Position numbers and translations under genes: made by a program. The notes below the pieces were generated by a model. The model was not told where the DNA came from, did not search any database, and saw only the letters and a list, made by a program, of their open reading frames with translations. A DNA stretch of 64,000 bases. It comes from an uncultured Roseicyclus sp. (GTDB lineage: Bacteria; Pseudomonadota; Alphaproteobacteria; Rhodobacterales; Rhodobacteraceae). The DNA is taken from assembly GCA_947489665.1 (NCBI GenBank), contig CANLEH010000001.1, forward strand, positions 840,501 to 904,500, in the 5' to 3' direction. Numbering within the stretch: the stretch's first letter is position 1; the number at the start of each line of letters is the position of its first letter. This document shows positions 1 through 64,000 of this stretch, piece by piece.

Positions 1-81
1 GATCTGGGCGGCAGCTACGACGATCAAGCCGTCGCGTATGCTCTCGACAGCCATTACGGCCAAGCCATCGCAGCGGAGTAA
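1..81 (+). CDS. 3' end of an unidentified gene (26 codons)
   Basis: An open frame enters from the left edge and stops with TAA at 79-81, five bases before the mtkA start. The last residues read [14 protein letters not shown] and finish in IAAE. The tight spacing suggests it belongs to the same transcript as mtkAB. In methylotrophs mtkA neighbours include serine-cycle genes, so a one-carbon gene is plausible. The 26 residues did not match any C-terminus I could recall, including malyl-CoA lyase. Function is therefore left open. Confidence 0.6.
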
Positions 82-86
82 GCCCC

Positions 87-1316
87 ATGGATATCCACGA
101 ATATCAAGCCAAAGAACTGCTCGCGAATTTTGGAGTGGCGGTGCCAGATGGTGCGCTCGCTTACAGCCCCGAACAGGCCGCTTACCGTGCCCGCGAACTC
201 GGGGGTGAGCGTTGGGTCGTTAAAAGCCAGATCCACGCCGGTGGGCGTGGCAAGGCCGGCGGTGTTAAGGTCTGTGACAGCGACGTGGAAATCCATGATG
301 CGGCTGACGCGATGTTCGGCCAAAAGCTCGTCACGCACCAAACCGGCCCCGAGGGCAAGGGCGTCTACCGGGTTTACGTTGAAGCCGCCGTGCCGATTGA
401 TCGCGAGATCTACCTCGGCTTTGTCCTCGACCGCACCAGCCAGCGTGTCATGATCGTGGCCTCGGGTGAGGGCGGGATGGAGATCGAAGATATCTCCGCT
501 GAAAAGCCCGACTCTATCGTGCGCGCCACGGTGGAGCCCGCCGTAGGCCTGCGCGAATTCCAGTGCCGTCAGATGGCCTTCAAACTGGGTATCGAAGCCG
601 GTCAGGTGCAGCAATTCACCCGCACGCTGCAAGGTTGCTACCGCGCCTTCACAGAACTCGACGCGACGATGGTTGAGATAAACCCGCTCGTCATCACCTC
701 CGACAACCGCGTCATCGCACTCGACGCGAAGATGACTTTCGATGACAACGCGCTCTTCCGCCACCCACACGTGGCCGAGCTCCGTGACAAAAGCCAGGAA
801 GACCCTCGCGAAAGCCGCGCGGCTGATCGGGGCCTCAGCTATGTGGGCCTCGACGGCAATATCGGATGCATCGTGAATGGCGCAGGCCTTGCGATGGCGA
901 CGATGGACACGATCAAACTGGCGGGCGGCGAGCCCGCGAACTTCCTCGACATCGGAGGCGGCGCCACGCCCGAACGCGTGGCCAAGGCCTTCCGCCTCGT
1001 CCTGTCGGACAAGAACGTGCAGGCGATCCTTGTGAACATCTTCGCGGGCATCAACCGCTGCGATTGGGTCGCCGAAGGTGTGGTGCAAGCCATGCAGGAG
1101 GTCGGCGTTGAGGTGCCGGTCATCGTGCGCCTGGCCGGAACCAATGTGGAGGAGGGGCAAAAGATCCTCGCCCGATCTGGTCTGCCGATCATCCGTGCCG
1201 CCACCCTCAATGAGGCCGCCGAACGGGCCGTGGGGGCTTGGAGAAACGACCTCTCTCAAGGGGTTGTCGTCCGCGAACCGGGCGCAAATGCAAAAATCTT
1301 GAGGGCCGTATCATGA
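87..1316 (+). CDS. mtkA: Malate--CoA ligase (malate thiokinase), beta subunit
   Basis: The 409-residue protein is an ATP-grasp subunit of the succinyl-CoA synthetase family. It begins [12 protein letters not shown], carries the nucleotide-binding stretch [12 protein letters not shown] (about residues 48-59), and has the C-terminal CoA-ligase domain with [15 protein letters not shown]. Several stretches ([33 protein letters not shown]) fit my memory of Methylobacterium MtkA better than of SucC. The reaction is malate + ATP + CoA to malyl-CoA, feeding the serine cycle. The stop overlaps the mtkB start (ATGA), so the two subunits are probably translated in a coupled way. A paralogous succinyl-CoA ligase role cannot be excluded by sequence alone. 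Confidence 0.88.
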
Positions 1317-2206
1317 GCATTCTTCTCGATGAGACCACCAAAGTCATCGTGCAGGGCATCACCGGCAAAATGGCGCGCTTCCACACCAAGGAAATGATCG
1401 ACTACGGCACCAATGTCGTGGGCGGTGTCGTGCCCGGCAAAGGCGGCGAGACCTGTGAAGGCGTGCCCGTTTTCGACACGGTCGAAGATGCCGTTGCGGC
1501 CACCGGTGCGGAAGCCAGCCTCGTCTTCGTCCCGCCCCCCTTTGCCGCCGACAGCATCATGGAAGCGGCCGATGCGGGCATCCGCTATTGCGTCTGCATC
1601 ACCGACGGCATTCCCGCGCAGGACATGATCCGCGTGAAGCGCTACATGTATCGCTACCCCAAGGATCGTCGCATGGTCCTGACCGGCCCGAATTGCGCCG
1701 GCACGATCAGCCCGGGCAAGGCCATGTTGGGCATCATGCCCGGCCACATCTACCTGAAAGGGAATGTGGGCATCGTGGGCCGCTCCGGCACGCTGGGATA
1801 TGAAGCCGCGGCACAGCTTAAGGAACTCGGGCTTGGTGTTTCCACCTCAGTCGGAATTGGTGGTGATCCAATCAACGGCTCATCCTTCCGAGACATCCTT
1901 GAACGGTTCGAGGCCGACCCGGACACTCACGTTGTCGCCATGATCGGTGAGATCGGCGGCCCGCAAGAGGCTGAGGCAGCGGAGTACATCCAGAACCACA
2001 TGACCAAGCCGGTCGTGGCCTATGTCGCGGGGCTGACCGCCCCGAAGGGCCGCACAATGGGCCATGCGGGTGCCATCATATCGGCCTTCGGCGAAAGTGC
2101 GTCGGAAAAGGTGGAAATCCTCTCCGCCGCCGGTGTCACCGTGGCCGAAAGCCCTTCGATCATCGGGGCCACCATCGCAGGCGTCCTCACGCCCGAGGCC
2201 GCCTGA
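1313..2206 (+). CDS. mtkB: Malate--CoA ligase (malate thiokinase), alpha subunit
   Basis: The 297-residue protein begins [18 protein letters not shown] and is a complete SucD/MtkB-type alpha subunit. It has an N-terminal CoA-binding Rossmann domain ([20 protein letters not shown]) and the conserved phosphohistidine loop GHAGAI with His at about residue 251. It shares a 4-base overlap with mtkA and is presumably its partner in a heteromeric cytosolic enzyme. The start follows from that overlap; an upstream in-frame ATG at 1238 lies deep inside mtkA and is unlikely. The family is clear; malate rather than succinate as substrate is inferred mainly from mtkA. Confidence 0.88.
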
Positions 2207-2207
2207 G

Positions 2208-2771
2208 ATGGGGCCGGTCGACCGCACCATCGACCTGATCCTGCGGCTCGCGCGCCGCAGGGTCTGCGCGCTGCCGGGCAGCAAGATCCCGGGCCTCACC
2301 GCGCCGGAACTGGCGGGCCAGACCATCGGCATTGTCGGGTTTGGGAAGGTCGGGCAGGCCGTCGCCCGCCGCGCGCGGTTCGAATTGGGGATGGAGGTTG
2401 TGATCCATACCCGCAGCCGGGTCGCGCCTGTCACACTTGCCCGTCTGGGCGCGCGTCAGGTGAACCGGATGGAGGATTTGCTGGAGGTCGCGGACGTTGT
2501 CACCCTTCACTGCAACTCCAGCGCCGGAAACCGGCACATCATCGACGCCCCGCAGATGGACCGGATGAAGGAAGAGGCTGTCTTGGTGAACACCGCCTGC
2601 GCCCGTTTGGTCGATCAGACCGCGCTGGCGCAATCGCTGATGTTTGACATGATTGGCGGTGCCGCGATGGATCACTTCGATGGCGCGCGCATTGACCCTG
2701 TTTTGGCCCATTGCGAGGGCCTTTTGCGAACCAAAGCCTCCACGCGCCCGGCGCTCACGCTGGTCGCCTAG
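2208..2771 (+). pseudogene. Remnant of a D-isomer-specific 2-hydroxyacid dehydrogenase
   Basis: This 187-residue frame starts one base after mtkB and contains only the NAD-binding part of a phosphoglycerate/hydroxypyruvate-reductase-type enzyme. GIVGFGKVGQAVARRA matches the Rossmann GxGxxG motif, and EEAVLVNTACARLVDQTAL matches the loop that normally reads NTARGxLVDE. The N-terminal substrate domain (roughly 100 residues) is missing. The catalytic Arg (ARG) is replaced by CAR, the Glu region reads AMDHFDG, and the C-terminal His motif is absent. No ribosome-binding site is evident. It is best read as a decayed gene, perhaps a former hydroxypyruvate reductase fitting the serine-cycle context. 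A non-catalytic NAD-binding protein is the alternative. Confidence 0.65.
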
Positions 2772-3595
2772 TCGTCGCCCTTCGCGGCAGCGGCAGCGCC
2801 GCCTTTGCCAAGCGCCACCGTGCCAAATGGCCCGCCATGGACCATCTGCGCCAGGTCGGTCGGGTCGCCTGCACCTTCCGCGGCCAAAATCTCCGCTGCG
2901 AATTGCTCCGCATTGTCTTTCGGGCGATATCCGAGGAAAGACGCCTTGGAATTGTCCACCGGCGCGCGGTCATTGTCCGAGACACCGTAAATCACTGCAA
3001 AGCCGGTCGTCGGCGTATCAATCGCCCGCTCCACCAGATGCACCAGATCCCCGTCACTCAGCCACGTGCCCAAGGCGCGGGCGTTTTTCACCGGCGCACA
3101 GCTCAAAATCCGCAGATGCACGGATTCCAGCCCACGCTTTTCCCAATACATCCGGCCAAGATCCTCGGTGAAGCACTTGGCCAGGCCATAGAAGGTGTCG
3201 GGCCGGTGCTCCGCATCAATCCCGATGAACGACGCACGTGGATGCATCCCCACCGCATGGATGGACGATGCATAAACAATTCGCCGCCCCCCCGCCTTCT
3301 GCGCGCTTTCCCACACATTGTAGGAGCCCACGAAGTTCGGCCCCAGCAATTGCTCAAACGGGCCTTCATCCACGATGGCCCCGAAATGGCACACCATTTC
3401 GACCCCATCCATTAGGCCCGCAATCGCGGCGTAATCCGCCAGATCGGCCTTCACATAAGTCTCGTTCGGGGCCAGCCCGTCGATGCCGTCCACAATGTCC
3501 GAGGTCACCAGCTCTTCACACATCGCTGCCAGCGCCGGTCTCAGGATCATGCCGCAGCGTCCCGCCGCTCCCGTCAAAACGATCTTCTTCAACAT
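2768..3595 (-). CDS. NAD-dependent epimerase/dehydratase family protein, uronate dehydrogenase-like
   Basis: The 275-residue extended short-chain dehydrogenase has TGAAGRCG (about 8-15) for NAD binding, a catalytic Ser in YASSIHAVG and the YxxxK pair at Tyr136/Lys140 (YGLAK). The stretch KCFTEDLGRMYWEKRG and the later FLGYRPKDNAE resemble bacterial uronate dehydrogenase (Udh), which oxidises galacturonate or glucuronate to the aldarolactone. The C-terminus carries a low-complexity GGAAAAAKGDD tail that is not part of the enzyme fold. It lies 14 bases downstream of a FAD oxidoreductase and is probably co-transcribed. The substrate is inferred, since no other uronate catabolic genes are nearby. 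Confidence 0.7.
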   Translation of the reverse strand: MLKKIVLTGAAGRCGMILRPALAAMCEELVTSDIVDGIDGLAPNETYVKADLADYAAIAGLMDGVEMVCHFGAIVDEGPFEQLLGPNFVGSYNVWESAQKAGGRRIVYASSIHAVGMHPRASFIGIDAEHRPDTFYGLAKCFTEDLGRMYWEKRGLESVHLRILSCAPVKNARALGTWLSDGDLVHLVERAIDTPTTGFAVIYGVSDNDRAPVDNSKASFLGYRPKDNAEQFAAEILAAEGAGDPTDLAQMVHGGPFGTVALGKGGAAAAAKGDD

Positions 3596-3609
3596 CTGTC
3601 TTACGCCTT

Positions 3610-4824
3610 TCAGATTACGGCAGTCTCAAGGATCGGATCGTTCTTCACGATCCGCTCATAGGCAAACGGGCTCAGATCGAGCGATTGGTACGCGCCGTGG
3701 ATCAACCACTCCGCCGTGCCACGCCCCATGGCCGGGCTTTGCTGTAACCCGTGGCCGGAAAACCCGTTCAGGAAGATGAAGTTCGGCACGTCAGGATGCG
3801 GCCCAAGAATTGCATTGTGGTCGAGCGTGTTCACGGCGTAATGCCCCGCCCATTCCGCCTGCACCTTCACAGCCTCAAACGCGGGGATCCGTGTGGCCAA
3901 AACCGGCCAGACATGATTTTCCCACAGGCTGTAATCCATGGCGAAATCACCGAAATCCACCGCCGGGTCCACATCCGCATGCCCCCCGGCCTGATACGTG
4001 CCGCCGCCATTCTCGCGGCAATGCACGCCGGACGGGTCAATCGTCAGCGGCAGGTCACGATCCAGTGGGTTTTCCGCCTTGAACACCCAGGAAAAGCGTT
4101 TGCGCGGCTCCACCGGCACCTTGATGCCCGCCATCGCCGCCGTCCGCGCGGCCCGGGGGCCGGACGCATTCACCACTTGCCCGCAGGAGATCACCGCGCC
4201 AGAGGCCAAGGTCACCGACTCGACCCCGCGGGCGGACCGCGCCATCTCGACCACCTCGCCGGAAACATACTCCACGCCCCGTTCGCGCGCTTGCCGTTTC
4301 CACCATTCAAACACGGCCGCGCCGTCCCAATAGCCCTCGTTCACCGTGTTGATGGAGCCAAGTACGATATCATCCACATTGTAAAACGGATACCGCGCCA
4401 CGATCTCGTCCGCCGACAGCAATTCGGTCGCAGCACCAGCTGCGTGCTGTACCTTGATGTTCTGGCGCAAGACGTTCGCGAAATCTTCTGTATCCGCCAG
4501 GTAAAGATACCCGAATGACCGTACCGACAGCTCTGGCACGCGGTCATCTCCGCCCATCCGCTCCCGGATATTGTTGACGAAATCAGCGGCAAACTGGCTG
4601 ATCCGAACGTTCAACTCGGTTGAGAATTGCTGCCGCATACAGCTATTCGTGTGCGCCGTGGAACACTTCTCGTAGGATGGATCCCGCTCCACCACCAAAA
4701 CGCTGCCGTCAAAGCCCAACTCGGTCAGCCACCACGCGGTGGACGATCCCATGATGGCTCCCCCCACGATCACCACATCGTAAGCACTCCGCGACGGCAC
4801 GGTATCAAATGTCGGACTTACCAT
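3610..4824 (-). CDS. FAD-dependent oxidoreductase (DAO family)
   Basis: The 404-residue protein opens with a typical FAD-binding fold, VVIVGGAIMGSSTAWWL, followed by an acidic residue in VLVVERD. A second dinucleotide segment lies near the C-terminus (IFLNGFSGHGLQQSPAMG). This matches the D-amino-acid oxidase / sarcosine oxidase beta / glycine oxidase group, which oxidises secondary amines or amino acids. The ATG at 4824 is chosen because GGGGAGA precedes it; a GTG start 12 bases further upstream is possible. It is first in a two-gene minus-strand unit with the Udh-like enzyme. Substrate unknown. Confidence 0.8.
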   Translation of the reverse strand: MVSPTFDTVPSRSAYDVVIVGGAIMGSSTAWWLTELGFDGSVLVVERDPSYEKCSTAHTNSCMRQQFSTELNVRISQFAADFVNNIRERMGGDDRVPELSVRSFGYLYLADTEDFANVLRQNIKVQHAAGAATELLSADEIVARYPFYNVDDIVLGSINTVNEGYWDGAAVFEWWKRQARERGVEYVSGEVVEMARSARGVESVTLASGAVISCGQVVNASGPRAARTAAMAGIKVPVEPRKRFSWVFKAENPLDRDLPLTIDPSGVHCRENGGGTYQAGGHADVDPAVDFGDFAMDYSLWENHVWPVLATRIPAFEAVKVQAEWAGHYAVNTLDHNAILGPHPDVPNFIFLNGFSGHGLQQSPAMGRGTAEWLIHGAYQSLDLSPFAYERIVKNDPILETAVI

Positions 4825-4900
4825 ATCTCTCCCCACTCAGGTCTTGCGCCCGGTTTTTCGCACGCTGTCTCAGCCAGCGCCCAATGGCAAGCTCTGTGGA

Positions 4901-5380
4901 TCAAGACAGTCCGTTTTCGTCCTTTACCGCCTCCATCGACACATGGGTCGAGGTCGCGGCCACATGGGGCAGGCGGCTGATCACTTCGCCCAAGACGCGA
5001 CGGTAATCATTGATGTCGGTGGATCGGACCTTCAGCAAATAATCGAACGCGCCCGCGATCATGTGGCACTGCTCGATCTCCGGCACCCCGCGGGCCGCCT
5101 CGTTGAAGGCCTGCAATGCCGCCTCCCGCGTATCCTCCAGTTTCACTTCAACAAACGCCACATGCGCCAGCCCTAGCCGTGCGGGGTCCAGCACCGCCCG
5201 AAACCCTTGAATATACCCCTCTTCCTGCAACCGTTTCATGCGCGTCTGGCAGGGGGTTTTCGACAGCCCCACCCGGTTTGCAAGCTCGGTCACTGGGATC
5301 CGCCCATCCGAGGCCAACACCGCAAGAATCCGCAAATCGGCCGCGTCTAATCGACTATCAGAATTAGGTTTCAGGCGCAT
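4901..5380 (-). CDS. putR: Lrp/AsnC-family regulator of proline catabolism (PutR-like)
   Basis: The 159-residue protein has an N-terminal winged HTH (about residues 12-65, LDAADLRILAVLASDGRIPVT and RMKRLQEEGYI) and a C-terminal RAM/ligand domain (HVAFVEVKL to THVSMEAVKD). Full length for the family. It is divergent from putA with 117 bases between start codons. In Rhodobacter capsulatus a PutR of this family activates putA in response to proline and represses itself; the same arrangement here supports that role. The regulator-target pairing is inferred from position. Confidence 0.85.
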   Translation of the reverse strand: MRLKPNSDSRLDAADLRILAVLASDGRIPVTELANRVGLSKTPCQTRMKRLQEEGYIQGFRAVLDPARLGLAHVAFVEVKLEDTREAALQAFNEAARGVPEIEQCHMIAGAFDYLLKVRSTDINDYRRVLGEVISRLPHVAATSTHVSMEAVKDENGLS

Positions 5381-5462
5381 TCAGAACGTCCTCGAATTAA
5401 AATTCAGACAAATAGTACACCACACTCACCTCAAACAGGCAATCAGACTTTCTCAGGTATGC

Positions 5463-5468
5463 TATAAT
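5463..5468 (+). promoter_or_regulatory. putA promoter -10 element
   Basis: A consensus TATAAT lies 29 bases upstream of the putA ATG, and a ribosome-binding site AGGAG follows at 5484-5488. No good -35 box is visible at 16-18 bases upstream, which fits an activator-dependent promoter. The AT-rich stretch 5390-5460 between the divergent genes is the probable PutR binding region. Confidence 0.55.
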
Positions 5469-5497
5469 GCGGATGTCGCATTCAGGAGTGTGCCCCC

Positions 5498-8400
5498 ATG
5501 TCCGACCTCTCAGCGTTCCGCCAGCCCATCCGTGCCGCCTATCTTGAACCGCAGGATACGGCCCTTGCCCGCCTTGCCGCCGCGCACCCGATTCCGCACG
5601 CAACGCGGCAGGCCGCCTCCGCCCGCGCCGCGCGTATGGTGGCTGACATCCGGGCCGAGGATCGCGGCGGGTTGATGGAGGTCTTCCTGGCTGAATACGG
5701 CCTCTCCTCCGCCGAGGGCCTGGCCCTCATGCGTCTTGCCGAAGCGCTCTTGCGTGTGCCCGACGACGCGACTGTCGATGCGCTGATCGAAGACAAGATT
5801 GTGCCTGCCGAATGGTCGGCCCATCGCGGCCATTCCAAGTCCACGCTCGTCAACGCCTCGACCCTTGCCCTGATGCTCACCGGGCGCGTCCTCTCCGACG
5901 AAGACGGGCAGGGGATCGCTGGCACCCTGAAGGGGGCTGTCAAACGTTTGGGAGAGCCGGTCATCCGCGCTGCCACCCGCCGCGCGATGAAGGAAATGGG
6001 CAACCAGTTCGTCCTGGGTGAAACCATCGCGGAGGCCGTCAAACGCGGATCTGACATGGCCGCGAAGGGCTACACCTACAGCTACGACATGCTCGGTGAA
6101 GCGGCGGTCACGGCGGGTGAGGCGGAGGCCTTCCGCAAGGCCTATGCCGACGCTATCGCGCACCTCGCCAAGCACGCCCACAGCGCGGATATCCGCGATA
6201 ACCCGGGCATCTCGGTCAAACTCTCCGCGCTCCATCCCCGGTATGAGACAGCCAAGCGCGACCGCATCATGGCTGAGCTTGTGCCAACTGTCCTCACCCT
6301 CGCGCAGCAAGCCAAGGCCGCCCAAATGGGCTTCAACATCGACGCGGAAGAGGCTGACCGCCTCGATCTCTCCCTCGACGTGATCGAAGCGGTTCTGTCC
6401 GATGACAGTCTCAAGGGATGGGACGGCTTCGGCGTTGTCGTGCAGGCCTATGGTAAGCGCGCGGCCCCGGTCATCGACTGGCTCTACGCGCTAGCCGAAA
6501 CTCACGACCGCCGCATCATGGTCCGCCTCGTGAAAGGCGCCTATTGGGATACCGAGATCAAACGCGCCCAGGTCGCGGGCCTGCCCGGTTTCCCGGTTTT
6601 CACTGACAAAGCGGCCACCGACGTCAGCTACCTCTCCTGCGCCCGCCAACTCCTCGACAAGACCGACCGTCTCTACCCGCAATTCGCCACCCACAACGCC
6701 CATACAGTCGCCGCCGTTCTCGAAATGGCAGAGGACCCCAGCCTCTTCGAATTTCAGCGCCTGCACGGCATGGGTGAGGCGCTTCATGAACAGGTCCGGC
6801 GCGGGAACATGACCCGCTGCCGCATCTATGCCCCAGTCGGTGCGCATCGCGATCTGCTTGCCTATCTTGTGCGTCGCCTGCTGGAAAACGGGGCAAATTC
6901 CTCCTTCGTGCACCAGATCATGGACGAAGACGTGCCCCCTGCAGAAGTTGCCGCCGACCCGTTCGAAACCCTCGCTGCCGCCAGCGCCGACGTCACAAAG
7001 CCGCGCAATCTCTTTGCCCCGGAACGCCCCAATTCGAAGGGCTTCGACATCACTGATCCCGCCGCACTGGCGGAAATCACCAAGGCCCGTGAGACCTTTG
7101 CCGAAGCCCAATGGCAGGCGGGCACCGGCACCGGCCCGACCCTCGACATCACCAACCCCGCCGACCCGTCCGACATCGTAGGTCAGGTGCGGCTTTCCAC
7201 CCGCGAAGATGCCTCTGCAGCCATCGCCCAAGCAGCAACATGGGATGCCCCAAACCGCGCAGACATCCTCAACCAGGCCGCCGACCTTTATGAGGCCCAC
7301 GCCGCCGAACTCTTCGCGATCCTTGCCCGCGAAGCCGGCAAAACCCTCCTCGATGCCGAAGCCGAACTGCGAGAGGCCGTGGATTTCCTCCGCTACTACG
7401 CCGCCCGCATCGCGGACCTCACCGACCCAGCCTTAGGCCGTGTCACATGCATCTCCCCATGGAACTTCCCGCTGGCCATCTTCACCGGCCAGATCGCGGC
7501 AGCCCTTGCCGCCGGTAACGCTGTACTCGCCAAACCCGCCGAAACCACCCCCCTTATCGCCGCCCGCGCCGTCGACCTTCTCCACGAGGCTGGCGTCCCG
7601 CAAACGGCCCTGCAACTCCTCCCCGGCGAAGGGGCTGAGGTTGGCGCGGCACTCACCTCCGACCCGTGCATCGACGGCGTGGCCTTCACCGGCTCCACCG
7701 CCACCGCGCAAACGATCAACCGTTCAATGGCCGAAAAACTTGCGCCGTCCGCCCCGCTCATCGCTGAAACCGGCGGCCTGAATGCCATGATCGTCGACAG
7801 CACAGCCCTGCCGGAACAAGCCGTGAAGGATGTCGTCCAATCCGCCTTCCAATCGGCTGGTCAGCGTTGCTCCGCCTTGCGTTGCCTCTACGTGCAAGAG
7901 GATATCGCCGACACGTTCCTGACGGCGCTAACCAGTGCGATGGATCAGCTTCAGCTCGGCCACCCGTGGGAGATCTCAACCGACATCGGTCCGGTCATCG
8001 ATGCAGCCGCCAAAGCCAAAATCGACGCACATATCGAAACCGCCCGCGCCGACGATCGCCTGATCAAGCACCTCGAAGCGCCGGGGCAGGGCACCTTCGT
8101 GGCCCCCGCCGCAATCCGAGTCACATCAATCAACAATCTTGTAGAAGAAATCTTCGGCCCCGTGCTGCACATCGCGACCTTCAAGGCCCGCGACCTCGAC
8201 CGCGTCGTCGACCAGATCAACGCCACTGGCTATGGCCTGACCTTCGGCATCCACTCCCGCATCGACGACCGCATCGCCGACATCACCTCCCGGATCGAGG
8301 CCGGGAACCTCTACGTTAACCGCAACCAGATCGGTGCCATCGTCGGCTCCCAGCCCTTTGGCGGTCAGGGCCTGTCCGGGACCGGCCCCAAGGCGGGCGG

Positions 8401-8899
8401 CCCGCATTACGTCGCGCGCTTTACGAAACCACAGCAAGGCAGTGGCACCCCCGGCACCCCCTCCAAAGCCGAGGACGCCGCCCATGACCTCCGTGTCGCC
8501 GTCCCCGCCGATCGTACGCTCACCGAAACCCTGCTCCCCGGCCCGACTGGGGAAACCAACCGCCTCACCACGCATCCAAGGGGCCGCGTCCTCTGTCTCG
8601 GCCCCGGTCTCGACGCCGCCCGCGCACAGGCTAAGGCCGCCACGCAAACCGGTAACGCCCCCGTCCTCGCGCCCGACCTCCCGCCGGAGGCGCTCGCAAC
8701 CCTGCCACCTTTTGATGCCGTGATCTTCTGGGGCGCAGATGTACGCCCCTACCGTCAGGCCCTCGCCGCCCTCGATGGCCCGATCCTGCCGCTGATCACC
8801 GAGGCTGACCCAACCCCGCGCCTGATCATCGAACGCCACACCTGCATCGATACGACAGCCGCAGGTGGCAATGCCGCGCTATTGGCGTCTGTCGCCTGA
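5498..8899 (+). CDS. putA: Bifunctional proline dehydrogenase / delta-1-pyrroline-5-carboxylate dehydrogenase
   Basis: The 1133-residue PutA oxidises proline to glutamate in two steps. Residues about 60-470 form the FAD-dependent proline dehydrogenase barrel (YSYDMLGEAA, RLVKGAYWD, FATHNAHT, LHGMGEALHEQV). About 520-980 is the NAD-dependent aldehyde dehydrogenase with ISPWNFPLAIFTGQ, catalytic Glu near 757 (ETGGLNAM) and Cys near 791 (GQRCSALR). A shorter C-terminal region follows. There is no N-terminal ribbon-helix-helix DNA-binding domain, so regulation must come from the divergent putR. The ATG is preceded by AGGAG. The 3' end overlaps the convergent tetR gene by 21 bases. Confidence 0.97.
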   Translation: MSDLSAFRQPIRAAYLEPQDTALARLAAAHPIPHATRQAASARAARMVADIRAEDRGGLMEVFLAEYGLSSAEGLALMRLAEALLRVPDDATVDALIEDKIVPAEWSAHRGHSKSTLVNASTLALMLTGRVLSDEDGQGIAGTLKGAVKRLGEPVIRAATRRAMKEMGNQFVLGETIAEAVKRGSDMAAKGYTYSYDMLGEAAVTAGEAEAFRKAYADAIAHLAKHAHSADIRDNPGISVKLSALHPRYETAKRDRIMAELVPTVLTLAQQAKAAQMGFNIDAEEADRLDLSLDVIEAVLSDDSLKGWDGFGVVVQAYGKRAAPVIDWLYALAETHDRRIMVRLVKGAYWDTEIKRAQVAGLPGFPVFTDKAATDVSYLSCARQLLDKTDRLYPQFATHNAHTVAAVLEMAEDPSLFEFQRLHGMGEALHEQVRRGNMTRCRIYAPVGAHRDLLAYLVRRLLENGANSSFVHQIMDEDVPPAEVAADPFETLAAASADVTKPRNLFAPERPNSKGFDITDPAALAEITKARETFAEAQWQAGTGTGPTLDITNPADPSDIVGQVRLSTREDASAAIAQAATWDAPNRADILNQAADLYEAHAAELFAILAREAGKTLLDAEAELREAVDFLRYYAARIADLTDPALGRVTCISPWNFPLAIFTGQIAAALAAGNAVLAKPAETTPLIAARAVDLLHEAGVPQTALQLLPGEGAEVGAALTSDPCIDGVAFTGSTATAQTINRSMAEKLAPSAPLIAETGGLNAMIVDSTALPEQAVKDVVQSAFQSAGQRCSALRCLYVQEDIADTFLTALTSAMDQLQLGHPWEISTDIGPVIDAAAKAKIDAHIETARADDRLIKHLEAPGQGTFVAPAAIRVTSINNLVEEIFGPVLHIATFKARDLDRVVDQINATGYGLTFGIHSRIDDRIADITSRIEAGNLYVNRNQIGAIVGSQPFGGQGLSGTGPKAGGPHYVARFTKPQQGSGTPGTPSKAEDAAHDLRVAVPADRTLTETLLPGPTGETNRLTTHPRGRVLCLGPGLDAARAQAKAATQTGNAPVLAPDLPPEALATLPPFDAVIFWGADVRPYRQALAALDGPILPLITEADPTPRLIIERHTCIDTTAAGGNAALLASVA

Positions 8900-9424
8900 G
8901 AACCACGCGATGGCGGCATCGGCAGCGTCCGAATGCCCCACCGCATCCATCACCAACGTCCCCTCCAGGACGGTCAGCAAGGCGCGCGCAGTGTCTTCGT
9001 CCTCGCCTTCGGGCAATCGCTTCAGTACCCATTCGGTGAAACCTGCAATGATCAATCCGCCGGTGCGCCCATAGGCGAGCTCCCCTCGCGCTGACGCGGC
9101 AACGATGTCCAACCAAACCCGCGCATAGCCTGCCGCCATCGGCGACCGCATCACACCGACAACCGAATGCAACAACGCGCCCGGGCTCTCAAATCGCGCT
9201 TCGGGCAAGGCTGCATCCAGGCCTTGCGTGAACCCCATCGCCAAGGTCTCCAGCAGTGCGCCGATCACGCCATCCTTGTCGCCGAAATGGTAAATCAGCA
9301 TCCGGTCGGACGTGCCCGCCGCCTTCGCCAGCGGCCGCAGCGAGGCCGTCGTCAGCCCATGTTCCACCACATGAGCCGCCATCGCCGCCAACCACTTTTC
9401 TCTCTTCGCTTTGATTTCGCTCAT
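8879..9424 (-). CDS. TetR/AcrR-family transcriptional repressor
   Basis: The 181-residue protein has a TetR-type N-terminal HTH (about residues 8-55): GLTTASLRPLAKAAGTSDRM followed by LIYHFGDKDGVIG. The helical C-terminal ligand domain is divergent. It reads away from a small membrane protein gene, and the 75-base gap between them holds two copies of a palindrome, the obvious operators. It probably represses itself and the membrane protein. Ligand unknown. Its 3' end overlaps the convergent putA end by 21 bases. Confidence 0.9.
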   Translation of the reverse strand: MSEIKAKREKWLAAMAAHVVEHGLTTASLRPLAKAAGTSDRMLIYHFGDKDGVIGALLETLAMGFTQGLDAALPEARFESPGALLHSVVGVMRSPMAAGYARVWLDIVAASARGELAYGRTGGLIIAGFTEWVLKRLPEGEDEDTARALLTVLEGTLVMDAVGHSDAADAAIAWFSGDRRQ

Positions 9425-9435
9425 TTCTTTTCTGT

Positions 9436-9476
9436 TGTAGCGGTCGCTACAAAATCATAGTGTAGCAAGTGCTACA
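9436..9476. promoter_or_regulatory. Twin palindromic TetR operators
   Basis: Two 16-base palindromes, TGTAGCGGTCGCTACA at 9436-9451 and TGTAGCAAGTGCTACA at 9461-9476, share the form TGTAGCNNNNGCTACA and are 25 bases apart. They sit between the divergent TetR gene and the membrane-protein gene, 12 bases upstream of the TetR start. This is a strong candidate for cooperative repressor binding covering both promoters. Confidence 0.8.
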
Positions 9477-9499
9477 CAAATTCAACCAAGGCGAGTCCC

Positions 9500-9904
9500 A
9501 TGACCCTCTTCCAACTTCTCCCCGCTATCGCCTACGCCGCCTGTCTGTTCGTCGTGTTCCGCCACGCGCTGTCCCCTGCGGACACCAGCCCCGGAAACTG
9601 GCGCTGGCCCGCCGCCCTCAGCGCGATCTTTCTGGCCTTCACTCTCTATCAAATCGCGACCGACGGCATACTGATGTTCTGGACCAATCACAGCGTCAAC
9701 GCCACTGGCAACCAGGTCTGGTTTGATCTGCTGATGTCGGTTTCCATGGCCTTTATTCTGCTCCTATCCCGGGCGCGGGCGCTGAACATGGCTATCATCC
9801 CTTGGGCGATCTTCGTGGCCAGCACGGCCTCCATCGGGCTCTTTGCCATGTGGGCGCGGGTCCTGTATCTGGAGGAAAAGCAAAGCTTCGCTCAACCCGC
9901 CTAA
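9500..9904 (+). CDS. Small integral membrane protein of unknown function
   Basis: The 134-residue protein has about four hydrophobic segments (residues 4-22, 36-54, 70-88, 96-118) with short loops and a charged C-terminus ending EEKQSFAQPA. A weak purine-rich stretch precedes the ATG. I do not recognise a family. The divergent TetR gene and shared operators suggest it is the main regulated target. It could be a small-molecule export or sensing component, but nothing in the sequence shows this. A cytoplasmic-membrane location is inferred from hydropathy. Confidence 0.75.
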   Translation: MTLFQLLPAIAYAACLFVVFRHALSPADTSPGNWRWPAALSAIFLAFTLYQIATDGILMFWTNHSVNATGNQVWFDLLMSVSMAFILLLSRARALNMAIIPWAIFVASTASIGLFAMWARVLYLEEKQSFAQPA

Positions 9905-9909
9905 GATGC

Positions 9910-10944
9910 TCACTGCTCCATCGCGGCGTCCCAAGCCTCCAGAAAGCTTTCACGGTTCAGGCGGTCGAGGTACACCATCAGGGCCGGTCCCAAACGGATC
10001 GGCCCGAAGGTTGAGGCGGCAACTTCGCCACGCGCCTGCAAAGGCGGCAGGACCGGCGCAGGCCCGTTGCCCATCCCCTCGCTCAAAAGCGCATCCAGCA
10101 TCAGACCCGCAGCGCCAACCCGCTCCGCTGTGGCGGGGATCAGCGCGGTGCGCAGCATGACATTCGCAAAATCCTCCAACGGCAGGATCGCAAGCCCCTC
10201 ATCCAAGCCCAATCGCCCCTCGGCATAAGAGCCAAGCACGTTGTACGCCAACGCCAATTCGCCAGAGGCGACATCATCGATCATCTGCGACGAGCAACAA
10301 TAAAGCCGCGCGTCCAGCCGCCCCATCACCTCCGTCAGGCGCCAATAGGCATCGGTGGAACGCGCCTCCTGCGTGGCAAACAGATAGCCAAGGCCACTGG
10401 CGCGCAGATCATAGGTGCCAACCCCACCGGCAAACCGGTCGGGGTGATCGCGCAGCAGCGTGACCAGATCGGCGCGCGTGCGGGGCAGGGCAAGCCCCTC
10501 AAACCGCTCCGCATTGATCACGATGACGGCAGGTTCTGCCGTGAACGCGAACAGCTGGTCATTCCATCGCGCCCAATCGGGCAAAGCCTGCGTCACCGCG
10601 CTGGAATAGCTCTGCGCAAAGCCATCATTGGCCAACGCGAATTGCAGGTCCATGGCTGAGGACAACGCCAGATCAAACACCGCCCCGCCCCGGATCGCGC
10701 GGTGCAACTCGGCGGATGAGACGGCCACATAATCAATGCCAAGGTCCGGGTTTGCGCTTTGGAACCGCAAAAGGAAGGGCTCGAACACATCCAGATCAGC
10801 GGTTGAGATCACGCGCAGCATGTCCGCGCCTGTGCCGGGATAGGTGCGGCGATCCTCAATCTCGAAATCCTGCGCCCCCACCGCCGACGCGGCGAGGAGG
10901 GACGCCAACAGCGGCCCGAGGAGGGGCGCGAAAAACCGCCTCAT
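9910..10944 (-). CDS. Periplasmic solute-binding protein (Fe3+/spermidine-type), coupled to TctE
   Basis: The 344-residue protein starts MRRFFAPLL with a signal peptide and probable cleavage after SAVGA. The mature part looks like a class II ABC binding protein (MLRVISTADLDVFEPFLLRF, AELHRAIRGGAVFDLALSSAMD, TAEPAVIVINAERF). The start is set by a 4-base ATGA overlap with the tctE stop. There is no permease or ATPase gene beside it. Its place as the last gene of a tctD-tctE operon suggests it is an accessory sensor that presents a ligand to the kinase rather than a transport component. An unusual CCSS stretch occurs mid-protein. Confidence 0.75.
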   Translation of the reverse strand: MRRFFAPLLGPLLASLLAASAVGAQDFEIEDRRTYPGTGADMLRVISTADLDVFEPFLLRFQSANPDLGIDYVAVSSAELHRAIRGGAVFDLALSSAMDLQFALANDGFAQSYSSAVTQALPDWARWNDQLFAFTAEPAVIVINAERFEGLALPRTRADLVTLLRDHPDRFAGGVGTYDLRASGLGYLFATQEARSTDAYWRLTEVMGRLDARLYCCSSQMIDDVASGELALAYNVLGSYAEGRLGLDEGLAILPLEDFANVMLRTALIPATAERVGAAGLMLDALLSEGMGNGPAPVLPPLQARGEVAASTFGPIRLGPALMVYLDRLNRESFLEAWDAAMEQ

Positions 10945-12317
10945 GCGGCGGGCAAGATCAGCGACACACATGCACCCGCTCCCTCCTCATTGCTGGTCAG
11001 GTCGAGGCGTCCGCCATGGGCGCGCAGCACTTCGTCGGCGATGGTCAGCCCAAGGCCGGACCCAACCACACCCTCCACCTGATCGCCCCGCCGGAACCGT
11101 TCGGTCAATTGCGTGGCCGATGCTTGCCCAAAGCCCGGGCCCTGATCGCGCACCATCACTTGCGCTTCGCCGCCGCCATTGCGGACAGACAGGGTCACGA
11201 CCGTCTCAGCCGGTGAGTATTTGATGGCATTATCCAACACATTGCGCAGCGCGTTCTGGATCAGGATCTCATCCCCCTCCGCATGGGCCGGGGCCATATC
11301 CAGTGCAATATCGATATCCTTCATCTGCGCCGTTGGCCGCAGCGCTTCGGCCACATCCCCCACCAGCGCAGGCAGGTCGAGCCGCTCACGGGTCAGATCA
11401 TCCGCACGGAACGAGACCATGGCATGGTCCAGCAATTGCGAGGCCGAGCGGGAGCTTTCGTCGACTGCCCGGATCACCCGGCGCAGCGTCTGTTTCTGGC
11501 TCTCTTCCTCCACCGAATGCAGGGCAATCTCCGCCTGCGCGCGCACGACCGCCAAAGGGGTGCGCACCCGATGCGCGGCCTCGGCGATGAAATCTTCTGA
11601 CCGGCGCAGCGATCCGCCAAGGCGTTCCATCAACCGGTTCAAGGCGCGGACCAGCGGCATCAATTCCGGCGGCCCCTGCCGTCTGAGCGGGCGCAAATCC
11701 GACGGCCCTCGCGTCGCCAGATGCTGCGCCATCGTGTTCAGCGGGCGGAGCGAGGCGCGCACCGCAAACGCCGCGATCCCCACCGCCAGCACAAACACCA
11801 TGCCCGACAGGACAGCCGCCTGCCGCGACAGTCCCGCCGCAATTGTCTGCACCCCGTCGCGTGTCTGCGCCAGCGTGACCGTGACAGGCACCGCCGCCCC
11901 GTCGCGCTGGATGATCCGTTGCAGGCTGACCGCCCGTACCGTCACGTCGCGGTAGGGCAGGGTCGCAAAGCGCGCCTCGCCTGATGTCGCTTCCGGCCCC
12001 TCCAGATCACCATATCCCGTCAGCACCTCGTCGCCCACCGCCACACGGTAGAACACCCGGTCCTCGCTCAGCGCGCCCAACATCGAGAACGCCGAATAGG
12101 GCAGCTCCAGCCGGATCTCGCCCCCTTCGGAGCGGAGCGTTTCCGCAATCGATGTGGCCGAGGCCGCGAGGATATTGTCCTGCGTCCGCCCCGCCGCCTC
12201 ACGGGCAAACGACGTCACCATGTACCAGCTGACCAGCGCCAGGATCGCAACCATTGCCGCCAGAAACAGCGTCAGCCGCCGGGCGATCGACCAGCGTTCC
12301 GAGACTCCGCCGCTCAT
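10941..12317 (-). CDS. tctE: Sensor histidine kinase, TctE-like
   Basis: The 458-residue membrane kinase has TM1 at about 14-36, a periplasmic TctE N-terminal-like domain (AETLRSEGGEIRLELPYSAF), a second TM (AAVLSGMVFVLAVGIAAFAV), HAMP, the H-box FIAEAAHRVRTPLA, and a HATPase domain with the N box (NALRNVLDNAIKYSP) and G boxes (DQGPGFG, GSGLGLTIA). It overlaps tctD upstream and the binding-protein gene downstream by 4 bases each. TctE homologues control tricarboxylate transporters, and tctCBA lies about 3 kb away on the other strand. The start at 12317 follows the overlap. Confidence 0.87.
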   Translation of the reverse strand: MSGGVSERWSIARRLTLFLAAMVAILALVSWYMVTSFAREAAGRTQDNILAASATSIAETLRSEGGEIRLELPYSAFSMLGALSEDRVFYRVAVGDEVLTGYGDLEGPEATSGEARFATLPYRDVTVRAVSLQRIIQRDGAAVPVTVTLAQTRDGVQTIAAGLSRQAAVLSGMVFVLAVGIAAFAVRASLRPLNTMAQHLATRGPSDLRPLRRQGPPELMPLVRALNRLMERLGGSLRRSEDFIAEAAHRVRTPLAVVRAQAEIALHSVEEESQKQTLRRVIRAVDESSRSASQLLDHAMVSFRADDLTRERLDLPALVGDVAEALRPTAQMKDIDIALDMAPAHAEGDEILIQNALRNVLDNAIKYSPAETVVTLSVRNGGGEAQVMVRDQGPGFGQASATQLTERFRRGDQVEGVVGSGLGLTIADEVLRAHGGRLDLTSNEEGAGACVSLILPAA

Positions 12318-12973
12318 GTATCCATCCGGTAACCAAGTCCACGCACCGTCTCGATCCGCACGCCAACCCCGTCCAGCTTCTTGCGCAACCGGCCCACGTA
12401 AACCTCGATGGCATTTTCCGTCACATCCGCCTCCAGGCTGAAGAGGCGGTCCAGCAATTGCCCCTTGGACAGGATCTGCCCCTGCGCGCGGGCGAATACC
12501 TCCAACAGGCGCAATTCTCGGTTGCGCAGGTCCAGCACCTGGCCGCCATGCCGCAACGTGCCGGCCATGGGGTCGAATACCGCTTCGCCCAAGGTAATCT
12601 CGTTCTTCGCGGCCCCGCCGCGACGGCGCAGAACGGCCCGACACCGCGCCTCCAGCTCACTGAAATCAAAGGGCTTCGTGATGTAGTCGTCAGCACCTTG
12701 GTCCAGTGCGCCCACCCGGTCGCTGATCTGGCTGCGTGCGGTCAGCACAATCACCGGCGTCTCCAGATGATCGCGATGGTGGCTCAGGAATTCGCGCCCA
12801 TCCCCATCGGGCAGCATCACGTCCAGCAGGATCAGGTCGTAATCGGCCACGGCCAGACAATCCTCCGCCGCGCCAAGCGTGCCGGCATGGTCCACGGCAT
12901 GGCCATCCAGCCCCAGCCGCTGCACCACCGCCTCGGCCAGTTCCGCATTGTCTTCGACCAATAGAAACCGCAT
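12314..12973 (-). CDS. tctD: OmpR/PhoB-family response regulator, TctD-like
   Basis: The 219-residue regulator has a receiver domain (MRFLLVEDNAELAEA, phospho-acceptor Asp51 in LILLDVMLP, Lys in ITKPFDF) and a C-terminal winged helix (ARAQGQILSKGQLLDRLF, VTENAIEVYVGRLRKKL). It is partner of the overlapping TctE kinase and by family an activator of tctCBA. The start at 12973 has a GAGGG ribosome-binding site. Candidate target direct repeats with 11-base spacing occur upstream of tctC at 15130-15150. Confidence 0.9.
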   Translation of the reverse strand: MRFLLVEDNAELAEAVVQRLGLDGHAVDHAGTLGAAEDCLAVADYDLILLDVMLPDGDGREFLSHHRDHLETPVIVLTARSQISDRVGALDQGADDYITKPFDFSELEARCRAVLRRRGGAAKNEITLGEAVFDPMAGTLRHGGQVLDLRNRELRLLEVFARAQGQILSKGQLLDRLFSLEADVTENAIEVYVGRLRKKLDGVGVRIETVRGLGYRMDT

Positions 12974-13033
12974 CCGGCCCTCCCTCACGCGCGAGAGTGC
13001 CGTTGCCATTCATCCGACGCAACTGTCCAGATG

Positions 13034-13642
13034 TCAGACCAGCCCGGCCATGGCCGCAAAGGGATCGTGGTCCGGGTCATCGTTCCAGATATATTCGCAA
13101 CCCTCGGCCATCTCATCGGCCGCTGCGCGCCCGAACAAATCCGCCGCGGCCGCCAGCGCCATGTCCATGCCCGCCGATACACCGGATGAGGTGAAGAATT
13201 TCCCATCCTGCACCCAGCGGGCCTGTTTCACCCACTCCACATTGGGGGCCAGATGCACCGTGTCGTTGAAGTCGAGCTTGTTTGTCGTCGCGCGCTTGCC
13301 GTCCAACACACCCGCCATGCCAAGCACAATGGTGCCCGTGCAAACCGCCATCACGCGCTCCGCCTTGGCCGAGGTTTCTGCAATCCACCCCAGAAAATCC
13401 GCGTCCTTCGCCGCGTCCAGGGCCGAGTCACCACCCGGCACAAAGAGAAGCTCATAATCGCTGCTCTCGGCCAGCGTCCGGTCCGGCACGATCCGCTGCC
13501 CATGGCGGCTTGGCACCGGATCAAGCGTCATCGCAACAGTCACAACCTCAATCTCGTCCCGGAACCCGCCGAGCATCTCGATCGGCCCGAAATAGTCGAG
13601 GGTCTGGAACCCCGGAAACACAAGCGCTGCCATTCTGCGCAT
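13034..13642 (-). CDS. DJ-1/PfpI family protein
   Basis: The 202-residue protein has the DJ-1/PfpI fold: FPGFQTLDYFGPIEML at the N-terminus, VPGGDSAL, and the nucleophile elbow AVCTGTIVLGMAG with Cys101. Asp16 and Glu22 are placed as in isonitrile hydratase-like members. It lacks the AraC DNA-binding extension of GATase1-type regulators. It lies between the GAF kinase gene and tctD on the same strand, with gaps of 37 and 60 bases. A role in the tricarboxylate locus is only positional; an isonitrile hydratase or glyoxalase-like activity is possible. Confidence 0.8.
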   Translation of the reverse strand: MRRMAALVFPGFQTLDYFGPIEMLGGFRDEIEVVTVAMTLDPVPSRHGQRIVPDRTLAESSDYELLFVPGGDSALDAAKDADFLGWIAETSAKAERVMAVCTGTIVLGMAGVLDGKRATTNKLDFNDTVHLAPNVEWVKQARWVQDGKFFTSSGVSAGMDMALAAAADLFGRAAADEMAEGCEYIWNDDPDHDPFAAMAGLV

Positions 13643-13679
13643 ATCAGGCCCCTTTTTTGGATGAATGCCCTCGCCCGGA

Positions 13680-14972
13680 TCAACCGGCCGACCGCGCCAA
13701 TTGGCCCTGCGATCCGTCAGACCGCAGCGGCAGGCGCAGCGAAAAGATCGCGCCCTTGCCGGGGCCGTCGCTGGCCGCCGTCACGTCGCCGCCATGGGCC
13801 CGCGCGATCTGCCGCACATTGCTCAGTCCAAGGCCCGTGGCACTTTCACCACCGGTCGGCTTGGCCGACAGGATCTGAAACGCCCCGAACGCGTAGCTCA
13901 GATCGCTCTGCGTCATGCCCTGTCCCTGGTCCTGCACATGGACAGTGACCGCCCCATGGCCGACCTCGACGCGAGCTGTGATCTCGGTGGCGGGCGGCGA
14001 ATATTTCACCGCATTGCCGATCAGGTTGTCGATGGCCTCCAGGCACAGCGTTTCATCCAGCAGCGCCATGACAGGGCCATCCGCCTCCAGCCGTATCGCG
14101 ATGTCCTTGCGCGCTGCATCCTCAGCGTTGTTGCTGACCGCCTGACGCACCAGCGAGGTTGCGTCGGTCTCACGCGGGCGGATCGCAATCCGCGCGCTCT
14201 CGCTCCGGCACCGGGCCAGCGTGGCATCAATGATCCCTGAAAGCCGGTCAGCATTCGCCATGATCTTCTCGAACTCCACTTCGGCTTTTTCGGCGTCAAA
14301 CCGGCCGTTGCCAAGCCGCGCCTGCATCAACTCGACCTTTGCGACAATCGCGGCCAACGGGTTGCGAATGTCATGCGCCACCATGCCCATCACCGAGGTC
14401 TTGAACTGATTGGCTTCGTGCAGGGCCTGATTGCGCAATTCCATCGACTCGTTGAGCGATTGCAGACGGTCAATCAACTGTTCACGCTCGGCGATCAGCG
14501 TCTTGTGCCGCATCTCGGCCTCTATCCGTGCGCCAAAGATCTTTACGATGTCCGTGGCCATCTGCGGCATGACAATCGGCGATTCCGAGAAGACGGCAAA
14601 GTTGCCGACAACCCGATTTTCATGGTCGCGAATGGGGACGCCCACATAGCCTTCCCAGCCGCTTTCGCGCGGGAATTGTTGGGCCAAAGCCCGCGGAACC
14701 GTGAACGTCTCGCCGCGGTAGACACAATGGCAGGGCGTGCCTTGAAGGTTGTAGGCTATGCCCGCCTTCGGCATGCCATCCTTCAGCGCATAGGTTGCTT
14801 CTGCACGGGTGGCGGGGTTGCCATTCCCGACGGTCACCAGAACCATCCGGGCATCCATGGCACGGCGCAGGGCAAAGACGACACGTTCCAGAAACGCCGT
14901 CCCGATCTCCCCGCCAACTTCGTTGGCAAGCGCCGAAAGCGGGGCCGCGCTCAGTGCCTCAACGTCGCTCAA
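13680..14972 (-). CDS. GAF-domain sensor histidine kinase (probable TTG start)
   Basis: The roughly 430-residue kinase has an N-terminal GAF domain (about 25-155, with QGTPCHCVYRGE and GYVGVPIRDHENRVVGNFAV), a coiled coil near 155-190, an H-box with His at about 200 (MVAHDIRNPLAAI), and a HATPase domain (NLIGNAVKYSP, DQGQGMT, GLGLSNVRQIA). No transmembrane segment, so it is cytosolic. There is no suitable ATG. GGAGGA lies six bases before a TTG at 14972; a GTG at 14978 is the alternative. It heads the minus-strand operon and is divergent from tctC. No cognate regulator adjoins except tctD. Confidence 0.82.
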   Translation of the reverse strand: MSDVEALSAAPLSALANEVGGEIGTAFLERVVFALRRAMDARMVLVTVGNGNPATRAEATYALKDGMPKAGIAYNLQGTPCHCVYRGETFTVPRALAQQFPRESGWEGYVGVPIRDHENRVVGNFAVFSESPIVMPQMATDIVKIFGARIEAEMRHKTLIAEREQLIDRLQSLNESMELRNQALHEANQFKTSVMGMVAHDIRNPLAAIVAKVELMQARLGNGRFDAEKAEVEFEKIMANADRLSGIIDATLARCRSESARIAIRPRETDATSLVRQAVSNNAEDAARKDIAIRLEADGPVMALLDETLCLEAIDNLIGNAVKYSPPATEITARVEVGHGAVTVHVQDQGQGMTQSDLSYAFGAFQILSAKPTGGESATGLGLSNVRQIARAHGGDVTAASDGPGKGAIFSLRLPLRSDGSQGQLARSAG

Positions 14973-15123
14973 GACCACTCCTCCATTTGGGGCACCGGAC
15001 TTGGAAAAGCTACGCCATTCGATCCTTTGAAGTCCAGCGTCACCGCCCGGCGTCCGTGCACCGGCACACACATGCCTGCGCCTTTCCCGATCCGTCCTGT
15101 AAGCTAGAGCGCCGGGTTCACCT

Positions 15124-15188
15124 GTCCATGTCAGGCTTCTGTCAGCTTCACATGCAACGAATCCCCCAAGGACGGTGGAGGACCGTCC
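15124..15188 (+). promoter_or_regulatory. tctC upstream region: TctD-type direct repeats and a hairpin
   Basis: Two direct repeats, GTCAGGCTTCT (15130-15140) and GTCAGCTTCA (15141-15150), are 11 bases apart, the spacing typical of PhoB/OmpR-family sites. A further GTC sits at 15124. A hairpin with stem GGACGGT/ACCGTCC and loop GGAGG (15170-15188) ends 20 bases before the tctC start codon and could affect translation or mark an attenuator. These are the main visible signals in the 236-base divergent gap. Confidence 0.45.
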
Positions 15189-15208
15189 AACTATGGGAGG
15201 AAAACCAA

Positions 15209-16186
15209 ATGAAATTCACACGTCGCGTCATGATGACGGCGGCCGCCGCTATGGTGGCATTTTCCGGTGCAGCGCAAGCTGACGGGCACCAGGTGCTTGA
15301 AGAGCTGCACTTTCTGATCCCGGGCGGCGCTGGCGGCGGCTGGGATGGCACCGCACGCGGCACCGGTGAGGCGCTGACAGGCGCTGGCATCGTTGGCACC
15401 GCGTCCTACGAGAACATGTCCGGTGGCGGCGGCGGTGTGGCCATCGCCCACCTGATCGAGAATGCCGACAGCATGGGCAACACGATGATGGTGAACTCCA
15501 CCCCCATCGTCATCCGTTCGCTGACGGGTGTGTTCCCGCAAAGCTTCCGTGACCTGACGCTCGTCGCCGGCACCATCGGTGACTACGCCGCCCTCGTCGT
15601 TGGCGCAGACAGCGAAATCCAGGACATGGCAGGCCTTGTGGCGGCCTATGAAGCGGATGCGGGCGCCTTCGCCATCGGCGGCGGCTCCGTGCCCGGCGGC
15701 ATGGACCACCTTGTCGCTGCCATGGCCATGCAGGCCGCAGATCAGGACCCGACCGGGTTCAGCTATGTCGCCTATGATGCAGGCGGGGCCGCAATGGCAG
15801 CCCTTCTCTCGGGTGAGATCCAAGCGCTTTCCACCGGCTTCTCGGAAGCCGTGGCACTGGCTCAGCAGGGCGAAGTCCGCATCATCGGTGTGACCGCAGC
15901 GGATCGTGTCGACACCTTCGCCGACGCGCCTACGATGATGGAGCAGGGCCTCGACGTGGAATTCGTCAACTGGCGCGGCTTCTTCGCCGCACCCGGTCTG
16001 GATGATGCAACCGTCGAAAGCATGCGCGCCGCCATCGCTGCGATGTACGACACCCCCGAATGGGAAGAGGTTCGTGCCCGCAACGGTTGGGTGAACATCC
16101 ACAACCCCGGTGCCGATTTTGAGGCCTTCCTCGAAGCGCAGGAACAGCAGATCGGTGATCTGATGCGCACTCTAGGGTTCCTGTAA
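15209..16186 (+). CDS. tctC: Tripartite tricarboxylate transporter periplasmic binding protein
   Basis: The 325-residue Bug/TctC-family receptor begins with a signal peptide (MKFTRRVMMTAAAAMVAFSG, cleavage near AQA-DG). The mature domain has the family pattern LHFLIPGGAGGGWDGTARG, SVPGGMDHLVA, and ITTGFSEA-like LSTGFSEAVALAQQG near the second lobe. The ATG has a GGGAGG site 9 bases upstream. It captures a carboxylated substrate, citrate or similar, in the periplasm for TctAB. It is separated from tctB by 129 bases containing strong hairpins, as expected where the receptor must be made in excess. Confidence 0.93.
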   Translation: MKFTRRVMMTAAAAMVAFSGAAQADGHQVLEELHFLIPGGAGGGWDGTARGTGEALTGAGIVGTASYENMSGGGGGVAIAHLIENADSMGNTMMVNSTPIVIRSLTGVFPQSFRDLTLVAGTIGDYAALVVGADSEIQDMAGLVAAYEADAGAFAIGGGSVPGGMDHLVAAMAMQAADQDPTGFSYVAYDAGGAAMAALLSGEIQALSTGFSEAVALAQQGEVRIIGVTAADRVDTFADAPTMMEQGLDVEFVNWRGFFAAPGLDDATVESMRAAIAAMYDTPEWEEVRARNGWVNIHNPGADFEAFLEAQEQQIGDLMRTLGFL

Positions 16187-16219
16187 ATCCATTATGGCGC
16201 GCGGGGCTCACTCGCGCGC

Positions 16220-16282
16220 CACGACCCGGGCTGAAGCCCGGCCTACATCACGTCGTGGACCGGGCCTTGGCCCGGGACCACC
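16220..16282. repeat. Tandem hairpins between tctC and tctB
   Basis: Two stems are visible: CCGGGCTGAAGCCCGG at 16226-16241, and a longer one at 16255-16281 built on ACCGGGCC-TT-GGCCCGG. CACGAC (16220-16225) can also pair with GTCGTG (16252-16257), so the two may fold together. No T-tract follows. It may stabilise the tctC message 3' end or be a REP-like dispersed palindrome. Confidence 0.6.
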
Positions 16283-16315
16283 AAAACACTTCAAACACCG
16301 GAAGGGAGGCCCCCA

Positions 16316-16810
16316 ATGGCGCTCGATCGCTGGATCGCGCTGGTCTTCGTGGCACTCTGCGTGCTCTACGGCTATGCCGCGTTCTTCACCATGGACCACC
16401 TGTTGCCGCCCTTCATGCAGCGCAACCCGGTCTGGCCCTCCACCTTCCCCAAAATCCTGTCGATCTGCGGCGTGATCGTCGGCCTCGTCGTGCTGCTCGG
16501 CATTGAAAAGCAGAGCACCGAGAAAGAGCCTTCGGCCACCGACATCAACTACCGCAATCTCGGCCAGTATCACATCGGTCAGGCGCTCGCCCTTCTGGGG
16601 CTGATGGTCGCCTACGCGCTATGCTTGCGTCCGCTTGGCTTCATCGCCTCAACGATCCTGTTTCTCAGCCTTGGCGCTACGGTTCTGGGGGAGCGTAAGT
16701 TCCACTACCTCATCCCCATTGCGGCCCTGGCGACCTTCTTCGTGTGGTATCTGGTGCAAGAGGTGCTCGGCATCTTCCTGCGGCCCTGGCCCACATTTCT
16801 TGTGAATTGA
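16316..16810 (+). CDS. tctB: Tripartite tricarboxylate transporter small membrane subunit
   Basis: The 164-residue TctB-family protein has four hydrophobic segments (about 7-27, 42-62, 85-110, 122-152) and the usual length. PSTFPKILSICGVIVG and LRPLGFIASTILFL fit the family. It is the small membrane partner of TctA. A GGAAGGAGG site lies just upstream of the ATG. tctA follows 12 bases downstream. Confidence 0.9.
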   Translation: MALDRWIALVFVALCVLYGYAAFFTMDHLLPPFMQRNPVWPSTFPKILSICGVIVGLVVLLGIEKQSTEKEPSATDINYRNLGQYHIGQALALLGLMVAYALCLRPLGFIASTILFLSLGATVLGERKFHYLIPIAALATFFVWYLVQEVLGIFLRPWPTFLVN

Positions 16811-16822
16811 GGGAGGTTCGTC

Positions 16823-18349
16823 ATGCTTGAAGGTCTCATGATCGGCCTGTCCACGGCCATCAACCCGTTCAACCTGATGATGGTCGTCTTCGGATGCATC
16901 ATCGGCACATTCATCGGCATGCTGCCCGGCCTCGGGCCGATGTCCATCATCGCCATCATGATCCCCGTGGCGATCACGCTTGGCGATCCCACCGCCGCGC
17001 TGATCCTGCTGGCGGGCGTCTATTACGGGGCCATCTTCGGTGGCTCCACCTCCTCGATCCTGCTGAACGCGCCGGGGGTCGCGGGCACGGTGGCCACCAG
17101 CTTCGATGGCTATCCGATGGCGCAAAAGGGCATGGCGGGCAAAGCGCTCACCATCGCGGCCGTCTCCTCCTTCGCGGGCGGCACAATCGGTGCGATCCTC
17201 CTGATGGTCTTCGCCCCGATGCTCTCGTCGGTGGCGCTCCTCTTCCACTCCGCCGAATACTTCGCGCTGATGGTCGTCGGTCTCTCGGCCATTGCGGCCT
17301 TCGCGGGCACGGGTCAGGTCGGCAAGGCGCTGATGATGACGCTTCTGGGCCTGATCATGGCGACCGTCGGCGAAGGTGCGCAATTCAACATGCCCCGCTT
17401 CACCATGGGTCTGATGGACCTGCAATCGGGCTTCTCCTTCATCACACTCGCCATGGCGATGTTCGCCCTGCCAGAAGCGATTTTCCTCGTGATGAACCCG
17501 GCCCGCTCGGCCCAAGGCTCTGACGGCGCGTCGGGCGGCAAGATCACCAACCTGCGCTTCAGCCGCGAGGAAGGGCGCAAGATGATCCCCGTCATTGGCC
17601 GGCAATCGGTGCAAGGCTTCTTCATCGGCGTCCTGCCGGGGGCAGGGGCCACCATCGCCTCGTTCCTCGGCTATGCAGTCGAACGCAACATCGCCCCCAA
17701 GGGCGAGCAGGAGGAGTTCGGCAAAGGCTCCATCAAGGGCCTCGCAGCGCCCGAAACCGCCAACAACGCCGCCTGCACCGGCTCGTTCGTGCCGCTCCTG
17801 ACGTTGGGCATTCCCGGCTCAGGCACCACCGCAATCCTTCTGGGCGCCCTCATTGCGCTTAACGTCACACCCGGCCCCCGCCTGATGACGGATGAGCCGC
17901 AGGTGTTCTGGGCCGTCATCATCTCGATGTATATCGGCAACCTGGTTCTCCTGATCCTGAACCTGCCGCTGATCCCCTATATCGCCAAGATCCTCGCAAT
18001 CCCGCGCAACTACCTGATCCCGTTCATTTTGTTCTTCACCCTGATGGGGGCCTATATCGGGCAGAACAATTCGACAGAGCTTTTGATCCTCGTGGGCTTT
18101 GGCGTGGTGGCCACGATCCTACGCTTTGCGGACTATCCGCTGGCACCGCTTCTGATCGGCTTCATCCTCGGCACGATGCTTGAGGATAACCTGTCGCGCT
18201 CCATGCAGCTGGCGCAGGGCTTTGGGTTCATCTTCGACCGCCCCATGGCACTGGGTTTGCTGATCCTGGCTGCGGTGCTGGTGCTTCTGCCAAGCTACCG
18301 CGCGCGGCGGGCGGCCAAGCGGGCCGAAGGCGTGGCCGATGGGGATTGA
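16823..18349 (+). CDS. tctA: Tripartite tricarboxylate transporter large permease subunit
   Basis: The 508-residue protein is a full-length TctA permease with about eleven to twelve membrane segments. Family motifs seen are GTFIGMLPGLGPM near residue 30, YYGAIFGGSTSSILLNAPG, GFFIGVLPGAGATIASFLGYAVER and TLGIPGSGTTAILLGAL. It drives cation-coupled uptake of the TctC ligand. GGGAGG precedes the ATG. A GC-rich hairpin region separates it from the CoA-transferase gene. Confidence 0.95.
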   Translation: MLEGLMIGLSTAINPFNLMMVVFGCIIGTFIGMLPGLGPMSIIAIMIPVAITLGDPTAALILLAGVYYGAIFGGSTSSILLNAPGVAGTVATSFDGYPMAQKGMAGKALTIAAVSSFAGGTIGAILLMVFAPMLSSVALLFHSAEYFALMVVGLSAIAAFAGTGQVGKALMMTLLGLIMATVGEGAQFNMPRFTMGLMDLQSGFSFITLAMAMFALPEAIFLVMNPARSAQGSDGASGGKITNLRFSREEGRKMIPVIGRQSVQGFFIGVLPGAGATIASFLGYAVERNIAPKGEQEEFGKGSIKGLAAPETANNAACTGSFVPLLTLGIPGSGTTAILLGALIALNVTPGPRLMTDEPQVFWAVIISMYIGNLVLLILNLPLIPYIAKILAIPRNYLIPFILFFTLMGAYIGQNNSTELLILVGFGVVATILRFADYPLAPLLIGFILGTMLEDNLSRSMQLAQGFGFIFDRPMALGLLILAAVLVLLPSYRARRAAKRAEGVADGD

Positions 18350-18414
18350 CGAAAGGTTGGCGACGGGCGCCAGCCCTTCATGAACATATCGCTCGTGTCC
18401 GGGCGAAGCGGCCC

Positions 18415-18470
18415 GCCCGGTGGGCACCACCGGGCAGCCCCCGACCGCCCCCCCGGGCGGGGGCTTCACC
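18415..18470 (+). terminator. GC-rich hairpins after tctA
   Basis: A perfect nine-base stem GCCCGGTGG/CCACCGGGC with a three-base loop lies at 18415-18435, followed by a second C/G-run stem near 18447-18464. There is no T-tract, so this is either a weak or Rho-assisted terminator, or an mRNA processing and stability element between the transporter and the enzyme genes. The rest of 18350-18509 holds no gene. Confidence 0.4.
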
Positions 18471-18509
18471 CCCACCCGCGGCCGGGGGCCGCCCTCACCA
18501 CGTTGTGCC

Positions 18510-19694
18510 ATGACCAGCCCTCTCGCCGATATCCGCGTCCTCGACCTCACCAATGTCCTGGCTGGCCCCTTTGCCTGCCACCAACTGGCCCATCTGGGGG
18601 CAGAGGTCATCAAGGTCGAAACCCCAGGTCGGGGCGATCTGGCCCGCAACCTCGGGGCTTCCCCCGACCTCAGCGCGCAGGGCATGGGCATCTCCTTCCT
18701 CGCCCAAAACGCGGGCAAGAAATCCATCACACTCAACCTCAAACATCCCTCGGGCAAAGAGGCCCTCAAACGCCTTGTGAAAACTGCTGATGTCCTTGTC
18801 GAAAACTTCCGCCCCGGTGTGATGGCCCGCCTCGACCTCAGCTACGACGCTCTGCGCGAAACCAACCCTGCTCTGATCTACTGCGCCATCTCCGGCTTTG
18901 GTCAGGACGGCCCCATGGCCGCGCAACCCGCCTACGATCAGATCATCCAAGGCGCATCCGGAGTCATGTCCATCACCGGCCACGACACGCCCACGCGCGT
19001 TGGCTATCCGCTGTCGGACACGATCGGCGGCCTCACCGCCGCCATGGCCATCACCGCCGCCCTAAACGCCAATCCGCGCGGCACTTTCATCGACGTCTCC
19101 ATGTTGGAGGCGACGCTCGCCACCATGGGCTGGGTCGTCTCAAACCACCTGATTGGCGGCGCAACACCCCAGGCCCACGGCAACGAAAACCCAACATCCG
19201 CCCCCTCTGGCACGTTCCAGGCGCTCGACGCGCCCCTCAACATCGCGGCCAACAAGGATGAACAGTGGCAGGCGCTCGCGTCCCTCCTCGGTCGGTCCGA
19301 CCTCTTGGCAGATGCCCGCTTTGCAACGCGCGAAGACCGCAAGGCCAACCGCCACGCCCTGCTGGCCGAACTGGAAACGGTGCTGACCAGCCAAACCGCC
19401 GCCCATTGGGTCGCGGCCTTGAACGCAAAAGGCATCCCTGCTGGCCCCGTCCTGACTGTCCCGCAAATCCTGTCCCACCCGCAAATCGCTGATAGGGGTC
19501 TTGTCGCCAGTTTTGACCCGCCGAGTCTCGACCAAAGCATCGACGTCGTAACCACCGGCTTCCGCATGGACGACACGCGGCCGTCCGTGGCAACCCCGCC
19601 GCCCGCCCTCGGCGAACACACACACGACATCCTGCGCGATCTGGGCTACGCAGAGGCGGACATCCAAAGGATGACCGAGGAGGGCGCGATATGA
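18510..19694 (+). CDS. CaiB/BaiF (class III) CoA-transferase
   Basis: The 394-residue protein is a full-length family III CoA-transferase: PLADIRVLDLTNVLAGPFA at the start, GAEVIKVETPGRGDLAR, and SGFGQDGPMAAQPAYDQIIQG, with catalytic Asp at about 143. Family members move CoA between dicarboxylic or hydroxy acids through a glutamyl/aspartyl-CoA intermediate. The gene lies between tctCBA and a citryl-CoA-lyase-type protein, with a 4-base overlap to the latter, so citrate (or a citrate analogue) is a reasonable acceptor. The start at 18510 lacks a strong ribosome-binding site; upstream in-frame starts would fall inside the hairpin region. Confidence 0.85.
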   Translation: MTSPLADIRVLDLTNVLAGPFACHQLAHLGAEVIKVETPGRGDLARNLGASPDLSAQGMGISFLAQNAGKKSITLNLKHPSGKEALKRLVKTADVLVENFRPGVMARLDLSYDALRETNPALIYCAISGFGQDGPMAAQPAYDQIIQGASGVMSITGHDTPTRVGYPLSDTIGGLTAAMAITAALNANPRGTFIDVSMLEATLATMGWVVSNHLIGGATPQAHGNENPTSAPSGTFQALDAPLNIAANKDEQWQALASLLGRSDLLADARFATREDRKANRHALLAELETVLTSQTAAHWVAALNAKGIPAGPVLTVPQILSHPQIADRGLVASFDPPSLDQSIDVVTTGFRMDDTRPSVATPPPALGEHTHDILRDLGYAEADIQRMTEEGAI

Positions 19695-20458
19695 GCGATG
19701 TGTCAGATTGGTGGCGCACCAAGATCATCGACATGGAACCGGGCCGGATCGACCTGCGCGGCACGCCCGTTCAAGACCATATCGGCAATCGCAGCTTTGC
19801 CGAAATGATCTGGCTGATGGTCATGGGCGAAGAAATCAAGGGCCCGCGCGCGGCGCTCTTCGAGGCGGCGCTTGTCGCTGCCGTCGACCACGGCCCGCAA
19901 GCCCCCTCCATCGCCGCCGCCCGCATGGCCACCACCTGCGGTGTCGGCCTCAACAACGCCATGGCCACTGGCCTCAACATGCTGGGTGACGTGCATGGCG
20001 GGGCAGGGGAACAGGCCGTGACGCTCTACCATCATGTCGAGCGGGCAGGCCCGGAAAACATCGCCTCCACCCTCGGCACATGGCGCGCGCAGAACGGGCC
20101 GTACCTTCCGGGCTTTGGGCATCGCTTTCACAAACCGACCGACCCGCGCGCTCCGCGCCTGCTGCAATTGGTCGATGAATGCGCTGAGACAGGCTCCGTC
20201 CCCGGGGCCTACGCCATGATCGGCCGCGCGATCGAGGCGCATCTGGCAGAGGAAAAGGGCCGACCCGTGCCGATGAACATCGACGGGGCCACGGCGGTGA
20301 TTTTTGCGGAACTGGGCTGCCCCGCCCCACTCGCGCGCGGCTTCTTCTGCCTGTCGCGCTCGGTTGGAATCCTTGCCCATGCCTGGGAGCAGTCTGAGCA
20401 GGGCGGGCGCAACAAGGGCCCGACCCCGCCGGGCTATCGCTGGACATTTGACGGGTAA
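19691..20458 (+). CDS. Short citrate-synthase-fold protein, probable citryl-CoA lyase
   Basis: The 255-residue protein corresponds to the catalytic core of citrate synthase or the C-terminal module of ATP-citrate lyase. All three catalytic residues can be placed: His102 (GDVHGGAGE), His144 (GFGHRFHKPTDPRA) and Asp198 (MNIDGATAV). The length equals stand-alone citryl-CoA lyases such as that of Hydrogenobacter, and is far below the roughly 430 residues of true citrate synthase. The start overlaps the CoA-transferase stop (ATGA), so coupled expression is likely. Predicted reaction: citryl-CoA (or a related hydroxyacyl-CoA) to acetyl-CoA and oxaloacetate. Lyase of a citrate analogue is the main alternative. 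Confidence 0.8.
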   Translation: MSDVSDWWRTKIIDMEPGRIDLRGTPVQDHIGNRSFAEMIWLMVMGEEIKGPRAALFEAALVAAVDHGPQAPSIAAARMATTCGVGLNNAMATGLNMLGDVHGGAGEQAVTLYHHVERAGPENIASTLGTWRAQNGPYLPGFGHRFHKPTDPRAPRLLQLVDECAETGSVPGAYAMIGRAIEAHLAEEKGRPVPMNIDGATAVIFAELGCPAPLARGFFCLSRSVGILAHAWEQSEQGGRNKGPTPPGYRWTFDG

Positions 20459-20460
20459 AG

Positions 20461-20520
20461 GGGGGGCGCTGCCCCCCGTCCTTCGGACTCCCCCCGAGGC
20501 ATTTTTGAAACAAGGAAGAC
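20461..20520 (+). repeat. Terminator-like dispersed element, copy 1
   Basis: Directly after the citryl-CoA lyase stop lies a G/C-run hairpin (GGGGGGCGCTGCCCCCC), then CCCCCGAGGCATTTTTGAAA and CAAGGAAG. The same hairpin-plus-tail arrangement, with near-identical tail, occurs on the minus strand at 50153-50206 after ycjX. The hairpin with a following T5 run could terminate transcription. Confidence 0.65.
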
Positions 20521-20591
20521 ATGTGCGGGCGCGCTAGACACCACCGCCGTGCCTGCTACCTTCCGCGCAACTTTTATTGGCGGAGGCTCAC

Positions 20592-21473
20592 ATGGCGAAA
20601 CTGGCATTCCTTGGACTTGGCGTTATGGGCTACCCAATGGCCGCGCATCTTTTGGGCGCGGGGCATTCCGTGACGGTCTACAACCGCACGGCTGAGAAGG
20701 CCGCCAAATGGGCGTCCGAGATCGGCGGATCGCACGCCGCCACCCCGCGCGAGGCTGCGGAGGGCGCCGATTTCGTGATGGCCTGCGTCGGCAATGACGA
20801 TGATTTGCGGAGCGTCGTTCTGGGCGATGACGGCGCACTTGCTGGCATGAAGGAGGGCGCGATCTTTGTCGATCACACCACCGTCTCGGCGATCGTCACC
20901 AAGGAACTCGCTGCATTTGCGTCCGATCAAGGCGTGGGCTGGGTCGACGCACCCGTTTCAGGCGGGCAGGCAGGCGCCGAAAACGGCCAACTCGCCATCA
21001 TGTGCGGCGGCGACGCCGCGCATTTTGAGGCAGCAAAGCCCGTCATCGCCGCCTATTCCAAGGCAAGCGTGCATTTCGGGCCTGTCGGATCCGGCCAGTT
21101 GGTCAAGATGATCAACCAGGTCTGCATCGCGGGCGCCATCCAATCCGTGTCGGAAGGGCTCTACATGGCGATGAAAGCCGGCCTCGACGCCAAGCAGGTG
21201 GCCGACCTGGTGTCACAGGGCGCCGGCGGGTCCTGGCAGCTGGCCAACCGCGCGGGCACCATGGTCGACAATGAATTCAACCACGGCTTTGCGGTGGATT
21301 GGATGCGCAAGGACCTCGGCATTGCTTTGGCGCAGGGCAAGGATATGGGCCTGTCGCTGCCCGTGACCGCCATGGTCGACCAGTTTTACGCCGAAGTGCA
21401 GCAGCTCGGCGGCGGGCGGTGGGACACCTCCAGCCTGATCCAACGCTTCCGCAAAATGAATGACGAGATCTGA
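20592..21473 (+). CDS. NAD(P)-dependent beta-hydroxyacid dehydrogenase (3-hydroxyisobutyrate dehydrogenase family)
   Basis: The 293-residue protein has the family's N-terminal Rossmann motif LGLGVMGYPMAAHLL, the substrate motif DAPVSGGQAGAENG (about 119-132), and the catalytic Lys172 with Asn175 in LVKMINQ. It oxidises or reduces a beta-hydroxyacid such as 3-hydroxyisobutyrate, tartronate semialdehyde or 4-hydroxybutyrate; the sequence does not decide which. GGCGGAGG precedes the ATG at 20592. The 3' end overlaps the next gene by 14 bases if that gene uses its ATG. Confidence 0.87.
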   Translation: MAKLAFLGLGVMGYPMAAHLLGAGHSVTVYNRTAEKAAKWASEIGGSHAATPREAAEGADFVMACVGNDDDLRSVVLGDDGALAGMKEGAIFVDHTTVSAIVTKELAAFASDQGVGWVDAPVSGGQAGAENGQLAIMCGGDAAHFEAAKPVIAAYSKASVHFGPVGSGQLVKMINQVCIAGAIQSVSEGLYMAMKAGLDAKQVADLVSQGAGGSWQLANRAGTMVDNEFNHGFAVDWMRKDLGIALAQGKDMGLSLPVTAMVDQFYAEVQQLGGGRWDTSSLIQRFRKMNDEI

Positions 21474-22680
21474 GCGCGTGCCCGATTTCTCAATCGCCAG
21501 CTTCAACGTGAAAAACCTGATTGGACCGGATCAGGAATACTACCGCTTCCAGTCCTACACGCCCGAGGAATATGCCTGGAAGGAAGATTGGCTCGCTGAC
21601 CAACTCCTGACCATGGACGCCGATATCATCGGCTTTCAGGAGATTTTCGAGGAAGCCCCCCTGCAAGCCGTCATCGCGGAGACCTCGCGCCGCGCGCGGG
21701 AGTTGAACGCGGCCACCATCCCTGACCGCTCCAAGCGCTATCACCGCAAGGCAATCTTCCGGAAGCTCGCCGTCGCGCCCTACGATGACGCAACGCTCGC
21801 CTTCGCCGCCAACGCCGCCGACACAGGCGCGCCGGGCCAACGCCGACCCGGCGTCGCGATCCTGTCGCGTACCGGCTTTGCCGAGCCGCCCCAGATCATT
21901 CAGGACCTTCCCGGCCCGCTCGACATCCCCTTCGCCCCCCTGCGCGGGTTCGAGAACGACGAGGCCGGCTTCTTCCGCCTCCGTCGCCTGTCGCGCCCAA
22001 TTCTAAAGGCGCGCATCCCCGTGGGCGACACGGTCCTAACCGTTTTCAACTGCCACCTGAAATCCAAACTGGGCGAGCAGATCACACCCGAAGGCGCGAC
22101 CTTTCCCCCCGCCAATGACCTCACCAACTACGACCCCACTGGCCGCGCCTTGGGCAGCCTGCGCGCAGGCTTGCGCCGCATGGCCGAGGCCTGGGTGCTG
22201 CGCCGCGCCATCGTGGATGAACTGACTCAAGGCCACCCTGTCATGGTGCTCGGCGATTTCAACGACAGCGAGCACGCCGTTTCCTCCGAGATCATCACCG
22301 GCGAGGCGCCCTTCAAGAACTACCAATGGATGCTCCGCCACGACGCCCAGACCCCGCGCGACCGTTACTCCGAGGAAGAACACATCCAGATCACTGACGA
22401 TATCGAGGCCGTCCGCCTGCATTCCGCCGAAAGCCTCTTCGCCCGGAAATCCCGCCGCGACATGGTCTACACCTCGGCCTTTGGTGGCGTGTACGAGAGC
22501 ATCGACCAGATCTTCCTCAGCCGCCACTTCCTGCCCGAGAACCCGGATCGGATCGGCGAGATGGATTATTTCAGCGTGCTGAATGACCACCTCACCGACG
22601 GCTCCCACCCCGAAGCGCCCTACAACAAGCTCGCCTCCGACCACGGCCAGATCATTGCGCATATGCGGATGTGGGGGTGA
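21460..22680 (+). CDS. Endonuclease/exonuclease/phosphatase-fold protein
   Basis: The 406-residue protein shows the metal-dependent EEP fold: SIASFNVKNL at the start, GFQEIFEEAPLQ with the metal-binding Glu, VFNCHLKSK, VLGDFNDSEHAV (catalytic Asp/Asn pair) and SDHGQIIAHMRM at the end. Members are nucleases, sphingomyelinases or phosphodiesterases. No signal peptide is apparent. The ATG at 21460 overlaps the upstream gene; a GTG at 21478 (VPDFSIASFN) is an equally good start. Substrate unknown. Confidence 0.82.
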   Translation: MTRSERVPDFSIASFNVKNLIGPDQEYYRFQSYTPEEYAWKEDWLADQLLTMDADIIGFQEIFEEAPLQAVIAETSRRARELNAATIPDRSKRYHRKAIFRKLAVAPYDDATLAFAANAADTGAPGQRRPGVAILSRTGFAEPPQIIQDLPGPLDIPFAPLRGFENDEAGFFRLRRLSRPILKARIPVGDTVLTVFNCHLKSKLGEQITPEGATFPPANDLTNYDPTGRALGSLRAGLRRMAEAWVLRRAIVDELTQGHPVMVLGDFNDSEHAVSSEIITGEAPFKNYQWMLRHDAQTPRDRYSEEEHIQITDDIEAVRLHSAESLFARKSRRDMVYTSAFGGVYESIDQIFLSRHFLPENPDRIGEMDYFSVLNDHLTDGSHPEAPYNKLASDHGQIIAHMRMWG

Positions 22681-22854
22681 GGGGCTGATCGAGGTCCGCT
22701 TTGCGGGACGAAGCTGCCCTTGGCTGTTAACCCCCCAATGGCCGCATTTTTCAGGACGCAACTTCGAGGAATAGTGCGTCGCGCGGGACGCGGTCGATCA
22801 CTACAATTGCGCCACAGCAAGTTGACCGAGCATGAAAGCTGACTTCCAACGCAC
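22681..22854. other. Intergenic gap between convergent genes, nothing recognised
   Basis: These 174 bases separate the EEP gene from the convergent frcA. No gene, repeat or clear T-tract terminator was seen. Confidence 0.5.
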
Positions 22855-23631
22855 CTAGGCGGCTGGAACAGCAACGGGCGCCTCTTTCGCGCCGGTCATG
22901 AAGGCGACGGCATCCGACATCGTGTAGTCCTTTGGGTCCACAACGCACAGTCTTCTTCCAAGGCGATGCACGTGGATGCGGTCAGCAACTTCGAAAACGT
23001 GGGGCATATTGTGGCTGATCAGGATGATGGGAATGCCGCGCGATCGGACGTCGAGGATGAGCTCCAGAACCTTTCGCGATTCCTTGACCCCAAGGGCCGC
23101 AGTGGGTTCGTCGAGGATGATAACCTTCGAGCCAAATGCAGCCGCCCGTGCCACGGCTACGCCTTGCCGTTGTCCGCCAGACAATGTCTCGACCGCCTGG
23201 TTGATGTTTTGGATCGTCATCAAGCCCAGCTCGTTCAGCTTTTCTCGTGCCTTGGTTTCCATCGCCGCCTTGTCCAATTGCTTGAGGATCGTGCCGCGCC
23301 AACCCGGTTTGCGGATTTCGCGTCCCATGAACATATTGTCTGCAATCGATAGTGCGGGGCTCACAGCCAACGTCTGATACACTGTCTCGATCCCGGCATG
23401 GCGCGCGTCGTTCGGTGAGGCGAAGTTCACGCGCTTGCCCTCCAACTCGACCTCCCCCTGGTCGGGCACAACCGCCCCGGACAGCGCCTTGATCAGAGTG
23501 GACTTGCCCGCCCCGTTGTCGCCGATCACGGCCAGGATTTCCCCAGGGTAAAGATCGAAGTCGCAGTTATCGAGGGCAACCACCTTGCCGTAGCGTTTGG
23601 TCAGGTTTCTGCCTTTAAGAATAGGTTCCAT
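22855..23631 (-). CDS. frcA: Fructose ABC transporter ATP-binding protein
   Basis: The 258-residue single-domain ATPase has Walker A GDNGAGKST, signature LSGGQRQGVAVARA, Walker B VIILDEPTAAL and the switch His in LISHNMPHVF. Segments such as DFDLYPGEILAVIGDNGAG, MTIQNINQAVETLSGGQ and DPKDYTMSDAVAFMTGAKE agree closely with recalled rhizobial FrcA. It powers uptake by FrcC. Its ATG shares one base with the frcC stop (TGATG), so translation is coupled. The start is internal to a longer open frame. Confidence 0.92.
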   Translation of the reverse strand: MEPILKGRNLTKRYGKVVALDNCDFDLYPGEILAVIGDNGAGKSTLIKALSGAVVPDQGEVELEGKRVNFASPNDARHAGIETVYQTLAVSPALSIADNMFMGREIRKPGWRGTILKQLDKAAMETKAREKLNELGLMTIQNINQAVETLSGGQRQGVAVARAAAFGSKVIILDEPTAALGVKESRKVLELILDVRSRGIPIILISHNMPHVFEVADRIHVHRLGRRLCVVDPKDYTMSDAVAFMTGAKEAPVAVPAA

Positions 23632-24785
23632 CACGCGGCCACCTTTCTGATCCATTGGTCGATACCGACCGCCAAAATGATAAGCGTGCCGATCAACATG
23701 AACGTCCATTGCGGGTTCACGCCTGCCATTCCCAGGCCAAGCATGAAGACACCCACGATGAGGGCACCAAAGAAGGCGCCCCAGATCGACCCTCGCCCGC
23801 CAAATAGGGATATTCCGCCGATCACCACGGCTGTGATCGACTCGATATTGCCTTCGATCCCGGTCGACGCACTGGGCGAGACCGAGGCGAACCGCCCGAT
23901 CAATGACCATCCGGCAATTGCGGCAATGAATCCGGCCAGCATGTAGACCGACATCAGCGTGCGCTTGACGTTGACACCTGCCAATTCTGCAGCTTCCGGA
24001 TCATCGCCAACGGCATAGACGTGGCGGCCCCAAGCGGTTGATCGAAGCATATACGCCAAGATGAAGGTCAGAATGATCAGTGTAAGCACGCCATAGGTGA
24101 TCTTCGTCTGCCAGATCAGATCGAGCAGAAATTGGTCCGTATCGTTGGGTCGCATCCGCTCGTAAGTGTTACCCCGCAAGCTATCGATCCAGAGCACCAA
24201 CTGTTCGTTGGGCTTAAGCCCCAGCCATTGCAGCATCGGCGCATCCTCGCGGATATCTCGGGCGCGGATCGTCTCGTTGCGGGAATAAATGTAGTTGGCG
24301 GCCAGTACGATCTGCCACACGCCAAGTGTCGCGATAAAGGGCGGGATCTTTATCCGGGTAACCAGCCAGCCCGATAAAGCTCCGATCGCCGCGCCGGCTG
24401 CAAGCCCGCAGGCCACGGCGACGGCGGGCGGAATACCATAGCGAAACGTGAATTGCCCCATGATGACAGAACAGAATACAGCGATTGCGCCCACTGACAG
24501 ATCAATGCCAGCCGTCAGGATCACCAAAGTCTGGGCTAGGGCAAGGATGCCAACAATCTGGATCTGCTGAAACACCAGCGTCATTTGCGGCAAGAACCGG
24601 GGCCCAAGCCAGCCGGTGAATATCATGATAGCGCAGCCAAGCACGATCAACGGTACAAGCGACGGCGTCTTGTGAAGCGCGCTCTGAAACCGCATCAAAA
24701 GGGATTTGTCATCCACTTGAAAGCTTGCGACGCTTTGCTCCGCGCCCTGCAGGCCGTCTTCGAAATTCTCCGAACGCTCCGCCAT
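23631..24785 (-). CDS. frcC: Fructose ABC transporter permease
   Basis: The 384-residue inner-membrane permease belongs to the RbsC/FrcC family with about ten membrane segments and a soluble N-terminal tail of roughly 35 residues. GIDLSVGAIAVFCSVIMG and AVVIGGISLFGGRGSIWGAFFGAL are family landmarks. An additional hydrophilic insertion (residues about 180-225, IRARDIREDAPMLQWLG) matches FrcC rather than RbsC. It lies between frcB (103-base gap with a hairpin) and frcA. Confidence 0.92.
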   Translation of the reverse strand: MAERSENFEDGLQGAEQSVASFQVDDKSLLMRFQSALHKTPSLVPLIVLGCAIMIFTGWLGPRFLPQMTLVFQQIQIVGILALAQTLVILTAGIDLSVGAIAVFCSVIMGQFTFRYGIPPAVAVACGLAAGAAIGALSGWLVTRIKIPPFIATLGVWQIVLAANYIYSRNETIRARDIREDAPMLQWLGLKPNEQLVLWIDSLRGNTYERMRPNDTDQFLLDLIWQTKITYGVLTLIILTFILAYMLRSTAWGRHVYAVGDDPEAAELAGVNVKRTLMSVYMLAGFIAAIAGWSLIGRFASVSPSASTGIEGNIESITAVVIGGISLFGGRGSIWGAFFGALIVGVFMLGLGMAGVNPQWTFMLIGTLIILAVGIDQWIRKVAA

Positions 24786-24828
24786 ATCTCTGCCCCTGAT
24801 TGCTGGTTGTCGCGGTCTTGATTTTCGA

Positions 24829-24850
24829 AGGGCGGACCCAGGCCCGCCCT
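24829..24850 (-). repeat. Intercistronic hairpin between frcB and frcC
   Basis: A 22-base near-perfect palindrome with AGGGCGG/CCGCCCT arms lies between the binding-protein and permease genes. It is placed as expected for an mRNA-stabilising or partial termination hairpin that lets frcB be expressed above frcCA. Confidence 0.55.
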
Positions 24851-24888
24851 CCTTTTAGCATGTCCGGTGGCACGTAGCCCCGATCAAA

Positions 24889-25908
24889 TCAGCCCCAGCA
24901 AAGGTCGGCCCCTTCTTCTACGCCGATGCTTTCAACACCGTCTACAGGTTCAGCCGTCACAAGCGCCACGCCCGTGTCATAGAAATCCAGGCCGGGCGTA
25001 TTCTCTGGCAAGGTCCCGTCTTCGGCGAAGGCCGCAATTGCCTCAATGCCGAGCGAGGCCATCAGCAGCGGGTATTGCTGCGACGTGGCGCCGATCACAC
25101 CATCGGCCACATCCGCAACACCGGGGCAGCCACCATCGACCGAAACGATCAGAACATCGTCCTGCCGACCAACGGCCACAAGCGCCTCATAGGCTCCGGC
25201 GGCGGCAGGTTCGTTGATCGTGTAGACCACGTTGATATCCGGATCCGCGGCAAGGCAGGTCTCCATGGCTGTCCGCCCGCCCTCTTCGTTGCCTGCGGTC
25301 ACCTCGTTGCAGATGATCCGCTCGTCGGTTTCATCGCCCCACAGGCTGGGATCGACCACATCAATACCAAAACCCGTCAGGAAACCCTGATCCCGCAGCA
25401 CGCCAACGGTCGGCTGGCTGATGGCAAGATCCAGCATGGCGATGCGGGCATCTGCGGCAGCGTCCCCCATGGCCCCGGCGGCCCATTGGCCGATCAGCTC
25501 GCCTGCCGCGAAGTTGTCGGTCGCAAACGTCGCGTCGGCGGCGTCAATCGGCTCCAGCGGCGTGTCGAGCGCGATCACAAGGATGCCAGCGGCGCGCGCC
25601 TCTTCCACGGCGGGAACGATGGCGGCGGTGTCGGACGCGGTGATCAGAATGCCAGATGCGCCATTCGCGATGCAGGTCTCAATCGCCGCAACCTGGGCTT
25701 CGTTGTCGCCGTCCACCTGACCGGCGTAGGAGTTCAAAGTGATCCCCAGTTCGGCCGCGGCGGCCTCTGCGCCCTGGCGCATCATGACGAAAAACGGGTT
25801 GGTGTCGGTCTTTGTGATAAGGCAGGCGGATACGCCGTGCCCGTCTGCCATCGCTGCGCCCGTTGTGGCAACAGTGGCCATCGCAGTGCCGATCAGTAGC
25901 TTTTTCAT
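24889..25908 (-). CDS. frcB: Fructose ABC transporter substrate-binding protein
   Basis: The 339-residue protein has a signal peptide ([20 protein letters not shown], cleavage near AMA-DG) and the periplasmic-binding-protein-1/LacI fold: [60 protein letters not shown] and [23 protein letters not shown] with GILITASDT fits FrcB-type sugar receptors. GGGAGGA lies upstream of the ATG. First gene of the frcBCA operon, divergent from frcR. Confidence 0.92.
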
Positions 25909-26010
25909 GGTGTCCTCCCAAGACAGATTTCCGGCAGCTCTGCGCCGCCTGATCAGCGATCCCTCCTCAGGTCGCTGGCATCCAAAAGTCACGATTCGAG
26001 CAGGCCTGTC

Positions 26011-26040
26011 AATTAATTAGTTAACTTTCTTTATTAAAGA
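26011..26040. promoter_or_regulatory. AT-rich frcB-frcR control region
   Basis: An AT-rich block in the 178-base divergent gap contains TTAATTAGTTAA (26013-26024) and CTTTCTTTATTAAAG (26025-26039), the latter an inverted repeat with CTTT/AAAG ends. It stands out from the high-GC surroundings and is the likely promoter and ROK-repressor operator region. Confidence 0.45.
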
Positions 26041-26086
26041 GAATCCGCTAGGATGAGGCTCGGAAAGAAGGCATTAGTAGTCGCCA

Positions 26087-27253
26087 ATGGAAGACGGATT
26101 GGTCAGATCGCTCAGCTTTGGGTTGAGCCAACGTGGTGTGCGTGACCACAACGAACGGCTTTTGCTGTCGCTGATCCAACGTCATGGCGGAATGCCTGGC
26201 AGTGACCTGTCGCGCCGCGCCGGATTATCCCCACCCACAGTGTCCAGCATTTTGCGCAGGCTCGAGTCTGAGGGCCTCGTGCGGCGCGGCGATCCGGTGC
26301 GCGGCAAGGTTGGAAAGCCATCGATCCCAATGCATCTGGATCCAGAGGGTGCGTTTTCGTTTGGCCTCAAGATAGGGCGACGCTCGGCGGAACTGGTTTT
26401 GATCGACTTCACCGGCAATGTGCGCGACGAACGCCAAATAACCTACAGGCGCCCACAACCCGACGCCATCTTCGAATTTGTCGAAGACGGCGTTCGGGGC
26501 ATCACCTCTGGTCTGAGCGCTGTGCACAGCGCGCGGATCTGCGGGTTCGGCGCGGCTGCGGCGTTCGAGATGTGGAATGCCGCAGATGTCAGCGCCGAGA
26601 GTGTCTTTGCGGATTGGCACGGAATTGATCTCCGAGGCCAATTGGAGGATCGTACGGGCCTTCCGGTCTTGAAACTCAACGATGCAACGGCTGCCTGCCA
26701 GGCCGAACATACGTATGGCCGCGGCAAAGAATTTCGGGATTACGCCTATTTCTTTGTTGGTGCCTATATCGGTGGAGGCATTGCATTGGACAACGCCGTT
26801 TATGAGGGGCGGCAAGGCAATGCTGGTGCCCTTGGATCGTTGCGCAGCATCGGGCCCAACGGCGAAAGTATGCAATTGGTGGACATGGCTTCCATCCATC
26901 AGCTTGAACGCCGTCTGCACGAGGTCGACATGGACCCGAGGCAGCTTTGGAATGATCCCGAAAGCTGGCGCAAGTTGACGCGCTACGTGGACCCCTGGCT
27001 GGGACAAACGGCGCAGGAATTGTCCAAAGCAGCCCTCTCAACTTGTTCTGTCATCGATTTCGAGGCGATCCTGATCGACGGAGCTTTCCCGGAACACATT
27101 CGCGATGAATTGGTCGAACGGGTCAGGCGCTACGTCGTCACTCAGGACACGCGCGGCCTCATCTGCCCGCGGATTGAGGCGGGCAGCATCGGCAAAAAGG
27201 CCCGAGCCATTGGCGCAGCCGCGCGCCCTATCGGTACGCAGTTCCTGTTGTAA
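26087..27253 (+). CDS. frcR: ROK-family transcriptional repressor of the fructose transporter
   Basis: The 388-residue protein joins an N-terminal winged HTH (about 20-80: LLLSLIQRHGGMPGSDLSRR, PTVSSILRRLESEGLV) to a ROK sugar-kinase-like domain (FSFGLKIGRRSAELVLIDF, LKLNDATAACQAE, YIGGGIALDNAVYEGRQGNAGALG). The usual ROK zinc cluster CxCGxxGC is not present, since this region reads SLRSIGPNGESMQ. The divergent position next to frcB supports a role as its sugar-responsive repressor. The gene looks less GC-rich than its neighbours. Confidence 0.85.
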   Translation: MEDGLVRSLSFGLSQRGVRDHNERLLLSLIQRHGGMPGSDLSRRAGLSPPTVSSILRRLESEGLVRRGDPVRGKVGKPSIPMHLDPEGAFSFGLKIGRRSAELVLIDFTGNVRDERQITYRRPQPDAIFEFVEDGVRGITSGLSAVHSARICGFGAAAAFEMWNAADVSAESVFADWHGIDLRGQLEDRTGLPVLKLNDATAACQAEHTYGRGKEFRDYAYFFVGAYIGGGIALDNAVYEGRQGNAGALGSLRSIGPNGESMQLVDMASIHQLERRLHEVDMDPRQLWNDPESWRKLTRYVDPWLGQTAQELSKAALSTCSVIDFEAILIDGAFPEHIRDELVERVRRYVVTQDTRGLICPRIEAGSIGKKARAIGAAARPIGTQFLL

Positions 27254-27524
27254 TTGAATTTGTTTCGCGCTGCGAGGCAGCGGGAATGTCCGTTTACTGG
27301 CTAAACGCCGAGTCAGAACTCGAATTCTCCAGTGTCCACGGGGGTCTGCTCCCGACGAGCGTCAATTCCTCATTTCCCGAGCGTTGTGACTTTGGGCGCA
27401 ATACGGAGGGTCGGCCAGATGGCCTCACCGCCGTCTTTTCGCTGTATAGCTGCCATCGCCCTGCTCTCCAGCAGCCCAACACCCCCACCTAGACCCCGCT
27501 CTCAATCTCCCCTAAGCCGCTTCC
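27254..27524. other. Intergenic region, no supported gene
   Basis: These 271 bases lie between frcR and mnmH. Short open frames of about 64-68 codons exist on both strands but overlap each other, lack ribosome-binding sites and have no family features, so none is called. The sequence is less GC-rich than its surroundings. Confidence 0.5.
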
Positions 27525-28574
27525 ATGGCCTTCCCCCTCACCGACCTGCCTGCGCTTCAAGCCGCGAGGTTCGACACCATCATCGACGTCCGCTCCCCCG
27601 CCGAATTCGCCGAGGATCACGTGCCGGGCGCGGTCAACATGCCGGTCCTGTCGAACGAAGAACGCGCGATCGTTGGCACGATCTACGTGCAGGACAGCCC
27701 CTTCAAAGCCCGCAAGATCGGCGCGGCCCTTGTCGCCCGCAACGCCGCCACCGCGATCGAGCAGCACATGATGCACCATGATGGCGGCTGGCGACCGCTG
27801 GTCTATTGCTGGCGTGGCGGGCAACGCTCCCGCAGCTTCACCTCGATCCTCCAACAAATCGGCTGGCGCGCCGAAACCCTGCAAGGTGGCTACCAATCCT
27901 GGCGTCGTCATGTCGTGGCCGAGCTCTACGACGGCACGCTGCCCTTCAAGGTCATCCGCCTCGATGGCCTAACCGGCACGGCGAAGACCGACACGCTCAG
28001 GGCGGCCGCCAACCACGGCGCTCAAATCCTCGACCTTGAAGGCCTCGCGAACCATCGCGGCTCGATCCTGGGCGATATCGACGGCGCGCAACCGGCCCAG
28101 AAAGGCTTCGAAAGCCGGATCCTCGAAACCCTCTCCACCCTCGATCTCTCCCGGCCGCTTCTGATCGAGGCTGAGTCAGCCCGCATCGGCACCCTCCGCC
28201 TCCCACCCGCACTCTGGGCCGCGATGAAAAACAGCCCCCGCATCGTGCTGGAGGCCACGCCCGAGGCGCGCGCCCGCTACCTCGCCGCGCAATACGCCGC
28301 GCTCGTCGCGCAACCCAAGGCGTTGGTCGATCGGCTCGATGGCCTCCGCCCCATCGCTGGCCACGCCACCGTCGATCGCTGGAAATCCCTCCTACACGAG
28401 GGTCAGACCGAGGCTTTGGCCCACGCGCTCATCACAGACCACTACGATCCCGCCTACCGCCGTCTGCGCCGCGAGGATGACACACCCGTCACGGCAAGTC
28501 TCGACGCAGGCGCGCTCACCGCTGATGCAATCGACCAGACCGCCCGCGCCATCGTTGAGATGTCGAAACTCTGA
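27525..28574 (+). CDS. mnmH: tRNA 2-selenouridine synthase (MnmH/SelU)
   Basis: The 349-residue protein has an N-terminal rhodanese domain (IIDVRSPAEFAEDHVPGAVN, active Cys95 in VYCWRGGQRS) and a C-terminal P-loop domain (DGLTGTAKT near 147-155). This is the architecture of MnmH, which replaces sulfur with selenium at the wobble uridine of certain tRNAs, using selenophosphate. The P-loop reads GTAKT where GSGKT is common. The selenophosphate supplier SelD is encoded at 52547. The stop codon lies inside the first unit of a repeat array. Confidence 0.92.
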   Translation: MAFPLTDLPALQAARFDTIIDVRSPAEFAEDHVPGAVNMPVLSNEERAIVGTIYVQDSPFKARKIGAALVARNAATAIEQHMMHHDGGWRPLVYCWRGGQRSRSFTSILQQIGWRAETLQGGYQSWRRHVVAELYDGTLPFKVIRLDGLTGTAKTDTLRAAANHGAQILDLEGLANHRGSILGDIDGAQPAQKGFESRILETLSTLDLSRPLLIEAESARIGTLRLPPALWAAMKNSPRIVLEATPEARARYLAAQYAALVAQPKALVDRLDGLRPIAGHATVDRWKSLLHEGQTEALAHALITDHYDPAYRRLRREDDTPVTASLDAGALTADAIDQTARAIVEMSKL

Positions 28575-28679
28575 CCATCTGGTCGCATCTTTTCCCCAGT
28601 CCCAAAACTCTGATCATTTGGTCGCATTTTTCGCGAAAACCCTGACCAAATGGGCGCATATCCGACCATTTGGTCACAT
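28572..28679. repeat. Four-copy palindromic direct repeat array between mnmH and valS
   Basis: Four related 17-base units lie at 28572-28588, 28611-28627, 28643-28659 and 28663-28679, with consensus TGACCATTTGGTCGCAT. The core GACCANNTGGTC is an inverted repeat. Units 1-3 are also preceded by a similar AAACYC segment, so the end of mnmH including its TGA seems to have been duplicated. Start-to-start spacings are 39, 32 and 20 bases. The array ends 65 bases before the valS ATG and could be an operator cluster. Confidence 0.75.
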
Positions 28680-28744
28680 CCGGCTTGGCCTTGCCGCGCC
28701 CATCCGCTACCTCACGGATCACACCCGTGGAATGGACGAAACCG

Positions 28745-31700
28745 ATGGAAAAGAGCTTTAACGCAGCCGAGGCCGAGGCCCGCATCTCCCAGATGTGGCA
28801 GGCCCGCAATTGCTTTGCCGCTGGCGCGAATTGGGATGGGAAATCAGACGCTTACTCGATCATGATCCCGCCGCCCAACGTCACGGGCGTCCTCCACGTG
28901 GGCCATGCCTTCAACAATACCCTGCAAGATGTCCTGATCCGCTGGCACCGCATGCGCGGCTTCGACACGCTCTGGCAGCCAGGAACGGACCACGCAGGGA
29001 TAGCCACGCAAATGGTTGTCGAACGCGAGCTTGCGAAGTCCCAAATCCAGCGTAAAGACTTGAATCGAGAGGAATTTCTCGATCACGTCTGGGCCTGGAA
29101 AAAGCAATCCGGCGGCACGATCATCGAGCAGTTGAAGCGCCTCGGCGCCTCCTGCGACTGGTCCCGCGAGGCGTTTACCATGTCCGGCGCGCCGGGTGCG
29201 CCCGAAGGTGAAGAGGGCAATTTCCACGATGCCGTCATCCGCGTCTTCGTCGACATGTACAATAAGGGTCTGATTTATCGGGGAAAAAGGCTGGTCAACT
29301 GGGACCCACATTTTGAAACTGCGATCTCGGACCTTGAGGTCGAGAATACCGACGTTGCGGGCCATATGTGGCACTTCAAATACCCGCTCGCCGGCGGCCA
29401 AACCTATGAATACGTTGAGAAAGATGAGGATGGAAACGTCACGCTGCGCGAGACGCGCGACTACATCTCTATCGCAACAACCCGTCCCGAAACGATGCTG
29501 GGTGATGGCGCGGTTGCGGTCCACCCGGATGACGCACGCTATGCGCCAATCGTCGGAAAACTCTGCGAAATTCCGGTTGGGCCCAAAGAACACCGCCGCC
29601 TGATCCCGATCATCACCGACGAATATCCGGACATGACTTTCGGCTCCGGTGCCGTGAAAATCACCGGCGCGCATGACTTCAACGACTACGAAGTCGCCAA
29701 GCGCGGCGGCATTCCCTGCTACCGCCTGCTCGACACCAAAGGCGCGCTTCGTGCTGACGGCGCGCCCTATGCCGAGGCCGCCGAAATCGCGCAAGCCGTT
29801 GCAAATGGGGAGAAAACCCTGGGTGAGATGGAGGTGGATGCCCTCAACCTCGTCCCCGATCACTTGCGGGGTCTGGACCGGTTCGAGGCCCGCGAAAAGG
29901 TTGTGGCCGAGATTACCGCCGAAGGCCTCGCCGTCATGACCACCTCCGACGATCCGCGTCTGGGGGGCAAGAAAAAGAAGGGTGAGGACGAGGAAATCAC
30001 GACCGTCCCGCTGGTCGAGGCCAAGCCCATCACTCAGCCCTTCGGCGACCGCTCCAAGGTCGTGATCGAGCCGATGCTGACCGACCAATGGTTTGTAGAT
30101 ACAGCAAAAATCGTCGGTCCCGCGCTCGACGCCGTCCGCGACGACCGCGTCCGCATAATGCCGGAACAGCACCGCAAGGTGTATTTCCACTGGCTGGAAA
30201 ATATCGAGCCTTGGACCATCTCGCGCCAGCTCTGGTGGGGCCACCAGATCCCGGTTTGGTATGGTGTCACACGGAACAAATCCGACGAGCCAGAGATGGT
30301 TTGCGCGCCGACATTCGATGATGCGCTGCGCTTGTTTTCATTCTCACAATCAATGGAGTTTGATCGCGGTGGCTATGCCGTCGTCGCAAATGAGGCGGAA
30401 GCAAAAGCGGCGTTCGAAGGATCGAAGACACCGGGCAAACCCTTTGCCGCGATCTACCGCGACCCCGACGTCCTCGACACCTGGTTTTCCTCAGGCCTCT
30501 GGCCCATCGGCACCCTCGGCTGGCCCGAGCAAACGCCTGAGCTGCAACGCTATTTCCCGACCTCGACGCTGATCTCCGGCTTCGACATCATCTTCTTCTG
30601 GGTCGCCCGGATGATGATGATGCAACTCGCCGTCGTCGACGACATCCCCTTCAAGGACGTCTACGTCCATGCGCTTGTCCGCGACGAGAAGGGCAAGAAG
30701 ATGTCGAAGAGCACCGGCAACGTGCTCGACCCGCTCGAACTCATCGACGAATACGGCGCCGATGCTGTGCGTTTCACGCTGACCTCCATGGCCGCCATGG
30801 GCCGCGACCTGAAGCTCTCCAAGGACCGCATCGCGGGCTACCGCAACTTCGGCACCAAGCTCTGGAACGCCGCGCGCTTTGCCGAGATGAACGAATGCAA
30901 GCCGAGTGCTGATTTCGACCCCGCGAACGTCACCCAAACGGTCAACAAGTGGATCATCGGCGAAACCGCCCGCGCACGCCTCGCCCATGACGAAGCCCTT
31001 GAAAACTATCGCTTTAACGATGCGGCCAACGGCCTTTACCAGTTTGTCTGGGGCAAGGTCTGCGACTGGTATCTCGAATTCGCCAAGCCTCTGTTTGCCT
31101 CCGGCGACGAGGCCGTCATCGCCGAAACCCGTGCCACGATGGCCTGGGTCATTGACCAATGCCTGATCCTTTTGCACCCAACCATGCCCTTCATCACCGA
31201 AGAGCTCTGGGCCGAGATCGCGACACGCGACAAACCCCTCGTCCACGCCGATTGGCCCGCCTATGGCGCTGAACTCATTGATGAAAATGCCGAAAAAGAA
31301 ATGCGCTGGGTCATCTCGCTGATCGAGGAAATCCGCTCAGTCCGCGCGCAAATGCATGTGCCCGCGGGCCTCAAATGCCAGCTTCTCCAAGCCGATCTGG
31401 ACGAGGCAGGGCAGGGGGCTTTCGCGCGCAACGCCGCTATGATCGAACGCCTCGCGCGCCTCAGCGAAGTCACCCCAACCGACACGCTGCCAAAGGGCGC
31501 TGTGACGATTGCCGTTGATGGCGGCACCTTCGCGCTGCCCATCGCCGATCTGATCGACGTGGCCGAAGAAAAGGCGCGGCTTGAGAAAACCCTTGGAAAG
31601 CTCGCCAAGGAGTTGGGCGGGCTGCGTGGGCGGGTGAACAACCCCAAATTCGCCGAAAGCGCGCCGCCCGAAGTGGTTGAGGAAACAAAGGAAAACCTCG

Positions 31701-31765
31701 CCGCCCGCGAAGAGGAGGAGGCGCGGCTGAAGGAGGCGCTTGCGAGACTTTCTGAGGTGGCATGA
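28745..31765 (+). CDS. valS: Valyl-tRNA synthetase
   Basis: The 1006-residue class I synthetase charges tRNA-Val. Visible are [14 protein letters not shown] (HIGH-type motif at about 51-54), an editing domain ([26 protein letters not shown]), KKMSKSTGN (652-656), [11 protein letters not shown], and a C-terminal coiled coil ([20 protein letters not shown]). The ATG at 28745 gives the normal N-terminus; further in-frame upstream starts would extend into the repeat array. The stop overlaps the next gene by 4 bases. Confidence 0.97.
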
Positions 31766-33918
31766 CACTCAGCACACAAGGCACACGTCTGTTAATGCAA
31801 ACCAAGACGGCTTTGGCCGCGGGTGATGCAGAACTTGCGGATGCCCTACTGACGCGTTTGGCCGACAGTGGCGAAAGCCCGGTCGAAGCCATCGTTTTGC
31901 GTGCACAGATGTTGATCGCGTCCGGGCGTGCGAAGGATGCCATCGATGCTTTGCGGATGGCGCGGGAAGACTCACAATCGGAGCCTGCCCTTTGGATTGC
32001 ATCCATCGACGCAGCCGTAGCCTTGGGCGAAAACGCGGCAATCGCTTCAATCCTTGATGAGGCGAAAGCATCGCGACAGCCCAAGCCGCTCTTGGATCTA
32101 TTGCAGCAAAAGGCGACAAGTAAGAACAAGTCGGGCGCGGCCAAACTGGGTCGCTTGCCAGCAAAGGACTTTCAAGCCGTTGCAGGCCTTTATCAAACAA
32201 GAAAGTTTCCAGAAGCCGAGAGGGCAGCAAAGGGTTTGCTCAAAACCCACTCCCGGGTGGCCCCACTATGGGCGGTACTTGGGGCAGCGCATGCAGCGCA
32301 GGGCAAGGTCGGTGCGGCAGAAAAGGCTTACACCAATGCACTGAAGATTGACCCGGATTACGCGGAGGCGCGTCTTCAGTTGGGGCAGCTTTTGTTGCAG
32401 ACCGGACGGACTGAGGATGCCCTCAAGCAGTTTCATTTGGCTGATGCGATTATCCCGGGCGCACCACTGCTTCAGAAGCAATTCGGGCTGGCCTACGTGG
32501 CGAAAGGGCGCCTGCCATTGGCGATCCAACATCTTTCGGAAGCGGCACGAGGATTGGGTTTTGACCCCGAGGTATTGGCTGCGCTTGTTTACGCGACGAA
32601 TTCAAGCAACCGCACTGATTTGGCGAAAGAAGCGGTGGATGCGGCGGTCAAAAGCCATCCGGACCACCCGGTTGTCCTTCTTGCGCAAGGCCAGATGCTT
32701 TTGGAGGAAGGTGCTTCAACCGAAGCAATCGAGTGTTTCAAGAAGGCAAAAGCATATCCAGCCTTTCGGGCGCGCGCATCCCAGTTCCATGCCGAGGCGC
32801 TGGAGCGCATCGGCGAGCTAAGCTCGGCAAGAGAGGTTTTGACCGACCTGCTTGCATCATCACCGAAAGATGCAGGCGCCTTTTTTCGGTACACGCGGTT
32901 GGGCAGGGTTTCAGCTGACGACACCTTGGTGGCGCATGCTCAGTCTCTGTTTGCCTCCGGAAAAAATGCAGATCAGGCGCAGGTAAGGTATGGGTATGGC
33001 CTTGCAAAGGCGATGGAGGATCGCGGCGAATTTGATCAAGCGTTTCGCTATTTGAAAAAGGCCAAGAAGATCCAGCAGCGCACCTATCCGATCTCCGCTT
33101 CGGCGCCAATTGATGCAGCGTTTTCGGAGATCAAGAAGGTCTGGGAAATGGAAAGGCCCAGATTGCAGGGTTATTCCAGCGAACCGTCACCGATTTTTGT
33201 GACTGGAATGCCGCGGTCAGGCACCTCACTGGTGGAGGCATTGCTTTCGAGCCACAGCACAGTCGCCGCCGGTGGCGAACTCGAAATCCTGTACCCTGCG
33301 TTGGCGAGGGAAATTTCGATCGCTCTGCCGACCCAAACCCCGTTCGATAAAACCCGGATTGCGCGATTGCGCACCGATGTCGAACGGGCCTATCGCGCTC
33401 ATGCCTCCGGGAAGAAGGTTATAACGGATAAATCAATCCTGACCTTTCAGATGATAGGCTTTGTGAAGCAGGTGTTCCCTGATGCCCGCATCGTCGTCGT
33501 CCGTCGCGACCCCCGCGATAATTGCCTTTCGATGTACAAGAACAACTTTATCGACGGTGCCTATCGCTACACCTACGATCTGAAAGCGTTGGGCGAAGCT
33601 TATCTTGGATTTGAAAGGTTTGTGCACTTTTGGCGCAAGGCGTGTCCGAATGATTTCGTCGAAGTTCGATACGAGGATTTGATCGCCGAGCCTGAGAGGA
33701 AAACGCGGGAACTTGTGACGCAGCTTGGCCTGCCGTGGGAAAATCAGTTGCTGGAATTCAACCGAGCACAGCGGTCGGTGAAAACCCTCAGCAGCGCTCA
33801 GGTGCGGCAACCGATCTATTCGTCCTCGGTCGGGGCATGGCGCAACTACCAAGAGCATCTGTCGCCACTGATCGACGTACTTAGGGCCGGAGGGGCTTTG
33901 GCGGACTATGAGACTTGA
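31762..33918 (+). CDS. TPR-repeat sulfotransferase-family protein
   Basis: The 718-residue protein has an N-terminal half of tetratricopeptide repeats (about residues 20-400; for example [20 protein letters not shown] and [19 protein letters not shown]). The C-terminal half is a PAPS-type sulfotransferase domain with 5'-phosphosulfate loop TGMPRSGTS at about 481-489 and 3'-phosphate motif [17 protein letters not shown]. No signal peptide is evident. It may sulfate a protein or glycan, or be a divergent relative. It overlaps valS by 4 bases (ATGA) despite an unrelated function, and by eye has a lower GC content than valS, suggesting later insertion next to it. Confidence 0.83.
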
Positions 33919-34021
33919 GAGGACATTCCCTGCTGATGACGGGGCAGGAATCCCTCCATTGAGGGCGTAACCGGAAAAGGGGGATAGTGGCGGCATAGAA
34001 TTAAACACAAGGACCCCTTCC

Positions 34022-34447
34022 ATGCGTTTTGTTAAAGCCACCGCTCTCGCCCTCGTCGCCGCTTTGTCGGTCACGGCCACCACCGCGTCTGCCACCGGTT
34101 ACGGCCAGCAGACTTACCCGCAATATGGCTACGGCCACACCCAGCCCGTGAATTACCACGGCCATGGTGGCGGCCAGGGCTACGGCCATTCCAATTGGGG
34201 CCATTACAACAACTATTCCTGGTACCACGTCTCAGGCGTTAGCTATTACGACCACCTGAACGTGCGCAGCGGCCCCGGTGTCCGCAACCACGTGGTCTAC
34301 GCGCTTGCGCACAACGCCTATGGCGTGCAGCTGCAGGATTGCACCGTGATCTCGACCAGCCGCGGCCCTTCGCGCTGGTGTCTTGTGGCGCATAACGGCC
34401 AGGTTCGCGGCTGGGTGAACGCCCGCTTCCTCGCACAGTCCCACTGA
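34022..34447 (+). CDS. Secreted SH3-domain protein with a Gly/His/Tyr-rich linker
   Basis: The 141-residue protein has a signal peptide (MRFVKATALALVAALSVTAT, cleavage near ASA-TG) and a low-complexity segment (about 26-66) rich in Gly, His, Tyr and Gln. A bacterial SH3 domain follows (about 68-138: LNVRSGPGVRNHVVYALAHN, GWVNARFLA). Two Cys in QDCTV and RWCLV could form a disulfide. The ATG follows AAGGA. SH3b domains usually bind cell-wall peptides; the His-rich linker may bind metal. A second, smaller SH3 protein lies 341 bases downstream on the same strand. Confidence 0.75.
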   Translation: MRFVKATALALVAALSVTATTASATGYGQQTYPQYGYGHTQPVNYHGHGGGQGYGHSNWGHYNNYSWYHVSGVSYYDHLNVRSGPGVRNHVVYALAHNAYGVQLQDCTVISTSRGPSRWCLVAHNGQVRGWVNARFLAQSH

Positions 34448-34460
34448 TTTTGACTTAGGA

Positions 34461-34482
34461 GGGTCCGGCCATGGCTGGACCC
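34461..34482. promoter_or_regulatory. Palindrome enclosing a start codon
   Basis: A near-perfect 22-base palindrome with arms GGGTCC/GGACCC is centred on CCATGG, and its central ATG is the predicted start of the following small gene. In the mRNA it would fold the start codon into a stem. It could instead be a terminator-like hairpin for the SH3 gene that ends at 34447. Confidence 0.5.
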
Positions 34483-34704
34483 AACCGACCCATGAACATG
34501 CTCGACACACTTATGATCCGCCACCTTCTGCTGCCCGCCAAACGGCGCGGGTTGCTTGGTGTGTTCGTGGTGATTGCGGCTGCCATTGCCGCTTGTGAGG
34601 TGCGGACAATGGGCATGGGCTTGCAGCGCTCGGACGGGCGGAATGCGGGCCTTGCCGATGCGCTGATTGTGCAACTGGCGCAGGTGCTTCTTCCGGTTCT
34701 GTAG
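34471..34704 (+). CDS. Small hypothetical membrane-associated protein
   Basis: This 77-codon frame starts 23 bases after the SH3 gene and is preceded by AGGAGG, a strong ribosome-binding site, though the start lies within a palindrome. It has a hydrophobic segment at about 29-42 (LLGVFVVIAAAIAAC) ending in a Cys, then EVRTMGMGLQRSDGRNAG and a hydrophobic tail. The first hydrophobic stretch could be a lipoprotein-like or type II anchor. No family recognised. Position between two SH3 genes suggests one transcript. Confidence 0.45.
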   Translation: MAGPNRPMNMLDTLMIRHLLLPAKRRGLLGVFVVIAAAIAACEVRTMGMGLQRSDGRNAGLADALIVQLAQVLLPVL

Positions 34705-34788
34705 GCGGCTGCGAAAACCAGCCATTGAGCGGCTGCGCGCCTTTCCGCTAGGATTTCCCAAGTGTCAGCCCCTTCAAGGACCCTTACG

Positions 34789-35151
34789 ATGAAAGCTTTT
34801 TTTGCCCGCCTTGCCGTTGTCGCCCTGTTTTTGGCCGCCCTTGTCCCCGCCGCACATGCTACGGCCGATGGACCCGATGCATGGCGGGTTCACAACGTTG
34901 CTTCAAATGACGTGCTGAATGTTCGCGTCGGGCCGGGCACTAACTATTTTCAGATCGATGCGCTGCCTTTCAATGCACGTGGTGTGCAGATTGAGTATTG
35001 CGTGCCGACCGTCACTCAGCAGCAGTTCTTTGCCCTGACGGCGCAGCAGCAAGCGCAGTTGAACACCTATCCCACCTGGTGCCTGATTTTCTGGAACGGA
35101 ACGCAGCGCGGTTGGGTCAATCGCCGCTTTCTGACGGAAGACAGCTACTGA
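34789..35151 (+). CDS. Secreted bacterial SH3-domain protein
   Basis: The 120-residue protein begins with a signal peptide (MKAFFARLAVVALFLAALVP, cleavage near AHA-TA) and continues directly into an SH3b domain (DVLNVRVGPGTNYFQIDALP to GTQRGWVNRRFLTED). Two Cys (IEYCVP, TWCLIFW) match those of the neighbouring SH3 protein, so the two are probably paralogues. It carries a Gln-rich insertion (TQQQFFALTAQQQAQ). The start has AAGGA upstream. Role in the envelope is inferred from the domain and signal peptide. Confidence 0.8.
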   Translation: MKAFFARLAVVALFLAALVPAAHATADGPDAWRVHNVASNDVLNVRVGPGTNYFQIDALPFNARGVQIEYCVPTVTQQQFFALTAQQQAQLNTYPTWCLIFWNGTQRGWVNRRFLTEDSY

Positions 35152-35155
35152 GCTG

Positions 35156-35320
35156 TCAGGGGACCAACCGGTCCACCGCCCGCATCATGCCCAACCCCTT
35201 GTCGTAGACCAGCGTCAGCACGCGCCGTCCACCGGTGCGCGCAACGATGGCGGGGCCGAGCCGCGCGGCGGTTGCCGCAGCAGTTCCCAGGATGATGAAT
35301 TGGCGTCTGTTTGGCGTCAT
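35156..35320 (-). CDS. Small Tat-signal protein, conserved Roseobacter type
   Basis: The 54-residue protein starts MTPNRRQFIILGTAAATAAR, a twin-arginine-like signal, and ends with VLTLVYDKGLGMMRAVDRLV. The tail pattern (L/F)xLVYDKxLGxMRAxDxxVP is one I recall from small Tat-targeted proteins in other roseobacters, which supports a real gene. Divergent from the aminotransferase at 35382. No ribosome-binding site of note. Function unknown. Confidence 0.6.
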   Translation of the reverse strand: MTPNRRQFIILGTAAATAARLGPAIVARTGGRRVLTLVYDKGLGMMRAVDRLVP

Positions 35321-35381
35321 GCACTCAATATGGGGCCAGCGCCCCCTTGTCGGGCGGGGAAAAATCGGCAAACGAGGACCT

Positions 35382-36485
35382 ATGTCCAATCCTCGCTACA
35401 CCCCGCTCGTCCAATCCCTGCCGTCCACAGTGCCGTTCGTTGGCCCGGAAACGCAGGAGCGCGCGCGTGGGTCAGCCTTTGCAGCACGGCTGGGTGCGAA
35501 TGAGAGCGTCTTTGGCCCCAGCCCGCGGGCGATTGCGGCCATGGCGGACGCGGCAAGCGGCGCGTGGATGTATGGCGACCCCGAAGTTCATGATCTGCGC
35601 GCCGCCCTAGCCGCACATCATGGCGTTGCTCCCGGAAACGTTCTGGTAGGTGAGGGGATCGACGGCCTGCTTGGTTATCTGGTGCGCTTGCTCGTTGGGC
35701 AGGGCGATGCGGTTGTGACATCCGACGGGGCCTATCCAACCTTCAACTACCATGTGGCGGGTTTCGGCGGGACGCTCCACAAGGTGCCCTATATGGACGA
35801 TCATGAAGACCCAGAGGCGCTGGTTGCCAAGGCCCGAGAAATCGGTGCGAAGCTGATCTACTTCGCCAACCCCGACAATCCGATGGGAAGCTGGCACAGC
35901 GCGGCGACGGTTCAGCGCATGATTGACGCGCTGCCCGAGGGGTGTGTTCTGGCTTTGGATGAGGCCTATGCAGACACCGCCCCGGCTGACGCCATTCTGC
36001 CGCTCGACATGACACATCCACGGGTGATCCGGTTTCGCACCTTCTCCAAAGCTTACGGCCTTGCGGGGATGCGGGTGGGCTATGCACTGGCCCAGTCCGA
36101 TTTCATCACCGCCTTCGGCAAGATCCGCAACCATTTCGGGATGGGCCGGGTCGCGCAGGCTGCCGCCTTGGCCGCGTTGGAAGATCAGGCCTATCTGGAG
36201 GACACCGTCGCGCGCATAGCCGCAGCCCGAGACCGTATCTCAGCCATTGCCAGCCGCCACGGTCTGATGCCGCTGCCGTCGGCGACCAATTTCGTTACGA
36301 TCGACTGTTGTGGCGACGGCGATTTCGCCCGCGCTGTCTTGGCCGCTCTCGTCGCGCAGGACATATTTGTCAGAATGCCGTTCACCGCCCCGCAAGACCG
36401 TTGCATCCGCGTCTCCTGCGCGCCTGATGACGCGCTGGACGCTTTCGCGAACGCCTTGCCAATCGCGTTGGAGCGCGCCCGTTAG
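35382..36485 (+). CDS. PLP-dependent class I/II aminotransferase (HisC-like)
   Basis: The 367-residue fold-type I aminotransferase has LGANESVFGPSP near residue 40, the PLP loop GEGIDGLLGYLV, ANPDNPMGS, ALDEAYAD, and the Schiff-base Lys223 in RTFSKAYGLAGMRVGYA. It is close to histidinol-phosphate aminotransferases, but no his genes are nearby, so another amino donor is possible. The stop overlaps the convergent aminotransferase by 4 bases. The start at 35382 is chosen by homology; GAGGA lies 4-8 bases upstream. Confidence 0.85.
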   Translation: MSNPRYTPLVQSLPSTVPFVGPETQERARGSAFAARLGANESVFGPSPRAIAAMADAASGAWMYGDPEVHDLRAALAAHHGVAPGNVLVGEGIDGLLGYLVRLLVGQGDAVVTSDGAYPTFNYHVAGFGGTLHKVPYMDDHEDPEALVAKAREIGAKLIYFANPDNPMGSWHSAATVQRMIDALPEGCVLALDEAYADTAPADAILPLDMTHPRVIRFRTFSKAYGLAGMRVGYALAQSDFITAFGKIRNHFGMGRVAQAAALAALEDQAYLEDTVARIAAARDRISAIASRHGLMPLPSATNFVTIDCCGDGDFARAVLAALVAQDIFVRMPFTAPQDRCIRVSCAPDDALDAFANALPIALERAR

Positions 36486-37672
36486 GCGGCTTCGGCAATC
36501 ACCTTCATTGCCGCTTCCAGTCCGGTTGCTCCATGGGGGATCTGCAGGGCCGACATGCCCGCCTGCAACCCGGCCAGCACGCCCAGAACCATATGGCCAT
36601 TTACATGGCCCATATGCCCGATGCGAAGGTAATCGTCCGGCGCATCCAACCCATCCAGGGGAACACCCAGCGTCACGCCATAATTCGCCTCCATCCACTC
36701 GCGCAGGCGTAACCCGTTGCCCGAGCCAAAGTTCACGAGCGTCACGGCATGACTGCGTTTGTCCCGTTCGGTGATGTTGGCGCGCACGGGCCCCGCCTGG
36801 CCCCAGATGTCCAGGGCGGACCAGATCGCTTCAGCCAACACGCCGTGTCTACGCCAGACCTGTGTCAGCCCCTCTTCATGGATGATCATGTCGAGTGCTG
36901 TGCGCAGGCCGTACAAGTGGTGGGTCGGCGCCGTGCCGCAGAAGTAGCGATAGAAATAGTCCGGATCGATGCGCGGGCGCCAATCCCAGTAGGGCGTGAC
37001 CATGTTCGCGCGATCTCGCGCTTTGTCTGCCTTGTCGTTGAAGTAGACGAAGGCCATACCCGGCGGCGTCATCAGGCCCTTCTGGCTGCCTGTGACCATG
37101 ACATCGACGCCCCATGCGTCCATATGGAATTCGTCGCAGCCGAGGCACGCGATATTGTCCGAGAACAGCAACGCCGGGTGGTCTGCTGCGTCCAGTACAT
37201 TCCGCAAGCCGAGGATGTTGTTCTTCACCGAGGTTGCAGTATCGACCTGCACGGCCAGCACGGCCTTGATCTTGTGGTCCGCGTCAGCGGCCAGCGCCTC
37301 GGACACGCGGTCCATGTCGATGTCGGAACTCATTCCGAAATCAAGCACTTCGCACTCAGCGCCCAGGTCCCGGGCCATCTCTCCCCATCCGATGCCGAAC
37401 CGCCCCGTCGCCAGGACCAGCACCTTGTCCCCGCGCGACAGTGTATTAACCAGGGCCGCCTCCCACGCGCCGTGACCATTGCAGATATACATCGCCACGT
37501 TGTGCGACGTGTCTGCGACGGCCTTCAGGTCTGGCACGATCGTTTCCACCATCTCGACCAATGCGCCGCGGTAAATGTTCGGCGCGGGCCGGTGCATCGC
37601 TTGCAGCACCCGGTCGGGCATGACCGAGGGTCCGGGGATGGCAAGATAATGGCGACCGTGGGACAGGGACAT
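36482..37672 (-). CDS. Class V aminotransferase, serine/alanine--glyoxylate type
   Basis: The 396-residue PLP enzyme has IPGPSVMPDRVLQAM at the start (the glyoxylate aminotransferase pattern), NGHGAWEAALVNTLSRGD, and the PLP Lys198 in VTGSQKGLMTPPG. It probably transaminates glyoxylate using serine, alanine or aspartate; the exact donor is not shown. A serine-glyoxylate role would fit the mtkAB genes far upstream, but they are not linked. The start at 37672 follows a purine-rich GGAGAAACCGCA. Confidence 0.83.
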   Translation of the reverse strand: MSLSHGRHYLAIPGPSVMPDRVLQAMHRPAPNIYRGALVEMVETIVPDLKAVADTSHNVAMYICNGHGAWEAALVNTLSRGDKVLVLATGRFGIGWGEMARDLGAECEVLDFGMSSDIDMDRVSEALAADADHKIKAVLAVQVDTATSVKNNILGLRNVLDAADHPALLFSDNIACLGCDEFHMDAWGVDVMVTGSQKGLMTPPGMAFVYFNDKADKARDRANMVTPYWDWRPRIDPDYFYRYFCGTAPTHHLYGLRTALDMIIHEEGLTQVWRRHGVLAEAIWSALDIWGQAGPVRANITERDKRSHAVTLVNFGSGNGLRLREWMEANYGVTLGVPLDGLDAPDDYLRIGHMGHVNGHMVLGVLAGLQAGMSALQIPHGATGLEAAMKVIAEAA

Positions 37673-37798
37673 TGCGGTTTCTCCGGGGGGATGGCGTGCA
37701 TTCTTGGAAGAGGTATAGCGGCCCCCATAGCCGGTCAATGTTGCGCGCGGTCCTGCGCATGATTAGCTGTGATGCGAAAGATCACGGGGGATGAACAG

Positions 37799-38551
37799 AT
37801 GATCGGAGAACGGGCAGAGGACCGGACGGTTCTGCGGATCGGCGGATCGGATGCGCATAGCTTTCTGAAGGGTTTGGTGACGCGCGATGCCGGCGATGGG
37901 CTGACCTATTCGGCACTGCTGACGCCGCAGGGAAAGTACCTCGCAGACTTCTTCCTGTTGGATCGCGGGGACGATGTGCTGCTGGACGTCAAGATCGCAT
38001 GCGCCCCCGTGTTGGCACAGCGGCTGTCCATATACCGTCTACGCGCGGACGTGGTGATAGAAGAGGCCGGGCTGGCCGTGACCCGCGGCCTCGGTGACGT
38101 GCCCGAAGGCGCTTATCCCGACCCGCGCGATGCATCTCTTGGGTGGCGGGCCTACGGCGAGGAAGGTGGCGAGCCGACCATCGACTGGGACGCGCTGCGC
38201 GTCGCGGCTTGCGTTCCCGAAACGGGTGTCGAGCTGGTCCCGAACGAGACCTATATTCTGGAGGCTGACTTTGACCGACTGTCAGGTGTGGATCATCGAA
38301 AGGGGTGTTACGTTGGGCAGGAAGTCACCGCACGCATGAAGCACAAGACGGAGCTCAAAAAAGGTTTTGTCACGGTAAAGGTTGACGGCGCTGCGCCTGT
38401 CGGGACCGAGATTGTGTCCGATGGCAAGCTCGCCGGAACCCTCTACACGCAAGCGGGCGGGACGGGCATTGCCTACCTCAGGTTTGACCGTGCCAAGGGC
38501 GTCATGCTTGCAGGTGACGCGCAAGTAACTTGGCCAGGCACCTCCGTATAG
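37799..38551 (+). CDS. ygfZ: YgfZ/GcvT-like folate-binding protein
   Basis: The 250-residue protein is a tetrahydrofolate-binding GcvT relative with the family signature KGCYVGQE (about 168-175). YgfZ/IBA57 helps build or repair iron-sulfur clusters, including in radical SAM enzymes. A GGGGGA ribosome-binding site supports the ATG at 37799; upstream ATGs at 37769 and 37772 lack one. The RLRADVVIEE stretch matches the domain-2 hinge. Confidence 0.9.
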   Translation: MIGERAEDRTVLRIGGSDAHSFLKGLVTRDAGDGLTYSALLTPQGKYLADFFLLDRGDDVLLDVKIACAPVLAQRLSIYRLRADVVIEEAGLAVTRGLGDVPEGAYPDPRDASLGWRAYGEEGGEPTIDWDALRVAACVPETGVELVPNETYILEADFDRLSGVDHRKGCYVGQEVTARMKHKTELKKGFVTVKVDGAAPVGTEIVSDGKLAGTLYTQAGGTGIAYLRFDRAKGVMLAGDAQVTWPGTSV

Positions 38552-38598
38552 GCGCTGTGGATAAGTTGGGGATTAATTGGCTATGTGTACGTTCTGCG

Positions 38599-39060
38599 TC
38601 AAATAAGCAGCCCTGCCGCCCCTTCATGTCGCAAAAGCCAAACCTTTGTTTCCACACCCCCGGGGGCCGAAAACCCACCTAACCCGTTCGCGCCAAGAAT
38701 GCGATGGCACGGGATCAGGATCGGTATACGGTTCGCCCCGCATGCCTGACCCACCGCCTGGGCGGGCAATCCGACCTCTTGCGCGACATCGCCGTAGCTG
38801 CGCGTTTCCCCTAGTGGAATTGCACGCATCGCATCCAGGACGCGCCCGGTCGCGTCCATGCGACCATGCCTTATCGGAACCGTGAACTTGGTCAGCCGTC
38901 CGCTGAAATAGGCGGCCAATTCGGCCGCAGCCTCTTTCAGCAAGTCACTGTTTCCGGGTGCGTCGACCTTGTGCCAACCGGCACGCACGATGGCTCCGTT
39001 GCCCTCCTCAAGGTAGACCGGCCCGACCGGGGTTTCGATGCTGATGCGGTTCTGATCCAT
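38599..39060 (-). CDS. ogt: Methylated-DNA--[protein]-cysteine S-methyltransferase
   Basis: The 153-residue protein removes O6-methyl groups from guanine by transfer to its own Cys118 in PCHR (117-120). RSYGDVAQEVG and GQACGANRIPILIPCHRI match the family, and the N-terminal domain is short. It is the last gene of a minus-strand group with a DUF3253 protein (31 bases upstream) and a YghU-type enzyme. Confidence 0.93.
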   Translation of the reverse strand: MDQNRISIETPVGPVYLEEGNGAIVRAGWHKVDAPGNSDLLKEAAAELAAYFSGRLTKFTVPIRHGRMDATGRVLDAMRAIPLGETRSYGDVAQEVGLPAQAVGQACGANRIPILIPCHRILGANGLGGFSAPGGVETKVWLLRHEGAAGLLI

Positions 39061-39091
39061 CGGCCAAACCTGTCTGGCCGGGCGAGAGATC

Positions 39092-39325
39092 TCAACCCGG
39101 ATCTTGCGACAACCGGATCGGTCCGCGGGCTGTCAACGGGTTGACCACAACGCCCCGCTGCGTTGCACGCAGCCCCAGATCAGCCGCAACGCGCCGCACG
39201 TCGAGCATAAGGGGCCGCCAATCGCAGGCCAGAGCACGCGCCGCCTCAGACGGGCAGAACGTCTTGCCCGCCCGCTCCGCCGCCAATCGCAGCAGAGCCT
39301 CGGCGATCAGCGCGTCATCCGCCAA
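39092..39325 (-). CDS. DUF3253 family protein (probable TTG start)
   Basis: The roughly 77-residue protein has the DUF3253 pattern: a helical N-terminus (ADDALIAEALLRLAAERAGK), CPSEAARALACDWRPLMLDVR and a C-terminal ARGPIRL. It is HTH-like in appearance and usually tiny. There is no ATG that preserves this frame without a long poor N-terminus; a TTG at 39325 follows AGGA by six bases and overlaps the end of the YghU gene by 11 bases. Cellular role unknown. Confidence 0.7.
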   Translation of the reverse strand: MADDALIAEALLRLAAERAGKTFCPSEAARALACDWRPLMLDVRRVAADLGLRATQRGVVVNPLTARGPIRLSQDPG

Positions 39326-40181
39326 TCTTGTCCTGCGTCTTGGTTGCGAAATCCTCCGCCGAGTGCCGCTCCCACAATTGCTCATGGGGCTCGCCACTGG
39401 TGCGGTTCACCATCCGGCCCCGCTGCACGCCGGGCCGCGCCAGGATCGCCTCGGCCCACCGCGTCAGGTGCGTGTATTCATGGACTGAGAGGAACTCACT
39501 CGCGTTGTAGCCGCCTTCCGTCACCATCCGCCCGTACCACGGCCAGATCGCCATGTCGGCGATGGTGTATTCGCCGCCCGCCATCCACTCATTCTCGGAC
39601 AGATGTTTGTCGAGCACATCCATCTGCCGCTTACTTTCCATAGCGTAGCGGTTGATCGGGTATTCCATGGGGTAGGGGGCATAGGCATAGAAATGACCAA
39701 AGCCACCGCCCAGAAACGGCGCGCTGCCCATCTGCCACATCAGCCATGACAGAAGCTCTGGCCGCGCCTTGTCGGGGCCCATGAACGCGCCAAACTTTTC
39801 CGCCAGATGCATCATGATCGCGACGGACTCAAACACGCGCACGGGTTCCGAACCGCTGCGGTCCATTAAGGCTGGAATCTTGGAATTGGGGTTCACGTCG
39901 ACAAACCCGCTGCCGAACTGGTCGCCATCGCCGATGCGGATCAGCCAGGCATCATATTCGGCGTCCGAAAATCCGGCCTCCAGCAATTCCTCGAACAGCA
40001 CTGTGACCTTCACGCCATTGGGCGTGCCGAGCGAGTAGAGCTGAAATGGATGGTCGCCCACCGGCAGCGCCTTTTCATGGGTCGCGCCGGCAATAGGCCG
40101 GTTGAGAGAGGCCCATTCGCCGCCGTTCTCCTTGTCCCAGGTCCAGACCTTCGGGGGGGTATATTCTTCCTGTCGCGCCAT
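39315..40181 (-). CDS. yghU: Glutathione S-transferase-family disulfide reductase (YghU-like)
   Basis: The 288-residue protein has the long N-terminus typical of YghU (YTPPKVWTWDKENGGEWASL, NRPIAGATHEKALPVG), a thioredoxin-fold domain (HPFQLYSLGTPNGVKVTVLF, NPNSKIPALMD) and the GST C-terminal helical domain (MWQMGSAPFLGGGFGHFYAYAP). YghU enzymes act on small disulfides and organic peroxides with bound glutathione. GGAGG lies upstream of the ATG. First gene of a short minus-strand operon. Confidence 0.9.
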   Translation of the reverse strand: MARQEEYTPPKVWTWDKENGGEWASLNRPIAGATHEKALPVGDHPFQLYSLGTPNGVKVTVLFEELLEAGFSDAEYDAWLIRIGDGDQFGSGFVDVNPNSKIPALMDRSGSEPVRVFESVAIMMHLAEKFGAFMGPDKARPELLSWLMWQMGSAPFLGGGFGHFYAYAPYPMEYPINRYAMESKRQMDVLDKHLSENEWMAGGEYTIADMAIWPWYGRMVTEGGYNASEFLSVHEYTHLTRWAEAILARPGVQRGRMVNRTSGEPHEQLWERHSAEDFATKTQDKIGG

Positions 40182-40313
40182 TTCCGGGCCTCCTGCATGT
40201 GCGGTAGGTCGCAACTTAGGTGGCGCCGATCAGAAACCCAAGGCGCAAGGCCCTGTGCGGAGGCGCACCGTGCCCATCTTTGTTCCAAAAATATGCAAAA
40301 CTCGACTCCACCA

Positions 40314-40350
40314 AACAAAACCGCGCCCGAAGGTGGGGCGCGGTTTTTCA
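40314..40350 (-). terminator. Intrinsic terminator after ileS
   Basis: An 8-9 base stem (AACCGCGCCC / GGGCGCGGTT) lies 20-54 bases after the ileS stop on the minus strand and is followed by TTGTTTGG. On the plus strand the same stem is followed by TTTTTC, so it may work in both directions. Confidence 0.75.
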
Positions 40351-40367
40351 ATCAAATGGCAGGCCGA

Positions 40368-43280
40368 TCAGGCTGAAAGCGCCTCATCACAACGACCGCA
40401 CACGCCTTCATGGGAATGCGTGCCGACGTCGGGCAGGATTTTCCAGCAACGCTGGCACTTCTCGCCTTCGGCCTTTTCAAAGACGGCTGCCACACCTTCG
40501 ATCTCCGGCATACGGAAGGCTTCCGCCGGGGCCGGGTCGGCGGTCAACGTGATATCAGACGTGATCGCCATATCCTCGAACGCCACCGATTTCAGGGCCT
40601 CCAGTGTGTCGACGTCGTCCACATGGACCACCGGCGCGGCTTCAAGGGATGCGCCGATCACCTTGTCACGACGCTGCACTTCCAACGCTGCCGTCACAAC
40701 CCGCCGCGCGGACCGGACCTTGGCCCATTTCGCCGCCAAGGCGTCATCCCGCCAAGATGCAGGCGTCTCGGGGATGTCGACCAGATGCACTGACGAGGCC
40801 TCCCCCGGGAAGCGTTCCAGCCAGACCTCCTCCATCGTGAAGACAAGGATCGGCGCAAGCCAGGTGGTCAGCCGATGGAAAAGGATGTCCAGAACCGTTC
40901 GGGCTGCCCGCCTACGCGCCGTGTCGCCATCGCAATAAAGTGCGTCCTTCCGGATGTCGAAATAGAAGGCCGACAGATCGGTTGTCGCAAAGGTAAAGAC
41001 CGCTTGGAACACACCCTGGAAGTCGAATGCGCGGTAGCCGTCGCGCACGACCTGATCCAGTTCAGCCAGACGATGAAGGACCCAGCGTTCCAACTCGGGC
41101 ATGGCGTCCGGCTCGACCCGGTCGGCTTCAGTGAAATCACTCAGCGAGCCCAACATGAAACGCATCGTGTTGCGCAAGCGACGATAGCTATCAGCTGTGC
41201 CCTTCAGAATTTCAGGCCCGATCCGCTGGTCGGCGGTGTAGTCGGTTTGCGCCACCCACAGCCGCAGGATGTCTGCGCCGTACTGCTTCACGACCTCCTC
41301 GGGCACAATTGTGTTGCCGATGGATTTGGACATCTTCATGCCCTTCTCATCCAGCGTGAAGCCGTGCGTCACCACGTTGCGATAGGGCGCGCGACCCATG
41401 GTGCCGACCGATTGCAGAAGCGAGGAATGGAACCACCCGCGGTGCTGGTCGGTGCCTTCCATGTAGACATCGGCGATGCCATCCTCGGTCCCGTCCTCAC
41501 GATCGCGCAGCACGAAGGCGTGGGTGGAGCCTGAATCAAACCAAACATCCAGCACTTCAAAGACCTGATCATAGGCCTCGGGGTCCGCATCATTGCCTAG
41601 GAATTGCTCCTTCGCGCCGGGTTTGTACCAGGCGTCGGCGCCCTCGGCCTCAAACGCTTCAAGAATGCGAGCGTTCACGGCCTCGTTGCGTAGCAGGTAG
41701 TCGGGATCCGTCGGCAGCGCGCCCTTCTTGATGAAGCAGGTCAGCGGTACGCCCCAGGCGCGCTGGCGTCCCAACACCCAGTCAGGCCGCGCCTCCATCA
41801 TGGAGAACAGCCGATTGCGCCCCGATTTTGGCGTCCATTTGACGTTGTCGATCTCGGTCAGCGCCCGTTCGCGAATGGTTTTGCCGTGCTGATCCAGACC
41901 ATCGCCCACCGGTTTGTCGATGGCCGCAAACCACTGCATGGTGTTGCGGTAGATGATCGGCGCCTTTGAGCGCCAGGAATGCGGGTAGGAGTGTGTGATC
42001 TTGCCCCGCGCCAGTAGCCCACCGACTTCGACCAGCTTGTCGATGACAGCCTTGTTTGCGTCCCCCTCACCGCCCTTGCGGCTCAGGATGTATTTGCCGC
42101 CAAAGAAGGGCAGGTCGGGCCGGAATGAGCCGTCGTCGAGCACGTTGTAGGTCAACACCTGCTCCAACATGCCCAATTCGCGGTAGAGCTCATACTCCTC
42201 CATCCCGTGGGACGGTGCGCAATGCACGAAGCCCGTGCCCTCTTCGTCTGAAACGAAATCACCATGGCGGAAATCGCGCGGGTCATCCCATTCGCCGTTT
42301 GCGCCTTCGGCCTTTGCGAGGGGGTGCGACAAGTGAAGGACCTGTAGGTCCTCCGGCGTTACATCTCGCACACGGGCCCACATTCCCTCTTCCAAACGGG
42401 CACGCGCCATGACGTCCGCCGCGCGGGTATCGGCGAGGATGTATTTGTCGCCCACCTTGGCCCAGGATTCCTCCGGCGTGCCGGTAACCTCATAAAGGCC
42501 ATAGGCAATGTCTTTCCCAAACGCGACGGCCTTGTTCGATGGGATCGTCCAGGGCGTTGTGGTCCAGATCACCACAAAAGCGCCGTCTAGGTCATCCGCC
42601 CCGCCATGGGCTTCAAACTTCACCCAGATCGTGAAGCTGTCCTTGTCGTGGTATTCGATCTCGGCCTCGGCCAGGACCGTCTGTTCGATCGGCGACCACA
42701 TCATCGGCTGAGAGCCGTGGTACAACGTCCCGTTCATCAGGAACTTCTGGAATTCCTCTGCGATCACACGCTCTGCGTGGAAATCCATGGTGAGGTACGG
42801 CTTCTCCCACGTGCCGGTGATGCCCAAGCGCTTGAACTCGTCGCGCTGCACCCCGACCCAATGGTCCGCAAACTCCCGGCATTCCTGGCGGAACTCGACG
42901 ATATCCACATCGTCTTTGTTGCGGCCCTTCTTGCGGTACTGTTCCTCGATCTTCCATTCGATGGGCAGGCCGTGGCAATCCCAGCCGGGGATATAGCGGC
43001 TGTCATGGCCCATCATCTGGTGGGACCGCACGATGATGTCCTTGATGGTCTTGTTCAATGCGTGACCGATATGGAGGTGCCCGTTCGCATAGGGCGGGCC
43101 ATCGTGCAGCGTGAAAGGCGGTCGGCCTTCTTTCTCACGCAGTCGTTCGTAGATGCCGATCTTCTCCCACCGCGCCAGCCATTCAGGCTCGCGCTTGGGT
43201 AGGCCCGCGCGCATGGGGAAATCGGTCTTGGGCAGGTTCAGCGTATCTTTGTAATCCACGGATGTGGTTTCGGCGCACAT
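40368..43280 (-). CDS. ileS: Isoleucyl-tRNA synthetase
   Basis: The 970-residue class I synthetase has PYANGHLHIGHALNK (HIGH at 70-73), an editing domain (VIWTTTPWTIPSNKAVAF, GTGFVHCAPSHGMEEYEL), KMSKS at about 649-653 (KGMKMSKSIGN), and the C-terminal zinc finger CQRCW...CGRC. Full length. A terminator follows. No T-box or leader structure is seen upstream; the region 43281-43503 appears empty. Confidence 0.97.
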   Translation of the reverse strand: MCAETTSVDYKDTLNLPKTDFPMRAGLPKREPEWLARWEKIGIYERLREKEGRPPFTLHDGPPYANGHLHIGHALNKTIKDIIVRSHQMMGHDSRYIPGWDCHGLPIEWKIEEQYRKKGRNKDDVDIVEFRQECREFADHWVGVQRDEFKRLGITGTWEKPYLTMDFHAERVIAEEFQKFLMNGTLYHGSQPMMWSPIEQTVLAEAEIEYHDKDSFTIWVKFEAHGGADDLDGAFVVIWTTTPWTIPSNKAVAFGKDIAYGLYEVTGTPEESWAKVGDKYILADTRAADVMARARLEEGMWARVRDVTPEDLQVLHLSHPLAKAEGANGEWDDPRDFRHGDFVSDEEGTGFVHCAPSHGMEEYELYRELGMLEQVLTYNVLDDGSFRPDLPFFGGKYILSRKGGEGDANKAVIDKLVEVGGLLARGKITHSYPHSWRSKAPIIYRNTMQWFAAIDKPVGDGLDQHGKTIRERALTEIDNVKWTPKSGRNRLFSMMEARPDWVLGRQRAWGVPLTCFIKKGALPTDPDYLLRNEAVNARILEAFEAEGADAWYKPGAKEQFLGNDADPEAYDQVFEVLDVWFDSGSTHAFVLRDREDGTEDGIADVYMEGTDQHRGWFHSSLLQSVGTMGRAPYRNVVTHGFTLDEKGMKMSKSIGNTIVPEEVVKQYGADILRLWVAQTDYTADQRIGPEILKGTADSYRRLRNTMRFMLGSLSDFTEADRVEPDAMPELERWVLHRLAELDQVVRDGYRAFDFQGVFQAVFTFATTDLSAFYFDIRKDALYCDGDTARRRAARTVLDILFHRLTTWLAPILVFTMEEVWLERFPGEASSVHLVDIPETPASWRDDALAAKWAKVRSARRVVTAALEVQRRDKVIGASLEAAPVVHVDDVDTLEALKSVAFEDMAITSDITLTADPAPAEAFRMPEIEGVAAVFEKAEGEKCQRCWKILPDVGTHSHEGVCGRCDEALSA

Positions 43281-43503
43281 TTCCGGCGCTCCTCATCATC
43301 GAATGTTTGAATGCGGTGTAGCAGGGCCGTGCGAATGCTCAAGCACGATCGCGCCAACGGCGTGTATCTCACGCAAAGACTCCCGGCGGCCTGAAGGATC
43401 AGAGCGCCGGGCTGCTAATTCGAATGACTGTCATCATCGAGCGGGCCATGCCCCATCGGATAGCCCGTGCCGCGACAAAGGTAAACCAGCATCGGGTGCG
43501 CGT

Positions 43504-44853
43504 TCACTTGGTCGCGTCAGGGTTCTCGATGGGAAGGCCAGTTTCTGGATCGACAGTGTCTTCCGCGAAGAAAAGGCCATCGTCTGCCGGATCACCACGA
43601 CCGGCCTCGCCGCCGCAATAGGTGTCACGGAACTCAACCTGGATGGCCAAATCCACGCTATGCGCCTCGACCTCGTTTTGCGCCTGCGTACCGGGATAAG
43701 CGTTGCGCAGCATCGAGATGCTTCGATCGCCAGTCAATTGGGTCGGAAAGCCGCCTGGGAACCGGCTCGGCCATTGACTGTAGAGTCCACCCGTCGGCAA
43801 TTCATCGAACTCAAACTCTTCTGGTTGATCTGGACGCAACAAGGTTCCATCAGGAAGATAGGGTCCCCGAAGGCTGCCGCCGATTGTAAATTGGCCCTCT
43901 TCGTCTCGATAGCTTTCGCCAAGGCACTGCTGGACATGCGTGTTTTCGTGGGACCAAGCGGCAAAAAGTTCGATGCCAGTCGTGCATTGCTGGGTCGCCA
44001 CCCTCGGGTCCGGCATATTGATCGTACAATTGTTCAGGACCAACTCAGCCGCGGCGCCGTCCGTCACACCATCGCCATCCTCGTCGGTTTCAACCGTGAC
44101 GTTGAGTGTCTCGCCTGTTTGGTTTTCGGTCAGCCGGATTTCAAACGGGACAGTCCTGCCATCACCAACAACCTCAAGGGTCTCGTTATAGATGCCGGCG
44201 ATGAGTTGCTGGTACGTGAGGCCGGGATGCCCCTCGACTTCACGGGCATCTTCGGGATTGATGATGATATCGTCGCCCCGAAGATAGTAGGAAAACTGGA
44301 AGTTGGACATCAGGTTATATGCGATCGCTGCGTCGATGATCCGTTGATCACGATAAAGACCGATCAACTCTTCTGATGCAGCGATCCCAGTCTCTATTTC
44401 CTCACAAATGCAGCGCGGTGCGACCCCTTCCTGCAACGTGAAATATCCGATCCCGTGTTCGGAAATATCAAATTCCAGGCTCGCCAGCTCCGCCACAAGA
44501 CTGAAGGTGTCGTAGGTCCGAATGCCACCCAGATAGAGGTCGTCGGCATTGAACCTTGGGGCAATATCAAGGTGCACCGCCGCGAAGGTGTTTGTTGATA
44601 CGACGATGCCATGGCTCAAATCGCCGAGCGCGCCATATCGAACCTCCAATCCCACTAACGGACCGCTGTTGACCGAAAGATAAAAGGTTGATGGGCATTC
44701 GGCTGCGACATCGGAATCGTAAGTGATCTCTGCTGAGCCGCCGTTGTAGGTATAGGTGCCCTGCATTGGAATGGGCTGGCCGGTGCAGTCAGTCTGCTGT
44801 GCTGCGGCGGCTCCGGGTATCAAGAGGGCAAGAGCGACACATAAAAGGCGCAT
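43504..44853 (-). CDS. Secreted protein with a HExxH zinc-site motif
   Basis: The 449-residue protein has a signal peptide (MRLLCVALALLIPGAAAA, cleavage before QQTD). Near residues 302-306 it has HENTH within AWSHENTHVQQC, a HExxH zinc-binding motif, and about 88 residues later NEVEAHSVD, which could supply a third Glu ligand, as in gluzincins. The HExTHVxQ pattern is reminiscent of DUF4157-type domains. An acidic segment ETDEDGDGVTDG (256-267) is a calcium-binding loop. Several Cys pairs fit export. I do not recognise a named family; a metallopeptidase is inferred. It is the only gene on its strand between ileS and the small membrane protein and looks slightly lower in GC. Confidence 0.65.
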   Translation of the reverse strand: MRLLCVALALLIPGAAAAQQTDCTGQPIPMQGTYTYNGGSAEITYDSDVAAECPSTFYLSVNSGPLVGLEVRYGALGDLSHGIVVSTNTFAAVHLDIAPRFNADDLYLGGIRTYDTFSLVAELASLEFDISEHGIGYFTLQEGVAPRCICEEIETGIAASEELIGLYRDQRIIDAAIAYNLMSNFQFSYYLRGDDIIINPEDAREVEGHPGLTYQQLIAGIYNETLEVVGDGRTVPFEIRLTENQTGETLNVTVETDEDGDGVTDGAAAELVLNNCTINMPDPRVATQQCTTGIELFAAWSHENTHVQQCLGESYRDEEGQFTIGGSLRGPYLPDGTLLRPDQPEEFEFDELPTGGLYSQWPSRFPGGFPTQLTGDRSISMLRNAYPGTQAQNEVEAHSVDLAIQVEFRDTYCGGEAGRGDPADDGLFFAEDTVDPETGLPIENPDATK

Positions 44854-44978
44854 TGGCTGTCTCCGGTAAAAATCTCGTTGCGATCAAAAAAAGGCTGACC
44901 GTCCAAAGACTTTCCCGACGGGGCCTGCGCGAACGATAGACGCGCTGACCGGTTGTAGACAACAGCGCCGATTGTTTT

Positions 44979-45284
44979 TCAGCAAGGCCCCCCGACAAGG
45001 CCAAGACCCACCAAGACGCTGAAGACGCCCACAAGCGCTGCGATCCCGGGAACCACCATGTTCATGGTGCGTGCCGAGGATTGGTCGTTGCGCGCGCTTA
45101 TGACGCCGCCCAATCCAACGAGAACGGCCAGCGCGCCCAAGCCCAGTTTGGCGACATCCAAATAGCTGCAGCTGACCACGCCGTTGAGGTTGGAGGTGGA
45201 GCTGAAATTGACGCTGATCACAAGGCTCAAAATCGCAAGAACGGCGGCACCTTTGGCGCTGCCTGAAAGATCGGAAAAAGTCAT
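44979..45284 (-). CDS. Small membrane protein of unknown function
   Basis: The 101-residue protein has about three hydrophobic segments (10-25, 45-65, 76-96) and a short Asn/Ser-rich loop (NFSSTSNLNGVVSCSYL) with one Cys, and a C-terminal GGPC. AAAGGA lies about 9 bases before the ATG. Its start region faces the divergent flavin monooxygenase gene at 45405. It lies 125 bases upstream of the secreted HExxH gene on the same strand, so the two may share a transcript. No family recognised. Confidence 0.6.
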   Translation of the reverse strand: MTFSDLSGSAKGAAVLAILSLVISVNFSSTSNLNGVVSCSYLDVAKLGLGALAVLVGLGGVISARNDQSSARTMNMVVPGIAALVGVFSVLVGLGLVGGPC

Positions 45285-45404
45285 CAGAAGGGGTCCTTTG
45301 TTGAATGCTGTCAGGGTGTCGCCGTACATGCCTTCCCGCAAGTCCGGAAATCCGCCACATCCTGCCGCATGGTCGTGGCCGCAGGGGCAGCTATCGTCGG
45401 TGCC

Positions 45405-46586
45405 ATGAAACAAGAGATTGCAATTGCCGGGGCGGGCATCGGTGGCCTGGCCGCCGCCGCCCTTCTGGCCGCTGATGGTCACAAGGTCACCGTTTTCGAC
45501 CAGTTCGATGCGCCACGACCGGTCGGCTCCGGCCTGGTGATCCAGCCCGTTGGCATGGACGTTCTGACGGCATGTGGGGCCGCACCTGAGGCCCTGGCGC
45601 GCGGCACGCCAATTGCCACGATGTTTGGCGATGAAGTTGCGCGCAATCGTACCGTTTTGTCGGTGGCCTACGGGAAATCCGCAGATCGCAAGGGGCTCGG
45701 CATTCACCGGGCAGCCTTGTTCGGGGCGCTCTACGATGCGGCCCAAACGGCGGGGGCCACGATTGTTGCAAGCAGTCCCGTTGCGGGACGCGATGGTCAG
45801 TATGTTTCGGTTGGTGGCCGACTTGAAGGGCCGTTCGATCTGATCGTTGACGCGCTTGGTGCGGGCTCGACCCTGTCGCCGCTCAGGTCCCGCGCGCTGC
45901 CTTACGGCGCGGTTTGGGCCACCGTTCCCTGGCCCATCGATGCACCTTTCCCGGAAGATCGCCTGACCCAACGCTATCGCCGCGCAGATCGTATGCTGGG
46001 TGTCCTGCCCGTCGGTACGATGCGAGAGGCAGCTGGCAAGCGGTTGGCCGCGATCTTCTATTCGCTCAAGGCGGATGCGATCGACACCCATTTCAGCCGT
46101 CCTTTCGCCGCATGGCGGGCAGAGGCGGAGGCGCTTTGGCCTGAGTTCAAAGCCTTCCTTCCCGAGGATCTAGGCCATGCCGACTTTACCCGCGCCACCT
46201 ACACCCATGGGACCCTGAAACGCCCCTATGATGATGGCATGGTCCATATCGGGGATGCCGCGCACCGTGCCTCGCCTCAGCTGGGGCAGGGCGCAAACAT
46301 GGCGCTCCTGGATGCACGTGCTTTGCAGCTGTCTCTTCGGCAGGCGTCTAGGGAGGAGGCCATGCGCCGTTATGCCATGGCCCGGCGCTGGCATGTCTGG
46401 CTCTACCAGATGATGTCGGCCTCGTTCACGCCGCAATACCAATCCGATAGCCGCGCCTTGCCGGTCCTGCGGGACCGCGTTCTGGCGCCACTCAGCCGCA
46501 CATTCCCGGTGCCGGCGATCCTGACAAAGCTGGTCTGCGGTGATCTGGTGCCGCCTATGGCGTCCCTGACGCCGCGCTCCGACTGA
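45405..46586 (+). CDS. FAD-dependent aromatic-type monooxygenase
   Basis: The 393-residue protein belongs to the PHBH-fold flavin monooxygenases: IAGAGIGGLAAAALLAADG (FAD GxGxxG), a DALG segment (VDALGAGST) and the FAD-phosphate motif MVHIGDAAHRASPQLGQGAN. Family members hydroxylate aromatic or related substrates or act in quinone biosynthesis; nothing nearby defines the substrate. Its 3' end overlaps the convergent EamA gene by 32 bases. A weak ribosome-binding site precedes the ATG. Confidence 0.85.
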   Translation: MKQEIAIAGAGIGGLAAAALLAADGHKVTVFDQFDAPRPVGSGLVIQPVGMDVLTACGAAPEALARGTPIATMFGDEVARNRTVLSVAYGKSADRKGLGIHRAALFGALYDAAQTAGATIVASSPVAGRDGQYVSVGGRLEGPFDLIVDALGAGSTLSPLRSRALPYGAVWATVPWPIDAPFPEDRLTQRYRRADRMLGVLPVGTMREAAGKRLAAIFYSLKADAIDTHFSRPFAAWRAEAEALWPEFKAFLPEDLGHADFTRATYTHGTLKRPYDDGMVHIGDAAHRASPQLGQGANMALLDARALQLSLRQASREEAMRRYAMARRWHVWLYQMMSASFTPQYQSDSRALPVLRDRVLAPLSRTFPVPAILTKLVCGDLVPPMASLTPRSD

Positions 46587-47478
46587 CGGCCCGTTCCCGA
46601 AAGACAATATAAAGCCCCGCTGCAATCGTCACCGCGATGCCCGCTGCCGCCAAACCGTTTGGCAAGTCACGGAACATCACGAAACCGACCAGTGTTGCCA
46701 TCGGGATCTCCAGGTACTGCATCGGGGCGAGTGTGGCCGAGGGCGCAAAGCGCAAGGACCATGTCATCAGCAAATGCCCGATGGACCCAGCAATCCCCAA
46801 CGCCACGAAAAGCCAGATTTCATTGCCGATAGGTGAGATCCATCCAACCAAAGGTGCGTCCCCCGATACCATCAGGAACACGAGTGGAGCCACGAACGGC
46901 AGCGCAAGTATGCCGGATGAGGCTTGCAGCGCGAGCGGGTCGATCTCTTTCGCCATGGCGCGCGTCACCAGCATGAAAAAGGCGAACACAAAGGCGACCC
47001 CAACCGGCAGGAGCGCGCCCCAACCCACAGCCGCGAAACTGGGTTGCACCACCATCAGCGTGCCGACAAACCCCACGGCGCATGCAATCAACCGGCGCGG
47101 CCCAACCTCTTCCTGCAGGAAGAAGCGCCCAAGCAAAAGCATGATGAAGGGCATCACGAAGGCAATGGCAACTGCGTCCGCCAAAGGTAGCAACCGAAGG
47201 GCTGAAAACATCATCAAAAGGCCCGAGATCTGCAGCGCCGCGCGCAGGGCTGTCAAACCGACGACGCGGGCCGACGGGAACAAGACCGCCCCGGCCATCA
47301 TTGCCATCGGTGTGAACAGCAAGGCCTGGGTGGCAAACCGGACAACGATCAGCTGAAATAATGGGAAGTCTTCGCCCAACAGCTTGGCCAGCGCATCCGC
47401 AAACGGAATGACGGCGCAGAAGCCAAACATCAGCAAGATGCCCAACAGGGGCCGGTCAGTTGTGGTGTCGCGGGCCAT
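46555..47478 (-). CDS. EamA-type (DMT superfamily) transporter
   Basis: The 307-residue protein has ten hydrophobic segments and two EamA repeats; AFVMPFIMLLLGRFFLQEEV and YLEIPMATLVGFVMFRDLPN are the paired motif regions. DMT transporters export metabolites such as amino acids or drugs; the substrate is unknown. The end overlaps the convergent monooxygenase gene. It lies 32 bases downstream of the CNB-flavoprotein gene on the same strand. Confidence 0.87.
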   Translation of the reverse strand: MARDTTTDRPLLGILLMFGFCAVIPFADALAKLLGEDFPLFQLIVVRFATQALLFTPMAMMAGAVLFPSARVVGLTALRAALQISGLLMMFSALRLLPLADAVAIAFVMPFIMLLLGRFFLQEEVGPRRLIACAVGFVGTLMVVQPSFAAVGWGALLPVGVAFVFAFFMLVTRAMAKEIDPLALQASSGILALPFVAPLVFLMVSGDAPLVGWISPIGNEIWLFVALGIAGSIGHLLMTWSLRFAPSATLAPMQYLEIPMATLVGFVMFRDLPNGLAAAGIAVTIAAGLYIVFRERAVSRSAASGTP

Positions 47479-47510
47479 TGCGACTGTCTGGCACGGGGCG
47501 GCGCTGCCCG

Positions 47511-49133
47511 CTAGTCCGCGTTCAGATATTCCCAGACCCGAGAGATCACAACGGATCCTTCGCCCACCGCACTCGCCACGCGCTTCACGCTGCCAGCGCG
47601 CACATCGCCCACCGCGTAGATGCCGGGGCAGGAGGTCGCGTAACCACTCGATTGTCCGACATCTGCGCCGGTCTTTACAAATCCCTGCTCGTTCAGATCG
47701 ACAAGGCCTGAGAGCCATTGCGTATTTGGCGCGGCCCCTACCATAACAAACACGGCGCGCGTCCTGATCTGCCAATCCTGTCCGTCAGCCGCGTTACGGA
47801 TGGTGATGGCATCCAATTCGGTGTCACCATGGCAGCAGGTCATCTGCGTCCGATAATGGATCGTGATGCGGGGATGCGCCTCCAGCCGGTCCGTCAGGTA
47901 GCGCGACATGGACGCGGCAAGACTGTCGCCGCGCACAAGGACGTGGACATGTTGCGCCGTGCGGCTGAGGAACATCGCGGCTTGCCCGGCGGAGTTGCCA
48001 CCGCCGATGACCACCACCTCAGTGTTACGGCAGAACCGTGCTTCTACATCCGTGGCTGCATAGTAGATGCCCGCACTTTCGAAGTCTTCGAGCCGTTCGA
48101 TAGGCAGTTTTCGGTATTGGACGCCTGTGGCCACGACCAATGCGCGGGCGCAGGTCTCCGCCCCGTCATCAAGCGTAATATGAAAGGTGCCGTCGTCCTT
48201 GCGCATAAGTGTGACCGCCCGGCGTGGGACAGCAAAGCGGGTGCCAAACTTCATCGCCTGCACCTCACCGCGCCAGCACAAATCGGCGCCGGAGATGCCG
48301 GTGGGAAAGCCCATGTAGTTTTCGATCCGGCTTGAGGTGCCGGCCTGCCCGCCAACGGCCAGGTCTTCGACCACGAGCGCCTTTAGCCCTTCGGAGCCAG
48401 CATAGACCGCCGCCGCCACGCCCGCGGGCCCGCCGCCCACAATCAGCACGTCATGAAGCTCGTCTTCTTCAAAACTAAGGTCCAGGCCCATCCGCGCGGC
48501 GATCTTGCGCGGCGTGGGGTCCGCGATCACCTCGCCCTTCCCGAAGATGACGGCTGGCGCGTTCGGCGCGATAGAGCATGCATGCGCGACCGCTTCGGCC
48601 TCCGCTTCATCCAATGTCAGGGAGCGTACGGGGATCCGGTTCCGCCCGGCAAAGGCGGCAATCCGGCGAATATTGCGGTCTGCCTCAGCCCCGATCAACG
48701 TCAGGGCCGAGGCTTCGCGCTCCAACTGGCCCCGCCGGCGCGCCGCGAACACTGTGATGATGATGTCAGACATCTCAGGGACGCGCGCCATCAGGTCGAG
48801 CATCGTTTCCCGTTCAACGCACAAAAGCGTCGTGTCCTGAACGGCCCGCAAAGCCATGGAGTAAGCCCCGCCATGCAGGAACGCGATGTCACCGGCAAAT
48901 TGCGTCGGGCCCAGTGTCGCGCCATCGCCGTATCGCCCACCGGTCGAAGGGTCGACCGCCTCCATCTCGCCGTCCAGAAGATAGCAGAATTCAGTCACCA
49001 GCTCGCCTGCACGGTGCAGAACTTCGCCTGCCTTTAGGCGGCGTTCGACCCCCACTTTTCGCATCGCCGCGACATGCGCATCCTCCAGCGGGGTGCGCAC
49101 CATCGTCTTCAGATCAGCTGCGAGCGTTTCCAT
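47511..49133 (-). CDS. Cyclic-nucleotide-binding domain / thioredoxin-reductase-like flavoprotein
   Basis: The 540-residue protein has three parts. Residues about 10-135 are a CRP-type cyclic-nucleotide-binding fold (LKAGEVLHRAGELVTEFCYL, GDIAFLHGGAYSMALRA). About 145-218 resemble a thioredoxin or glutaredoxin fold without CxxC (APAVIFGKGEVIADPTPRK). About 228-540 is a thioredoxin-reductase-like FAD/NAD domain (VLIVGGGPAGVAAAVYAGSEG, VVVIGGGNSAGQAAMF, GIYAVGDVRAGSVKRVA). The redox CxxC of genuine thioredoxin reductase is missing. The start overlaps the upstream DUF697 gene by 20 bases; AAGGGA supports 49133. It probably reduces an unknown electron acceptor. Confidence 0.85.
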   Translation of the reverse strand: METLAADLKTMVRTPLEDAHVAAMRKVGVERRLKAGEVLHRAGELVTEFCYLLDGEMEAVDPSTGGRYGDGATLGPTQFAGDIAFLHGGAYSMALRAVQDTTLLCVERETMLDLMARVPEMSDIIITVFAARRRGQLEREASALTLIGAEADRNIRRIAAFAGRNRIPVRSLTLDEAEAEAVAHACSIAPNAPAVIFGKGEVIADPTPRKIAARMGLDLSFEEDELHDVLIVGGGPAGVAAAVYAGSEGLKALVVEDLAVGGQAGTSSRIENYMGFPTGISGADLCWRGEVQAMKFGTRFAVPRRAVTLMRKDDGTFHITLDDGAETCARALVVATGVQYRKLPIERLEDFESAGIYYAATDVEARFCRNTEVVVIGGGNSAGQAAMFLSRTAQHVHVLVRGDSLAASMSRYLTDRLEAHPRITIHYRTQMTCCHGDTELDAITIRNAADGQDWQIRTRAVFVMVGAAPNTQWLSGLVDLNEQGFVKTGADVGQSSGYATSCPGIYAVGDVRAGSVKRVASAVGEGSVVISRVWEYLNAD

Positions 49134-50142
49134 CGCTTGTCCCTTCCCGTGCATTGAACAGGCCCGTCAGGGCCCGTTTGATCAGGCCGGTCACACTTGG
49201 CTTGCGCCCTGTGCCGAAAGGCAGCGGACGGCACACTTCCATCGTGGCAACGCCAACCCTCGCGGTCAGGGCGCCGTTCACGAGGCCCTCGCCAAATCGG
49301 CGCGACAGCTTCGACAGGACCGAGCCGCCAACGGCAGAGCCCAGAAGATCGTCGCCTATGGCAACGGCACCCGTCGCAACAAGATGGGTCAAAACCGCGC
49401 GAGTCAAACGCCAGGCGCCAAAAGTGCCCGCCCGCCCGCCGTAAACCTCGGCGATCTTGCGGATCATCCGCAGATTAGCGGTCAAAGCCGCGATGATATC
49501 CGCGAAAGCCAGCGGGACCAGCGCCGTTACTGTCGCCACCTGACGCGCCGCGGCCTCAACCTCGCGCTCGGCCATGGCGTCCAGAGGTGCCATCACCTCG
49601 GCCTCGGCCAAGGCAAAAAGGCTTGCCGGGTCGAACAGTTCGTCCCTCTGGCGATCCAAAACCTCACGCCCCAACCGAACTTCCGCACGACCGGCATAAA
49701 GAGAAGAAATTCGCCGCGCGACGTCTCGAGCGGCCTTCACATCCCCCGACGCCAACGCCGCTTCCGCCGCGCGGTGGACCTTGTCGAGCCGACCGAGGCG
49801 CGAAAACGCGGCCAGTTCCCGCAGACAGATGAGCAGAAGCGCGAATACCACCGCGCCGATCAGGCCGACTGCAATCCAACCCAAAACCGGGTTGGAGGCG
49901 AGCAACCCGGTCACAAAGTCCCACGCCGCAAGCGATGCCACGAACCCGACCAGGCCCACCAGCGCCGACCAGAAGAACCGCGCGAGCCAAGAGGGGCGGC
50001 GCGCGCCCAACGTCGCGACGACCTGCATGGCTTTGCCTTCCGGTGCTGGCATTCCCACATCGGGTACAGGTGCCGCCAGTTCAGGCCCGGCCTCCGGCGC
50101 ATCTTCCAACTCGATCAGGACGGGGCCTTTTCGCTCACTCAT
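49114..50142 (-). CDS. DUF697/TIGR01620-family inner membrane protein
   Basis: The 342-residue protein has an acidic N-terminal tail, two hydrophobic segments near 55-105 (FFWSALVGLVGFVASLAAWD, NPVLGWIAVGLIGAVVFALL), and a C-terminal DUF697 domain (TALVPLAFADIIAALTANLR to GRKPSVTGL). This is the YcjF/TIGR01620 family that is almost always paired with YcjX, as here. The two probably work together at the membrane in stress response. The start at 50142 lies after a TTTCGCTCACTC stretch; no strong ribosome-binding site is apparent. Confidence 0.88.
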   Translation of the reverse strand: MSERKGPVLIELEDAPEAGPELAAPVPDVGMPAPEGKAMQVVATLGARRPSWLARFFWSALVGLVGFVASLAAWDFVTGLLASNPVLGWIAVGLIGAVVFALLLICLRELAAFSRLGRLDKVHRAAEAALASGDVKAARDVARRISSLYAGRAEVRLGREVLDRQRDELFDPASLFALAEAEVMAPLDAMAEREVEAAARQVATVTALVPLAFADIIAALTANLRMIRKIAEVYGGRAGTFGAWRLTRAVLTHLVATGAVAIGDDLLGSAVGGSVLSKLSRRFGEGLVNGALTARVGVATMEVCRPLPFGTGRKPSVTGLIKRALTGLFNAREGTSDGNARS

Positions 50143-50152
50143 TGCTCGCCCC

Positions 50153-50206
50153 CTGCTTCCTTGTTTCAAAAATACCTCGGGGGTTTGGGGGCTGGCCCCC
50201 AATTTG
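50153..50206 (-). repeat. Terminator-like dispersed element, copy 2
   Basis: On the minus strand, downstream of the ycjX stop, lies a G/C-run hairpin (GGGGGCCAGCCCCC), then CCCCCGAGGTATTTTTGAAA and CAAGGAAGC. This is the same hairpin-and-tail as copy 1 at 20461-20520, also located just after a gene and in the gene's orientation. Confidence 0.65.
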
Positions 50207-50226
50207 AAGGCTGGAAAATGGCTGTG

Positions 50227-51648
50227 TCATCGCAATTTATCCCCGATCAGGAATTCTGCTGCGCTATCCAACCGGATGTGAGGTGGCCCTTCGCCCGCCC
50301 TCAACGACAGCGGCGCGGGTGCAAACTTCATCACGCCAAATTCCGCATCCAACCAGGCCTCTGCACCGTCGCGGGCTGGGGCCAGGAGCACTTGCGGATC
50401 GGACGGCAAATCGCCGGGATGCAGGGCCGCTTGCCTGCCATCTTCCTGCAATGTCCCTCGCACCACGCCCAAGTCGGCGCCATTCACGCGGCGGGTCTCC
50501 TCGACGGTTGCACGCAAGGCGGCAATGGCCATGGCGCCCGTGTCGGCACCTGAAAAATCAGCCTTCCGCCGCGCGTCAGAGACCAACGCCTCCATGATCG
50601 CCTGCAACCGTCCGTGCTGATCGTGATGCAAATGATCCGCCTTTGTTGCGGCAAACAGGATCTTGTCCACGCGCTTGCCGAGGATCGAGGTCAGGAACGT
50701 ATTCCGCCCCGGACGGAAGCTGGCGAGGATGCCGCTCAGGGCCTGCCGCAAATCCTCGACCGCGCGCGGGCCGTTGTGGATCGCGCCAAGCGCGTCCACC
50801 AACACCACCTGTCGGTCAATCCGGGAAAAGTGGGCTCGGAAGAAGGGCTTCACGACCTGGGCTTTGTATGCCTCGAACCGGCGCTGGAATTCACGGGCCA
50901 GCGATCCCCGGGGCGTGGCCCCCGGCGGCAAGGGCGCAAAGGTCAGCGCGGGCGAGCCCTCCAGATCGCCGGGCAGCAGGAAACGCCCCGGCGTACAATC
51001 AGAAAAGCCGGACAACCGGGCTGCATTCAAATATTCGGTCCATCCGTCTGCTAGGGCCTTGGCCGCGCTTTCGTCCAACTTCGCCGTTGCATCGAACTCA
51101 TCGAGCCGCGCGATGAACGCGGCGCCCTCTTCCCGGGCCTGCGCCTTTGCCAAGGCCTCTACCGACCATCCGGCAAAATCCATCTCCAACAGCGCCAGAT
51201 CCAGAAGCCATTCGCCGGGATAGTCTACGATATCCAGATGAACCGTGCGTGGCCCGGAAAAGCCCGAAAGCAATCCCTTGGGCCGCACCCGAAGCGACAG
51301 GCGTAACTCACTGACCGAGCGGGTGCTTTCAGGCCAGAATGGTTCAGCCCCCGTCATCGCGGCCAAATGGCCTTCAAACCCAAACCTTGGCACCGTGTCA
51401 TCAGGCTGGGGTTGCAGGAACGCGGCCTCGATCCGGCCACCTGCGGCGGCTTCAAGCCCTGCCATCCGACCTCGGTCCATGAGGTTTGCCACCAACGACG
51501 TGATGAAAACCGTCTTACCCGAACGCGCTAATCCGGTAACGCCAAGTCGGATCACCGGTTCGAACAACATCTCCGACACGCCGTCGGTCACGGTTTCGAT
51601 CCCCCGGCCCAGGGTGTCTGCAATGGCTCCGATCACCAAGGGGGGCAT
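50227..51648 (-). CDS. ycjX: YcjX family P-loop ATPase (DUF463)
   Basis: The 473-residue protein has Walker A GLARSGKT at 39-46 ([19 protein letters not shown]) and the family stretches [33 protein letters not shown] and [17 protein letters not shown]. YcjX is a predicted GTPase/ATPase of the stress-linked ycjXF pair. The next gene downstream is its usual DUF697 partner. The start at 51648 is the first ATG of the frame. Confidence 0.92.
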
Positions 51649-51743
51649 CCTCTCGCGCTTGTGACCTCACAAGGATAGTCATTCGCATCAAAGGTTTCGA
51701 GGGGCGATGGACGGGGAAGATCAACTGGGGTAGCCCCGTGAAC

Positions 51744-52547
51744 ATGCCCCGCTACGCCTTCCGCATCGAATATGACGGCCGCCCCTTTGCGGGCTGGCAG
51801 CGTCAGGCCAATGTGCCAAGCGTGCAGCAAGCGCTGGAAGAGGCGCTGGCCAGGCTGCAATCGGTTGAGCCGCGCACGACGACTGCGGGCCGCACCGACG
51901 CGGGTGTGCATGCGACGGGGCAGGTGGCGTCTGTTGAACTTAAGAAGGTGTGGGAGCCGTTCCGGCTTGCAGAAGCACTCAATTGGCATCTCAAGCCCGC
52001 GCCCATCGCCATCACTGCCTGCACCGAAGTGCCGGAGGAATTCAGCGCCCGTTTCTCTGCTCTGTCGCGCAGCTACACCTACAGGCTCGTGTGCCGCCGC
52101 GCGCCTGTGGTCCATGATGCGGGGTTTGTCTGGCAAGTCCGGGGTGAGTTGGACGTGGCAGCGATGGCCGAGGGCGCGCAGCACCTGATCGGAAAGCACG
52201 ACTTCACCACATTCCGCGCGGTCCATTGCCAGGCCCAATCGCCGGTCAAAACACTCGACAAGATTGAGGTCGAAGAAGCCCCGGCCCTGGGCGGCGGGCG
52301 TGAGATCCGCTTTCACCTCAAGGCGCGCTCGTTCCTGCACAATCAAGTCCGCTCCATCGTCGGCTCGCTTGAACGTGTGGGTGCCGGATCCTGGGCTCCT
52401 GACGACGTGCGCACGGCCCTTGAGGCGTGTGACCGCGCCGCCTGCGGCCCCGTTGCCCCGCCCGATGGCCTTTACATGACCGCCGTTGGCTACGCCGATG
52501 ATCCGTTCCTGTCCGGCTGGTGCGAAACGCAAGTGGAGGCCAAGTGA
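51744..52547 (+). CDS. truA: tRNA pseudouridine(38-40) synthase
   Basis: The 267-residue enzyme isomerises uridines 38-40 in tRNA anticodon arms. The catalytic Asp52 lies in [27 protein letters not shown] and [19 protein letters not shown] are family motifs. MPRYAF at 51744 is the likely start; a GTG six bases upstream is possible. The stop shares a base with the selD start (TGATG), so a tRNA-modification gene is translationally coupled to selD. Confidence 0.95.
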
Positions 52548-54670
52548 TGGAGCAACCCGTTCCCATCGTAAAAGACCTTGTCTTTGTCGGCGGTGGCCAC
52601 ACCCATGCGTTGGTGCTGCGCAAATGGGGCATGAGGCCGGTACCGGGCGTGCGCGTAACTCTGATCAATCCCGGTGCGACCGCCCCCTATTCCGGGATGC
52701 TTCCCGGCCATATCGCAGGGCACTACGCGCGGGACGAGTTGGACATCGACCTTGTCCGCCTTGCCCGGTTCGCGGGCGCGCGCTTGATCGTGGATCGGGC
52801 GATATCGCTCGACCCCAAGGCGCGGCATATCCATGTCGGCTCGGGCCGGGTCCTGTCCTACGACATCGCGTCGCTCGACGTTGGGATAACGGCGGAAATG
52901 CCGGTTTTGCCGGGCTTTGCCGAACACGGGGTGCCAGCAAAACCGCTTGGCCGCTTCGCCGACATTTGGGCCGAGCGCTGCGAAGGGGATGGCCCGATCC
53001 GGATCGCAATTCTCGGTGGTGGTGTTGCCGGTTGCGAAGTCGCTATGGCCGCAGTCCACCGCATGAACGGCCTCAATCGGGAGGTGTCGGTGACGGTGAT
53101 CGACCGGGGCGCGGTGCTGTCCAGTGTCGTACCGGCGGCGCGCACCCGGCTGATGGGTGCGCTGATCGAACATGGCGTGGATGTCATCGAGAGCGCGATC
53201 CCAGCCTTAGTTGAGGCCGACAGCGTTGTTCTTGAAGATGGCCGCCGCATCGCCTCCGACCTGACCATCGGGACGGCTGGCGCGACCCCGCTGGCCTGGA
53301 TTGCGGACACCGGTCTGCCGTGTCGCGACGGCTTTCTTGAGGTTGACGAATACCTCCGCTCCACCGCTGATCCGTCGATTTATGCGGCGGGCGACTGTGC
53401 CCATATCGTCCACGATCCCCGGCCCAAGGCTGGCGTCTACGCGGTGCGTGCGGCGCCGATCCTGACCCACAATCTGCGTGCCGATCTGACCGGCTCACAG
53501 CGCAAGGCGTTCCGCCCGCAAAAGGATTTTCTCAAGCTGATTTCGATGGGCGACAAGGTGGCCGTGGCCGAAAAAGCAGGGTTCGCCCGCGCCGGTCGTC
53601 CGCTCTGGCGTTGGAAGAACCAGATTGACCAGCGCTTCATGGACCAGTTCCGGCATCTGCCTGAAATGCCGACGCCTCCCGTGCCAAAAGGCGCAGCAAA
53701 GGGCGTCGCGTCCGAGTTGGAGGGCCCGGCCCCATGTGGTGGGTGCGGGGCGAAACTGGGGTCCATGGCGCTGGACGGGGTTCTGGCGGGCGCACCCGGC
53801 GATGACGCTGCGGCTCTGACCATGGGTGATACGCGACAAGTCCTCAGCCACGATCACCTCCGCGCTTTTGCTCTCGACCCGGTGCTTGTCGCCCGCGTAG
53901 CCGCCATCCACGCGCTTGGCGACATCTGGGCGATGGGCGCAGAACCGCAAGCGGCACTGGCGCAAGTGATCCTGCCGCGCGCTGCGGCGCGCCTGCAGCG
54001 ACGGGCCTTGGATGAGGTGATGGATGCTGCTCGCGCTGTGTTCGCGGATGCCGGGGCCGAGATCATTGGCGGCCATTCCACCGAAGGCGCGGAGCTGACC
54101 ATCGGGTTCACCGTGACAGGCCTTCTCGATCGCGCGCCGATCACACTCTCCGGTGCCAAACCCGGAGACGCATTGATCCTGACGAAGCCGCTTGGCACGG
54201 GCATCCTCCTCGCGGCTGAGATGCAGACAAAGGCCCGCGGCGAAGACGTGCTGGCGTGCTGGAGTGTCATGCAGACCTCGTCGGCTGAGGCCGCCAAAGC
54301 GCTGGCGCCCCACGCCCATGCAATGACCGACGTAACTGGGTTCGGCCTTGCAGGGCATCTGCAGAATATCTGCCAAGCCTCTGGTGTCGGCGCTGAGATC
54401 GACCTTTCTTCCTTGCCGGTGCTAGCCGGGGCAGAGGCACTTGCCTCGCAAGGCATCCGCTCATCGCTCTATGCACAAAACGCCGCGGCAGCCCCGGTGT
54501 CCGGGGCCAATGGCCCTCGCGCCGACCTGCTCCACGACCCGCAAACCGCTGGCGGCCTGCTGGCGGCGGTTCCAGCTGAAGCCGCGGCTGACTTGCCCGG
54601 GATCGTCATCGGCAAAATCACACAATCAATGGGGCTCGTCGCGACTGGACAAGGCGGGCAACAGGCTTAG
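52547..54670 (+). CDS. selD: Selenide, water dikinase fused to an NADH-dehydrogenase-like flavoprotein
   Basis: The 707-residue fusion makes selenophosphate. Residues about 1-370 are a pyridine-nucleotide-disulfide-type FAD domain (KDLVFVGGGHTHALVL, RIAILGGGVAGCEVA, SIYAAGDCAHI). About 390-707 is SelD: Cys400 and Lys403 in PCGGCGAKLG correspond to Cys17 and Lys20 of E. coli SelD, with GDDAAALTMGD, HALGDIWAMGAEP, GGHSTEGAELTIGF and DVTGFGLAGHLQ. The catalytic residue is Cys, not selenocysteine. The SelD-flavoprotein fusion is known in some bacteria. It lies between truA and a molybdenum hydroxylase subunit. Confidence 0.95.
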   Translation: MEQPVPIVKDLVFVGGGHTHALVLRKWGMRPVPGVRVTLINPGATAPYSGMLPGHIAGHYARDELDIDLVRLARFAGARLIVDRAISLDPKARHIHVGSGRVLSYDIASLDVGITAEMPVLPGFAEHGVPAKPLGRFADIWAERCEGDGPIRIAILGGGVAGCEVAMAAVHRMNGLNREVSVTVIDRGAVLSSVVPAARTRLMGALIEHGVDVIESAIPALVEADSVVLEDGRRIASDLTIGTAGATPLAWIADTGLPCRDGFLEVDEYLRSTADPSIYAAGDCAHIVHDPRPKAGVYAVRAAPILTHNLRADLTGSQRKAFRPQKDFLKLISMGDKVAVAEKAGFARAGRPLWRWKNQIDQRFMDQFRHLPEMPTPPVPKGAAKGVASELEGPAPCGGCGAKLGSMALDGVLAGAPGDDAAALTMGDTRQVLSHDHLRAFALDPVLVARVAAIHALGDIWAMGAEPQAALAQVILPRAAARLQRRALDEVMDAARAVFADAGAEIIGGHSTEGAELTIGFTVTGLLDRAPITLSGAKPGDALILTKPLGTGILLAAEMQTKARGEDVLACWSVMQTSSAEAAKALAPHAHAMTDVTGFGLAGHLQNICQASGVGAEIDLSSLPVLAGAEALASQGIRSSLYAQNAAAAPVSGANGPRADLLHDPQTAGGLLAAVPAEAAADLPGIVIGKITQSMGLVATGQGGQQA

Positions 54671-54714
54671 TCTCCGCTTCAACAACGTCCCCCCTCGTGA
54701 AAGGCGTGCGCTCC

Positions 54715-57012
54715 ATGTCGAAATTTGGCTCCAGCCAATCTGTCACCCGTGTCGAAGATCAGCGTTTCCTCACGGGCGCAGGCCGCTACACCGATGATAT
54801 CGCACCACAAAATGCACTGCACGCCTACGTCCTGCGCTCACCCGTGGCCCACGCCACCTTCACACTCGATACCGAGGACGCGCGAAACGCGCCCGGTGTT
54901 CATGCCATCATTACCGCCGAAGATCTGGCCGCGGCCGGGCTAGAGAACAAGATGCGCGCCCATGTCATTAAGAACCGCGACGGCGAACGCGGCGATGCCT
55001 CTCCCCGCACCATCCTCGCCGAAGGCCGCGTTCGCTTTGTGGGCGACGCCGTGGCTTTCATTGTGGCCGAAACACTGGCCCAAGCCAAAGATGCTGCCGA
55101 ACTGATCGAGCTCGACTTCGACGACCTGCCCGTGAAGCTCGACCTCGCCCCGGGCGGCCCGGTGATCCATGAAACCGCGCCCGACAACGTCGCCTATGAT
55201 TTCCATTTGGGGGATGAAGCCGCAACCGACGCGGCCCTTGCGGCCTCCGCCCGCACCGTCACGCTCACCAGCCACGACAACCGCATCATCGTCAATTCGA
55301 TGGAGCCGCGCAGCGCGTTTGCCGAAATCGACAGCGACAAGCTGCATGTTGCGGTGACAGGGCAGGGCGTTTGGGGCACGAAAGGGGATCTCATCAAATG
55401 GTTCGGCCTGTCCGACGGCCAAGTCCGGGTCACTAATCCGGATATCGGTGGCGGGTTCGGTATGAAGGCGATGGAATATCCCGAATATCGCCTTGTGGCC
55501 CTGGCTGCTCGTCAAACGGGCCGCCCTGTGCGCTGGATCGGGGAGCGCACGGAATCGATGCTTTCGGACAATGCGGGCCGTGACCTTGATGTGACCTGCA
55601 CGCTCGGCTTTGACGCTGACAACAAGATCACCGCCTATAAAGTCGACAGCCTCTCGAACATGGGCGCGTATAACTCCGAATTTGCGCAAGCCATCCAGTC
55701 CAATCTCTTCGCCCGCGTTCTTTGCGGCCCCTACGACATCCAGACGATGTATTTCCGCAATCGTGGCATCTTCACCAACACAACGCAGGTCGATGCCTAT
55801 CGCGGGGCGGGGCGGCCCGAGGCGATCTATGCCCTCGAACGCGTGATGGATTTCGCCGCACGGGAGCTTGCGGTCGACCCGCTCGACTTGCGCCGGACCA
55901 ACTTTATCGCGGACGGCGCATTCCCCTACAAAACGGCCACGCACGAACTCTACGATGTTGGGGAATTCAACCGCGTCCTGACCCGTGCTGCGACGGAGGG
56001 CGACGTTTCAGGCTTCGCCAAACGCCGGGCCGCGACCGAGGCACAGGGCAAATATCGCGGCCTCGGCGTCGCCTATTATATCGAGAGCATTCTTGGGGAT
56101 CCGTCGGAGACCGCCAAGATCGAACTCCACGAAGGGGGCGCGCGTCTTTACGTCGGAACGCAATCGAACGGTCAGGGGCACGAGACGGTCTATCGCCAGA
56201 TCCTCCACGACCAGACCGGTCTGCCCTTCGATCAGATCGAGGTTATCCAAGGCGATAGCGACCTGATCGCCAAGGGTGGCGGCACTGGCGGATCACGCTC
56301 TGTCACAACGCAGGGAGTGGCGATGCGCAAGACGGCAGATGTGCTACTCTCGAACCTGACAGACTTCTTGGATAAGAATATGGAAACCGACGGAATGACA
56401 TTCGACGCAGAGGAGGGCGTGTTTCGCGCCCCCGGCTCGAATGTTGTGGTCACGCTTCTGGAGGCCGCCGCTCGGGCCGAAGCAGCAGGCGAAGGGCATC
56501 TGGCCACCTCGGAGGAAACCACCAAACTGCCCGGTCGATCCTTCCCCAATGGCTGCCACATCGCGGAAGTTGAGATCGACGCCGACACGGGTCAAACCCG
56601 GGTTGATCGCTACACGGTTGTGGACGATTTCGGCGTCCTGATGAACCCGATGCTCGCCGAGGGGCAGGTCCATGGCGGCGTCGTTCAGGGCATCGGGCAG
56701 GCGATTACGGAACAGGTTGTCTATGATCAGGACGGCCAGCTGCTGACCGCCACCTTTATGGATTATGGCATGCCCCGTGCTGATGACGTGCCGTTCGTCG
56801 CCTTCTACACGGAGGAAATCCCCTCCACTGCCAATCCCCTCGGCATGAAAGGCTGTGGCGAGGCCGGGACGGTGGGCGCGCTTGGGGCCGTGGCCAACGC
56901 GGTGCAGGACGCGCTCTGGCCTCTTGGCCTACGGCAGGTGGACATGCCGTTCACGCCATCACGGGTCTGGCATATGTTGCAGGAAGCGAAGCGCCAAGTT
57001 GCGGCTGAGTGA
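54715..57012 (+). CDS. Xanthine dehydrogenase/CO dehydrogenase-family molybdenum subunit, form II CoxL-like, orphan
   Basis: The 765-residue protein is a full-length large subunit of the molybdenum hydroxylase family. It carries the form II CoxL signature AYRGAGR at about 361-367 (in place of the form I AYxCSFR), GGGFGMKAMEYPEY, GQGHETVYRQI, and the catalytic Glu716 in KGCGEAGTVGALG. The matching FAD (CoxM) and iron-sulfur (CoxS) subunits are absent on either side. No in-frame TGA or other sign of selenocysteine is seen. A GTG start at 54697 is possible. True CO oxidation is not predicted for form II; a heterocyclic or aldehyde substrate is more likely. Confidence 0.9.
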   Translation: MSKFGSSQSVTRVEDQRFLTGAGRYTDDIAPQNALHAYVLRSPVAHATFTLDTEDARNAPGVHAIITAEDLAAAGLENKMRAHVIKNRDGERGDASPRTILAEGRVRFVGDAVAFIVAETLAQAKDAAELIELDFDDLPVKLDLAPGGPVIHETAPDNVAYDFHLGDEAATDAALAASARTVTLTSHDNRIIVNSMEPRSAFAEIDSDKLHVAVTGQGVWGTKGDLIKWFGLSDGQVRVTNPDIGGGFGMKAMEYPEYRLVALAARQTGRPVRWIGERTESMLSDNAGRDLDVTCTLGFDADNKITAYKVDSLSNMGAYNSEFAQAIQSNLFARVLCGPYDIQTMYFRNRGIFTNTTQVDAYRGAGRPEAIYALERVMDFAARELAVDPLDLRRTNFIADGAFPYKTATHELYDVGEFNRVLTRAATEGDVSGFAKRRAATEAQGKYRGLGVAYYIESILGDPSETAKIELHEGGARLYVGTQSNGQGHETVYRQILHDQTGLPFDQIEVIQGDSDLIAKGGGTGGSRSVTTQGVAMRKTADVLLSNLTDFLDKNMETDGMTFDAEEGVFRAPGSNVVVTLLEAAARAEAAGEGHLATSEETTKLPGRSFPNGCHIAEVEIDADTGQTRVDRYTVVDDFGVLMNPMLAEGQVHGGVVQGIGQAITEQVVYDQDGQLLTATFMDYGMPRADDVPFVAFYTEEIPSTANPLGMKGCGEAGTVGALGAVANAVQDALWPLGLRQVDMPFTPSRVWHMLQEAKRQVAAE

Positions 57013-58081
57013 GCGGATATCCGGCTGGCTGCGCGGTCTGCGCAGTGCCGCGCCGCCCGCGCCCGCGGACGCACCGCGAAATTGCACGCATGTGATCCTG
57101 TTGGACGGCACGATGTCGTCCATGACGCCAGGATGTGAAACGAATATCGGCCTCACCTTTCGATTGTTGAAAGACCTGCCCGCCGACAGCACCGTGCGCC
57201 TTTATTATGAGCCCGGCATCCAGTGGCGTGGGATCGCCCGAGCGCACGAAGTCATGGCTGGGATTGGCATCAATCGTCAGATCAAGCGCGCTTATGCCTG
57301 GCTCGCCACTGGCTACAAACCCGGCGACCGCATTTTTCTTATGGGCTATTCGCGTGGCGCCTATGCGGTGCGCTCCCTTGGTGGTCTGATCGACCGGATG
57401 GGGCTTTTGCGCCGCGATCTTGTCACGCAAGGCATGGTGGAAGAGATCTACGCCCTTTACCGCGAAGACCCGGAAGGGGCTGCCGCGCGTGCATTGAGCG
57501 GACGGGTCTGCTTTCGCGACGTGCCGATCCGTTTTCTGGGCGCCTATGATACCGTACGCGCGCTTGGCATTCGTTATCCTTTGGTCTGGCGTTTCCTGCC
57601 CTTGCCGCACCCGTACCACAGCCACACCTTGGGCGATCATGTTGAGGTCGCGCGCCAGGCCCTCGCCCTCGATGAAACCCGCGTCGCCTATGCACCGGTT
57701 CTCTGGAACACGACCTCACCCGACCGAAACGGGCGCGATGTGCAGCAAGTCTGGTTCAAGGGCAGCCATGGTGACATTGGCGGGCAGTTGAACGGTCGGG
57801 CCACTGCCCGCGCCCGCTCCAATATTTCGCTCACGTGGATGCTGGAAGAGGCGTCTAGCTCGGGACTACCCCTTCCCGCCAACTGGCAAAGCCGTTTCCC
57901 GACAGATCCAGAGGCGCCATCTGTCGGCAATTTCTCCGGCTTCGGCAAACTCTTCTGGGCCCGTAAACGCCGTGTCGTAGGCGTTGATCCATCTGAACGC
58001 CTGCATCCCAGCGCCGAGGGGCATTCCGGCGTGCCGACCTTGGAAATTACCGAACAAAGCCCCCAACCTGCCCACGGATGA
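56999..58081 (+). CDS. DUF2235 alpha/beta-hydrolase-fold protein (Tle1-like)
   Basis: The roughly 360-residue protein has the DUF2235 features: CTHVILLDGTMS near the start, the nucleophile elbow GYSRGAYAVRSLGGL (about 116-120), FLGAYDTVRALG, and VWFKGSHGDIGG. Related proteins include type VI secretion phospholipases and metabolic lipases, but no secretion genes occur here. No ATG fits; a TTG at 56999 after AGGAAG is chosen, overlapping the CoxL-like gene by 14 bases. Co-transcription with it is likely. Confidence 0.78.
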   Translation: MRLSERISGWLRGLRSAAPPAPADAPRNCTHVILLDGTMSSMTPGCETNIGLTFRLLKDLPADSTVRLYYEPGIQWRGIARAHEVMAGIGINRQIKRAYAWLATGYKPGDRIFLMGYSRGAYAVRSLGGLIDRMGLLRRDLVTQGMVEEIYALYREDPEGAAARALSGRVCFRDVPIRFLGAYDTVRALGIRYPLVWRFLPLPHPYHSHTLGDHVEVARQALALDETRVAYAPVLWNTTSPDRNGRDVQQVWFKGSHGDIGGQLNGRATARARSNISLTWMLEEASSSGLPLPANWQSRFPTDPEAPSVGNFSGFGKLFWARKRRVVGVDPSERLHPSAEGHSGVPTLEITEQSPQPAHG

Positions 58082-58190
58082 CCTGCGCCTTTGTTCCGGC
58101 AGGGAAAGCAGTGCACAATCGTTAACGTGCTCTGAAAAACATTTAAAGTCAAATGCATAGGTGTGCTTATCAACCTTGATAAGCCGGCGC

Positions 58191-60602
58191 CTAATTCCCC
58201 TTCCGAGGCTTCGCGCGCAAAGTTGGATCCGCCTCACGCGGGTCCTCGGGCCAGGGGTGTTTCGGGTATTTGGCCCGCATCTCTTTGCGCACGTCTACGT
58301 AGGATCCATCCCAGAAGCCTAGCAAATCTGTTGTCACTTGAACCGGTCTCTGGGCGGGGCTCAGCAAGACCATTCTCAACGGCAGCCGCTCTGGTCCAAC
58401 ACGCGGATGCTCGCGCGTGCCGAACACCTCCTGCAGGCGCAGCGCGACTTCTGGCACGTCGCCCGCGTAATCAATCGCCACCGACCGCCCAAGCGGAGAG
58501 ACCCAACTCTCCGGTGCCAGCCGCGCCATATCTTGCATCGCGTCCCATCCCAGCCACGCCTCCAGTGCCTGCGCCGGATCAAACCGTGCCAAATCCTCGA
58601 CCGTTTTCAAGCCCGCCAGATAGGGCAGAGCCCAGGCTTCCAAGGCCGCCAACAAGGCGGCGTCCGACATATCGGCCACGCCCGAAAATGCGATCCGCGC
58701 GCGCAAAAGGCGCGCCCGTTTCGACCAGCCCAAGGCCCCCAAACCAAGATCGCGGATCCCGTCCAGCAAAGCCTCCGCCACGGCCGCCGGTGCGGCATCG
58801 TTCCAGATCCGATCCTCCAGCACCAAGGCGCCCAACCGCTCCTGCCGCCGTGCCTCCACCCGCCGCGTCCGCTTCGACCATTCGCACACGTCAACCCACG
58901 CGATCCGGTCCCCATAGAGCGCCCGCACCTCTGCCTCGGACACCTCAACTGCCGCTCGTATGCGCGCTTCACGCGGGTTCCCGTCCAGATCGGTGGCCAC
59001 GATCAAGCGTGCCCCCGACAGGCCATCCCCCTCCGGCATCACCGCACCTTTGCCACCTGACAGCACAAAGCGCGGCTGATCCCCGGCACGCCGCAGACCG
59101 ATCCGATCAGGATAAGCCAACGCTGCCTGTGCGCCGGGCCCAAGCGATGGCCCGGCCTCAAACCGCTTGAGCCGCTTTGCTTCCTGCCTGATGCGCGCGA
59201 TTGTCCCTTGATCGGCGTTGAACGCCTTCGGATTGTCCAACGCCCGCAACCGCCGCTTCAAATCGACCCCTTGGCCGCGCAACGGGTCACGGTCTGCCAG
59301 AAGGGCTGCTACCCGGGCCGAGCCATTCCCGCCCCGCGCCAACATATGCGCAAGCCGGGGGTGCAGTGGCATCCGCGCCAGCACCTTGCCGTGTTCCGTG
59401 ATTGCGTCGCTCGCATCCAGAGCGCCCAGATCGCGCAACAAACCGCGCGCCTCCGCCATCGCGCCTTCTGGCGGTTCCGTCAGAAACGCCAGGCCTTCTG
59501 CCCCGCCCCACAGCGCCAATTCCAGCGCCAGCGCGGTCAAATCTGCCGCCTCGATCTCGGCGGGCGGGTAGGCAGGCAGCGCGCCTTCCGCGCCCTTGGT
59601 CCACATACGGTAGCAAACACCGGGTGCCACGCGCCCCGCACGGCCCCGGCGTTGGTCGGCCTCCGCACGGCTGACCGCTTCCGTCACCAACCGCGCCATG
59701 CCCGAGCCCGGGTCAAATCGCGCCCGACGCGCCCGGCCCGCATCCACAACGACGCGCACATCTTCAATCGTCAGCGAGGTCTCGGCAATCGAGGTCGCCA
59801 AAACCAGTTTCCGCCCATGGACCTCAGGTCGCACGGCTGCACGCTGTTCAGACAGGCTCAACGCCCCGAAGAGGGGCCGCAGCACCACGTTCCCCGCAAG
59901 CCTGTGCTCCAGCAACGCGGACATACGCCGTATCTCGCCCTCACCGGGAAGGAACACCAGCACGCCCCCCTCTGCCTCCGACAGTGCGTGTAGCACTAGA
60001 TCAGCCAATGCGGCCTCAAAGCGGACGTCCTTGCGCGGGGGACTGTCCAGCCACCGCGTCTCAACCGGATAGGCGCGCCCGTCGGATGAGATCATCGGCG
60101 CATTGTCCAGCATCGCCGCCACCGGGCCCGCATCCAGCGTCGCCGACATCACCACCAGCCAAAGGTCCGCACGCAATGCGCCGCGAACTTCCCAGGCCAG
60201 TGCAAGGCCGAGGTCCGCGTTCAGCGACCGTTCGTGAAATTCGTCGAAGATCACCGCGCCCACGCCCGGCAGTTCAGGGTTTTCTTGCAGCATCCGCGTC
60301 AGGATGCCTTCTGTGACCACTTCAATCCGTGTCTGTGGACCGACCGCACTGTCGCCCCGAATGCGATAGCCCACCGTTTGCCCGACATCCTCACCCAGCG
60401 TGTCCGCCATCCGCTCCGCCGCCGCGCGCGCGGCGAGCCGGCGCGGCTCCAGCATAATGATCTTGCCCGTGACCTCGGGCAGCAGAGCTAATGGAACCCG
60501 GGTCGTCTTGCCCGCGCCGGGCGGGGCCTGCAAAACGGCACGCCCTTCTGCCCGCAAAGCGGCGACAAGGTCGGGCAGGATGGCGTCGATTGGCAGCTCC
60601 AT
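58191..60602 (-). CDS. hrpB: ATP-dependent helicase HrpB
   Basis: The 803-residue DEAH/RHA-type helicase has P-loop QAPPGAGKTTR (about 25-35), the DEFH box (VIFDEFHERSLNADL), SAT motif (VVMSATLD), the helicase C motif LATSIAETSLTIEDVRVVVD, QRRGRAGRVAPGVCYRMW and the HrpB-specific C-terminal domain (RVGPERLPLRMVLLSPAQRP, DLLGFWDGSYVDVRKEMR). RNA or DNA substrate in bacteria is poorly defined. Full length; divergent from meaB with 91 bases between. Confidence 0.95.
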   Translation of the reverse strand: MELPIDAILPDLVAALRAEGRAVLQAPPGAGKTTRVPLALLPEVTGKIIMLEPRRLAARAAAERMADTLGEDVGQTVGYRIRGDSAVGPQTRIEVVTEGILTRMLQENPELPGVGAVIFDEFHERSLNADLGLALAWEVRGALRADLWLVVMSATLDAGPVAAMLDNAPMISSDGRAYPVETRWLDSPPRKDVRFEAALADLVLHALSEAEGGVLVFLPGEGEIRRMSALLEHRLAGNVVLRPLFGALSLSEQRAAVRPEVHGRKLVLATSIAETSLTIEDVRVVVDAGRARRARFDPGSGMARLVTEAVSRAEADQRRGRAGRVAPGVCYRMWTKGAEGALPAYPPAEIEAADLTALALELALWGGAEGLAFLTEPPEGAMAEARGLLRDLGALDASDAITEHGKVLARMPLHPRLAHMLARGGNGSARVAALLADRDPLRGQGVDLKRRLRALDNPKAFNADQGTIARIRQEAKRLKRFEAGPSLGPGAQAALAYPDRIGLRRAGDQPRFVLSGGKGAVMPEGDGLSGARLIVATDLDGNPREARIRAAVEVSEAEVRALYGDRIAWVDVCEWSKRTRRVEARRQERLGALVLEDRIWNDAAPAAVAEALLDGIRDLGLGALGWSKRARLLRARIAFSGVADMSDAALLAALEAWALPYLAGLKTVEDLARFDPAQALEAWLGWDAMQDMARLAPESWVSPLGRSVAIDYAGDVPEVALRLQEVFGTREHPRVGPERLPLRMVLLSPAQRPVQVTTDLLGFWDGSYVDVRKEMRAKYPKHPWPEDPREADPTLRAKPRKGN

Positions 60603-60693
60603 AATCCCGGCCTAGGCGTGCGGGGGAAGGGCGTCAACGGCTGGACTTGGCGCACCGGAATGCGTCATGTGGCACGGAACGGAGGCGGAGCGT

Positions 60694-61662
60694 ATGGACG
60701 ATCTGGCAGAAAGGGTGGCAGCAGGCGACAGACGGGCGCTTGCGCGGGCTGTAACGCTTGTGGAAAGCACGCGGCCGGATCATCAGGAACAGGCGCTTGC
60801 GCTGTTGGATCAACTGCGCGGGCTGAACCGGCAGGCGCTGCGCATTGGCCTGTCCGGGACGCCGGGAGTGGGGAAATCCACTTTCATCGAGGCGTTCGGG
60901 ATGATGTTGGTCGACGCTGGCCTGCGCGTGGCCGTGCTTGCGGTGGATCCGTCTTCGGCGCGGTCCGGCGGCTCCATCCTGGGTGACAAGACACGGATGG
61001 ATCGCCTGAGCCGCGAAAAGGGGGCCTTCATTCGGCCGTCCCCATCCTCTGCAGCGCTTGGCGGTGTGGCCCGCCGCACGCGAGAGGCCGTCAGCCTGTG
61101 CGAGGCTGCAGGCTTCGATGTCGTGTTGATCGAAACCGTCGGAGTTGGCCAGTCCGAAACGATGGCGGCCCAGATGTGCGACTTATTCGTGCTGCTCCTT
61201 GCCCCGGGGGGCGGGGATGACTTGCAGGGCGTCAAGCGCGGCATCATGGAGATGGCGGACATCATCCTTGTGAACAAGGCGGATGGGGATCTGAAGGCGA
61301 CCGCCACGCGCACCGTGGCCGATTACGCCAGCGCTTTGATGCTGCTGCGAAAACGCCCCTACGACCCTGACGATTTCCCCAAGGCGCTTGCCGTGTCCGC
61401 CGTGGAAGGGGGCGGGCTTGACCAGGCTTGGGCCGAGATGCAGTCCCTGGCTGAATGGCGCAAATTCGAGGGGCATTGGGACCGGACGCGGGCCGCGCAA
61501 GCCGCCCATTGGTTCGACCAGGAGGTTCGGGAGGGCCTTCTGGCGCGGCTCAGCCAAGATGCAAACATCAAGGCGCACATGCGTGACAGCGCTGATGCCG
61601 TGGCCAGAGGTGAGGTGACGGCGACAGCCGCCGCTCGCGCGATATTGCGGCGTTTGACCTAG
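60694..61662 (+). CDS. meaB: MeaB/ArgK-type GTPase for cobalamin-dependent mutase
   Basis: The 322-residue G3E-type GTPase has P-loop GTPGVGKS (55-62), VDPSSARSGGSILGDKTRM, VLIETVGVGQSE and the NKAD guanine motif. MeaB protects and repairs adenosylcobalamin-dependent methylmalonyl-CoA (or ethylmalonyl-CoA) mutase, which is not in this window. ACGGAGG precedes the ATG at 60694. The stop overlaps the convergent DUF4166 gene by 4 bases. Confidence 0.93.
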   Translation: MDDLAERVAAGDRRALARAVTLVESTRPDHQEQALALLDQLRGLNRQALRIGLSGTPGVGKSTFIEAFGMMLVDAGLRVAVLAVDPSSARSGGSILGDKTRMDRLSREKGAFIRPSPSSAALGGVARRTREAVSLCEAAGFDVVLIETVGVGQSETMAAQMCDLFVLLLAPGGGDDLQGVKRGIMEMADIILVNKADGDLKATATRTVADYASALMLLRKRPYDPDDFPKALAVSAVEGGGLDQAWAEMQSLAEWRKFEGHWDRTRAAQAAHWFDQEVREGLLARLSQDANIKAHMRDSADAVARGEVTATAAARAILRRLT

Positions 61663-62189
61663 CGCCCCGTGAACCGCGTGATGGCGCCCTGGTAGCGAAT
61701 GATCAGCCCCAGACCTTTCACTTTTGCATGGACATCAAAGGTGATGGCGCCATCTTCGCCCACGCCTTCGACCCCTTCGCAACTGACCACCATGCCGCGC
61801 GGCACGGGTAAGCCGAAGCCCGTGACCTTGGTGATCGGAATATGAAGCCCGCCGTCCAGCACCTTCGGCTCCATCAGGAACACGCTGGTGCCGACTTGTT
61901 CGGCGATCACGCCAGGCGCTTCCAGCCATTGCTTGGAGCGGGTCATGTGCCCGTCAAAGCTGCGCTCCCAAATCTCGACGTCCCTGTCGCGGGTCATGCG
62001 GAATGTGAACGGCATCTCGCCCGACGCACTCGGCATTCCGCCGGCCTGCGCCACTTGCCGAGCCAGCCATCCGCCTTGGGTCACAGTCACATGGCCCTTG
62101 TAGAAGTCCGACCCATCGACAGAGTGAAACCGCTGCAACGCCTCGGGCAAATCGTCAAAGGCGGAGCCCATGGCCGTTGGGTAAAGCAT
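61659..62189 (-). CDS. DUF4166 domain protein
   Basis: The 176-residue protein consists of a DUF4166 domain (LPEALQRFHSVDGSDFYKGH, IWERSFDGHMTRSKQWLE, LPVPRGMVVSCEGVEGVG, GLIIRYQGAITRF). In other bacteria this domain sits at the C-terminus of saccharopine-dehydrogenase-like proteins. Its ATG shares a base with the DCC gene stop (TGATG). Function unknown. Confidence 0.8.
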   Translation of the reverse strand: MLYPTAMGSAFDDLPEALQRFHSVDGSDFYKGHVTVTQGGWLARQVAQAGGMPSASGEMPFTFRMTRDRDVEIWERSFDGHMTRSKQWLEAPGVIAEQVGTSVFLMEPKVLDGGLHIPITKVTGFGLPVPRGMVVSCEGVEGVGEDGAITFDVHAKVKGLGLIIRYQGAITRFTGR

Positions 62190-62653
62190 CAGGTCGCCTC
62201 GTCGTCTCGGTCAATGAACCGCGCCATCACGTGCGGCTGGGGTATCATGCACGTCTGATAGCGCCCGAAAAGGGCATAGCGGTTCCGCGCGATGCGATTG
62301 TAGAGGAAGGCTTTCAGCGGGCGCGGCAGGAAACCCACGATCGAGAGTGCTTTCCACGGCCAGCCGACGGCGCGCATGGCGGCCGCGAAACTGTCGAGAT
62401 GGGTGGATATCACGCCGTCGACGAAGATCAGGTTGGTTTCGAAGTCATCTGTCGGGAGATCGAGCGCGGCGTAAAGCGCGTGACCAAGAGGCGATTGAGC
62501 GTGGGCGAAGTGGAAGCGTTCGGCGCGGTCGACGCGGGTGATGAAGCGGAAGAAGCCGGAACACAGGACGCATTCGCCGTCGAAGACGATCAGGTCGCGG
62601 CCCGCGAGGCGGGTTTGCAGCGCTTGCGGAAGGTTGGCGACGCGGGCGTTCAG
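62189..62653 (-). CDS. DCC-family (DUF393) thiol-disulfide oxidoreductase-like protein, probable non-ATG start
   Basis: The frame opens after an in-frame stop at 62666-62668 and reads DLIVFDGECVLCSGFFRF with a CxxC (Cys28, Cys31 from a CTG start), then VDRAERFHFAHAQSPLG and RYALFGRYQTCMIPQPHV. This is the DUF393/DCC1 family. The first in-frame ATG (62413) would remove the CxxC, so a CTG at 62653, overlapping the HlyU stop, is proposed with GAGG nine bases upstream; the start is uncertain. Part of a hlyU-DCC-DUF4166 minus-strand chain. Confidence 0.75.
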   Translation of the reverse strand: MNARVANLPQALQTRLAGRDLIVFDGECVLCSGFFRFITRVDRAERFHFAHAQSPLGHALYAALDLPTDDFETNLIFVDGVISTHLDSFAAAMRAVGWPWKALSIVGFLPRPLKAFLYNRIARNRYALFGRYQTCMIPQPHVMARFIDRDDEAT

Positions 62654-62928
62654 CGGAAGATCGCCTCACCCTGTTCGTCGATCAGGCGCTTGGCCTTGAG
62701 GGTCGAGGAGGTGACGGCCTCGTCCCGGCTTTGGCACTGGTCTGCGCGGATCATGGTGTGGGTCTTGGTCTCTCCGTCGATCTCTTTCTCGATCACGGCG
62801 CAGATGCGGTGGCCACCGCCATCGGCCTGCGGCTGGGGGGTGATGCGGAAGCCTTCGTATTCTTCGGCCGGGGCTGAGGACTTGGCACCGCCACCGCTGC
62901 CGCCGAAGAGTTTGGAGAGGAAGGACAT
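62650..62928 (-). CDS. HlyU family protein
   Basis: The 92-residue protein matches the small HlyU family: MSFLSKLFGGSGGG, EEYEGFRITPQPQADGGGHR and HTMIRADQCQSRDEAVTSS. In Vibrio the name is shared with a toxin activator but these alphaproteobacterial proteins are of unconfirmed role. GGGAGA lies upstream of the ATG. First gene of the hlyU-DCC-DUF4166 chain, whose reading frames overlap. Confidence 0.83.
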   Translation of the reverse strand: MSFLSKLFGGSGGGAKSSAPAEEYEGFRITPQPQADGGGHRICAVIEKEIDGETKTHTMIRADQCQSRDEAVTSSTLKAKRLIDEQGEAIFR

Positions 62929-63092
62929 GGGGTGTCTCCCGGGTCGTTTCATGGGTCAGGAGAGAAGGTAGCGCGGTGGGGTGGGGAGGGGAAGGCGGGC
63001 GTTTGCTCAAGGTTGAGCAGGGGGGTTAAATTATTGAAACCATGAGAGAAATGAATTTCGGTTAACCTTTGCCTAACCACGTTTGTGGCGGC

Positions 63093-63455
63093 TCAAGGCT
63101 GAGCGTCCAGCGTGTTGAGGTAGTAGCCCACACAGTCCTGCACCCGGCGGAAGCGATCACCGCCCAGATGGGTGCCGCCGAACCAGCGGGTGACGATGAT
63201 GAGGTGGTTTTGCAGCTCGGCGCGCTCCAGCATCCGCACGATCACCATGCCCGCACCGGCCTCTCCGTCATCGTTCTTGAGCGGGCCATCTTGGGTGAGG
63301 AGCGCCCAGGTGTTGTGGGTGGCCTTGGCGAATTTTTTCTGGCGTTTTAGGGTTTTGAGGAGGGCGAGGGCCTCCGCCTTGTTGGTCGCAGGACCACCGG
63401 AGACGGCGTATTTCGAGCCGCGGTCGGTGAGGATGTTGTCGTGGGTGGTGAGCAT
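63093..63455 (-). CDS. IMPACT (YigZ/UPF0029 N-terminal) family protein
   Basis: The 120-residue protein has the IMPACT-family core: KATHNTWALL, DDGEAGAGMVIV and IIVTRWFGGTHLGGDRFRRV. The C-terminal YigZ domain is absent; such short forms are common in alphaproteobacteria. Members may modulate translation. No strong ribosome-binding site is seen before the ATG. The gap 62929-63092 contains no gene. Confidence 0.87.
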   Translation of the reverse strand: MLTTHDNILTDRGSKYAVSGGPATNKAEALALLKTLKRQKKFAKATHNTWALLTQDGPLKNDDGEAGAGMVIVRMLERAELQNHLIIVTRWFGGTHLGGDRFRRVQDCVGYYLNTLDAQP

Positions 63456-63679
63456 TTGTTTGGTCTACTCGGTGGCATCCCAGCCGCCAAGTGTAGAGCC
63501 CCGCCAGCGTCGGGCCTCGGTGCGGCGATCCGAACGGCTGTTCTTTGGCACTTTATGGTGGCCAAGTTTGCGTGACTTGACGGGCGGAGCGCTTTGCGGT
63601 GGCCAAATCGCCGGGCCGGGGGGAGGCCCGACGATGGCGGGGCGGCTACGCCGCTGTTAACCCGCTGTGGTGCACAAGG
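63456..63679. other. Intergenic region, nothing firm
   Basis: About 220 bases with two short similar stretches, GGTGGCCAAGTTTGCG (near 63558) and GGTGGCCAAATCGCC (near 63599), and a G/C-run hairpin near 63614-63631. No open frame with family features. Confidence 0.4.
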
Positions 63680-64000
63680 CTACACTTCTCGCCCGGCTTC
63701 ATCAGGTGGTGCTTCTGCTCCCAATTCGCCTCGTTCGTACCGTTCAATCAACTCGGACATTGGCACGCCATTGAGTTTGAAAACCCAAGGGCTATCCACG
63801 TAACCAGAAGTTGCGTCTCTCGCCAAAGAAACGATCTCTCGCCAATGCTCAACGATAGCCGTGCGTCTGTCGCCCAAAAAATGTTCAGGTCGTGCAAGCC
63901 CTTCGCTTGCCTTGAAGTGATCCAATTCGTGAAATACGCGAAGATAAAGGATTTCGGCAGTTGTCCTCAACGGTCCGAGAAAGGGATACGAGCTAGGCCG
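63680..64000 (-). CDS. Unidentified protein, 5' end open at the window edge
   Basis: The frame on the minus strand is open to the right edge. An internal TTG at 63970 would give 96 residues starting RTTAEILYLRVFHELDHFK, but upstream codons have no stop, so the gene probably begins outside. The visible part has EHFLGDRRTAIVEHWREIVS, SGYVDSPWVFKLNGVPMSEL and a charged C-terminus. No family recognised. Confidence 0.5.
   Translation of the reverse strand, partial: RPSSYPFLGPLRTTAEILYLRVFHELDHFKASEGLARPEHFLGDRRTAIVEHWREIVSLARDATSGYVDSPWVFKLNGVPMSELIERYERGELGAEAPPDEAGREV

Follow-up and report, generated by a model that had tools for sequence, protein, structure and literature searches.

A conserved operon for putative citrate import, CoA transfer and citryl-CoA cleavage in Roseicyclus

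Imported citrate is usually assumed to be used via the TCA cycle. Why, then, should a tricarboxylate transporter be encoded together with a CoA-transferase and a short protein with citrate-synthase fold, as in the 64,000-nucleotide stretch of an uncultured Roseicyclus sp. analysed here (in the following, the window)? We consider a module for citrate uptake, CoA transfer and citryl-CoA cleavage to be the probable answer, at roughly 60%.

A conserved five-gene operon

Open reading frames and Pfam domains agree with the original prediction of five genes on one strand, tctCBA followed by a class III CoA-transferase and a short citrate-synthase-fold protein (Table 1). The 4-base overlap that had been claimed for the last two genes can be read in the sequence as ATGA, shared by the transferase stop and the lyase start. 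According to the domain profiles, TctA, TctB and TctC are all encoded in the window, making this a tripartite tricarboxylate transporter; its tctA is one of five TctA genes of the genome. Relatives of TctC with solved structures offered no hint of its ligand. Divergent tctDE-like regulator genes are located 5´ of tctC (10941-13009). The top NCBIfam match of the TctD-like regulator is the TctD model, with 191 bits and thus under the cut-off of 337, and the sensor kinase carries a 2CSK_N domain. The start of the kinase is not fixed, and a longer version is present in the list of open reading frames.

Table 1. Features of the locus, with positions in the window
Feature	Positions	Strand	Evidence
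TctE-like sensor kinase	10941..12338	-	2CSK_N + HATPase domains; present in 74/80 loci
TctD-like response regulator	12314..13009	-	best NCBIfam model TctD; present in 74/80 loci
tctC	15209..16186	+	PF03401 78.9 bits; present in 76/80 related loci
tctB, small membrane subunit	16316..16810	+	PF07331 77.6 bits; present in 75/80 loci
tctA, large membrane subunit	16823..18349	+	PF01970 477.3 bits; present in 77/80 loci
tctA-transferase spacer, G+C-rich, foldable, unusually long	18350..18509	+	
Class III (CaiB/Frc) CoA-transferase, 394 aa	18510 (ATG)..19694 (stop)	+	PF02515 399.4 bits
Citryl-CoA-lyase-like protein, citrate-synthase fold, 255 aa	19691..20458	+	PF00285 112.6 bits

Among the loci with a window-type tctA and the complete set of five genes, all 75 keep gene order and strand. 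The transferase gene follows tctA after a median distance of 4 bp and at most 102 bp (77 related loci), and the gap between transferase and lyase ranges from -4 to +8 bp (80 loci). The five-gene arrangement is a real operon and not a product of chance. With the ATG at 18510 taken as the transferase start, the tctA-transferase gap in the window is 160 bp, which exceeds that of all 77 related loci; folding of this spacer gave a z-score of -2.35, with four of 200 shuffles equally good. HK matches were found in 60 loci but were mostly TctE cross-hits and were left out of use.

Other genes nearby were rejected as parts of the module. The dehydrogenase gene downstream (20577-21473) is a same-strand neighbour of the lyase gene in only two of the 80 loci, the nearest ones (L033 and L034). 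A relative occurs once on the opposite strand (67%, L089), and five more matches (28-32%) are located elsewhere. The endonuclease-like gene after the dehydrogenase and the DJ-1-like gene were each found in only one of the 80 loci.

Active sites and relatives of the lyase and the transferase

The 255-residue protein matches PF00285 only from profile position 140 to 350 of 357, the C-terminal part, and does not have the make-up of a full-length two-domain citrate synthase. It scores 408 bits with the citryl-CoA lyase model NF004864 (curated cut-off 261), and the predicted name is thus one given by family match. The nearest solved structure, by sequence and by fold, is the citryl-CoA lyase of Hydrogenobacter thermophilus (6HXP). 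His67, His102, His144, Arg153, Asp198, Arg223 and Arg240 are retained. The catalytic residues that had been predicted (His102, His144 and Asp198) are indeed present, and together with the citrate-binding residues they are invariant in all 80 close relatives; in 26 farther relatives, two of them broken genes, the active site is invariant except for one or two gapped rows. Based on citrate synthase, we take Arg153, Arg223 and probably Arg240 to be the residues that hold the oxaloacetate-like product. The closest fold and the intact active site bear out the proposed likeness, and we regard the protein as a stand-alone version of the citryl-CoA lyase module in fold, with predicted lyase activity on citryl-CoA.

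In a tree calculated without the two broken genes (L192, L193) and without 70 of the 80 close relatives, the window lyases form a lineage of their own outside of which the enzyme of Hydrogenobacter is placed. 6HXP, on a branch flagged as long, is separated from the window clade by a branch with 99/100 support and is located alongside a second short clade. A grouping of the short protein with non-lyase members, which would have spoken against the prediction, was not seen in this tree. The second clade comprises 34 loci with 26-36% identity; His102 is lost in 32 members, Asp198 in 30, Arg145 in all 34 and Arg240 in most. A transferase gene is located within 300 bp in 13 of these loci, while none has a TTT within 6 kb or a TctD; one member that was examined adjoins an intradiol dioxygenase. 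In view of this clade, we rejected the idea that a CaiB-type neighbour is enough to assign the same chemistry to any short protein with citrate-synthase fold.

The transferase has the PF02515 domain and the catalytic Asp of a class III CoA-transferase. Asp143 (numbered from the ATG and placed by alignment), which is presumably this catalytic residue, is retained in all 80 loci. The nearest NCBIfam model is that of succinate--glutarate CoA-transferase, with a score of 284 bits where the cut-off is 750, and no equivalog or subfamily cut-off is reached among the seven NCBIfam models listed.

The prediction that citrate is activated by CoA exchange and not by ATP held in part. The real operon, the lyase-like fold, the coupling of transferase and lyase, the lack of a ligase gene among the five genes of the operon and the lack of any PF04223 (CitF) match in the genome all speak for it; the position of the lyase clade, not nested with the Hydrogenobacter enzyme, speaks against it. 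The citryl-CoA synthetase of Hydrogenobacter uses ATP, and there, too, a stand-alone citrate-synthase-fold lyase acts after citryl-CoA formation. The window differs in having a CoA-transferase in an import operon and a lyase of separate lineage. In H. thermophilus, the synthetase forms citryl-CoA for CO2 fixation (PMC9768450, in part). In ATP-citrate lyase, the citryl-CoA lyase module is fused to an ATP-using synthetase, which the window operon lacks. CitDEF of citrate fermenters activates citrate by acyl thioester exchange before cleavage to oxaloacetate, and CitE has a fold different from that of citrate synthase; the window genome, in contrast, is without CitF, and the five genes do not include one for an acyl carrier protein.

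The same logic, CoA transfer followed by hydroxyacyl-CoA cleavage, is found in itaconate degradation and in succinyl-CoA:mesaconate or malate transferase routes. In these class III CoA-transferase routes, the lyases come from other protein families, and a class III CoA-transferase paired with a citrate-synthase-fold lyase did not appear in titles or abstract starts among the matches listed. TctCBA/TctD of Salmonella and BctCBA/BctDE of Bordetella likewise combine a tripartite citrate importer with regulators (PMC5812351, in part). The word CoA is absent from the main text of that review, so that transferase and lyase are not described there. Our literature search of open-licence papers found no description of importer, CoA-transferase and lyase together among the papers listed. 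Each part of the gene set is of a known kind, and the pairing is new as far as the search reached.

Co-occurrence across genomes and alternative functions

The transferase is missing from five of 32 genomes with the lyase, and the lyase from two of 29 with the transferase. The co-occurrence check suggested with the original prediction thus revealed genome-wide coupling of the two genes in addition to the conserved operon. The same tctCBA is present in 10 genomes that have neither, showing that use of the transported compound does not depend on the pair. Pairing of transferase and lyase with other TTT systems recurs, and four of nine unlinked transferase genes adjoin TTT genes. Outside the family, no TTT or TRAP system was found within 6 kb in 14 of 26 loci, some of these loci stopping at contig ends and one having an MFS gene. 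The window lyase clade also occurs in operons without a transferase and is therefore not a citrate-import specialist everywhere. One related operon carries an additional SMP-30 lactonase, and further contexts are arginase with aldehyde dehydrogenase and a QuiC-like operon. These contexts suggest that some clade members handle other acids.

The genome encodes two aconitase-family proteins and, elsewhere, a full citrate synthase, through which imported citrate can already reach the TCA cycle. This speaks against the module. In a rather unlikely alternative, CoA is transferred to a citrate analogue that the TCA cycle cannot accept (such as 2-methylcitrate, homocitrate or hydroxycitrate), and retro-Claisen cleavage then yields an acyl-CoA plus a 2-oxo acid. 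With such a substrate, activation would be worthwhile despite the presence of aconitase, the lactonase would be expected for lactone-forming hydroxy acids, and the acids bound by TTT receptors vary (PMC5812351, in part). However, the verified tctABC of a roseobacter takes up citrate (PMC10130141, in part), and TctD- and TctE-like genes accompany the operon in 74 of 80 loci. Citramalate is disfavoured by the invariance of Arg153, Arg223 and probably Arg240, the presumed holders of the oxaloacetate-like product.

A purely accidental location of the pair next to a citrate transporter, with another substrate made within the cell as its target, is very unlikely: the tight operon with its conserved gene order, the repeated association with other TTT systems and the four of nine unlinked transferase genes that adjoin TTT genes argue against it. 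In its favour are the 10 genomes with the transporter and no pair, the 14 of 26 loci outside the family in which TTT and TRAP were not found within 6 kb, and the aldehyde-oxidising enzymes in two lyase contexts. The reaction is chemically reversible and the fold is common to citrate synthases. Thus, acetyl-CoA and oxaloacetate might be joined to citryl-CoA or citrate, or another ester be involved, with the transferase recovering CoA for citrate export or regulation. We think this highly improbable, since the operon has an importer and no exporter, a full citrate synthase is already in the genome and the lyase matches only the C-terminal part of that family.

A possible shortcut beside the TCA cycle

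For the preferred reading, citrate uptake with CoA transfer and citryl-CoA cleavage, regulation, substrate, CoA donor and direction would be as follows. TctDE-like proteins would sense an external tricarboxylate and switch on tctCBA. The transporter would then import citrate: the tctABC of another roseobacter, R. pomeroyi, imports citrate (PMC10130141, in part), and the window tctCBA is likely a putative orthologue. The transferase would take CoA from an acyl-CoA present in the cell (probably succinyl-CoA or acetyl-CoA) and pass it via Asp143 to citrate, and retro-Claisen cleavage of citryl-CoA by the lyase would give acetyl-CoA and oxaloacetate. Given the two aconitase-family genes and the citrate synthase, the module would act as a shortcut alongside the TCA cycle, which would yield both products together and avoid aconitase, CO2 loss and an ATP-using ligase.

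It might also be possible, though we consider it unlikely, that marine alphaproteobacteria use citryl-CoA as a general node of their aerobic catabolism, with one lyase clade and two feeding routes. One route would be the CoA transfer onto imported citrate seen in the window type. In the other, a second operon would break down a ring acid in an inositol-like manner to an aldehyde, which a CoA-acylating dehydrogenase would convert to citryl-CoA. Carbon 1 of quinate is a tertiary alcohol with a carboxyl group and two CH2 arms, the core of citrate, making quinate a candidate for this ring acid. Our search of open-licence papers found no published description of the second operon.

The gene set is conserved across many marine bacteria and appears to take up citrate, attach CoA drawn from another molecule and cleave the product to two building blocks of central metabolism. 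If this is true, acetyl-CoA and oxaloacetate would be obtained directly from citrate with aconitase bypassed, and models of carbon flow from dissolved citrate would change. In addition, the function of a large family automatically named citryl-CoA lyase would become testable.

The locus and its conservation

The original prediction had claimed tricarboxylate transporter genes (tctCBA, TTT) followed by a class III CoA-transferase gene and an overlapping short citrate-synthase-fold gene, and all of these genes were found at the positions it gave, the overlap being an ATGA. The window's genome is 4.13 Mb in size and 99.95% complete, and at this locus its closest relatives with a name are Rhodobacterales of the Roseicyclus type. 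From its sequence, one of the two genes between tctD and tctC looks like a relative of DJ-1; the other is a histidine kinase gene.

Features of the window and gene settings in fetched loci (L-numbers; positions are those of the window or of the locus)
Feature	Position	Strand	Content
Window: tctC, tctB, tctA		+	In this order, followed by the next two genes
Window: transferase gene	18510-19694	+	Class III CoA-transferase
Window: lyase gene	19691-20458	+	255-residue citrate-synthase-fold protein
Window: TctD-like and TctE-like genes		-	Divergent, upstream of tctC
Window: DJ-1-like and histidine kinase genes	13034-15071	-	Between tctD and tctC
Window: tctA-to-transferase spacer	18350-18509		160 bp, G+C-rich, foldable, unusually long
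Second operon (L232, L233, L235, L236, L237)			Variable: GntR regulator, TRAP genes, QuiC-like protein, lyase
Second operon, further members			Gfo/Idh/MocA dehydrogenases (some loci), AP_endonuc_2 TIM barrel, CoA-acylating aldehyde dehydrogenase, acetolactate-synthase-family TPP enzyme
L142	3186-9822		Transferase-lyase pair, NMT1-like (TAXI-type) receptor, DctM-domain protein, SMP-30 lactonase, IclR regulator
L149	4664-9789		Arginase-family protein, aldehyde dehydrogenase, then transferase and lyase
L234	4658-9807		Gene order as in L149, similar sizes (likeness by size and order)
L154	5786-15360		Lyase 51% identical, more distant CaiB-type transferase, ADP-forming-type acyl-CoA synthetase, 3-hydroxyacyl-CoA dehydrogenase
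L174	4732-13107		Second-clade protein, CaiB-type transferase, TRAP genes, intradiol dioxygenase, IclR, amidohydrolase

Relatives were collected by scanning genome contigs with the window lyase, and the best 80 of 134 were kept. The transferase gene adjoins the lyase gene in all 80, at a distance of -4 to +8 bp, and tctA is present in 77, tctC in 76, tctB in 75 and TctD and TctE in 74 each; contig ends account for some of the absent genes (for instance in L053). Not every tctA is of the window type; that of L090 is 41% identical and located downstream. The 75 loci that combine a tctA of the window type with the full set of five genes all keep order and strand. The DJ-1-like gene and the downstream endonuclease-like gene were each found in only one of these best 80 loci. 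Across 77 related loci the gap between tctA and the transferase gene has a median of 4 bp and never exceeds 102 bp. The window's spacer is an outlier; it folds a little better than its shuffled versions (z -2.35) and may loosen the coupling between the two halves of the operon in the window.

Coupling of transferase and lyase

The transferase belongs to PF02515 and its catalytic Asp is kept in 80/80 loci. Its nearest models are the succinate--glutarate, oxalate and mesaconate CoA-transferases, with a score near no model's cut-off, and since these are the nearest models our guess for the putative CoA donor is succinyl-CoA.

For a genome-wide view we used 149 genomes of the Rhodobacteraceae, one per genus, and counted the transferase at E 1e-110 or better and the lyase above the curated cut-off of NF004864. 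The lyase was found in 32 genomes, the transferase in 29 and both in 27 (2e-22 over all 149, on the incorrect assumption that genomes are independent of each other). Comparison of coordinates showed both genes to be linked in 20 of the 27 genomes and on different contigs in seven, and no window-type transferase was found in the 1.5-kb flanks of these seven lyase genes. When the 20 linked genomes are set aside, 129 remain, 12 with a lyase and 9 with a transferase, and 7 of these 9 have the lyase as well (3e-7, on the same incorrect assumption). Four of the nine transferase genes, seven unlinked and two from genomes lacking the lyase, adjoin TTT genes, which in one case (L245) are a tctCBA of the window type.

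Lyases above the cut-off were also found in 18/289 genomes of a class sample and 22/398 of a phylum sample, both of which include some family members. We fetched 26 loci from outside the family, 24 above the cut-off and two with a broken lyase gene. A transferase lies within 300 bp of the lyase in 21, and widening the distance to 9 kb raises this to 23. TTT genes are present within 6 kb in nine and a TRAP DctM in three, two of the latter having no transferase within 9 kb. Neither TTT nor TRAP genes were found within 6 kb in 14 of the 26, some of which stop near a contig end; in one of the 14 (L185) the run begins further upstream with, among its genes, an MFS gene of the sugar-transporter type. 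A TctD-like gene occurs within 8.5 kb in 4/26. Thus, the pair is constant and the importer, where one is recognised, is variable.

Importer, substrate and other settings of the lyase

Few TTT systems have been characterised; their most frequent role is to take up citrate, and TctD or BctDE regulate them (PMC5812351). A tctABC mutant of R. pomeroyi DSS-3 is reported to have lost 99.1% of its growth on citrate and 99.3% of citrate drawdown, and the orthologues are described as well conserved among roseobacters (PMC10130141). A tctA at least 79% identical to that of the window is present in 114/394 family genomes, and one 82-87% identical in 39/54 genomes of one genus (that of a Ruegeria locus); the next TctA paralogue is at most 40% identical in the six genomes examined. 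On this evidence, the window importer and the verified citrate importer of R. pomeroyi are likely, though not certainly, orthologues. Among the 26 genomes that were both listed with a tctA at least 79% identical and part of the 149-genome sample, 16 have a lyase above the cut-off and ten have none. These ten carry tctCBA without transferase or lyase (one stretch stops 0.35 kb past tctA, but genome searches find neither gene there), with a TctE-like match beside tctCBA in nine. Therefore, the pair is an addition to the importer and not a condition of it.

The same lyase also occurs in a second operon, itself conserved in Rhodobacterales. We took 30 of the 34 over-cut-off family matches with 1.5-kb flanks: a CaiB-type gene lies beside the lyase in 17 (only 31% identical in one, L029), a QuiC-like gene instead in ten, and neither in three. 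Wider flanks were taken for five loci, with family searches on members of L232, L233 and L237 and similarity for the others. DctM is present in all but L233, and the QuiC-like protein combines AP_endonuc_2 and HPPD-like domains. The acylating dehydrogenase (416 bits with the SauS model, cut-off 600) and TPP genes are present in 5/5 and also in L148, a locus with no QuiC-like match in the 1.5-kb-flank comparison. The operon resembles inositol catabolism at the superfamily level only; it has the look of a pathway that turns a ring acid (quinate?) into citryl-CoA in the manner of inositol breakdown. None of the catalytic residues is lost in the group's 17 lyase rows, which represent 12 distinct genes (five fetched twice), namely the ten beside QuiC-like genes and those of L145 and L148, which have TRAP genes. 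This setting fits a lyase that accepts citryl-CoA whatever its source, but it also makes other acids possible substrates.

Further settings of the pair or of like genes were seen in L142, L149, L234 and L154 (table). Short citrate-synthase-fold proteins of a second, separate clade are encoded near TRAP genes and a CaiB-type transferase gene in L174 and, similarly, in L173, L175, L176, L177 and L179. Proteins of this clade mostly lack the catalytic His and Asp, and they probably do something other than cleave citryl-CoA.

Proposed use in an aerobe

The finding is real. Each part is of a known family, and NCBI's model already gives the lyase the name citryl-CoA lyase. In the open-licence literature searched, we found no description of a transferase replacing the ligase in an import operon, and none of the wide conservation and genome-wide coupling of this pair. 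The window's genome contains one full citrate synthase and two aconitase-family genes, one of which may encode a leuC-type enzyme; no CitF was found in this genome. The best reading on hand, judged from sequence, is citrate import followed by CoA-transfer cleavage, with citrate as putative substrate and succinyl-CoA as putative donor: citrate and succinyl-CoA would yield succinate, acetyl-CoA and oxaloacetate. The net reaction with succinyl-CoA should be near equilibrium. Our hypothesis for the benefit to an aerobe is that such a route would provide both precursors in one step, without loss of CO2 and without an iron-sulphur enzyme.
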